Source: Elusimicrobiota bacterium
GTDB taxonomy: Bacteria > Elusimicrobiota > Elusimicrobia > O2-12-FULL-59-9
Direction of reading: 5' to 3'
DNA: 36,310 nt
Assembly (NCBI GenBank): GCA_016206405.1
Contig: JACQRQ010000268.1
Coordinates: 1 to 36,310 of the forward strand
A program made the position numbers and the translations under genes. The notes below the pieces were generated by a model. The model saw nothing but the letters and a program-made list of their open reading frames with translations. It was not told the origin of the DNA and made no database searches. Below, in pieces: positions 1 to 36,310 of the stretch (position 1 is its first letter; every line of letters begins with the position of its first letter).

Positions 1-1
1 C

Positions 2-3000
2 TGCAAGGCCAAGGATATATACGGCAATCAGGCATCCCACCGCTGGGACCCGCGCTGCTGTGGCAAGGGTCTAAGCATGATACGACGGGTTTACGGAACC
101 CACAGGGTCCAGTACCCCTCCGTCAGGAAGGGTTTCAAGGAGTGGGCGGACGCCGGCTATCCTCGCGAGTCCGATGGGCGCATGCCGGAGAAATTCCGCT
201 CCCGCGGCAAGGATCACTTCGTTCGCGTCGGCTGGGACGAGGCTTTCCTGATGGTCGCCAAGACCTTGGACAACGTGGCCAGGGCTTATGACGGCGACCC
301 GGGCAAGGACCTGTTGCTCAAGCAAGGCTACGATCCGGAGATGGTGACGGCCATGAAGGGGTCCGGCGTCCAGACCCTAAAATTCCGCGGCGGCATGCCG
401 CTCTTGGGAGCCACCCGCGTGATGGGGTTTTACCGCTTCGCCAACTCGATAGCTCTGCTCGACGCGAAGATCCGCGGCGTCGGTCCCGACAAGGCGGTCG
501 GCGGGCGCGGCTGGGACAACTACTCCTGGCATACGGATCTGCCGCCGGGCCACACCATGGCCTGCGGGCACCAGACCATCGACTTCGATCTGGCCAATGC
601 CGAGAACGCCAAGCTCATCGTCTGCATCGGAATGAACTGGATTTCGACCAAGATGCCCGACGCCCATTGGCTGACCGAGGCGCGCCTGAAAGGGACGAAG
701 ATCGTCACCGTCGCCGCCGAGTACCAATCAACCTCCAACAAGGCCGATCGCGTCATCATCGTGCGCCCCGGCTCGGACCCGGCCTACGCGCTGGGTCTAG
801 CCAACGTGATATTCCAGGAAAGGTTGTGGGACGACGACTTCGTCAAGGGCCACACGGACCTCCCGCTGCTTGTGCGCGCCGACACGCTCAAGCTCCTGAA
901 GCCGACCGAGATATTCCCCGGTTACCAGAACGCCGAGCTTAAGAACACCCAGCTCCTGGCGGAGGGCGAGAAGGCGCCGCCCGCTGGAGCCCAAGACCGT
1001 CAGGTCGTCAAGAAGAGCCTTCGAGAAGAGTGGGGCGATTTTCTGGCCTGGGATTTCGCCAAAAAAGCGCCGGTCGTGGTCACTCGCGACAACGCCGGCC
1101 AGGCGGGCGATTACGCCCTGGAAGGGACCTTCACGGTCAAGCTTTTGGACGGCCAGGCCGTTCGAGTTCGCCCCGTCTTCGATATGGTCCGCGAGCACGC
1201 CTCGCACTTCACCCCCGAGGTCGTCGCCGAGATCTGCCACACCGATCCGGAGGGCGTGCGGTGGCTGGCTCGCGAGATCGCCAAGAACAAGGAGAAGACC
1301 CTCGTCGCCTACGGCATGGGACCCAACCACTTCTTCAATAACGACCTCAAGGACCGCACCGGCTTTTTGGTGTGCTCGCTGACCCGCAACATCGGCTTTC
1401 ACGGCGGCAACATCGGCTCCTACGCGGGGAACTACCGCGGGGCCTATTTCAACGGCTTGCCGCTCTACATCGGAGAGGACCCATTCCAGCCCGAGCTTGA
1501 CCCGAAAGCCAAGCCCCACTACAAGACCTATTACACTCAGGAATCGGCGCACTACTACAACTACGGAGACCGGCCCCTGCGCGTGGGCAACAAGGTCTTT
1601 ACGGGCAAGAGCCACATGCCGACCCCGACCAAGACGATGTGGTTTGGCAACGGAAACTCGATCTTGGGCAACATCAAGTGGCATCACGATGTGGTCATGA
1701 ACACGCTGCCGAAAATAGAGATGATCGTGGTCAACGATTGGTGGTGGACGGCCTCGTGCGAGTACGCCGACGTGGTCTTTCCGGCGGACTCTTGGGCCGA
1801 GATGAAGTTGCCGGACATGACGGCGGCAGTCACCAACCCCTTCCTACAGATGTTCCCCGTGACGCCGCTCAAGCGGCTGCACGACAGCCGGGGCGACGCC
1901 GAGATTTTGGCGGGGGTGGGCGAAGCGATGGCCAAGGTCACCGGCGACCGGCGCTTCGTGGACTACTGGAAGTTCGTCCACGAGGGGAAAGTCGAGGTAT
2001 ACTTGCAGAGGATCGCCGACAACTCGACCGCGCTCAAGGGTTTCGACATCAAGACTCTCCATGAGAACTGCAAAAAAGGCATCCCCGCCCTCTTGATGAC
2101 CCGGACCTACCCCAAGATCATGGGCTGGGAACAGTCCAATGAAAAGCGGCCCCACTACACAAAGAGCGGGCGCATCGAACTCTACCGTGATGAGCCCGAA
2201 TTCATCGAGTACGGAGAGAATCTGCCCGTTCACCGCGAGCCGGTGGACGGCACGCCCTACGAGCCCAACATCATCGTCTGCGGCGCCAAGGAACTCATCC
2301 GGCCTGCCGGCCCCGAGGTCTATGGGCTCAGCCGCGATGATCTCTCGGTTGAAGTTCGCCAGGTCCGCAACGTGGTGGTTTCCCCTAAGGACGTTGCCAA
2401 GACTTCCCACCCGGGCAAGAAGATCGGCCTCTCCTTGGTCTATATCACCCCCAAATACCGCCATGGAACCCACAGCACCTCGGCTGACACGGACATTCAG
2501 TCCGTCCTGTTCGGGCCCTTTGGGGACCTGCACCGCCGCGACAAGCGCATGCCGTGGGTCGGCGAAGGCTACGTGGACTTAAATCCCGAAGATGCGAAGG
2601 AACTGGGAATACAAGACGGGGATTACGTCTGGATCGACGCGGACCCCAGCGACCGACCTTTTCGCGGCTGGCAGGACAAGCCGGAAGACATGAAAGTCCA
2701 CCGCGCCAAGATGCGCGCCCGCTACTACTGGGGCATCCCGCGCGGCATCGCGCGCTCGTGGTTTCACATGTTCGTAGCTACTTACGGGTCGGTGGAAGGT
2801 CACGAGAATAGACCCGACAAACTGGCGCGCAACCCCCGCACGGGGTACCAGGCCATGTTCCGCTATGGGAGCCACCAATCAGCCACGCGGGCGTGGCTGA
2901 GACCCACCTGCATGACCGAAACCTTGGCGCGCAAGGATTACTTCGGACAGACCATCGGGAAGGGCTTCGCCAACGACATCCACTGTACCGTCGGCGCTCC

Positions 3001-3148
3001 TAAGGAATCCTTCGTCAAGATCACGAAGTCCGAGGATGGGGGCAACGGCATGGCGCTCTGGAAACCGGCGGCCGAGGGCTATCGCCCGGGCTATGAGAGC
3101 GAGGCCATGAAAAAGTACCTCAGGGGCCAGTTCGTGACGAAGGCGTGA
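2..3148 (+). CDS. NXR/NarG-like molybdopterin oxidoreductase, catalytic alpha subunit (5' partial)
   Basis: Catalytic subunit of a type II DMSO-reductase-family enzyme that would carry Mo-bisPGD and one [4Fe-4S] cluster. The frame is open to the window edge, so the track's Met at 77 is internal. The upstream residues include RCCGKG, which fits the last Cys of the N-terminal FS0 cluster motif. The track segment of 1023 aa covers most of a family protein of about 1100-1200 aa. Family landmarks are [24 protein letters not shown], the [17 protein letters not shown] block and FGPFGD near the C-terminus. These resemble my memory of Nitrospira/anammox nitrite oxidoreductase more than classical NarG, so nitrite oxidation, nitrate reduction or another oxyanion are all possible. 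By ungapped spacing to PDAH, the NarG Mo-ligand Asp is Asn here. A Tat signal cannot be seen because the N-terminus lies outside the window. Heads an A-B-D-C operon; the family call is firm, the substrate is not. Confidence 0.9.
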
Positions 3149-3174
3149 GTATTCATACATGAGGAGGCGCTGAT

Positions 3175-4293
3175 ATGCCCGAGGTTCCCAACTGGCAGCT
3201 CAAAAGGGATATGGCTTACAAATACGAGGCCAAGCCTCCCAAGAGGCAGATCGCCTACGTCTTCGACACCAATAAGTGCATCGCCTGCCAGACGTGCACG
3301 GTCGCATGCAAAACGACCTGGACCTCCGGAGAGGGGCAGGAGCACATGTTTTGGAACAACGTGGAATCCAAACCCTTCGGCTTCTACCCTCTGGCCTACG
3401 ACGTCAAAATTCTTGAGAAACTGGCGCGACAGACATGGGACGGCGAACAGTACGCCGGCGACACCATTTTCGAGGCGGCGCCGGAGGGCGAGGAGGTGCT
3501 CGGCTACACGCCCGACCCCGACGACTGGTCCCGTCCGAACCTGGGCGAGGACGAGGTCAACGCCCCGGTGGACGCCAACAAGAACATGTCCGTACCGCAC
3601 GATCGCTGGATGTTCTATCTGGCCCGTATCTGTAATCACTGCTCCTACCCCGCCTGCCTGGCCGCTTGTCCCCGCAATGCCATCTATAAGAGACCGGAGG
3701 ACGGCATCGTGCTCATCGATCAGGCGCGATGCCGCGGCTATCAAAAATGCGTAGCGGCCTGTCCCTACAAGAAGCCGATGTTCAACCCGAACACGGGCAG
3801 ATCTGAAAAATGCATCGCCTGCTATCCGCTGATCGAAAAGGGGATCGCCCCGCGTTGCGTGCAGACCTGCATCGGCAAGATCCGCATGACCGGCTTTATC
3901 AACCCGCCGGAGAAGGCGGACGCAAACAACCCCATGGACTATCTGGTGCACGTGCAGAGGGCAGCCCTCCCGCTCATGCCGCAGCTGGGCACGCTGCCCA
4001 ACGTCTATTACATCCCTCCCATCCACGTCGATACGGACTACTTGAGCCAGATGTTCGGTCCCGGCGTGAAGCATGCCGTGGCGACCTATAAGGCGCAGGA
4101 CCCAAAGACCGTCGGGCTGCTGAGTCTCTTCGGGAGCACGGACCACTGGGTCGACCGCTTCACCGTGGAGAATGGGGAAGCCGCGGCCTACCAGAACGGC
4201 AAGGAACTGGTCCGGGTTCCGGTCACGGAGCCCGTGGTTTTCCGGGTGCTCAAGGACGAGAAGCTCGACATTATCCGTCACAGCGTGACATAG
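3175..4293 (+). CDS. NXR/NarH-like iron-sulfur beta subunit
   Basis: Electron-transfer subunit of 372 aa that would wire the Mo site of the alpha subunit to the haem subunit through four Fe-S clusters. All four Cys groups are visible: C35-C38-C41-C45; C153-C156-C161-C165 followed by Pro; C186, C192, C196; and C213-C216 with C228-C232. In the third group the second Cys is replaced (CRGYQKC, Tyr189), which in NarH-type subunits marks a [3Fe-4S] cluster. The first group keeps its fourth Cys, where I recall Asp in Nitrospira NxrB. The N-terminal NWQL and the C-terminal segment with MFGPGV also look NXR-like. The ATG at 3175 follows GAGGAGG at 3161-3167. It lies 26 nt after the alpha stop and 9 nt before the chaperone gene. 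It has no signal peptide, so it would travel with the alpha subunit if the complex is exported by Tat. Confidence 0.92.
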   Translation: MPEVPNWQLKRDMAYKYEAKPPKRQIAYVFDTNKCIACQTCTVACKTTWTSGEGQEHMFWNNVESKPFGFYPLAYDVKILEKLARQTWDGEQYAGDTIFEAAPEGEEVLGYTPDPDDWSRPNLGEDEVNAPVDANKNMSVPHDRWMFYLARICNHCSYPACLAACPRNAIYKRPEDGIVLIDQARCRGYQKCVAACPYKKPMFNPNTGRSEKCIACYPLIEKGIAPRCVQTCIGKIRMTGFINPPEKADANNPMDYLVHVQRAALPLMPQLGTLPNVYYIPPIHVDTDYLSQMFGPGVKHAVATYKAQDPKTVGLLSLFGSTDHWVDRFTVENGEAAAYQNGKELVRVPVTEPVVFRVLKDEKLDIIRHSVT

Positions 4294-4302
4294 GGGGAGG
4301 AG

Positions 4303-4896
4303 ATGAAAGCGACGACGACTTACGCAGCCTGCCCGCCGAAAGCCTTGGGCCTGCGCTTGGCCGCGGCCGGTTTCCAGTATCCGGATGCGGCATGGCGCCG
4401 GCGCTTCGCGGCGCTGCTTGCCGAGTGCCGCAACGCCTCCGCCGTCGCCCTCGAGGAGATCGACGGCTTGGAAACGGAACTTGCGTCGAGCGCCCCCGAC
4501 GGCCTGGAGGCGGAGCATTTCCGTTTGTTCGGCCCCGCTCCGGCGTGCCCGCTCGACTTGGCCCACCACATCAGTCCCAATCCCTTCAACCAAGTTAAGA
4601 AGATCGCCGAGATCGCAGGTTTCTACAAGGCCTTCGGGGTAGAGTCGGAGGGGCGGGCGGACCATCTGCCCGCGGTGCTGGAGTTCATGGCTTATCTCCA
4701 GATCAAGTCCGCGCACGCCGCGACGAAGGGCTGGGACGAGCGGCGCCGGATCGCCGATGCGGCGGCGGCCTCGCTGCGGCGCGATATCGTCTCCAGGGCC
4801 TTGAACGCCTTCTCCGGCAAGCTGAAGAAGGCGGGCGCCGCGAAATTCTATCTGCGATTGGCGGCTTTAAGCCGCGCTCTAGGAGGTGCGTCGTGA
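4303..4896 (+). CDS. TorD/NarJ-family molybdoenzyme assembly chaperone
   Basis: A 197-aa, all-alpha-looking cytoplasmic protein of the TorD/NarJ/DdhD chaperone superfamily, which holds the catalytic subunit while Mo-bisPGD is inserted and before export. Recognisable signatures are EHFRLFGP at about residues 67-74, a CPLD segment, AGFYKAFG, and DHLPAVLEFMAYL; these correspond to the family pattern of RLFGP, GFY.AFG and DHL..ELEFM. The length is typical (180-220 aa). A strong Shine-Dalgarno run (GGGGGAGGAG) precedes the ATG at 4303. The stop overlaps the next start by 4 nt (GTGA), so it is translationally coupled to the haem subunit gene. Its place between beta and gamma matches the ABDC order of ser/clr/ddh operons. 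The client is presumably the alpha subunit encoded two genes upstream. Confidence 0.85.
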   Translation: MKATTTYAACPPKALGLRLAAAGFQYPDAAWRRRFAALLAECRNASAVALEEIDGLETELASSAPDGLEAEHFRLFGPAPACPLDLAHHISPNPFNQVKKIAEIAGFYKAFGVESEGRADHLPAVLEFMAYLQIKSAHAATKGWDERRRIADAAAASLRRDIVSRALNAFSGKLKKAGAAKFYLRLAALSRALGGAS

Positions 4897-5975
4897 AACG
4901 CTGCATTCTTTTCTTCTGTCTGGCGCTCGGCGCCGCCCCGTGCCGGGCGTGGGACCAGAACATCGAGTCCAAGGTTGTTCCGGCGATCTCTTCGGAGCCC
5001 GACGACCCGGCGTGGTCGAAAATCACGTCCGTGAGGGTGGTCCTGGCCCCCCAGAAGCTTCTCGCGCCCCAAGGCGGCGGCGCCGTTTCTTTCATCGATG
5101 TTCAAAGCGCCAGGACGTCAAAGGACGTCTATTTCCGCCTGCGCTGGCCGGATGCGACCAAGGACTCGAAATTCGAGTTGAGCGGACAGTTTGTGGACGC
5201 GGTGGCCGTGCAGTTTCCGCTTTTGCCAGACAGCATGCCTTCGCCCTTCATGGGAGAGAAAGGCAAGCCCGTCAATATTTGGCGCTGGAGCGCTGCCATG
5301 CAGGAGCCGCAGCGCTTCCCCACGGCCTACGCGGACTATCACCGGCCGGACGCGGTGGAAAAAACCATCCTCTATCCCACCCAGGCCGAAGACCTCGCGG
5401 CGGAAGGCTTCGGAACTTTGACCAAGCGAGAGCAGCGGAGCGTCAGCGCCAAAGGCATCTGGGCCGACGGCTTCTGGACCGCGGTGTTTAAGCGCAAATT
5501 GACCGTTCCCGATGGAACCGCATTTAAGAAAGGGACGGTTCTGCCCGTGGCCTTCGCGGTCTGGGACGGTTCGGGCAAGGAGCGCGACGGCGCCAAATCC
5601 TTCTCCGTATGGCACAACCTGCTTCTCGACCGGCCGGCTCCCGCGTTGGCCAAAAATCCCATTGAGCGCGGCCGCCGCGTCTATAACCGCTACGGCTGCG
5701 CGACCTGCCACGGACCCGCAGGCGAGGGCGGCGTTGCCAACCCGAATTCCCAAGTTGATCCCATCCCCCCTCTTAAGCGCGTGGCGGAAGGCTTCACGGA
5801 GGAGGAGATAAAAGCCGTCATTTTAAAGGGCCGAATGCCCGTGGCCAAGGACCCCAACGGCATCAAGCCGCGCCTATGGATGAACTCCTGGAAGGCCCTT
5901 ATGGACGAAGAGGAACTGCATGTGCTGGTGGATTATCTCTTCAGCCTCATGCCCAAAGAGGAAGAAGGCTGGTAG
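4893..5975 (+). CDS. Haem-b gamma subunit (ethylbenzene dehydrogenase type) fused to a cytochrome c domain
   Basis: Periplasmic electron-exit subunit of 360 aa starting at GTG 4893, which overlaps the chaperone stop and follows AGGAGGTG. Residues 1-19 form a Sec-type signal peptide (hydrophobic core, cleavage likely after CRA). Residues about 20-250 match the EBDH/DdhC/NxrC gamma fold; the diagnostic PFMGEKGKPVNIWRW lies at 118-132. A C-terminal class I cytochrome c domain follows, with CATCH at 269-273 and a probable distal ligand Met315 in KGRMP. It should therefore hold one haem b and one haem c, passing electrons between the Fe-S chain and a periplasmic carrier. No membrane segment other than the signal is seen, so unlike NarI it does not itself link to quinone. 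The fused haem c recalls some NxrC proteins from memory. Confidence in both domains is high. Confidence 0.9.
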   Translation: MKRCILFFCLALGAAPCRAWDQNIESKVVPAISSEPDDPAWSKITSVRVVLAPQKLLAPQGGGAVSFIDVQSARTSKDVYFRLRWPDATKDSKFELSGQFVDAVAVQFPLLPDSMPSPFMGEKGKPVNIWRWSAAMQEPQRFPTAYADYHRPDAVEKTILYPTQAEDLAAEGFGTLTKREQRSVSAKGIWADGFWTAVFKRKLTVPDGTAFKKGTVLPVAFAVWDGSGKERDGAKSFSVWHNLLLDRPAPALAKNPIERGRRVYNRYGCATCHGPAGEGGVANPNSQVDPIPPLKRVAEGFTEEEIKAVILKGRMPVAKDPNGIKPRLWMNSWKALMDEEELHVLVDYLFSLMPKEEEGW

Positions 5976-6042
5976 GGTTCCTGGATAATAACTTTTTTGG
6001 CGCAAACGCGCATGTTAAGAGGTAACGGAGAGGTGCAAACCA

Positions 6043-6246
6043 ATGCTGCCTAACATAGGAATGGGCGAATTGCTGGTGATATCAGCCATCGCGCTCCTGC
6101 TTTTTGGAGCCAAACGGCTGCCGGAAGTCGCCCGCGGGCTCGGAAAGTCCGTCAACGCCTTCAAACAGGGGCTTAAAGAAATTTCCAGCGGCGCGGAGGA
6201 GACTCCGGCGCCCAAGCCGCTTCCACAGGAAGAGAAGAAAGCGTAA
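6043..6246 (+). CDS. tatA: Sec-independent translocase subunit TatA/E
   Basis: A 67-aa TatA-type protein: a short periplasmic N-terminus, one membrane helix (about residues 8-21), the FGAKRLPEVARGLGKS hinge plus amphipathic helix with its conserved FG-LP motif, then a charged Pro/Glu/Lys tail. It forms the pore-like oligomer for export of folded proteins. GGAGAGG ends about 9 nt before the ATG. Lying 67 nt after the haem subunit gene and 23 nt before moeA suggests a TatA dedicated to, or co-expressed with, the molybdoenzyme, whose catalytic subunit would be folded and loaded before export. No tatB or tatC is in the window. Confidence 0.93.
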   Translation: MLPNIGMGELLVISAIALLLFGAKRLPEVARGLGKSVNAFKQGLKEISSGAEETPAPKPLPQEEKKA

Positions 6247-6269
6247 CGCCGGAATCGGAGGGCGCAAAG

Positions 6270-7373
6270 ATGCCCGGGATGACCAGGCAGGAGCTCGCCG
6301 TGATCGCTCCGGAACAGGCTCTTCAAAAAATATTGGACCACGCTCAGCCGCTCGAGGCTGAACCCGCGGCGCTGGCCCAATGCGCCGGCCGGATTCTGGC
6401 CCAGGATTTGTCGGCCGGGGAAAATCTTCTCCGGCCCGGCGAAAACATCCTCCGCCGCGCGGAAGATGTGCGGCGCAGCGATCTCCTGCTCAAAAAGGGG
6501 AGCCTCCTGCGCCCGTATGAAATCGCGCTTTTGGCCGCCCAGGGCTTTGAAATGGTGCCCGTGATTCGCAGGCCGATCGTGGCCATATTGGCCACGGGCG
6601 ATGAGCTCATCGATGCTTCAAAGCCGCTGTCTCGGGGAAAAATCCGAAACTGCAACGGTCCCGCCATCTCCGGCGCGCTTTCAAGGTGGAATCTCGCCTC
6701 GATGGACCTCGGCATCTCCCGCGATGACCCCGACGAGCTGGAGGCCGCGCTAAAGCCGGCCTTGGCGCGGGCGGATGTCGTCGTGATTTCCGGATGCGCT
6801 TCGGTGGGAGACTTCGACCACGCCAAGAGCGCGCTGCGCCGGCTTGGGGCCGAGGATATTTTCTGGAAGCTGGCCATCAAGCCGGGCGAACCCTTTTTAT
6901 TCGCCGTGCATCGCTCCAAACCCGGCGGCCCCCTGCGCAGCCCCAGGCGCAGTGCCCTGGGACCCAGAAGCCCCAGAGGGGCGTGGGGAGCTTCGGGGAC
7001 CATGAATCGCCGGAGGCGCGGCGGCCGCCCGTTGCCCATCTTTGGGCTTCCGGGAAATCCCGTCGCCGCTCTCATTTGCCTGGAGGAGTTCATTCGGCCG
7101 GCGCTGGAAAAAATGCAGGGCTACGCGCCGAAACACCCAAGTTATCACCTGCGGGCTAGAGCCGTCAACGGCTATGACAAGCCCTCCGACCGACGGGAAT
7201 ATCTTTTCTGCCGGGCTAGCTTGGGCGATGGGGACTTTAAACTTCACATCCTCCGGCAGCACGGCGCCGCCATGATGGGCGCCGCCTGCTCGGCCAACGC
7301 TCTTGCCGCCGCTCCTCCGGGAGGCGGCCGCATCCAACCGGGGGATTGGCTGCCGTTCCGGTGGCTGAAATAG
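6270..7373 (+). CDS. moeA: MoeA-like molybdopterin molybdotransferase lacking domain II
   Basis: A 367-aa homologue of MoeA, which inserts molybdate into adenylylated molybdopterin. Domain I is present to about residue 47 (GRILAQDLS), then the chain jumps straight to GENILRRAEDV. The usual 70-80 residues of domain II, including the DNSAMDGYA motif, are missing. The MPT-binding domain III is intact: VAILATGDEL, GKIRNCN, SVGDFDHAK, KPGEPFLF and FGLPGNPVAALICLEEF. One Gly of the usual SGG.SVGD is Cys. About 30 extra Arg/Pro/Gly-rich residues interrupt the segment between KPGEPFLF and FGLPGNP. Domain IV follows (QHGAAMMGAAC, ANAL). The ATG at 6270 is preceded by GGAGGG, and the frame is uninterrupted. 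It could be a degenerate or specialised MoeA, or need a second full-length copy elsewhere. Confidence 0.85.
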   Translation: MPGMTRQELAVIAPEQALQKILDHAQPLEAEPAALAQCAGRILAQDLSAGENLLRPGENILRRAEDVRRSDLLLKKGSLLRPYEIALLAAQGFEMVPVIRRPIVAILATGDELIDASKPLSRGKIRNCNGPAISGALSRWNLASMDLGISRDDPDELEAALKPALARADVVVISGCASVGDFDHAKSALRRLGAEDIFWKLAIKPGEPFLFAVHRSKPGGPLRSPRRSALGPRSPRGAWGASGTMNRRRRGGRPLPIFGLPGNPVAALICLEEFIRPALEKMQGYAPKHPSYHLRARAVNGYDKPSDRREYLFCRASLGDGDFKLHILRQHGAAMMGAACSANALAAAPPGGGRIQPGDWLPFRWLK

Positions 7374-7376
7374 GCC

Positions 7377-8000
7377 ATGCTGCGCAATGTGACGGGCGTG
7401 ATATTGGCGGGCGGACTCAGCCGCCGCTTTGGCTCCAACAAAGCCTTGGCGCCTTGGGGTGGTAAAAAGCTCGTGGAGCATATGGCGGCCAAGCTCTCCC
7501 CGCTTTTTCCGGAAGTTATGGTTTTGGCAAAAAACCGCGGCGACTATGGGTTTCTACGCGGCGTCAATGTGCGCGTGGAAGCGGATTTGCTGCCTGAAAA
7601 CCACCCTCTGGGAGGAATCTATTCCGCCTTGTCGCTTGCCGGAACGAAATCCGTCTTTGTCTGCGGCTGCGACATGCCTCTGCTCGACCCGGAGCTGGTC
7701 CGTCGTTTGTGGAAAGCCGGCCGGCGCCATGACGCCGCGGTCCCCGTGTGGAATTTAAGGCTTGAGCCGCTTTGCGGAATCTACTCGAGAAACTGCGCGC
7801 CGGCCATAGACGCCATGCTGCGGGAAGGCTGCTTCAAGATTCAAGAGCTTTTCAACCGGGTGCGCACCCGGTTTTTTCTGCATGAGGAAGTGCAGGCGGT
7901 CGATCCCGCCGGACTCTCTTTCATGGATGTCGACACCCGTGAAGATTTCAAGCGCGTTGGAAAAGCGCGGCGCGAGGCGGCCGCGATTTATGCCCGTTGA
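7377..8000 (+). CDS. mobA: Molybdenum cofactor guanylyltransferase MobA
   Basis: Transfers GMP from GTP to Mo-molybdopterin to make the bis-MGD cofactor that DMSO-reductase-family enzymes such as the upstream alpha subunit require. The 207 aa show the full nucleotidyltransferase signature: LAGGLSRRFGSNKAL (GTP-binding loop, residues about 10-24), HPLGGIYSAL, VCGCDMPLLDPE (metal-binding Asp), and EPLCGIYSR. Length is typical. The ATG lies 3 nt after the moeA stop, and the 3' end overlaps moaA by 11 nt, so the three cofactor genes are probably translated as one unit. No mobB-like GTPase domain is fused. Confidence 0.93.
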   Translation: MLRNVTGVILAGGLSRRFGSNKALAPWGGKKLVEHMAAKLSPLFPEVMVLAKNRGDYGFLRGVNVRVEADLLPENHPLGGIYSALSLAGTKSVFVCGCDMPLLDPELVRRLWKAGRRHDAAVPVWNLRLEPLCGIYSRNCAPAIDAMLREGCFKIQELFNRVRTRFFLHEEVQAVDPAGLSFMDVDTREDFKRVGKARREAAAIYAR

Positions 8001-8979
8001 TTCTTTCAACCGGCGCATCGACTACCTGCGCCTCTCGGCGACGGATCGCTGCAACCTGCGCTGCCTCTATTGCCTTCCGGAGTTCTACGCGCGTTTTGCG
8101 CCGGCCGAAGAGCTTTTAAGCCACTTGGAAATTGAGGAATTGGCGGCCTGCTTCGCGGAGCTGGGCGTTTCCAAAATCCGCGTCACCGGAGGCGAACCCC
8201 TGGTGCGCCCGGCCATCGCAGACTTGATCGGCCGTCTGGCGAAGCTGCGCGGCGTTTCGGAAGTCTCCCTGAGCACCAACGGGATTCTGCTCGCTCCGCT
8301 GGCCCGGGAGTTGGCGCAGGCGGGCCTAAAAAGAGTCAACATCAGCTTGGACACTCTGCGGCCGGAGCGCTTCAGGCAAATCACGCGGTTTGGGAAGCTG
8401 GCGGCGGTGCTGGAGGGCGTGGAGGCCGCCCTCAAGGCGGGCCTCAACCCCGTGAAGCTCAATGTCGTCGTGGCGCGCGGGATGAACGCCGATGAGATCG
8501 GCGAATTCGTCGAGTTGACGCGGTCGCTGCCGCTGCACGTGCGATTCATCGAGCTCATGCCTATGGGAGAAACGGGCTTTTTTTCCGAAGAAAGGCGAGT
8601 GCCCCTCCAAGAGATGATGGAGCGGGCAGCCCCGCTCAGGGCCCTGGGCCCGGACGAGCGCCCCGTGGGCCATGGGCCCGCGCGCTACTACCGCAGGCCG
8701 GGAGCGCAGGGGACCGTGGGCTTTATCAGCCCCTTGAGCTGCGGCTTCTGCTCTGCCTGCAACCGCGTGCGCCTGACGGCCAGGGGAGTTCTGGTTCCCT
8801 GCCTGGACGCCTCTGAAGGCACGGACCTGCGCCAAGCGCTGCGCGATAAAGCCGGGCGCGCCCATCTTCAGAAGCTGATCTTAAGCGTCATTGAAAATAA
8901 ACCCCGGCGGCACTCGATGCTTGAAAGAGCCGCCGGCCTCTCTCCGAACCCGAGGTTCATGTGCCAAATCGGGGGTTGA
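7990..8979 (+). CDS. moaA: GTP 3',8-cyclase MoaA
   Basis: Radical SAM enzyme for the first step of molybdopterin synthesis, converting GTP to 3',8-cyclo-dihydro-GTP (with MoaC, not in this window). The track begins at 7882 inside mobA. I choose ATG 7990, which gives a normal 329-aa MoaA starting just ahead of the conserved RRIDYLRLSATDRC. The N-terminal [4Fe-4S] motif is C21-C25-C28 (CNLRCLYC), followed by the SAM-binding VTGGEPL. The C-terminal substrate cluster motif is CGFCSACNRVRLT with a later Cys in VPCLD. The protein ends in MCQIGG, preserving the GlyGly tail essential in MoaA. It overlaps mobA by 11 nt. Confidence 0.95.
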   Translation: MPVDSFNRRIDYLRLSATDRCNLRCLYCLPEFYARFAPAEELLSHLEIEELAACFAELGVSKIRVTGGEPLVRPAIADLIGRLAKLRGVSEVSLSTNGILLAPLARELAQAGLKRVNISLDTLRPERFRQITRFGKLAAVLEGVEAALKAGLNPVKLNVVVARGMNADEIGEFVELTRSLPLHVRFIELMPMGETGFFSEERRVPLQEMMERAAPLRALGPDERPVGHGPARYYRRPGAQGTVGFISPLSCGFCSACNRVRLTARGVLVPCLDASEGTDLRQALRDKAGRAHLQKLILSVIENKPRRHSMLERAAGLSPNPRFMCQIGG

Positions 8980-8981
8980 CC

Positions 8982-9626
8982 ATGCCTGAAACCGCTGAAA
9001 AAAATATTCCATCGAGTTGGGTCTACCGCTACCAAAACGGGCTCTACGTGAATTTGACCAATCGCTGTCCGACCGCCTGCGCCTTCTGCATCAAGAGCGC
9101 GTGGAAGATGAGGTATCGAGGATACGACTTGCGGCTGCGCAAAGAGCCGGCGGCGCAGGAGGTGCTGCGGGAGGTGGCCGGAGCGGCCGCTTTCGGCGAG
9201 CTCATCTTCTGCGGCTACGGAGAACCCACCTACCGGCTTCAAGAAATGCTGGAAATCGCCCGCCATCTCAAGGCGGAATGGAAAAGGCGGCCCGACGCGC
9301 CTCGCATCCGGCTCAATACCGTCGGCCTGGGCAGCCTCATTCATGGGCGCGACATCGTCGCCGATTTGACCGGCAGCATTGATTCCGTCTCCGTCAGCCT
9401 CAACACGGCCGACCCAAAACAGTGGCTGAGCCTGATGCGGCCGGCGGCGCCGTACCGCAAGGAAGGCTTTGAAAGCGTGCTGCGCTTCATCCGCCTATGC
9501 GCGCGGCTTTTGCCCGAAACCTGCGTGACCGCCGTGGACCTGCCGGAAGTGGACATCGCCAAGTGCAGGTCCACAGCGCGCGCTTTAGGCGCCAAGTTCC
9601 GCCTGAGACCATTATTGGACCCGTGA
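8982..9626 (+). CDS. Small radical SAM protein, TatD-associated type
   Basis: A 214-aa radical SAM protein with C29-C33-C36 in NRCPTACAFCIK, a GEP-like glycine motif (CGYGEPTY) and VSVSLN strand residues. The N-terminal YVNLTNRC with this short length resembles the family annotated as TatD-family-associated radical SAM (remembered as TIGR04038), whose reaction is unknown. I start it at ATG 8982, 2 nt after the moaA stop, with GGGGG 7 nt upstream, rather than at the track's GTG 8961 inside moaA. Its coupling to moaA may mean only shared transcription. It has no auxiliary-cluster Cys set, so it is not a second MoaA. Confidence 0.8.
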   Translation: MPETAEKNIPSSWVYRYQNGLYVNLTNRCPTACAFCIKSAWKMRYRGYDLRLRKEPAAQEVLREVAGAAAFGELIFCGYGEPTYRLQEMLEIARHLKAEWKRRPDAPRIRLNTVGLGSLIHGRDIVADLTGSIDSVSVSLNTADPKQWLSLMRPAAPYRKEGFESVLRFIRLCARLLPETCVTAVDLPEVDIAKCRSTARALGAKFRLRPLLDP

Positions 9627-9650
9627 CGTTTTTTTGCGCGGCTGGGGCTG

Positions 9651-9678
9651 TTGACTACGCCTGCGGGTTTGCTAGAAT
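9651..9678 (+). promoter_or_regulatory. Sigma70-type promoter for the Sel1-repeat gene
   Basis: TTGACT at 9651-9656 and TAGAAT at 9673-9678 are separated by 16 bp. Transcription would begin near 9685, leaving a leader of about 38 nt before the ATG at 9723. No obvious Shine-Dalgarno sequence is seen in that leader. Confidence 0.65.
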
Positions 9679-9722
9679 AAGCTACGGCCGCTTGGCTCGG
9701 GTTTTGGCGCCCGCATAATAAA

Positions 9723-10679
9723 ATGTTCCGCTGGATTTACCAAAAATCCATTCTTTTGGTTTTGCTGCTGATCGTGCTGCCATCGGCTATCGTCAATTCT
9801 TTGCCGGAATACACGCGCATCGGCCTTCACTACAGGGCACTGATGAGATTCAAGGCCCTCCCCAAGGCAAAAAAAGGGGACGTGCTGTCTCAGCGGCTTT
9901 TGGGGCAAAGATACGCCAGGGGCTTGTTCACGCAAAAAAATCCGGCCGAGGCGGTGAAGTGGTACCGCCAAGCGGCCGACCAAGCAGACATCACATCCCA
10001 ATTTGAGCTCGGCAAGCTTTACGCCTCGGGCGAGGGGCTGCCCGTGGATTATCCCGAGGCGCTCAAATGGCTCTATAAGGCCGCCGAGAAAGGCCATGTG
10101 GAGGCGCAAAGCAACATCGGCACATTTTACGAAAACGGCATGGGCGTCCGGCAAGACTACCTCGCGGCAGCGAAATGGTACTACCGCGCCGCCACGCAGG
10201 GCTACGCCGACGCGCAGTTCAACCTAGGCAATTTGTACCTGCAAGGCTTGGGCGTTAAGAAGAATCCCGCAAAAGCGGAGGAATGGTACCGCAAGGCGGC
10301 CAACCAGAGCCACAGCGAAGCTCAATTCAACCTGGGCTACCTATATTACTCCGGAGAAGCCGGCGGGCGGGATTACGAGCGAGCGGCCAAATGGTTCCGC
10401 GACGCCGCCGACCAGGGCAATGTCCTGGCCCAATATTATCTGGGGCTGCAGTACAGCCGCGGGGTAGGCGCGCCCAAAGATCCAGCCAAAGCGGCGGATT
10501 GGTTCCAAAAAGCGGCCGAGCAAGGACATGAGGACGCCCAACTGCAGCTCGGCGTCATCTATTATCACAATCAGAAATTGGATGAAGCCAACGAATGGCT
10601 GACTCTGGCCGCTGAACAGGGAAACGCCGAAGCAAAAACCTACCTGGATAAAATCCAGCCTGTTCTTAACAATAAATGA
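9723..10679 (+). CDS. Membrane-anchored Sel1-like repeat protein
   Basis: A 318-aa protein with an uncleaved-looking N-terminal hydrophobic segment (about residues 8-25) followed by seven tandem Sel1-like (TPR-related) repeats of about 36 residues. Repeats carry the pattern AQ.NLG.LY..G.GV..D...A..WY.KAA..G. Such solenoids bind proteins or peptidoglycan-related partners; no catalytic motif is present. The anchor suggests that the repeats face the periplasm. It has its own promoter and is monocistronic, converging on the minus-strand gene at 10835 across a CACTCTAC repeat array. A specific partner cannot be named. Confidence 0.88.
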   Translation: MFRWIYQKSILLVLLLIVLPSAIVNSLPEYTRIGLHYRALMRFKALPKAKKGDVLSQRLLGQRYARGLFTQKNPAEAVKWYRQAADQADITSQFELGKLYASGEGLPVDYPEALKWLYKAAEKGHVEAQSNIGTFYENGMGVRQDYLAAAKWYYRAATQGYADAQFNLGNLYLQGLGVKKNPAKAEEWYRKAANQSHSEAQFNLGYLYYSGEAGGRDYERAAKWFRDAADQGNVLAQYYLGLQYSRGVGAPKDPAKAADWFQKAAEQGHEDAQLQLGVIYYHNQKLDEANEWLTLAAEQGNAEAKTYLDKIQPVLNNK

Positions 10680-10719
10680 TTCTTCGTCGCACCCTGAGCG
10701 CTTTCCCGCTCGACGACTC

Positions 10720-10778
10720 GATCACTTGCCCCTCTGCCACTCTACCACTATACCACTCTATCACTGTACCACTACCAT
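10720..10778 (+). repeat. CACTCTAC octamer array A
   Basis: Imperfect tandem 8-bp units (CACTCTAC, with variants such as CACTATAC and CACTCTAT) between two convergent genes. A degenerate head with CTCGATCACTTG precedes the regular units. Same family and polarity as arrays at 11641 and 18408. Confidence 0.85.
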
Positions 10779-10834
10779 AACGGCTCATACCGCCGGCTTA
10801 GCAGCGTTCCATCAAGGGGGTAGAAGTCGGATTC

Positions 10835-11572
10835 TTACGGCTGTGGGTGTTGGGCGGGACGCGAATAGGTGACGATGTCATCATCTACCAGGCGGATGCC
10901 AAAATCCCGCCCTTTATCGTTTTCAGCAAACCACCAAATCTGCTTTTTGAGTTCTTCCTTCGTATAGGTCCATACCCGGAAGTCCCAGCCTTCAGGCCAG
11001 AAAACGGACAGAGTTTCCGTAAACCGGTCCTGCGAGTAGTAAATCCTGTAATCCCGGCTTCCGAAATGAAGCGGCGTCGCCTTGGACTGAAGATTCCAGT
11101 AAAGGTCTTGGAGCTGCAGTTGGACGGCGGGAGCGGGCTGTTTAAACGGCGTGAAGGTGATGAGGGCGTTGGGCTCGATCCGCTCCTTGCGAATATCGAA
11201 AAATTCGCCCGCGCCGAAATTCCAGGAGTAAACGCCCGTCTCCAAACGCTGAAACTCCCAGGAATATTCGGTCGAGCTTCCATAGTTGCGCGAGTAGCCC
11301 AGGCGGCGGTTGCCCTGGTCGTCAAAGAGGATGTAAAAGAGATATTCCTCGCGGCCGAGGCGCAGCCATCTGCCCGCGCCGCGCTGCCGCTGCTCAATTT
11401 GAGTCAAACCCAGGCGGCCCTCTTCTTGTTCGGCCGAGAGGGCAACCGTCACGGGGACGGGTTGGGACGCGTACGAGTCGAACCAGTTGCCTTCCTGCCG
11501 GAGCTTCTCCAAGCCGCCGGCCCATGTTCCGGAGGGGATGAGCCACAGCGCCCCGATCAATATTTTGAGCAT
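10835..11572 (-). CDS. Secreted protein of unknown function
   Basis: I do not recognise this 245-aa protein. It starts with a clear Sec signal peptide (MLKILIGALWLIPSGTWA, cleavage after TWA) and the mature part is rich in Trp, Tyr and Phe, suggesting a beta-rich periplasmic or surface protein. No Cys pairs, repeats or catalytic motif stand out. I prefer this strand over a similar-length plus-strand ORF (10847-11599) because it has the signal peptide and a well-placed promoter, and its composition looks like a real soluble protein. The promoter's -10 ends 6 nt before the ATG, so the mRNA may be leaderless. It is separated from the thiolase gene upstream by repeat array B. Confidence 0.7.
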   Translation of the reverse strand: MLKILIGALWLIPSGTWAGGLEKLRQEGNWFDSYASQPVPVTVALSAEQEEGRLGLTQIEQRQRGAGRWLRLGREEYLFYILFDDQGNRRLGYSRNYGSSTEYSWEFQRLETGVYSWNFGAGEFFDIRKERIEPNALITFTPFKQPAPAVQLQLQDLYWNLQSKATPLHFGSRDYRIYYSQDRFTETLSVFWPEGWDFRVWTYTKEELKKQIWWFAENDKGRDFGIRLVDDDIVTYSRPAQHPQP

Positions 11573-11578
11573 GAATTT

Positions 11579-11607
11579 ATGTTAACTTTTACGGTTTAAA
11601 GTGTCAA
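11579..11607 (-). promoter_or_regulatory. Promoter of the secreted-protein gene (leaderless start)
   Basis: On the minus strand, TTGACA (11602-11607) is followed after 17 bp by TAACAT (11579-11584). Only 6 nt separate the -10 box from the ATG ending at 11572. Transcription would begin at or next to the start codon. Confidence 0.65.
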
Positions 11608-11640
11608 ATAAAAAAACCGCTTCCGAACTGAGTGTATTTT

Positions 11641-11691
11641 CACTCTACCACTTTACCACTCTACCACTTTATCACTTCTTCACCGCCCCAC
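11641..11691 (+). repeat. CACTCTAC octamer array B
   Basis: About six consecutive 8-bp units (CACTCTAC, CACTTTAC, CACTCTAC, CACTTTAT, then degenerate). The thiolase stop codon (TAG on the minus strand, 11691-11693) lies at the array edge, so the array directly abuts the gene's 3' end. Confidence 0.88.
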
Positions 11692-12845
11692 TATGATGTT
11701 CTTTCAACCGCCACCGCCACCGCCTCGCCTCCGCCCAAGCAGATGGCCGCCACGCCGCGGCGAAGATTTTCCTGTTTTAAGGCATGCAGCAGCGTCACTA
11801 AGATACGGGCTCCGCTGGCTCCGATGGGGTGGCCCAAAGCGACGGCCCCGCCGCGGACGTTGACCTTGTTGGCGGGAATGCCGGCCAGCTTCATGACCGC
11901 CAAAGCCACGACGCTGAAGGCCTCGTTGATCTCAAAGAGGTCCACTTCCGCAACCTTCCAGCCCAGCTTTGAAAGCAGTTTTTCGATGGCGCCGGCGGGC
12001 GCGGTGGTAAACCACTCCGGCTCCTGACTGTGCGTGGCCCAGCCGCGGACGGCGGCCATCGGTTCAAGACCGAGCGCTTGAGCCCGGGAAGCGGAAGCCA
12101 GCACCAGCGCCGCGGCTCCATCGTCGATCTTGGATGAATTAGCCGCCGTCACGCTGCCGCCGGGCTTGAAAGCGGGCTTAAGTTTGGAGATTTTTTCAAA
12201 TTTGACCCGCTGGGGCTCCTCGTCCTCCAAGAGGCCGTCCACGACCGCGATCTCCTCGGCGAAAAGTCCCTTGCGCTGCGACTCCTGAGCTCTCTGGTAG
12301 CTCAGTATCGCGAAAGCGTCCTGCTCCTCCCGCGAGATCGCGTGCTTTTCCGCGCAAAGCTCTCCGCAGATGCCCATCGACATGTCCTTATACGGGTCCC
12401 ACAACCCATCTTTAATCACTGAGTCGATCAATTGGCTGTGTCCCAGGCGGTAACCGGAGCGCGCCTTTTCCAAAAGGTAGGGCGCCTTGCTCATGGATTC
12501 CATGCCGCCCGCCACGACGATGGAGGAGTCGCCCAGCCGGATGGACTGAGCCCCCAACATCACCGCCTTCAGGCCCGAGCCGCAGACTTTGTTGACCGTC
12601 GTCGCGCCCGTTTGAACGGGAATGCCGGCGCCGATGGACGCTTGGCGCGCGGGGGCTTGGCCGATGCCGGCGGAAAGAACGTTCCCAAAAATCACCTCAT
12701 CCACATTTTTGGGCGCGAGGCGGGCCGCTTCCAGAGCCCCGACAATGGCTTTGGCGCCGAGTTGAGGCGCCGTGTAGCTGGCCAGCGCCCCGTTGAGAGT
12801 CCCGATGGGCGTCCGGCGACCGCTTAAAATGACGGTTTGTTCCAT
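11691..12845 (-). CDS. Acetyl-CoA acetyltransferase (thiolase)
   Basis: A 384-aa class II thiolase, which condenses or cleaves acyl-CoA units (acetoacetyl-CoA to 2 acetyl-CoA and the reverse). The nucleophile is Cys88 in NKVCGSG. The other catalytic motifs are NEAFS, VALGHPIGASGAR (His) and CLGGGEA (second Cys). Length matches biosynthetic/acetoacetyl-CoA thiolases. A strong GGGGAGGT lies 5 nt before the ATG at 12845. It stands alone, without HMG-CoA or beta-oxidation partners nearby, so its direction in metabolism is open. Its stop codon coincides with the edge of repeat array B. Confidence 0.95.
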   Translation of the reverse strand: MEQTVILSGRRTPIGTLNGALASYTAPQLGAKAIVGALEAARLAPKNVDEVIFGNVLSAGIGQAPARQASIGAGIPVQTGATTVNKVCGSGLKAVMLGAQSIRLGDSSIVVAGGMESMSKAPYLLEKARSGYRLGHSQLIDSVIKDGLWDPYKDMSMGICGELCAEKHAISREEQDAFAILSYQRAQESQRKGLFAEEIAVVDGLLEDEEPQRVKFEKISKLKPAFKPGGSVTAANSSKIDDGAAALVLASASRAQALGLEPMAAVRGWATHSQEPEWFTTAPAGAIEKLLSKLGWKVAEVDLFEINEAFSVVALAVMKLAGIPANKVNVRGGAVALGHPIGASGARILVTLLHALKQENLRRGVAAICLGGGEAVAVAVERTS

Positions 12846-12901
12846 AATAACCTCCCCTTGTCACACCCTGCGCTTCTCAACGACAATGGCAAAGTGGTGT
12901 G

Positions 12902-12917
12902 CCACTCTATCACTTCA
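12902..12917 (+). repeat. Short CACTCTAT repeat C
   Basis: Two octamer units (CCACTCTAT, CACTTCA) between the DUF3307 and thiolase genes. The first unit's CCACT pairs with AGTGG at 12893-12897 across a 4-nt loop, giving a small hairpin. Confidence 0.6.
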
Positions 12918-12932
12918 GTTTGTTAAGGAAAA

Positions 12933-13649
12933 CTAGGTAAAATACACGGCCCGGCCCACAAAGCCGCACAGGACCGACGCAACGGCGCCGACGGCCATAT
13001 TGAACCAGGTGATGTCTTGAATGCGCCGGAGCTTCAAGTAAACCAAATACGCCGTCCACGCCAGCGCCATGGGAAACCATAGGCGGCCCGGCAAAAAAAA
13101 GCAAAGGCAGAGGACGAGCCTCTCCGCCATCCCCAGATACTTGGCGTCAAAATCCGGAAATACGCCGTTGAAGAAATCCTTCTCTAAAAAATAAATCATC
13201 ACCGTCGTAAAATGCGTCACCAGGACGAAGAGGATTCCCAAAATCACCCAGCGCTCCGGTATCGGCCGCTGCATCCCTCCGCCCGTGAGCATCTCCAAAG
13301 GGAAAACCATGAAGATGACGGCATAATGAATGAATTGGTCCCAAACGAAATAAAGCGTGTTGTCGGAGGTGTGGAACTTGAAAATCGTGAACACCCGCCA
13401 TTGGTCCTCAATGAAATGAGTGATAAAAATGATCAAAACGCAGGCCCAGCCTTGAAGCCGGAAATATTGATTATCGACCCAGTAATCGCCCAGGTAGCGG
13501 TAGGTCAATAGGAGGTTCACAACCGGGTGCATGCCGCTGTGAAACAGCATGCCCATGACGTTGCTGCGCTTCCAATGGTTGACGAAATTGGATTGCAGCG
13601 TGAAGTCGGCGATCAAATGCCCCAGGACCAGACGCCAAAATATCAGCAT
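12933..13649 (-). CDS. DUF3307-family integral membrane protein
   Basis: A 238-aa membrane protein with about six hydrophobic segments. It carries the family's His/Asp motifs: GHLIADFTLQ near the N-terminus, then HFIEDQWR and WDQFIHYAVI. The motif positions within helices suggest a metal- or substrate-binding site in the membrane, but the function of DUF3307 is not known to me. It starts 16 nt after the cyclase gene, so the two are probably co-transcribed from the promoter at 15874-15902. No clear Shine-Dalgarno is seen before the ATG, so translation may depend on coupling. Confidence 0.8.
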   Translation of the reverse strand: MLIFWRLVLGHLIADFTLQSNFVNHWKRSNVMGMLFHSGMHPVVNLLLTYRYLGDYWVDNQYFRLQGWACVLIIFITHFIEDQWRVFTIFKFHTSDNTLYFVWDQFIHYAVIFMVFPLEMLTGGGMQRPIPERWVILGILFVLVTHFTTVMIYFLEKDFFNGVFPDFDAKYLGMAERLVLCLCFFLPGRLWFPMALAWTAYLVYLKLRRIQDITWFNMAVGAVASVLCGFVGRAVYFT

Positions 13650-13665
13650 ACAACAGCCGGACGGC

Positions 13666-15861
13666 CTACTTGGCCGTTAAAGCAAAGACGGGCTCCCATT
13701 CCGCGGGAGGCGGGATGAGCACGTAATCATTGCAGGCTTTTAAGTAAATCGCCGACGGCTTATCGGCCGGATTGAGTTTGGCGACCTGTTGGAAACAGCG
13801 CTGCGCCTCGGCAAAATTCTTGTTTTGATAGTGCCCGAGCCCCTCGACGTAAATCGGCAGGGTTTTGGCATGCGCCGCCGGCAGCTGCCCTTTCTTGCCC
13901 AAGAGCTCATACACGCGGATGGGCACCTGTTTTCCAACGACCCGCACACGGCCCAGCTCGCGGCACTCCACGGAGCCTTCCGCTCCGGAAACGGTCGCCT
14001 CGCTGGCCATAATCCGCGTGCCGAAAAATTTATTGGCCCCCTCCAGCCGGGAACCCAGGTTGACCTCATCGCCTATGACGGTGTAAGAGAAGCGCATCGT
14101 CGAGCCCATGTTGCCGACCACCATCGCGCCTGAGTTGATGCCGATGCGGACATCGGGAGTGACCTTGGCGCCGTTTTGTATGGCCTCGGCGTTGAGCTTT
14201 TCAAGCACTTCCAGGCATTCGACCGCCGCCTGGCAGATGAGGGCGCGGTGGCGCGGCTGGTCCACCGGCGCGTTCCAAAACGCCATGATGCAGTCCCCGA
14301 TATACTTATCCACCACGCCGTCGTAGCTGATGATGGTGTCGGTCAGCGCCGACATATACTTGTTGAGGAAGCGGGTGAGCTCTTCCGGATCCATCTTTTC
14401 CGAAATGGTGGTGAAGTGCGCGATGTCCAAAAAGAAAACCGACATGTCGCGCCGGTCGCCGCCGAGCTTGAGTTTGCTGGGGTCGCTGACGACCGCGTCG
14501 ACCACCTTCGGCGATAGATATTGGCTGAACGTGCTCTTGATCCAGCGTTTTTCCTGCTGCTCCGTCAAAACGCGGTGCACGGACAGCACCATGAACGACC
14601 CGGCCAAGGAGACCGCCGGGGCGATAAAATCCAGATGCCAAAGCATTTTATAAAGCGCGAAATTACTCAGCGCCCAGAGAGCCAAAACGCCGCAAACCAC
14701 CGCGGCCCCATGCATGGCGGAAAGCTTGCGCAGGGACACCGGAACCCAGATGAACAATAGGGTGAAAAACAACGCGACCAAAGGCGTCATCTGCCGGATG
14801 TAATCGTCGTTTAAAATATTGTCGATGGAGTTGCCATGGATTTCGACCCCGGCGAAGGTGGACGTAAACGGCGACGGATAATGGTCGTAAAGGCCGATGC
14901 TCGTAGACGCGATGAGCGCCAGGCTTCCCCGCAGCAGGCGCCGCTCCTCATTGGAAAGACGGTCCTGAAGAAGGTCCATAATGGAGATATAGCGGTACAC
15001 CGACTGGATATAGCTTTCGGGCTCCTGGTCCGATTTCGGCCAGCCGGGATGGTAGACCAGCTGCTGGGGCGCGCGGGAGTTGATGATGGTATACCAGCGC
15101 GTGCGCCGGTACTTGTCGGTAAAGTATTTGAGCGGTTTTCCGGTGAAGCTGGCGGCGGCCGCCACGTCCAGGGAGGGGTAGGGCACCGTATACTCCTCGT
15201 CGTAGTAATGGCTGTCGTCAAAAATCATCGCGCGGCGGATATGGCCGTCCGGATCGATGACGTTGTTGACGTTGGGATAGGCGAGATACTGGCTGGTTTC
15301 GATCAACTGCGGGATCGGCGGCCGGACCATGCCGACGCGCCCATCCTTGGTAATTTGAGTCTCGACGGTGGCCAAATGCACGACGTTGCCGGCCCGGGCC
15401 GTGGCTTGCCCCAGAAGATCGTCCCCTTCCGGATGCAGGATGTTGGGATCGGGGAAAAGCACGTCGAAAACGATCGTTTTCACCCCCAGCTCCTTTAAGC
15501 GCTCGACCGCCTGGGCGTAAAGATTTCTTGGAAACGGCCAAGCGCCCAAATGCTTGATGGAGTCGTCGTCGATGGCGATCACGATGATCCGCTTGTCTCC
15601 CAGCTTGCCCCCCGTCATTCTCTCATCCATCAGGAACAGGGCGTCCTGCCAGCGGTTGTCGCTGCCCCTCCAGGCGCCCTGGAGGGTCAAAGCCAGCATC
15701 AAGACGCTGAAACAAGACGCGAAAAAAACGGCGAAATTGGTCTTGGCTTGTTCCTTGACGAGATCGGCCAACGGCTTGAACCGCCCGGCGAAGTCGAGCA
15801 GTTTTTCAATGACGGGTTCCAGCTTCCAGAGGAAGCGTTCCAATAGGCTGGGAGCTTTCAT
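13666..15861 (-). CDS. CHASE2-domain class III adenylate cyclase with C-terminal TPR-like tail
   Basis: A 731-aa receptor cyclase that would make cAMP (possibly cGMP) in response to an extracytoplasmic signal. A first membrane helix at about residues 42-62 precedes a large CHASE2 sensor domain (about 65-340, with DDDSI..LG.WP and VFDVLF). A cluster of membrane helices follows (about 355-430), then the catalytic domain (about 450-640). Visible catalytic features are FFLDIAHFT and DKYIGDCIMAFW (metal-binding Asp), and YTVIGDEVNLGSRLEG (purine-selecting Thr, transition-state Asn and Arg). About 90 C-terminal residues contain one or two TPR-like helices. It has its own strong promoter with a leader of about 5 nt and is followed by DUF3307. 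No cAMP receptor gene lies in the window. Confidence 0.93.
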   Translation of the reverse strand: MKAPSLLERFLWKLEPVIEKLLDFAGRFKPLADLVKEQAKTNFAVFFASCFSVLMLALTLQGAWRGSDNRWQDALFLMDERMTGGKLGDKRIIVIAIDDDSIKHLGAWPFPRNLYAQAVERLKELGVKTIVFDVLFPDPNILHPEGDDLLGQATARAGNVVHLATVETQITKDGRVGMVRPPIPQLIETSQYLAYPNVNNVIDPDGHIRRAMIFDDSHYYDEEYTVPYPSLDVAAAASFTGKPLKYFTDKYRRTRWYTIINSRAPQQLVYHPGWPKSDQEPESYIQSVYRYISIMDLLQDRLSNEERRLLRGSLALIASTSIGLYDHYPSPFTSTFAGVEIHGNSIDNILNDDYIRQMTPLVALFFTLLFIWVPVSLRKLSAMHGAAVVCGVLALWALSNFALYKMLWHLDFIAPAVSLAGSFMVLSVHRVLTEQQEKRWIKSTFSQYLSPKVVDAVVSDPSKLKLGGDRRDMSVFFLDIAHFTTISEKMDPEELTRFLNKYMSALTDTIISYDGVVDKYIGDCIMAFWNAPVDQPRHRALICQAAVECLEVLEKLNAEAIQNGAKVTPDVRIGINSGAMVVGNMGSTMRFSYTVIGDEVNLGSRLEGANKFFGTRIMASEATVSGAEGSVECRELGRVRVVGKQVPIRVYELLGKKGQLPAAHAKTLPIYVEGLGHYQNKNFAEAQRCFQQVAKLNPADKPSAIYLKACNDYVLIPPPAEWEPVFALTAK

Positions 15862-15873
15862 AACCAGACCACC

Positions 15874-15902
15874 ATTCTATCCCCGCATGAGGAGATTGTC
15901 AA
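15874..15902 (-). promoter_or_regulatory. Promoter of the cyclase-DUF3307 operon
   Basis: On the minus strand a perfect -35 TTGACA (15897-15902) is followed after 17 bp by TAGAAT (15874-15879). The ATG at 15861 is 12 nt past the -10, implying a 5' leader of only a few nucleotides. Confidence 0.75.
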
Positions 15903-15922
15903 TCCTTACCTGAAAACAATTT

Positions 15923-15931
15923 TGTTATACT
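15923..15931 (+). promoter_or_regulatory. Extended -10 promoter of the radical SAM operon
   Basis: TGTTATACT (extended TGn plus TATACT, -10 at 15926-15931) lies 9 nt before the ATG at 15941. No good -35 is present, which an extended -10 can tolerate. It is divergent from the cyclase promoter about 25 bp away, so a regulator bound here could affect both. Near-leaderless start. Confidence 0.5.
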
Positions 15932-15940
15932 ATCTTCCGC

Positions 15941-16966
15941 ATGCGCGCGACGGCGCTGGAAATTCCTCTCGTCTCACCTCCCGGCAATTTGCCGGGCCGG
16001 ACTTCCAGCGGCCTGGAAGGAGCGATACTTCGCGCTCTGGCGTACGCGGACGTCTTCGACTACCCGCTGTCTTTGGAAGAAATCCACCGCTACCTGGACG
16101 GATCGCAAGCCTCCAAAGAAGAAACGCTCTCCATTTTGTCGAGCCATCGGATGCGCCGGGAGGTCGGCCGGCTGCGGGGCTTGTATGCGCTGGCGGGGCG
16201 CGAAAATCTGGCCGGGACGCGCCTTCGCCGCGCCCAATTTTGCGCCCGGCTGTGGCCGCGGGCGCTGCGATACGGCCGCTGCATCGGCCGGCTTCCCTTC
16301 GTGCGGCTGGTCGCCGTCACGGGCGGCCTGGCGATGAACAACGTGGACCCCGATGGAGACGTCGACATCGATTATTTCATCGTCACGGCGCCGCGGCGGT
16401 TGTGGCTCTGCCGCTTGGCGGTTCTGGCTCTGACCAAGGCCGCCTCCCGGTTCGGCTTCCGGCTTTGCGCCAATTACTTTCTTTCCGAACAGGCGATGCG
16501 GGTGCCTGAAAGAAATCTTTACACCGCACGGGAAATCTGCCAGATGGTTCCCGTGGCGGGCATGGAAACTTATAGAGAACTTCGCCGGCTCAATGATTGG
16601 ACCTCCGATTTCCTGCCAAACGCGGGCCAAGAACCCGATACCGGCTTTCTTAATAAGCGTTGGGCTCCCGCTCCGGCCGTCCGGGAACCTCTCCAACGTC
16701 TGGCTGAAGCAACGTTAAGAAGGAGGGCTTTCGACCCCCTCGAAGGCTGGGCCATGAACCGCCTCTCTAGAAAACTGGTCAAGCTAAGCATCTTGGCCGA
16801 AGCCGAAGCGCGGGCCACCTTCACTCCCGATTGGCAAAAATCGGTGCGACTGGGCAAATATCCCGCAATCATGGAAGCTTTCCAGCGGCGGCTTGACCGC
16901 CTCGGGCTTGCGGAACGTGGGCCGGAGCGCGGCCGTCAAAAAATCCTGCTTCCCGCTTTCCAATGA
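15941..16966 (+). CDS. Nucleotidyltransferase-fold protein heading the radical SAM operon
   Basis: A 341-aa protein. Residues about 20-95 look like a winged-helix-type segment (LRALAYADVFDYPLSLEEIHRYL). Then comes a minimal nucleotidyltransferase motif, VTGGLAMNN followed by DGDVDIDYFIV, matching the G-[GS]-x(n)-D-x-D core that holds two metal-binding Asp residues. The remaining helical part is unassigned. Such proteins are often annotated as predicted nucleotidyltransferases; the transferred group and acceptor are unknown. Its stop overlaps the next start (ATGA), so it is translationally coupled to the radical SAM gene. It could regulate, or activate a substrate for, the downstream pathway. 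Confidence 0.65.
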   Translation: MRATALEIPLVSPPGNLPGRTSSGLEGAILRALAYADVFDYPLSLEEIHRYLDGSQASKEETLSILSSHRMRREVGRLRGLYALAGRENLAGTRLRRAQFCARLWPRALRYGRCIGRLPFVRLVAVTGGLAMNNVDPDGDVDIDYFIVTAPRRLWLCRLAVLALTKAASRFGFRLCANYFLSEQAMRVPERNLYTAREICQMVPVAGMETYRELRRLNDWTSDFLPNAGQEPDTGFLNKRWAPAPAVREPLQRLAEATLRRRAFDPLEGWAMNRLSRKLVKLSILAEAEARATFTPDWQKSVRLGKYPAIMEAFQRRLDRLGLAERGPERGRQKILLPAFQ

Positions 16967-18558
16967 AGATATTGATCGCTCAACCCTATTTCAGGGTCCT
17001 GGACCCGGCCGAGTGGAAAAACCAGATGCCTTATCCGGCTCTGAGCGCGCTTTACGCGGCGACCGTCCTGCGCGGCTTGGGGCACGATATCCATTTTTTC
17101 GACGGCATGCTGGCTTCACGCCCAAAAAACCTGGATGACGAACTGCGGGATCTTCGGCCCGACCTTTTTTTGCTCTTGGACGACGATTTCAACTATCTGA
17201 CGAAGATGTGCCTGTCCAACATGCGCCGCGCCGCGCTCAAAGCTCTGGAAACAGCCCAGGAACTGGGCATTGCTGCCTTTATTCACTCCTCCGACGCCGC
17301 CGATCACCCGCGGCCGTATCTGGAACGAGGGGCATGGGCGGTGATTTTGCAGGAAGCGGAGAGCGCCCTTCCCGACGTCATCACCGCCATCGAAAAGGGA
17401 AATTTCAAGCAAACCCGCGAAAAAATACCGGGACTGCTTTTGGGGGGCGGCGAACGGAGTCCAAAAAGGGAGGCGCTCAAGGATTTGGATCTTCTGCCGG
17501 AGCCGGATTATGATTTCGTCGACCTCGCCGCCTACAGGAAAATTTGGATTAAAAACCACGGATATTTTTCGCTCAACATCTCCACGGCCCGGGGCTGTCC
17601 CTTCGGCTGCAATTGGTGCGCCAAACCTCTTTATGGCCAAGCCTACCACAGCCATTCCCCCGCCAGAGTGGCCGGACGCATGCGTCGCTTAAGCCGGCGC
17701 TACAACGCCGACCATTTCTGGATCACCGACGATATCTTCGGTTTGAAGCCCGGTTGGCTCAGGGAGTTCGCCCGCGAATGCGCCTCTCAAGACGCGCGCG
17801 TTCCATATAAATGCCTGTCCCGGGCCGATTTGCTTCTCCGGGACGGCACGGTGGAGCTTCTAAAGCGTTCCGGATGCAGAACCATCTGGCTCGGAGCCGA
17901 ATCCGGCAGCCAGAAAGTGTTGAACGCCATGGAAAAAGGCGTTTCGGTGGAGCAGATCTACGAGGCGGCGCGCCTGGTGCGCCGCGAAAACATGGAGATC
18001 GCTTTTTTCCTGCAGATCGGGTACCCGGAAGAAACATGGGACGATATTTCGCTGACGCGGAAAATGGTCCGGGACTTGACGCCGGACGGCCTGGGCATTT
18101 CCGTCTCCTATCCGCTTCCCGGCACTAAATTTTTTGAGCGGGTATCCAGCCGGCAGCTCTCCAAAACCCGCTGGACCCACTCCAAGGATTTGGATCTTTT
18201 GTTTGCCGGAACCTACGGACGGCAATTTTACCGGTTTCTGCAGCGCTTTATTCACGCCGAGCACCGTATTTTCAGGATCTGCAGAAACAAACAATGGCGG
18301 CAATGGCATCGCCTGGCGGCCTCCATCTTGAGATGGACGTTCTACGGCGCGCTGTTGGCGATCAAGTCTTGCGTGGAGCGTCCCGCCCGCCCAGCGCCCC
18401 GCGTCCGATCGAACACTCGATCACTCGACCACTTGAGCACTGATCACTCTACCGCTCGCCCACTTTACCACTCTACCACTCTGCCGCCGTATCACTCTAT
18501 CACTCTACCACTTTACCACTCTACCACTGGTGGACAAGTTAAGGTGGACTCAATATGA
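16963..18558 (+). CDS. B12-binding-type radical SAM protein 1, with repeat-encoded C-terminus
   Basis: A 531-aa protein of the cobalamin-binding radical SAM architecture. It has an N-terminal Rossmann-like domain (about 1-165, starting MKILIAQPYF), then a radical SAM barrel with C212-C216-C219 (GCPFGCNWC), the ITDDIF strand and LGAESGSQKVL. Such enzymes often methylate unactivated carbons or rearrange ring systems. The classic DxHxxG cobalamin motif is not evident. The last 50 or so residues are encoded by octamer array D and read as HSTTLPLY-type repeats; this tail is probably not part of the enzyme fold. The frame stays open to a stop overlapping the next ATG (ATGA, 18555-18558). First of three related paralogues in the operon. 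Confidence 0.88.
   Translation: MKILIAQPYFRVLDPAEWKNQMPYPALSALYAATVLRGLGHDIHFFDGMLASRPKNLDDELRDLRPDLFLLLDDDFNYLTKMCLSNMRRAALKALETAQELGIAAFIHSSDAADHPRPYLERGAWAVILQEAESALPDVITAIEKGNFKQTREKIPGLLLGGGERSPKREALKDLDLLPEPDYDFVDLAAYRKIWIKNHGYFSLNISTARGCPFGCNWCAKPLYGQAYHSHSPARVAGRMRRLSRRYNADHFWITDDIFGLKPGWLREFARECASQDARVPYKCLSRADLLLRDGTVELLKRSGCRTIWLGAESGSQKVLNAMEKGVSVEQIYEAARLVRRENMEIAFFLQIGYPEETWDDISLTRKMVRDLTPDGLGISVSYPLPGTKFFERVSSRQLSKTRWTHSKDLDLLFAGTYGRQFYRFLQRFIHAEHRIFRICRNKQWRQWHRLAASILRWTFYGALLAIKSCVERPARPAPRVRSNTRSLDHLSTDHSTARPLYHSTTLPPYHSITLPLYHSTTGGQVKVDSI
18408..18532 (+). repeat. CACTCTAC octamer array D (inside a coding frame)
   Basis: The longest array here: a degenerate head (CACTCGAT, CACTCGAC, CACTTGAG), then regular CACTCTAC/CACTTTAC units, ending in CCACTGGTGGAC. 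It lies within the 3' end of the radical SAM gene. Its last 20 bp or so recur in reverse orientation at 36131. Confidence 0.92.
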
Positions 18559-20015
18559 GCGACATCCTTTTATCGCACGCTTATTTCATCGCCGAAGACC
18601 CCCGGGAGCAAGGGATCATGAAGCCTTATCCTCCTCTGGGCCTGCTCTACATCAGCTCCCACCTCAAAGCCAAGGGCTTTGCCGTGGACCTCTTCGACGG
18701 CACTTTCAAAAGCATGCCTGACTTCGAAAACCACCTCTGGACGACGCGCCCCCCCGTGACGGGCCTGTACTGCACGTTAATGAGCAAGCCTCACGTCCTG
18801 AAAATGATCCAACTGTGCAAGGCCGCGGGAAGCCGGGTTATTTTAGGAGGGCCTGAGCCGCCGCCATACGCCCTCGAGTACCTTCGCTCCGGCGCCGACG
18901 TCGTCGTGCATGGCGAGGGGGAACTGGCGCTGCAAGAGCTCATCCCCCATCTCAAGCGCTTCGGCGCCGCGGGTCTCAACTCCATTGAGGGCATTTCCTT
19001 TCTTGACGAGGACGGCCGCTTGGTTCAAACGCCGCCGCGAGCCCAAATTATAAACCTCTCCCAACAGCCTTGGCCGGACCGCGAAGCCATCGACATGGAC
19101 CGCTATCTGGGGGCGTGGAAAACGCATCACGGATCAAGCTCGGTCTCGCTCATCACGGCCCGCGGCTGCCCCTATACCTGCGCCTGGTGCAGCCACTCCG
19201 TCTTCGGCGAAACTCACCGCCGCCGGCAGCCCGGGGAAGTCGCCGAGGAAATCGCCTGGCTCCAAAATAAATACGCCCCGGACCGGCTTTGGTACGCCGA
19301 CGACGTCTTTACCATCCATCGCGGCTGGATTCTGGAATTCGCAAGGGAGCTAAAAAAACGCGGCCTTAAAATTCCCTTTGAATGCATTTCTCGGGCCGAC
19401 CGCCTCGATGACGCGCTCATCGCCGCGCTTTGCGAAATGGGCTGCTTCCGGCTCTGGATAGGCGCCGAAAGCGGGTCCCAGAAAATCCTCGACGCCATGC
19501 GGCGCCGGACCACGATTGAAGACGTCCGATTAAAAACCAGGAGCCTGCAAAATAACGGCATTCAGGTTGGGATGTTCGTCATGCTCGGCTACGAAGGCGA
19601 GCAATGCTCCGACATCGAGGCGACGGTGGACCACCTCAAAAAGTCCGCTCCGGATGTTTTCTTGAGCACGGTCGCCTATCCCATCAAAGGCACCCGCTAT
19701 TATGAGGCCGTTTCGGATAAAATCGTTTCCAGCTTAAGCTGGCCCGCGCGCACCGACCGCGACCTCAAAATATCGGGCCGGCGCTCCAAAAGGTTCTATG
19801 CCCACGCGACCCGCTGGATGGACAACGAGGTGAATTTCCATAAATTGCGGGTCCAAAATTCTCTCAACCTTCCCCGCATGCTCAAGCTCTTGGCCAACGC
19901 CAAGCGCGGCCGTCTCGGCATGTGGTGGACCCGCAACGAGACGGAGGAGGACCCGTCGCAAGGCGCCGGCGGGCGCGGCTGGCCCGCCCGAGACCGGGCG
20001 GAGGCCGCATGGTGA
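18555..20015 (+). CDS. B12-binding-type radical SAM protein 2
   Basis: A 486-aa BchE-like radical SAM protein. The N-terminal cobalamin-domain-like part (1-190) has KPYPPLGLLYISSHLKAKG, ILGGPEPPPYA and VVHGEGELA, typical of this group. The radical SAM motif is C205-C209-C212 (GCPYTCAWC), followed by YADDVFT and WIGAESGSQKIL. The strong likeness to the preceding gene (shared GAESGSQK, similar spacing) suggests duplication, with successive reactions on one substrate or two related ones. It starts in an ATGA overlap, and its 3' end overlaps the methyltransferase by 7 nt. The C-terminal 25 residues are low-complexity, Gly/Arg/Ala-rich. Confidence 0.9.
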   Translation: MSDILLSHAYFIAEDPREQGIMKPYPPLGLLYISSHLKAKGFAVDLFDGTFKSMPDFENHLWTTRPPVTGLYCTLMSKPHVLKMIQLCKAAGSRVILGGPEPPPYALEYLRSGADVVVHGEGELALQELIPHLKRFGAAGLNSIEGISFLDEDGRLVQTPPRAQIINLSQQPWPDREAIDMDRYLGAWKTHHGSSSVSLITARGCPYTCAWCSHSVFGETHRRRQPGEVAEEIAWLQNKYAPDRLWYADDVFTIHRGWILEFARELKKRGLKIPFECISRADRLDDALIAALCEMGCFRLWIGAESGSQKILDAMRRRTTIEDVRLKTRSLQNNGIQVGMFVMLGYEGEQCSDIEATVDHLKKSAPDVFLSTVAYPIKGTRYYEAVSDKIVSSLSWPARTDRDLKISGRRSKRFYAHATRWMDNEVNFHKLRVQNSLNLPRMLKLLANAKRGRLGMWWTRNETEEDPSQGAGGRGWPARDRAEAAW

Positions 20016-20815
20016 GCCGGGCGCAGGAAGCGTCCCCTTTCGACGCGGTCGCCCGGGATTACGACCGCACCTTCACTTTTACGACTCTCGGCCGGATGCT
20101 GCGCGCTCGAGTTTGGGAGCACTTGGCCGAGCATTTCAAGGCGGGCGAGCGCGTCCTGGATTTGGCGTGCGGCACCGGCGAAGACGCCGTCTGGCTGGCC
20201 CAACGAGGCGTACGGGTCGCCGCCGCGGACGCTTCCGGAACAATGCTCGACATCGCCCGCGCCAAAGCCGCGCGCGCCGGGATTGCCGGCGGGATAGAAT
20301 TTAGAAGCCTGCGCATCGAACGACTGCCGGCCTATGCCTCCCAACAGCCCCCCTTTTCTTTTGACGGCGCCTTCTCCAATTTCGGAGGACTCAACGCGGT
20401 GGAAGACAGAACGCCCGTCTTTGAGGCTTTGTTCCGCCTGCTTAAACCCGGCGGCAAGCTGATTCTGGTCGTGATGGGCCCCTGCTGCCCCTGGGAGATC
20501 GCCGGAAATATCCTGCGCCTTGAGCCGCGCAAAGCTTTCCGGCGCTGGAAGAAAAGCGCGCCGGCGATCATCGGCGGCCGCGCCCTTCGCGTCCGCTATC
20601 CGTCGGCCGCAAAGCTTCAAAAGGAGCTTTCCGGAAATTTCCGCCTCATCGATGCGCAAAGCCTGGGCTTATGGCTGCCGACGACCGAGTTCAGGGGGCT
20701 GGCGCACCAATGGCCCCGTCTCTTCGCTTTTCTCAATCGCCTGGAAAAATCTACCGCCTCCATCACCCGAGGCTGGGGAGACCACTCCATTGTCATCGCC
20801 GCGAGAAAGCCTTAA
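20009..20815 (+). CDS. Class I SAM-dependent methyltransferase (UbiE-like)
   Basis: A 268-aa methyltransferase. I choose ATG 20009, which has GGAGG about 5 nt upstream, over the track's start at 19922 deep in the previous gene. Motif I is VLDLACGTGEDAVWLAQRG (about residues 44-62), acidic motif II is VAAADAS, and post-motif LKPGGKLILVV is clear. The N-terminal FDAVARDYDRTF is the usual entry helix. The C-terminal part (PTTEFRGLAHQWP) resembles lipid- or small-molecule O/C-methyltransferases, but the acceptor cannot be read from sequence. It overlaps the preceding radical SAM gene, and the next gene starts within its last 26 nt. Confidence 0.85.
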   Translation: MVSRAQEASPFDAVARDYDRTFTFTTLGRMLRARVWEHLAEHFKAGERVLDLACGTGEDAVWLAQRGVRVAAADASGTMLDIARAKAARAGIAGGIEFRSLRIERLPAYASQQPPFSFDGAFSNFGGLNAVEDRTPVFEALFRLLKPGGKLILVVMGPCCPWEIAGNILRLEPRKAFRRWKKSAPAIIGGRALRVRYPSAAKLQKELSGNFRLIDAQSLGLWLPTTEFRGLAHQWPRLFAFLNRLEKSTASITRGWGDHSIVIAARKP

Positions 20816-21527
20816 CAACGCCCATCGCCTGACAGGCTGGAGAGCCCGTTGGACGCGCCGCTGGCTGTCGCTGAAATACCGGATTTTTCACCGAGGGTAT
20901 CGTCGTCTTGTCTTGGAAAAAATCCCCGAAGCGGCGTTCGTGGTTCTTCCGGACGTCTTCAACCCCGTTTTATTTCGCATCGGCCCGTTTTTGGGAAGGG
21001 CCGCTTCCAAGCTGATCGCCTCAAAGGCGGCTGCCTCCGCCGCGAACGCGCCCATCCGGGTTTTGGATGTCGGAACCGGTTCCGGGGTCTGCGCCGTCCT
21101 CGCCGCCCAGGCAGGAGCGGCGGCGGTGGCCACAGACATCAATCCGGAGGCGGTGCGCTGCGCCAAAATCAACGCCCTGCTCAACGACCTCGAAGAGCGC
21201 ATCGAGGTGCGGCGGAAAAACTTATTAGAGGACCTCCATGGAGAAAGGTTCGACCTTGTGTTGTTCAGCCCGCCGTTTTATATCGGCCGGCCTCGAGACT
21301 GGCTGGACTGCGCCTGGCGCAGCGAGGACGTCTTTGAGCGCTTCGCGGAGGGTTTGCCGGCGGCGTTAAAACCGGACGGGCAAGCCCTGATCGCCCTTTC
21401 CACCGATGGAGCCGGCCAATATTTCTTAAATTTGATGCGGCAGCGCGGATTCGACGTGTCCCTCCATCAGCAAGAGCATTGGGGAAATGAAATCGCCGCC
21501 ATCTACAGCGTCCGGCCCCAAGGATAA
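20790..21527 (+). CDS. HemK/PrmC-like methyltransferase
   Basis: A 245-aa methyltransferase with the N5/N6-type catalytic motif SPPFY (in FDLVLFSPPFYIGRP) after a standard SAM site, VLDVGTGSGVCAVLAAQAG, with VATDINPEAVRCAKIN. Proteins of this type methylate glutamine or amino groups, though in a biosynthetic operon it may act on a small molecule. The track start (TTG 20520) would overlap the previous gene by nearly 300 nt. TTG 20790 has GGGGAG at 20775-20780 and keeps the conserved-looking LKYRIFHRGYRRLVLEKIPEAAF. TTG 20913 is the fallback. The N-terminal region resembles HemK-like proteins with VLPDVFNP. Start choice is moderately sure; the family call is firm. Confidence 0.75.
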   Translation: MSSPRESLNNAHRLTGWRARWTRRWLSLKYRIFHRGYRRLVLEKIPEAAFVVLPDVFNPVLFRIGPFLGRAASKLIASKAAASAANAPIRVLDVGTGSGVCAVLAAQAGAAAVATDINPEAVRCAKINALLNDLEERIEVRRKNLLEDLHGERFDLVLFSPPFYIGRPRDWLDCAWRSEDVFERFAEGLPAALKPDGQALIALSTDGAGQYFLNLMRQRGFDVSLHQQEHWGNEIAAIYSVRPQG

Positions 21528-21541
21528 AGGACGGCGCGCCG

Positions 21542-23017
21542 ATGATTATTTTATACAACCCTCAAAGCAGCGCGGCCCGCAAGCCTATTCTTCCGATGTC
21601 GCTCCTGGCTCTGGCCGCGCAGTTGGAAGGGCGCCGCCCTTGCCGGATCATCGACGGCAACTTGGACGATCATCCGGTGGACAGCATCGCCCGGATCATC
21701 GGCGAGAATTCTGCCGGCGTTCTTGGAGTCACGGTGATGCCCGGCCCCCAATTGTTGGCCGCTACGCGGGACTGCCGGGCGATCAAAAACCGCTTTCCCC
21801 ACGTGACCATCGTTTGGGGGGGCTACTTCCCCACGCAGCACCCGCGCCCCTGCCTCAACGCCCCCTACGTGGATTTCGCGCTCCAAGGACACGCTGACTT
21901 CGCCTTGCATGCCTTCTTGGAGATGCTCGAGGGGCGCATGCGCCCATCGGAGGTGCCGGGATTGGTCTACCGGGATCCATCCGGCGGCTCCGTGCGGCAG
22001 GTTCCGGCGGGACCGGTTCCCCACCCCGCGCATCTGCCCCCTTTTCCCTATCACCGGGTGCCGATGCAGCGCTATATCCGCAACACCTATCTCGGTTCGC
22101 GCACCTTGCCGGACCACACCAGTTACGGCTGCCCGTTTTTTTGCAATTTCTGCGGCGTCGTCAAACTCGCCAACGGCAGGTGGCTGGCCCAGTCGGCCGA
22201 ACGCATCGCCGGGAATGTGGCGATGATGATGCGCCGCTGGAACGTCAACGCCGTCGAGTTTTTCGACAATAATTTCTTTGTCCAAGAGGCTCGCGTGGCC
22301 GAGTTCGCCGACCGCATAAAGAAGTTTGGAATCGGCTGGTGGGGAGAGGGGCGCATCGACACCATGCTCCAATTCGACGATCGGACCTGGCGCGCTATGG
22401 CGGAAAGCGGCTTGCGCATGGTTTTTTTGGGCGCCGAATCCGGTTCCGATGAGACGCTCAAAAGAATGAAAAAGCAAGGGACAGCCTGCGCCGCGAAAAC
22501 GCTGGCGATGGCCCAAAAATGCGCCCAATGGGGAATTATTCCGGAATTTTCCTTCATGCTCGGAAATCCGCCGGACCCGGAAAAAGACGCGCAAGCGACG
22601 ACGGCCTTCATACGCAAGCTCAAAAAAATCAATCCTCAAGCCGAGATAATCCTTTATCACTACACCCCGGTTCCGCTTCAGGGAGAACTTTACGAGGCGG
22701 CACAGGGACGAGGATTCCGCTTTCCTGAACGCTTGGAGGAATGGGTGCGCCCGGAGTGGCAGCGGGTAGCCGCGCATCGCCCCGAATCCATGCCCTGGTT
22801 CTCCTCCAACCTGACAAGCCGTATTCGTAATTTTGAAAAAGTGCTCAATGCCTATTACCCCACGGCCACCGACATCAAGCTGGGGAAACTGCATAGGTTG
22901 TTCTTGCGCGGCCTGAGCGCTTGGCGCTACCGCCTGCATTTTTACCGACTGCCCTGGGAACTGCGCGCCGCAAACCGCCTCTTGAAATATCAGCGCCCGG
23001 AAACTTCGGGATTTTAA
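21542..23017 (+). CDS. B12-binding-type radical SAM protein 3
   Basis: A 491-aa radical SAM protein of the cobalamin-binding class. It has an N-terminal Rossmann-like domain (MIILYNPQSS to about 180, with WGGYFPTQHP) and C197-C201-C204 in YGCPFFCNFCG. FFDNNFF and FLGAESGSDETL follow, then the LGNPPDPEKD loop. It is more distant from proteins 1 and 2 than those are from each other. The ATG lies 14 nt after the methyltransferase stop, and the stop codon touches the next start (TAA then ATG). A 598-aa antisense ORF covering this gene is a shadow. The product is probably an SAM/cobalamin-dependent carbon-modifying step in the operon's pathway. Confidence 0.9.
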   Translation: MIILYNPQSSAARKPILPMSLLALAAQLEGRRPCRIIDGNLDDHPVDSIARIIGENSAGVLGVTVMPGPQLLAATRDCRAIKNRFPHVTIVWGGYFPTQHPRPCLNAPYVDFALQGHADFALHAFLEMLEGRMRPSEVPGLVYRDPSGGSVRQVPAGPVPHPAHLPPFPYHRVPMQRYIRNTYLGSRTLPDHTSYGCPFFCNFCGVVKLANGRWLAQSAERIAGNVAMMMRRWNVNAVEFFDNNFFVQEARVAEFADRIKKFGIGWWGEGRIDTMLQFDDRTWRAMAESGLRMVFLGAESGSDETLKRMKKQGTACAAKTLAMAQKCAQWGIIPEFSFMLGNPPDPEKDAQATTAFIRKLKKINPQAEIILYHYTPVPLQGELYEAAQGRGFRFPERLEEWVRPEWQRVAAHRPESMPWFSSNLTSRIRNFEKVLNAYYPTATDIKLGKLHRLFLRGLSAWRYRLHFYRLPWELRAANRLLKYQRPETSGF

Positions 23018-23737
23018 ATGCTCGCCCGCCGGCTTCTCCAACCGCTTAAGACCGCCAATATGAGATTTTTTCCGGATTCTTTCCCCTACGCTCCGGATTG
23101 GGTCGTTCTGGGGGTCAACAACGCCTGCAACCTGCGTTGCAAAATGTGCGACGTGGGCGCCGGCTACAAGGCGAGCAACTTCTACCACAATATGACTGGC
23201 GCAAAGCCCTTGAACATGCCCCGGGAGCTTATTTTTAAGATCATTGATGAGACCGCGCGCTATTTTCCGAAAGCTAAGCTGGGCTACGGCTTCACCGAAC
23301 CGCTGCTTTATCCGCATCTGGTCGAATCCATTCGCTATGCCAAACAAAAACGGCTAACCACGGCGCTGACGACCAACGCCTTCGGATTGGAGCGCCTGGC
23401 GGTGGATTTGGCGTTGGCGGGGCTGGATGAAGTGAGCGTCTCGCTGGATGGCCCGCCGGAAATTCACAACGCCATCCGGGGCCACGCGCGCTCCTTTGCC
23501 GGCGCTTTTGAGGGAATCAAAAAGATTTTCAAGATCAAAGGCCCTGCGCCCGAAGTTTCCATATTTTGCGCCGTCACGGAGTGGAACATCGGCCACTTGG
23601 TGAGATTTGCGGAATTGTTTAAATCCTTTCCGCTCCGCCGGCTCGGTTTTTGCATACGAACTTTACCCCGCCCGATGTTGCCGGGGCGCACAATGCCCTC
23701 TATGGTCGTCTATACCCCGCCACCATTTCCAGTATGA
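23018..23737 (+). CDS. Radical SAM/SPASM-type protein, N-terminal part (frameshifted)
   Basis: A 239-aa ORF with the radical SAM motif C37-C41-C44 (ACNLRCKMC), the GFTEPLLYP strand and VSVSLDGPPEIHNAIRGH, typical of SPASM/Twitch radical SAM enzymes. Its sense reading ends near residue 211 (RRLGF); the following residues (CIRTLPRPML and so on) look out of frame. The natural continuation (HTNFTPPDVAG) lies in the -1 frame in the overlapping ORF at 23650. The switch falls on a run of five T (23647-23651), where one missing T or a -1 slip on TTT would restore a 366-aa protein. The ORF's stop overlaps an ATG at 23734 (ATGA), so two separate genes are a less likely alternative. Confidence 0.75.
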   Translation: MLARRLLQPLKTANMRFFPDSFPYAPDWVVLGVNNACNLRCKMCDVGAGYKASNFYHNMTGAKPLNMPRELIFKIIDETARYFPKAKLGYGFTEPLLYPHLVESIRYAKQKRLTTALTTNAFGLERLAVDLALAGLDEVSVSLDGPPEIHNAIRGHARSFAGAFEGIKKIFKIKGPAPEVSIFCAVTEWNIGHLVRFAELFKSFPLRRLGFCIRTLPRPMLPGRTMPSMVVYTPPPFPV

Positions 23738-24117
23738 AGGAAATCAACATCGAAAGAATGGACCTAAACGTCTTGTGGCGCGAGATCAAAGCCGTCGAGG
23801 AACAACCCTTTCCCTTCCCGGTCGTTTTTTCACCGAGGCTGATAGATTTTCAGGCGCTACAAGATTTTTACCTAAAACCCGGCAAATTCATCGGCGCGCG
23901 CTGCTACGATGCCTTCCGGATGCTCATGATCAAATCCGACGGTTCCGCCATGCCGGCCCACAGCCGTTGTTACAAAATAGAGGCCGGGAATCTATATCAG
24001 CAGAGTTTAAAGGATATTTGGCGATCCGAAGCGATCCGCCGCTTTCGAAAGACGCTGACCGCAGCCGGCGGTCTTTTGCCCGCCTGCGCCAGGTGCTGCA
24101 GCGCCTTCTCCACCTGA
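23650..24117 (+). CDS. SPASM-like C-terminal part of the frameshifted radical SAM gene
   Basis: Continuation of the preceding ORF in the -1 frame. It carries the SPASM-like auxiliary-cluster region: a Cys in GARCYDAFRML, the IKSDGSAMPAHSRCY strand with a second Cys, GNLYQQSLKDIWRSEAIRRFR, and the closing PACARCCSAF. In SPASM enzymes these Cys residues hold one or two auxiliary [4Fe-4S] clusters. Alone it lacks a radical SAM core and so cannot be an enzyme. If independently translated, the best start is ATG 23734, coupled to the upstream stop by ATGA. The stop is 3 nt before the next gene, keeping the operon continuous. Confidence 0.7.
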   Translation: MHTNFTPPDVAGAHNALYGRLYPATISSMKEINIERMDLNVLWREIKAVEEQPFPFPVVFSPRLIDFQALQDFYLKPGKFIGARCYDAFRMLMIKSDGSAMPAHSRCYKIEAGNLYQQSLKDIWRSEAIRRFRKTLTAAGGLLPACARCCSAFST

Positions 24118-24120
24118 CCC

Positions 24121-25326
24121 ATGGGACCCCTGAGAATTCCAGCCGTCCGTCTTGCGCTCATCGCCGTCCTGGCGGCGTATTGGGCGTTTTTGGGCGTGGT
24201 TCCGGCATTCAACGAAATCCGAAGCGATTTTCCAAACTACTACGCGGCCGCAAGAATCGCCCTCCAAAACCCGGACGACGCCCGGCTCTACGACGACGCC
24301 TGGTTCCAGGCTAAACTCATGCAGGCCGGATTTGCCCACCCCGGCAAGTTTTCCCCCCATCCTCCCACGACGGCAATTCTCTACATGCCGCTTGCCTTTC
24401 TGCCGCCGCTGGCCGCGTTCAACACGATGACCGCCTTGAACCTTCTTTTCGTGCTTCTGGCCGTCATTTATTTATCCCGCGGGCTGTCTGCCCCCTGGAC
24501 GGAGTCGTCGCTGTTGATTCTCTTATCCGGCCAAGGGCTCGTCAATTGCTTCCTGCTGGGCCAAATTTATGCAGCCGTTTCCTTGTCCGTCATTATGGGT
24601 TATTATTTTTATGCGCGTGGAAACAAAGCGGCGGCCGGCATTTTTTTCGGGCTTTTTATTCCCATTAAATATTTCCCCGTCGTTTTCTTGCCCTACTTCG
24701 CCGTTAAGAAGGAGTACCGGCTTCTGCTTTACAGCGCCATTCCCGGCGCTCTCTTCGCGGCGGCCAGCCTATGGCTGTGGGGATGGGAAACTCACCGGCG
24801 TTTTCTGAACGAGGCTTTCGGCCCCCATCTTTTATCCAACCTGTCCCTGCAAAGCCCGTTTGCGCCGGCCTTCCAATCCTTGGACGGGTTGCTGCGCCGA
24901 TGGATGATCATGGACGCGGCGGCCAATCCGCGGCCGTGGATAGATTCTCAAGCGGGATTCTGGGCCGCCAAGCTCTTAGTTCTTTTTGCGCTCGGCGCCC
25001 TCGCGGTTCGCAGGTTCATTCAATATATGCATGATCCGGCCAAGCAGGCTCTCTGCCTTATTTTGCCCGCGCTCTTGGCGCTTGTCATCGCGCCGGCCAC
25101 CGCCACCTACCATTTTCTGCTCCTTTGGCTGCCCGTGGGGCTTCTCTTGAAGCATTACTCCAACCAGGGTCGGCATGATTTATCGCATCTGACGCTGATG
25201 GCCTATGCGGCGATCGGGTTCATTCCTTACGGCCTGTTCTATCCATTTGCCGGGGCAGGGGGGTGGGCCTGGCTGGCTTATCCGCGCTGGTTTTTGATTT
25301 TGGCGATGTTTCTTATGGCGGCGTAG
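24121..25326 (+). CDS. GT87 (DUF2029)-type membrane glycosyltransferase
   Basis: A 401-aa polytopic membrane protein with about ten hydrophobic segments, matching the GT-C-fold GT87/DUF2029 group (mannosyltransferase-like, using polyprenyl-phosphate sugars). The catalytic-loop-like motif SDFPNYYAAARIAL follows the first helix, as in the family (an acidic residue in the first periplasmic loop), and GKFSPHPPTTAILYMPLAFLP also fits. It would add a sugar on the outer face of the cytoplasmic membrane. It starts 3 nt after the SPASM part. With the flippase next, it implies that the operon's product is a lipid-linked saccharide or glycolipid. Confidence 0.8.
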   Translation: MGPLRIPAVRLALIAVLAAYWAFLGVVPAFNEIRSDFPNYYAAARIALQNPDDARLYDDAWFQAKLMQAGFAHPGKFSPHPPTTAILYMPLAFLPPLAAFNTMTALNLLFVLLAVIYLSRGLSAPWTESSLLILLSGQGLVNCFLLGQIYAAVSLSVIMGYYFYARGNKAAAGIFFGLFIPIKYFPVVFLPYFAVKKEYRLLLYSAIPGALFAAASLWLWGWETHRRFLNEAFGPHLLSNLSLQSPFAPAFQSLDGLLRRWMIMDAAANPRPWIDSQAGFWAAKLLVLFALGALAVRRFIQYMHDPAKQALCLILPALLALVIAPATATYHFLLLWLPVGLLLKHYSNQGRHDLSHLTLMAYAAIGFIPYGLFYPFAGAGGWAWLAYPRWFLILAMFLMAA

Positions 25327-25333
25327 AACTCAC

Positions 25334-26929
25334 ATGGATCGCGCTTCGACCTTTGGAATTCTCGCGCGGATTTGGCAATTTGCCGCCGCTCCGGTGACGT
25401 TGTGGCTGGTGGCGTCCCGATTTGCGCCGGAGGCGCAAGGCTACTACTATGCCTTCGGGAGCTTGATCGCCTTGCAGGTGTTTTTGGAGTTGGGATTGGG
25501 CACGGTCATCTCCCAGTTTGCCGGCCATGAATGGGCCCGGCTGGCGCTCGATGAAAAGGGGCGCATCGCGGGAGCAACGGACGCCCTCTCGCGTTTGGCC
25601 GGCCTGGCGCAATCGGCCTTGCGGTGGTATGCGGCCGCCGGCGCCTTGGCGGCGGCGGGATTGGCGCTGGCCGGTTTTATCTTTTTCCGCGACGCGCCGG
25701 CGTCGCACATCCGCTGGGCGCCTGCCTGGCTGGCGCTTTGCCTGCTCACCGGCTTCAATATACTCCTATTGCCGGCGTGGCATCTTTTGGACGGCTGCAA
25801 TCAAGTGGAACACACGCACGCCTATCGTTTTTTTCAAAGCGTGCTGGAAACTTTTGCGCGCTGGAGCTTTGTTTTGGGGGGAGCGGGATTGTGGACGCCG
25901 GCTCTAGCCTGCTCGGCTTCCATGGGTTGCGGTTTGGTCCTGCTGCGCTCAAGGTATTGGAACTTCTTTCGATGCCTTTGGACTGCGCCGGCTTGCGAGC
26001 GCATCGACTGGTTCAAGTCTGTCTGGCCGATGCAATGGAGAACGGCGATCACCTGGATCAGCGGCACCCTCATATTTTCGACGATGACTCTGATCGTTTT
26101 TCGCTCGCACGGCCCCGTCATCGCGGGCCAAATGGGCATGACTTGCGCGCTCATGGCCGCGCTGACTAACGCGGCGTTTATGCTGGTTTCGACAAAAACT
26201 CCCCGTTTCGCCATGCTCATCGCCCGGAAAGACTATCCGGCCCTGGACCGGCTGTTCGTAAAATCAGCCCGGGGCGCGCTGGCGGTCATCAGCCTCGGCG
26301 CGGGAGCCATGGCGGCCATGCTCTTCCTCTTGCGCCTTTTCAACCACCCGCTGGCCGCGCGGCTCTTGCCGCCGCTGCCGGCGGGCCTGCTGCTTTTGGC
26401 GGCGGTCTTCAACCAATTAAACTTTTGCTATGGAGCCTACCTAAGGGCCCACCGGCGGGAACCTTTCATGCTCACCACCGCCGCCGGCGCCGGACTCTTC
26501 TGCGCGGCCGGATCTTATTTGGCAAGCAGCTACGGTCCGGTCGGACTGGCGGCCGGATTCTTGGCCGTCAGCGCGATGATGTTGACGGCTAATTCAATGC
26601 TTTTCTTTAGACTGAGGACCGCATGGCATGCGGATCAGGACGCGACGGACAGGCGTTTTGACATCATCGCGCCGATATCGGCGGGAGATTCGATGACGGG
26701 GATGCCGGCCCCGCGCAGCGCCTCCGCCTTGGCCGCCCAGGTCCCGCTTCCGCCCTCGATGATGGCGCCCGCGTGGCCCATGCGGCGGCCGGCGGGGGCG
26801 GTCCTTCCGGCGATGAAGGCGCAGACGGGTTTGGACATATGCGCCTTGAAAAATGCGGCGGCTTCTTCTTCGGCGCTTCCGCCGATTTCGCCGATGATGA
26901 GCACCGCATCCGTTCCGGCGTCGTCTTGA
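25334..26929 (+). CDS. Wzx-like polysaccharide/lipid-linked oligosaccharide flippase
   Basis: A 531-aa ORF whose first 430 or so residues form 11-12 membrane helices of the MOP/Wzx flippase type. The family recognisably starts with a loop of the [21 protein letters not shown] kind (here residues about 36-55), and the mid-protein [18 protein letters not shown] helix entry also fits. It would move a lipid-linked glycan across the membrane for the GT87 enzyme upstream. After about residue 432 (FFRLRTAWH) the ORF runs antisense through the 3' third of sucD for about 98 residues, which are not membrane-like and look like read-through. The true C-terminus may have lost its stop codon. Last gene of the operon, starting 7 nt after the GT87 stop without a clear Shine-Dalgarno. 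Confidence 0.82.
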
Positions 26930-27519
26930 AACAGGGATAAAATTTTAACGAAGTCGGCGCCCAAAACCGGATCGCCGCCTATGCCGACCACCGTGGACTG
27001 CCCAAGCCCGTGCCGGGTCAATTGCCAGACGGCCTCATAAGTGAGAGTCCCGGAGCGCGAAACGATGCCCACGGAACCGGGCTTGTGTATGTATCCCGGC
27101 ATGATGCCCACCTTGGCCTGTCCGGGGCTGATGACGCCCGGGCAGTTGGGCCCGATGAGCGTCGTCTCCGGCCGACGCCCCGCCAATAAACGCTTGACTC
27201 TGGCCATGTCCCTGACCGGGATGCCTTCGGTGATGCACACAATCAGCCTGACGCCGGCGTCGGCCGCTTCCAGCACCGCATCGGCGGCGAACGGGGGCGG
27301 GACAAAAATCAGGGACGTATCGGCTCCCGTCCGCCGGACCGCCTCGGCGGCCGTGTTAAAGATGGGCACTCCAAAAATAAGCCCGCCGCCTTTCCCGGGA
27401 GTGACCCCCGCCACCACTTTGGTGCCGTAGGCGGCGCATTGCTCGGCATGAAATTTGCCGGCGGAACCGGTGATCCCCTGGACCAGAACCTTCGATTTGT
27501 TATTGACTAAAATGGACAT
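26635..27519 (-). CDS. sucD: Succinate-CoA ligase [ADP/GDP-forming] subunit alpha
   Basis: Alpha subunit (294 aa) of succinyl-CoA synthetase, which interconverts succinyl-CoA and succinate with substrate-level NTP formation. The CoA-binding Rossmann domain opens with [16 protein letters not shown]. The active-site phospho-His is His249 in [11 protein letters not shown], and the [12 protein letters not shown] and SRSGTLTYE motifs are intact. The length is normal. No Shine-Dalgarno is seen before ATG 27519, where octamer array E begins 10 nt upstream. It is separated from sucC by 103 nt containing an inverted pair of arrays, unusual for two genes that are normally overlapping. The flippase ORF overlaps its 3' third on the other strand. 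Confidence 0.96.
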
Positions 27520-27529
27520 GATATTGAAA

Positions 27530-27590
27530 GTGGTAGAGTGGTAGAGTGGTAGAGTGATCGGGTGATCAAGTAATCGAGTGAACGATGGGT
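27530..27590 (-). repeat. Octamer array E (reverse orientation)
   Basis: GTGGTAGAGTG units on the plus strand, that is CACTCTAC on the minus strand, with a degenerate CGAGTGA/GATCAAG part at the higher-coordinate end. This is the same head-then-body polarity as arrays A and D, read on the opposite strand. Lies in the sucC-sucD spacer. Confidence 0.9.
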
Positions 27591-27651
27591 TGACGTTGGG
27601 TTTTGAGTTCCGCTGAATCCAATCACTTTACCACCTTTACCACTTTACCAC
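27530..27651 (-). promoter_or_regulatory. Long inverted repeat between sucC and sucD
   Basis: Array E (27530-27558) and array F (27622-27651) are in opposite orientation and can pair over about 29 bp, enclosing about 63 nt. In the sense (minus) RNA the stem has one A-C mismatch per 8 bp; in the plus RNA these become G-U pairs. It could stabilise sucC mRNA or reduce sucD expression. Confidence 0.6.
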
Positions 27652-27655
27652 TATC
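27622..27655 (+). repeat. Octamer array F overlapping the sucC 3' end
   Basis: CACTTTAC-type units in plus orientation. The minus-strand reading of these units encodes the last residues of SucC (GKVVKVVK) and its TGA stop, so the array forms the gene's 3' terminus. Confidence 0.88.
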
Positions 27656-28810
27656 TTTCCGGGCGGCTTTCACCGCTTTCTGAGCCGCATCTTCAAGGTC
27701 GGCGGCCTGCGTCAAGGGCAGCCCGGATTGCGCTAAAAGCTTGCGCCCTTCCTCGACCCGCGTTCCCTCCAGGCGCACGATCAGGGGAACATCGAGCCGC
27801 ACGTGTTCCAATGCCTTCAAAATCCCCTCGGCGATGACGTCGCACTTCATGATGCCGCCGAAAATGTTGACCAAGACAGCCTCCACCTTGGGATCCTTCA
27901 GCAAAATCTCGAAGGCCTCGCGGACTTGTCCGACATTGGCGCCGCCGCCCACGTCCAAAAAATTGGCCGGTTCTCCGCCCGCCAGCTTGACGATATCCAT
28001 GGTCCCCATGGCCAAGCCGGCCCCGTTGACCATGCAGCCGATGTTGCCGTCCAAGCTGATGTAGGAAATTCCCGCTTTCTTGGCCGCGCGCTCCAAATCG
28101 GTCGCGTCGAGGTCCTCCCGGACCGAGGGATGTCGAAAAAGGCCGTTGTCATCGAGGGCCACTTTGGCGTCCAGAGCGATCCATCGGAAATCCGGGGTTG
28201 TCGCCAGCGGATTGATTTCTACCAGGCTCGCGTCCTGCTCGAGAAAAAGCCTGGCCAGGGAAACGGCGATGGCGCAAAATCCGGAGACGAGCTCCGGGGC
28301 GAGCTCGAGGCCGAAGGCCAGGCGGCGCGCCTGAAACGCCTCCAGGCCGCCCCCGGGGTCCAAGGGCTCGGTCAAAATAGCCTGCGGTTTGTCCCGGGCG
28401 ACGTTTTCAATTTCCATGCCGCCCTCCTTGGACGCGATCATCAGCGGACAGCCCCGCTTGCGGTCCATGACCACCGACAGGTAATATTCTTTGTCGATCT
28501 TCACGGCGGCTTCGGCCAAAATCTGATTAACGACGACGCCCCGGCCCGCCGTCTGGTGGGTCGTCAGAGACATGCCGATCATCTTCTGCGCCAAAGCGCC
28601 GGCCTCTTCCGCCGTGCGCGCCGTTTGAATGCCGCCCGCTTTCCCGCGGCCCCCGGCAAAAACCTGCGCCTTGAGCACCCACGGCCCGGCGCCTGCTTTC
28701 TTGATCGCCACGGCCGCCTCCGGCGCCGAAGAAAATACGCCGGCCGACAAGGGAACGGGCACTCCGTATTCCTTTAATAGGCGTTTGGATTCAAATTCCA
28801 GAAGCTTCAT
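27623..28810 (-). CDS. sucC: Succinate-CoA ligase [ADP-forming] subunit beta
   Basis: Beta subunit (395 aa) with an N-terminal ATP-grasp fold and C-terminal ligase domain. Visible features are [14 protein letters not shown] (nucleotide-binding loop), [19 protein letters not shown] (Mg-binding acidic residues), [14 protein letters not shown] and [11 protein letters not shown]. Partner of sucD downstream. The start codon overlaps the citrate synthase stop (ATGA), so it is translationally coupled. The last residues, KVVKVVK, are encoded by octamer array F and probably replace a natural C-terminus. Function should be normal because all motifs lie well before this tail. Confidence 0.96.
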
Positions 28811-29982
28811 ATCTTGGAGCGGTCCCCCCGCCTTTTTTCGACCCGCTCATAGGAGCGCGGCTCCGGGCCGACATATTCCGCGTTGGGCCGGAATAGACGG
28901 TTTTCTTGCCAATATTCCAGCACATGCGCCGTCCAGCCGGCGACGCGGGCGATGGCAAAAATGGGCGTAAACAAATCCGGGGGGATTCCCAGGGCCTGGT
29001 ACACCAGGCCGGAGTAGAGGTCGACGTTGGCGTAAATGCCTTTGGAACCGACCTGCGCCTGCATGACCTCTTCCAGCCGCACGTTGATATTAAATAGCCG
29101 TTCGCTGTCGGTGCCCGCGACCACGTTGCGCGCGTATTCCTTAAAAACCCTGGCCCGCGGATCGACCGTCTTGTAAATCCTGTGGCCAAAGCCCATAATC
29201 CTGTATTTTTTCGAGCGGAAAGACTCGCGCACATAGGCCTCCACTTTGGAGGCGTCGCCGATGGCGTCGATCATCTTGAGAACCTCTTCGTTGGCCCCGC
29301 CGTGCAGGGGCCCCTTCAGAGTTCCTATGCCGCTGACGACGGCGGAATACAGATCCGAAAGAGTGGAGGCCGTCACCAGCGAAGAGAATGTGGAGGCGTT
29401 CATCTCGTGGTCGGCATGCAGGATCAAGGCCACATCCATGAGCCTGGCCTCGTCTTTGGTCGGCTGCCTGCCGGAAAGCATATACAGAAAATTTGCCGCG
29501 TGGTCCAAGGAAGGATGGGGAGCGACGGCGTTTTGGCCGCGCCTGAGCCGGTGGAAAGCGGCCATCATGGTCGGAAATTGCGCGGTCATGCGGACGGCGC
29601 GCTCTTCGTTGGCCGCGACGCCGTTATCCGGGTTTTTATCCAGGTTGCCTAAGAGCGAGGCGAGCGTGCGCAAAACGCCCATCGGAGCCGCGTCTTTGGG
29701 CAGCCGCTCGATGTGGGGCGCCAACTCCTCGGGAAGAGCGCGGCATTCGAGAAACCGCTTCTTGAGCGCTTTGAGCTCCGGGGCCGTCGGGAATCTCCGC
29801 CGCCATAAGAGAAAACACACCTCCTCGAAGGAGGAGTGTTGCGTCAATTCCTCGATGGAATAACCCAGGTAGTACAGCCGCCCTTGCTGCCCATCAATGG
29901 AGCACAGCCCCGATCGGGCCGCCGTAACTCCCTCCAGGCCCGCGGAAAAACCGGGTTTTGCGGCAAGTTTTGTGGCGCCCAT
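28807..29982 (-). CDS. gltA: Citrate synthase
   Basis: Condenses acetyl-CoA and oxaloacetate to citrate. The 391-aa length fits the shorter citrate/2-methylcitrate synthase type. Active-site motifs are LILHADHEMNAST, GPLHGGANE (catalytic His) and MGFGHRIYK, and the catalytic Asp lies in ANVDLYSG. First gene of gltA-sucC-sucD, with a good promoter at 30033-30060 and AGGGGG 11 nt before the ATG. No aconitase or isocitrate dehydrogenase is nearby. A 2-methylcitrate activity cannot be excluded, but the neighbours favour the TCA role. Confidence 0.94.
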   Translation of the reverse strand: MGATKLAAKPGFSAGLEGVTAARSGLCSIDGQQGRLYYLGYSIEELTQHSSFEEVCFLLWRRRFPTAPELKALKKRFLECRALPEELAPHIERLPKDAAPMGVLRTLASLLGNLDKNPDNGVAANEERAVRMTAQFPTMMAAFHRLRRGQNAVAPHPSLDHAANFLYMLSGRQPTKDEARLMDVALILHADHEMNASTFSSLVTASTLSDLYSAVVSGIGTLKGPLHGGANEEVLKMIDAIGDASKVEAYVRESFRSKKYRIMGFGHRIYKTVDPRARVFKEYARNVVAGTDSERLFNINVRLEEVMQAQVGSKGIYANVDLYSGLVYQALGIPPDLFTPIFAIARVAGWTAHVLEYWQENRLFRPNAEYVGPEPRSYERVEKRRGDRSKI

Positions 29983-30032
29983 ACGCGTTGTTCCCCCTGA
30001 TGCTGCGGCCGGCGGACTGGATTGATGAACTT

Positions 30033-30060
30033 AGTATATATATTTTAGGAAAAATGTAAA
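30033..30060 (-). promoter_or_regulatory. Promoter of gltA-sucC-sucD
   Basis: On the minus strand, TTTACA (30055-30060), a 16-bp AT-rich spacer and TATACT (30033-30038). A leader of about 45 nt would run to the ATG at 29982 and contains the Shine-Dalgarno. The intergenic region is the most AT-rich spot nearby and also has a weaker plus-strand TAAAAT (30057-30062) for the divergent gene. Confidence 0.65.
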
Positions 30061-30109
30061 ATATAGGCGCGGTGGCCCGGTCCGCTTCAAGGCGCGCCAG
30101 CGCAATTGC

Positions 30110-31609
30110 ATGCCCATCGCCCTCAGCATTCTCGGCGCCGCCGTCTGCGTCCTATTAAACGCCTTCTTTGTCTTGGCGGAGTTCGCCATCATCAAAGTGC
30201 GCGTCACCCGCATCGAGCAGTTGGCCCAGAGGGGCGTGCGCCGCGCCCAAGTGACGCGGGAAATCGTCCGGCAGACGGAAGCCTACCTCTCGGCCACGCA
30301 GATCGGCATCACGATCGCGAGCCTGGGGCTGGGCTGGCTCGGAGAGCCGGCCTTCGCCGTTATTTTCGCCCCTATTTTCGTCAAGCTCAACCTGGCTTCC
30401 GGCGCGGCGGCGCAAACCGCGGGCTTCGCGGCCGCTTTCGTGTGGATCACTCTGCTGCACGTCATTTTGGGCGAGCTGGTTCCCAAATCCATCGCGATCC
30501 GCAGAGCCGAAGCCTCGGCCCTCCTCGTTTCCGGGCCGATGCGCCTGTTTTACACTATAGCCTCCCCTTTCATCAACTTGTTTAACACCCTCGCCGAGGG
30601 GGTGCTGTTCCTGCTGGGTATAGCCCCCTTAAAACACCTGGACTTGGCCCACTCGGAGGAAGAGCTCCGAATTATTTTGGCCGCCTCTCAGGACGTGGGC
30701 TCCATCCCTCCCCAAAGGATATTCTTTTTCGAAAATGCCCTGGCGCTGGCCAAAAAGCACACGCGCCATATCATGACTCCCCGGGAAAAAGTCGTCTTCC
30801 TGTCCGTGCAGCAGGACTGGCCGCAAAACCTGGAGCTTATCCAAGCCACGCGCCATACGCGCTATCCCCTGTGCGACGGCGGCATCGACCAAACTCTGGG
30901 CATGATCCACGTGAAGGATTTATGCCACCAGGTGTCTTCCTCGCCCGATCTTTTGCGCCTTAAGCGCCAAATCCTCAAGGTGCCGGCGAGTTTCCCCGCG
31001 GAGCATCTGTTGGGCGAATTCCAGCGGCAGAAAACGCACATGGCCATGGTCACCGAGGACGACGGCCGCGTCGCCGGCATGGTCACGCTTGAAAACGTCC
31101 TAGAGCAGCTCGTCGGCAATATCGAGGATGAATTCGACCGGCCGAGGCCCATCGATCTCGGCCGGCTTTTTCATGAGGGAGTGGTCGTTCTGGATTTGAA
31201 GGCGGAAACGAAAAAGGAAGCCATCGCGGCCCTGGTGCATGCGCTGTGCAAGGCCAAAGGGCTTCAAAACGAACACCAGATTTTTTCTTCGGTTTGGGGC
31301 CGGGAAATCAGTTTTTCAACGGGCATCGGAAACTCGGTCGCCCTGCCGCACAGCGCGATCGCGGGTCTCACAAAATTCATGCTCGCTTTCGGCCTGTCAA
31401 GAAACGGCATAGACTTTCAGGCGCCGGACAAGCAGAAGACCCATCTCATTTTCATGATATTGTCTCCCATGGAACAGGCGGGGGACTACCTGCAGCTGCT
31501 GGCCAAGCTCAGCCGCCTGATTCGCAATTCAACCATCCGCGAACAAATAATGACCACGACCCGCAAGGAAACCCTGCTGGACCTTTTCGACGCCTTGGAT
31601 AAATTCTAG
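30110..31609 (+). CDS. CNNM/CBS-pair membrane protein fused to a PTS EIIA domain
   Basis: A 499-aa three-part protein. Residues 1-200 are a CNNM/DUF21 transmembrane domain (ALNAFFVLAEFAI-type start, LGWLGEP, LGELVPKSIAIRRAE), as in HlyC/CorC-type Mg2+/Co2+ transport proteins. Residues about 215-345 are a CBS pair (HIMTPREKVVFLS and MVTLENVLEQLVGNIEDEFD). In place of the usual CorC_HlyC C-terminal domain there is a fructose/nitrogen-type PTS EIIA domain (about 350-490), with the phosphoacceptor pattern GIGNSVALPH, His414. This suggests phosphorylation control of an ion transporter by a PTS relay. It diverges from gltA and converges on hppA with a 14-nt gap. The start at ATG 30110 has only a weak Shine-Dalgarno. 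Confidence 0.88.
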   Translation: MPIALSILGAAVCVLLNAFFVLAEFAIIKVRVTRIEQLAQRGVRRAQVTREIVRQTEAYLSATQIGITIASLGLGWLGEPAFAVIFAPIFVKLNLASGAAAQTAGFAAAFVWITLLHVILGELVPKSIAIRRAEASALLVSGPMRLFYTIASPFINLFNTLAEGVLFLLGIAPLKHLDLAHSEEELRIILAASQDVGSIPPQRIFFFENALALAKKHTRHIMTPREKVVFLSVQQDWPQNLELIQATRHTRYPLCDGGIDQTLGMIHVKDLCHQVSSSPDLLRLKRQILKVPASFPAEHLLGEFQRQKTHMAMVTEDDGRVAGMVTLENVLEQLVGNIEDEFDRPRPIDLGRLFHEGVVVLDLKAETKKEAIAALVHALCKAKGLQNEHQIFSSVWGREISFSTGIGNSVALPHSAIAGLTKFMLAFGLSRNGIDFQAPDKQKTHLIFMILSPMEQAGDYLQLLAKLSRLIRNSTIREQIMTTTRKETLLDLFDALDKF

Positions 31610-31623
31610 AGGGAAAAGCGGAC

Positions 31624-33696
31624 CTACCTCAAAAACGGCAGCGCGCCGATGAGGAGCGCGTGCAGCCTTTCGAGTCCGACGCCGAAAACCAGCGCCACCA
31701 CGGTCATCAGCTTGAGCAGGATGTTTAAAGACGGGCCGGCGGTATCCTTGAGCGGGTCGCCGATGGTGTCGCCGATCACGGCGGCCTTGTGCACGGCCGA
31801 GCCCTTGCCGCCCAGGTTCCCCTCCTCCACGTACTTCTTGGCGTTGTCCCACGCTCCGCCCGCGTTGGCGAAGAAGATGGCCAAGGGCACGCCCGTGACG
31901 ATAGAACCCACCAAAAATCCGCCGAGACACTCCTTGCCCATGAGCGCGCCGACAAGGATGGGCACGACCACGGCCATGACGCCGGGCGCGATCATCTCCT
32001 TGAGGGCCCCGCGCGTCGTGATGTCCACGCACTTGGCCGAGTCCGGCATCACCTTGCCTTCCATGAGGCCGGGAATTTCCTTGAATTGGCGGCGCACCTC
32101 TTCCACGATGCTGAAGGCGGCTCGGCCCACGGCCTGCATGGTCATGGCCGAGAACGCGAAGGGTATCATGCCGCCGATGAAAAGACCCGCCACCACCTTG
32201 GGATCCAACGCGTCTATTTTAGCGAGGTTCACCAACTGGCCGTAGGCCACGAACAAAGCCAGGGCCGTCAACGCCGCGGAACCGATGGCAAATCCCTTGC
32301 CGATGGCCGCGGTCGTGTTGCCGATCGCGTCCAGGGTCTCGGCGCGGCGGCGCGCCTCCGGCCCGAGCTTCGACATCTCCGCGATGCCGGCCGCGTTGTC
32401 CGCGATGGGACCATAGGCGTCGACGGCCACCGTCATGCCGGTCAAAGCCAGCATGCCCACGGCGGAGAGCCCTATTCCGAAAATGCCCGCAAATCTGTAG
32501 GCCACGATCGTGGCGATGCTGATGCCCACCAAGGGAACCACCGTGGACTTCATGGCGACGGCCAATCCCTGGATGATGGCGGTGGCCGGGCCGGTCTTGG
32601 CGGATTCCGCGATGCCCTTCACGGCATCCCCCGAGGTGTAAACCTGCGCGATGAAGCCGATGAGCAGCCCGGAAAGCAGGCCCGACATCACGGCCCAGAA
32701 CACCCGGTAGTCGCCGTACCAACGACCGCACAAAGCCAAGGCTCCGAACGCGAAAAGGATGGCACTGACGATCATGCCGCGGTTTAAAGCGGCCTGAGGC
32801 GAGCCGCCCTCCTTGGTGCGCACAAAAAAGACGCCCACGACGGTGGCCAATATCCCCCACGCGGCCAATAGGAAAGTCAGCATCACGCCCTTGAGGTCGA
32901 TCAATGGATTGGGCGCGGCCGCAATCACCATGGCCGATAAGATGGCGCCTATATAGGACTCGTAGAGATCCGCGCCCATGCCCGCCACGTCGCCCACGTT
33001 GTCGCCCACGTTGTCGGCGATGACCGCGGGATTGCGCGGGTCGTCCTCCGGAATTCCCGCCTCCACCTTGCCCACCAAATCCGCGCCCACGTCCGCCGCC
33101 TTCGTGTAGATGCCGCCGCCGCAGCGGGCGAACAGAGCCACGGAGCTCGCACCCATCGAAAAGCCGGCGACAAGGTTGGTGGCCGCTATCAGGCTATCGG
33201 CGATGGGCATGAGCCCGTACTTATGCAGGTAGGCGGTGATGATAAAATACGCCAAAGAGAAGCCGCCCAGCCCGATGCCGACCACGGAGATGCCCATGAC
33301 CGCTCCGCCTGGAAAGGCGATGGCGATGGCGTCGTTGTAGGACTTGGAGGCCGCCCAGGCCGTGCGCGTGTTGGCCCGCGTCGCGATCTCCATGCCGATG
33401 TAGCCGGCCGTCAGGGAGCAAACCGCGCCGAATACGAACGCGACGGCGGTGATTTTGGCGACGGCAAAAGCCAGCACAAAGAACATGACGGCCACGAAAA
33501 CTCCGATGGCGGTGTATTCCCTCTTCAAGAAGGCCATGGCGCCCTGGTGGATGGACTCGGAGATCTTCTGCATCAATGCGGTGCCCGGGTCCTTCTCCAA
33601 AATGGTCTTGGCCAAATAGGCGACGAAGAAAAGGCCCAGTATGCCCGTCGCAAACGCGACGAGCACGGATGTCATGTCTGCCAGCAGTAGGGTCAT
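31624..33696 (-). CDS. hppA: K+-dependent membrane-bound pyrophosphatase (H+ or Na+ pumping)
   Basis: A 690-aa, about 16-helix pump that uses PPi hydrolysis to move cations. The PPi/Mg site is intact: DVGADLVGKVEAGIPEDDPRNP with the following DNVGDNVGDVAGMGADLYESY, and the C-terminal DTIGDPLKDTAGPSLN. In GNTTAAIGKGFAIGS the residue after NTTA is Ala rather than the Lys of K+-independent enzymes (NTTKA), so it should need K+. This block is very like the remembered Thermotoga maritima Na+-PPase, so Na+ transport is possible. AAGGAGAT lies 6 nt before the ATG. It follows rplA by 45 nt on the same strand and may be expressed with the ribosomal operon. Confidence 0.95.
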   Translation of the reverse strand: MTLLLADMTSVLVAFATGILGLFFVAYLAKTILEKDPGTALMQKISESIHQGAMAFLKREYTAIGVFVAVMFFVLAFAVAKITAVAFVFGAVCSLTAGYIGMEIATRANTRTAWAASKSYNDAIAIAFPGGAVMGISVVGIGLGGFSLAYFIITAYLHKYGLMPIADSLIAATNLVAGFSMGASSVALFARCGGGIYTKAADVGADLVGKVEAGIPEDDPRNPAVIADNVGDNVGDVAGMGADLYESYIGAILSAMVIAAAPNPLIDLKGVMLTFLLAAWGILATVVGVFFVRTKEGGSPQAALNRGMIVSAILFAFGALALCGRWYGDYRVFWAVMSGLLSGLLIGFIAQVYTSGDAVKGIAESAKTGPATAIIQGLAVAMKSTVVPLVGISIATIVAYRFAGIFGIGLSAVGMLALTGMTVAVDAYGPIADNAAGIAEMSKLGPEARRRAETLDAIGNTTAAIGKGFAIGSAALTALALFVAYGQLVNLAKIDALDPKVVAGLFIGGMIPFAFSAMTMQAVGRAAFSIVEEVRRQFKEIPGLMEGKVMPDSAKCVDITTRGALKEMIAPGVMAVVVPILVGALMGKECLGGFLVGSIVTGVPLAIFFANAGGAWDNAKKYVEEGNLGGKGSAVHKAAVIGDTIGDPLKDTAGPSLNILLKLMTVVALVFGVGLERLHALLIGALPFLR

Positions 33697-33741
33697 GGAA
33701 CGATCTCCTTGGCGAGTTCGGCCGAGGCGGCTGCCCCCGGC

Positions 33742-34425
33742 TCAGATTTTTTGATTGGGATTGACGGAAACGCCGGGCCCCATGGTGGCGGCCAGAGTGA
33801 CGCTTTTAAGATACACGCCTTTGGAAGAGGCCGGCTTTGCGCGCAGGATCGCTTGCCAAATCGTTTGGGCATTGGCGACCAATTTGTCCTCGGAAAACGA
33901 CGCCTTGCCTATCGGCACGTGCACGATGCCGTAGCTGTCGGCTTTGTACTCGGCACGTCCGGACTTAAGCTCCTTGACGGTCCGGGCGATGTCGAAGGTG
34001 ACCGTCCCGCTCTTGGGATTGGGCATCAGGCCCCGCGGCCCCAAAATCTTGGCCAGGCGCGTGATGTCCTTCATCACGTCCGGAGTGGCCACCAGCACGT
34101 CGAAATCAAAAATACCCTTGTTGACTTTCTCGACGATGGCTTCCATGCCGACTTGGTCGGCGCCTGCCTCGACCGCTTCCCTCTCTTTATCGCCCTTGGC
34201 CAGGACCGCCACCTTTTTGCTTTTGCCGGTCCCGTGGGGCATCAACACTACGCCGCGGACCTGCTGGTCCGATTGCTTAACATCGATGCCGAGCCGTAGG
34301 TGCATTTCAACCGTCTCGTCAAATTTCGCGGATTTTGTTTTTTTGACCTGCGCCACCGCCTCTTCGAGGCTGTAGAGCTTGTCTTTCTCCAAAGTTTTCA
34401 CCAGGCCTTCCATTCTCTTGCCCAT
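33742..34425 (-). CDS. rplA: 50S ribosomal protein L1
   Basis: Complete 227-aa L1, the stalk-base protein that binds 23S rRNA and, in many bacteria, its own mRNA as a repressor. Recognised from VEMHLRLGIDVKQSDQQVRG, VLMPHGTGK, LGPRGLMPNPKSGTV and the C-terminal TMGPGVSVN. It lies 1 nt after rplK. No rplJ follows; hppA is next on the strand. Confidence 0.97.
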   Translation of the reverse strand: MGKRMEGLVKTLEKDKLYSLEEAVAQVKKTKSAKFDETVEMHLRLGIDVKQSDQQVRGVVLMPHGTGKSKKVAVLAKGDKEREAVEAGADQVGMEAIVEKVNKGIFDFDVLVATPDVMKDITRLAKILGPRGLMPNPKSGTVTFDIARTVKELKSGRAEYKADSYGIVHVPIGKASFSEDKLVANAQTIWQAILRAKPASSKGVYLKSVTLAATMGPGVSVNPNQKI

Positions 34426-34426
34426 T

Positions 34427-34852
34427 TCATTCCACCTCGATGCCCATGCTGCGCGCCGTCCCGCGGACCATCTGCATGGCCGGCTCCAGCGCGTCGGTAT
34501 TTAAATCGGGCATTTTCTTGCGGGCGACCTCCTCGAGCTGGACCCGGGTGATTTTGCCCACTTTATTGCGGTTGGGCTCGCCCGAGGCCTTGGCCAATCC
34601 GGCCGCGCGCTTAAGCAGCGCCGAAACGGGGGGCATTTTCGTGATGAAAATGAAGGAACGGTCCTCATACACCGTAATGACGACCGGAATCGTCATGCCC
34701 GCTTCCATGCTTTTGGTGCGCTCGTTGAATTGCTTGCAAAACTCCATGATGTTGACCCCGTGCTGGCCCAAGGCCGGGCCGACCGGAGGCGCCGGGTTCG
34801 CCGCGCCGGCTGGAATTTGAAGTTTTATCTGCGTCTTTATCTTTTTCGCCAT
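34427..34852 (-). CDS. rplK: 50S ribosomal protein L11
   Basis: Complete 141-aa L11 of the GTPase-associated centre, with [31 protein letters not shown] at the N-terminus and [10 protein letters not shown] at the C-terminus, all standard. It sits between nusG (31 nt upstream) and rplA (1 nt downstream), the usual order. Confidence 0.98.
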
Positions 34853-34883
34853 AATTACGCTCCGTCCGAATTTAAATGCTCCG

Positions 34884-35486
34884 TCAAAGTTTTTCCACCT
34901 GCAGGTAATCCAACTCCACCGGCGTCGGCCGGCCGAAGATGGTCACCATGGCCTTGAGTTTGGCCTTTTCGTCGTTGCACTCTTCCACCACGCCGATAAA
35001 GTGCCGGAATGGGCCGTCGGAAATCCGCACGTTTTCGCCCTTCTCAAATTGGACGGCCGGCTTGGGCTTGGCCTCGCTGGAAATTCGCGTCAGGTCCAGG
35101 ATGCCCTTGACCTCGCTTTCCGGAAGCGCGGTCGGCTTGGGCTCTCCCAAAAAGCCGGTCACGCCGGGAACTCCTTTCACGAACCAATACGTCTCGTTGT
35201 CGACCACCATCTCGACCATGACGTAGCCCGGGAAAAATTTTCGCTTGCGAACCACCTTCTTGCTGCGGACCACCTCCACCACTTCCTCGGTCGGGATCAG
35301 GAGGCTGAAAATCTTATGCGCGAGACCCAGGGACTGAATCTTCTCCTCCAGTATCCTTTTGACCTTGTCCTCAAAACCGGACTGCGTGTGAATAATGTAC
35401 CAGCCTTTGTTCATTGGGGTTGGCTCCTGCCGTTTAGGGTCTGCGTAAATCCCCGGTGTTTCAGTTTCGGCGGCTTGCTCGTTCAT
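34884..35486 (-). CDS. nusG: Transcription termination/antitermination factor NusG
   Basis: NusG couples RNA polymerase to Rho and to ribosomes. The NGN domain ([25 protein letters not shown]) and C-terminal KOW domain ([20 protein letters not shown]) are complete. As called from 35486 it has 200 aa and an N-terminal extension of 24 residues; ATG 35414 with AGGAG upstream would give a typical protein beginning [10 protein letters not shown]. Either start is possible. Precedes rplK as usual. Confidence 0.96.
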
Positions 35487-35508
35487 TGAGTCCGGCTCCC
35501 GGTCCCCG

Positions 35509-35703
35509 TCATTTACCCAACAGGGAACCCATAAAAATGGATAGAAGAAAATCCACGGCGCTCACAAAAAGCGACAGGACGACGACCAAAACGATGACCA
35601 CCGTCGTAGAGCCGAGCATCTGCTGCCGGCTCAGCCATGTGACTTTCCGGAGCTCGGAGACCACTTCCTTAAAAAATTGGCCGGTTATCGCAAGGGGATT
35701 CAT
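35509..35703 (-). CDS. secE: Preprotein translocase subunit SecE
   Basis: A 64-aa single-span SecE with the conserved amphipathic helix FFKEVVSELRKVTWLSRQQ followed by one membrane helix (about 30-55). It braces SecY in the Sec translocon. It lies between tRNA-Trp and nusG, as in most bacteria. Confidence 0.95.
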   Translation of the reverse strand: MNPLAITGQFFKEVVSELRKVTWLSRQQMLGSTTVVIVLVVVLSLFVSAVDFLLSIFMGSLLGK

Positions 35704-35755
35704 AGAATTAAGCGCCCCCTCTCCGGGCGCGGACTTCGCCGCGACGCTGAGCCTG

Positions 35756-35827
35756 CGGGAGCGGAGGGACTCGAACCCTCAGTCCTGGTTTTGGAGACCA
35801 GTAGTTTAGCCATTAACCGACGCTCCC
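35756..35827 (-). tRNA. trnW: tRNA-Trp (anticodon CCA)
   Basis: On the minus strand the 7-bp acceptor stem GGGAGCG/CGCTCCC closes the cloverleaf. The anticodon arm is CTGGT-CTCCAAA-ACCAG, giving anticodon CCA, and the T arm has GGTTCGAGTCC. The discriminator is G, and CCA is not encoded. About 72 nt. It has the conserved position before secE-nusG. Confidence 0.95.
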
Positions 35828-35867
35828 CGAAACCTCGGAGCCACCGCCGCGACCGCGCTCTAGGGGC

Positions 35868-35900
35868 AAAAAACGGCCCGCCGGAACGCCGCGGGGCCGT
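35868..35900 (-). terminator. Intrinsic-terminator-like hairpin between rpmG and tRNA-Trp
   Basis: On the minus strand a 7-bp GC-rich stem (ACGGCCC pairing with GGGCCGT, inner bases also partly complementary) is followed directly by TTTTTT. It lies between a strong promoter and tRNA-Trp, so it may end tuf-rpmG transcripts or attenuate the downstream operon. Confidence 0.7.
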
Positions 35901-35920
35901 CCCAACGACAGGGTTGGCGT

Positions 35921-35929
35921 ATTATAGCA
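35921..35929 (-). promoter_or_regulatory. Extended -10 promoter upstream of tRNA-Trp-secE-nusG
   Basis: Minus-strand TGCTATAAT: a consensus -10 (TATAAT, 35921-35926) with the extended TGn. Transcription would start near 35914, a few bases after the rpmG stop. The first transcribed bases include CCAAC...GTTGG, which can form a small hairpin before the terminator-like one. Confidence 0.7.
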
Positions 35930-35941
35930 AATCCGGGCCGC

Positions 35942-36094
35942 TCACTTCACCTCTTTGTGCAGCGTGTGCTTGCCGCAATGGCCGCAAAACTTTTTCAGCT
36001 CCAGCTTGAATGTTTTCTTTCGGCCTCGGGCAAAATGATAGTTTCTGTTCTTGCAAGAGGTGCAGCCCAAAGTTATGATTACGCGATCAGCCAT
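35942..36094 (-). CDS. rpmG: 50S ribosomal protein L33
   Basis: A 50-aa L33 missing from the ORF track because of its size. It reads MADRVIITLGCTSCKNRNYH with a second pair in KKFCGHCGKHTLHKE, so it is the zinc-binding (two CxxC) form. ATG at 36092-36094, TGA at 35942-35944. It lies between tuf and tRNA-Trp, the standard location. Confidence 0.95.
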   Translation of the reverse strand: MADRVIITLGCTSCKNRNYHFARGRKKTFKLELKKFCGHCGKHTLHKEVK

Positions 36095-36130
36095 TTATGA
36101 GATCCGCCTTGAAGTTTTCCACCATCTATC

Positions 36131-36183
36131 GGTCCACCAGTGGTAGAGTGGTCCAGTGGTAAAGTGATCAAAGCGATCACTCA
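36131..36183 (-). repeat. Octamer array G between tuf and rpmG
   Basis: On the minus strand, after a GAGTGATC head that includes the tuf stop codon, come CACTTTAC- and CACTCTAC-type units ending in CCACTGGTGGAC. That terminal segment matches the end of array D. It separates two genes that are normally close together. Confidence 0.85.
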
Positions 36184-36310
36184 ACAATCTGGCCGACGAC
36201 TCCGGCGCCGACGGTGTGGCCGCCTTCCCGGATGGCGAAACGCAGCCCGTTTTCCATCGCCACCGGGCACATCAGCTCCACCACCACCTCCACGCTGTCG
36301 CCGGGCATCA
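36177..36310 (-). CDS. tuf: Elongation factor Tu, C-terminal end (partial)
   Basis: The last 43 residues of EF-Tu, cut by the window edge. [38 protein letters not shown] and GQIVE match the third domain of EF-Tu. Stop TGA at 36177-36179, lying at the edge of octamer array G. First visible gene of the tuf-rpmG-tRNA-Trp-secE-nusG-rplKA block. Confidence 0.96.

Follow-up and report, generated by a model that had tools for sequence, protein, structure and literature searches.

The window, by which we mean the whole 36,310-nucleotide stretch of Elusimicrobiota DNA that was analysed, carries the molybdenum-enzyme operon that the earlier note had recognized: NarG-, NarH- and NarJ-like genes, tatA, mobA and moaA surround a moeA gene (Table 1). 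The MoaA ORF opens at 7882 although its product begins near 7999, MPVDSFNRRIDYLRL. Gene order is shared with two other genomes of the phylum (G012 and G045), in which the narG-, narH- and narJ-like genes, the haem subunit and tatA are followed by moaC, mogA, a full-length moeA, mobA and moaA, with moaE also present beside moaC and mogA in G045; a related order is found in G059, G014 and G008. In the window tatA lies directly before moeA (6246-6270) and the moaC, moaE and mogA genes that intervene in relatives are absent. Given its position upstream of mobA and moaA and near narGHJ-type genes and tatA, the window gene is the orthologue of the full-length MoeA found in the Nar-like molybdoenzyme operon of other Elusimicrobia. 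TatC was not found in this genome (G000, an 81% complete assembly), though TatA is encoded in the operon.

Table 1 Coordinates of genes and sequence features in the window, and of further repeat copies at other loci
Feature	Position	Strand	Evidence
Molybdopterin oxidoreductase (NarG-like) catalytic subunit	77..3148	+	Pfam
4Fe-4S electron-transfer subunit (NarH-like)	3175..4293	+	Pfam
NarJ-like chaperone (Nitrate_red_del)	4303..4896	+	Pfam
Ethylbenzene-dehydrogenase-like haem subunit fused to cytochrome c	4893..5975	+	Pfam
TatA	6043..6246	+	Pfam
moeA ORF without domain II (367 aa)	6270..7373	+	ORF reading, Pfam, alignment
Junction of the 84-85-residue deletion (residues L53/L54)	6426..6431	+	Alignment
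In-frame dispersed repeat, ~108 bp (residues about 218-254)	6920..7032	+	Similarity searches, alignment
MobA-like NTP transferase, intact	7377..8000	+	Pfam and invariant-column comparison
MoaA, intact	7999..8979	+	Pfam and invariant-column comparison
Further repeat copies	L043:2293-2402; L066:1501-1579; L072:1501-1572; L084:1501-1594; L071:1501-1593		

The moeA reading frame contains no stop, in agreement with the intact frame described earlier. It can start at ATG 6270 (GGAGGG 7 nt upstream) or at GTG 6300 (AGGAG 6 nt upstream), the latter fitting the start of its relatives better. MoCF_biosynth (PF00994, domain III) and MoeA_C (PF03454, domain IV) score above their Pfam cut-offs, and MoeA_N is matched only at the last 39 of its 160 profile positions (122-160); the protein does not contain a complete MoeA_N (domains I and II), and the DNSAMDGYA and MTGAP motifs are missing. 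Across the junction, placed at bases 6428/6429 give or take a few codons, the chain reads ...GRILAQDLSAGENL then LRPGENILRRAED... without a stop codon. Aligned with phylum MoeAs, the gap is a single clean block of 84-85 residues relative to orthologs, beginning PPFDNSAMDG; the same gap measures 77-85 residues against most other MoeAs of the phylum and 101 against the second MoeA of the sister species (G001). In the comparison with the solved E. coli MoeA, window residues 13-49 correspond to 9-46 and 54-212 to 130-287. Both sides of the junction align to the flanks of domain II and no residues need to be added, so that in the assembled sequence the missing block is domain II, removed almost exactly. 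Pfam, the phylum alignment and the E. coli alignment thus all bear out the earlier description of a MoeA lacking domain II and DNSAMDGYA; the 70-80 residues given there for the loss were slightly too few.

Several sources for the gap were considered and set aside. Domain II is not encoded as a separate gene, as the only other MoeA_N match in the genome is a fragment of the second moeA described below. Deletion by way of the dispersed repeat or any other repeat was rejected because a genome-wide search revealed no second good copy of the junction sequence, which is therefore unique. The junction can form a 9-bp stem, but this is nothing out of the ordinary, as 13 of 200 shuffled sequences fold equally well, and no RNA family was found in the region.

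The deletion is absent from the related MoeAs aligned here. A MoeA match at E <= 1e-25 was obtained in 51 of the 295 genomes of the phylum, and an MDG or VDG motif is present in every fetched phylum frame that could be read at full length, a reading that leaves out two short frames ending at contig ends and two loci with no readable frame. Domain II is also present at all 80 loci fetched from other genomes, a few of which have a variant motif, so that no MoeA without domain II was encountered among these loci or the full-length-readable phylum MoeAs. The named relatives closest to the window gene are Elusimicrobia, the basis on which the window was assigned to that phylum. Orthologs in the same operon retain the domain. 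The earlier note had proposed that full-length relatives at this locus would count against it; they are indeed full length, but this indicates a loss restricted to one lineage rather than that the deletion is false. Judged on these comparisons, the loss of domain II is specific to one lineage, known from one genome. Three matches that seemed to span the junction (G229, G286 and G277) lie in frames of 407-439 aa, the G277 locus L188 has the MDG motif, and these matches are likely chance alignments of the end of domain II; short MoeA frames in G002 and G290 are both cut by contig ends. A literature search for a MoeA without domain II returned no match with the terms used, which is weak evidence.

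These data also bear on whether the gene is in reality full length, with ~255 bp skipped by a wrong join in the contig, in the assembly or through population mixture. The source is a metagenome assembly (299 contigs, 81% complete), the genome has many repeats, and all relatives are full length. Nevertheless we regard such an artefact as unlikely, since the junction is exact, in frame and at a domain boundary without a repeat that could cause collapse, relaxed constraint is indicated independently by positions away from the deletion, and the neighbouring upstream genes are missing too. The mobA and moaA genes of the window are not unusual, which argues against poor sequence, and repeats shared with the rest of the assembly support the contig belonging to this genome.

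The remainder of the protein is expected to keep the fold of domains I, III and IV, which are predicted intact in an AlphaFold model; structure prediction was among the checks suggested in the earlier note. Mean pLDDT is 86.7, with domains I, III and IV high and low confidence at the junction and in the repeat insert. The best full-chain PDB fits are to gephyrin, Cnx1E and MoeA, with the highest target coverage for two 322-residue chains (2nqm_A and 9gw9_B, TM 0.86-0.87), in which, from the chain length, domain II is presumably unresolved. The MoeA active site is formed by domains III and IV of one subunit together with subdomain II of its partner (PMC9458074). The equivalents of E. coli D142, E188, D228 and K279 are retained in the window protein and D59 and T100 are deleted. 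A K279E change was considered and rejected, as the PDB alignment puts the changed lysine at K282. R61L and S333A fall at the positions of R137 and S371 in E. coli, for each of which structural mutants have been published or deposited, and three motifs are altered (SGGVS to SGCAS, KPGKP to KPGEP and RPQGS to RQHGA). The window protein resembles the molybdenum insertase MoeA, the gephyrin E-domain and Cnx1E in the sequence and predicted fold of domains I, III and IV, in most domain III acidic residues and in its Moco operon context, yet differs from them in having no domain II, in several altered conserved positions and in an added repeat-encoded loop. Because the active site is shared between domains III/IV of one chain and domain II of the other, two window proteins paired with each other would supply neither copy of domain II; such a homodimer would have no complete site and should not insert molybdenum.

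The earlier note reasoned that loss of activity would be costly in such an operon and recommended a search for a second moeA. This search succeeded, and the cost argument is not supported in its light. A second moeA is split over contig ends, its N-terminal half ending contig C64 (MLDPRQALKK...HNSAMDGYA...MTGA) and its C-terminal half starting C33. A single full-length gene of the sister species matches both halves, with 81% and 92% DNA identity, the downstream neighbour is common to C33 and the sister genome, and in a tree the joined halves group with the sister protein at full support with the window MoeA placed elsewhere. Judged against the sister gene, ~230 bp between the halves are unassembled, and integrity of this central part is inferred from the sister species. 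Of the remaining genes, moaC lies on C92 and mogA, moaD and moaE on C26, two contigs that overlap exactly by 119 bp, and moaA and mobA are in the window. Provided that the second moeA is intact in its unsequenced central part, the Moco pathway is complete without the window MoeA; Moco synthesis being covered, loss of activity here need not be costly. In the sister species, the full-length MoeA on G001:C105 (L019/L056) has ~16 extra domain II residues (PPAVQVPRALRTAGAS) beside a duplicated AGASP.

The presence of another MoeA, which the earlier note had invoked as a possible partner, raises the idea that the short protein pairs with it and that the domain II of the second MoeA completes the site, perhaps tuning the Moco supply of the operon. 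Such pairing is compatible with an active site that spans the dimer (PMC9458074), with the presence in the genome of a second MoeA that has domain II, with the retained key acidic residues of domain III and with a frame preserved through two indels. We nonetheless think it quite improbable, as the SGCAS, KPGEP and RQHGA changes fall at otherwise invariant positions of domains III and IV, the two MoeAs are only about 49% identical, and nothing points to an interaction between them; of the earlier suggestion, the other MoeA is present and the joint action has a low probability. The stricter form, in which the domain-II-less protein works only as partner of the full-length MoeA and the heterodimer's one complete site serves just the Nar-like enzyme of the operon, is very improbable.

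Several lines of evidence suggest that constraint on the window gene has relaxed. Its product departs at 11 of 53 columns that are invariant in 14 other MoeAs, compared with 0-2 departures in close orthologs and 5-6 in more distant ones. In a further comparison it departs at 19 of 123 invariant columns versus 5 of 125 for the neighbouring MoaA (Fisher p about 0.002), and mobA at 2 of 36; these counts are drawn from few, related sequences and the Fisher values are guides only. The end branch of the window MoeA (0.58) is similar to those of several intact orthologs (0.54-0.59), so the excess changes lie in conserved sites, and as it is no longer than theirs the decay cannot be old. The reading frame has survived both deletion and insertion and the codon-position GC bias persists. 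The gene thus reads as recently relaxed rather than as an old pseudogene, and the substitutions at invariant positions, together with the inserted repeat, disfavour the specialized variant proposed in the earlier note.

A related possibility is that the protein has been repurposed as a non-catalytic MoeA-fold protein, a role that has been put forward for Glp of actinobacteria. At least two moeA copies are present in bacteria that have Glp, and the Glp active site is altered (PMC11733289). In both cases an ordinary MoeA is accompanied by a further copy whose active site is degraded, and the MoeA fold is retained in our model. In contrast to the window protein, Glp keeps all four domains (chains of ~395 residues in PDB 8bve/8bvf) and is linked to cell division, whereas the window MoeA still has mobA and moaA directly downstream in a Mo operon and is so far known from a single genome. 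Nothing hints at another function, and the deletion is not common to relatives, which argues against a conserved new form. We consider repurposing quite improbable.

The explanation we favour, and consider probable, is that the MoeA encoded by the window gene is redundant, no longer has Mo-insertase activity and is under relaxed constraint, either decaying or with a residual role. An in-frame deletion would have taken domain II from the operon's MoeA in this lineage, and the second, ordinary MoeA would insert molybdenum in its place. The window copy may be on its way to loss or may retain a minor role such as binding; it could persist because the loss is recent, because translation of the downstream mobA and moaA benefits, or because of that minor role. 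As a decaying duplicate the gene is ordinary. Yet nature has here deleted a domain from an enzyme in which two subunits share the active site, and this poses the questions of whether domains I, III and IV are stable alone and whether a partner can supply domain II.

The repeat within domain III fits this relaxed constraint. It sits between strands just before the FGLPGNP motif, as a low-confidence loop in the model, and is absent from the MoeA of orthologs. A repeat search gave 28 matches here and 26 in the sister species, and a small number of other genomes of the class have weaker ones; a 39-bp half, which also occurs alone, accounts for many of the matches. One match, on G001:C5, was rejected as a remnant of the window moeA because only the repeat matches. 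Five of the six reading frames through the window copy are open, and other copies lie in frame, in varied frames and orientations, in a DAP-decarboxylase-like gene and, in relatives, in Lon, type III glutamine synthetase, BatD and a TMEM260-TPR gene. Since some of these genes are likely essential, the insert alone need not inactivate MoeA. Rickettsia palindromic elements likewise enter protein genes in frame (PMC10969869), and the two families resemble each other in being dispersed repeats of ~100-150 bp that occupy unrelated genes in frame, some of these genes being metabolic or essential (PMC10969869). They differ in host, here Elusimicrobia, and in structure, as the window copy shows no palindromic structure, folding no better than shuffles (z = -0.46). 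A repeat family that inserts in frame into genes for essential proteins, in a phylum of which few members have been cultured, deserves separate study and may be a more interesting feature than the moeA deletion. Elsewhere in the window, an 8-nt unit (CACTCTAC-like) forms arrays in both orientations in five stretches between genes (10710-10789, 11629-11692, 18386-18536, 27521-27583 and 36131-36169).
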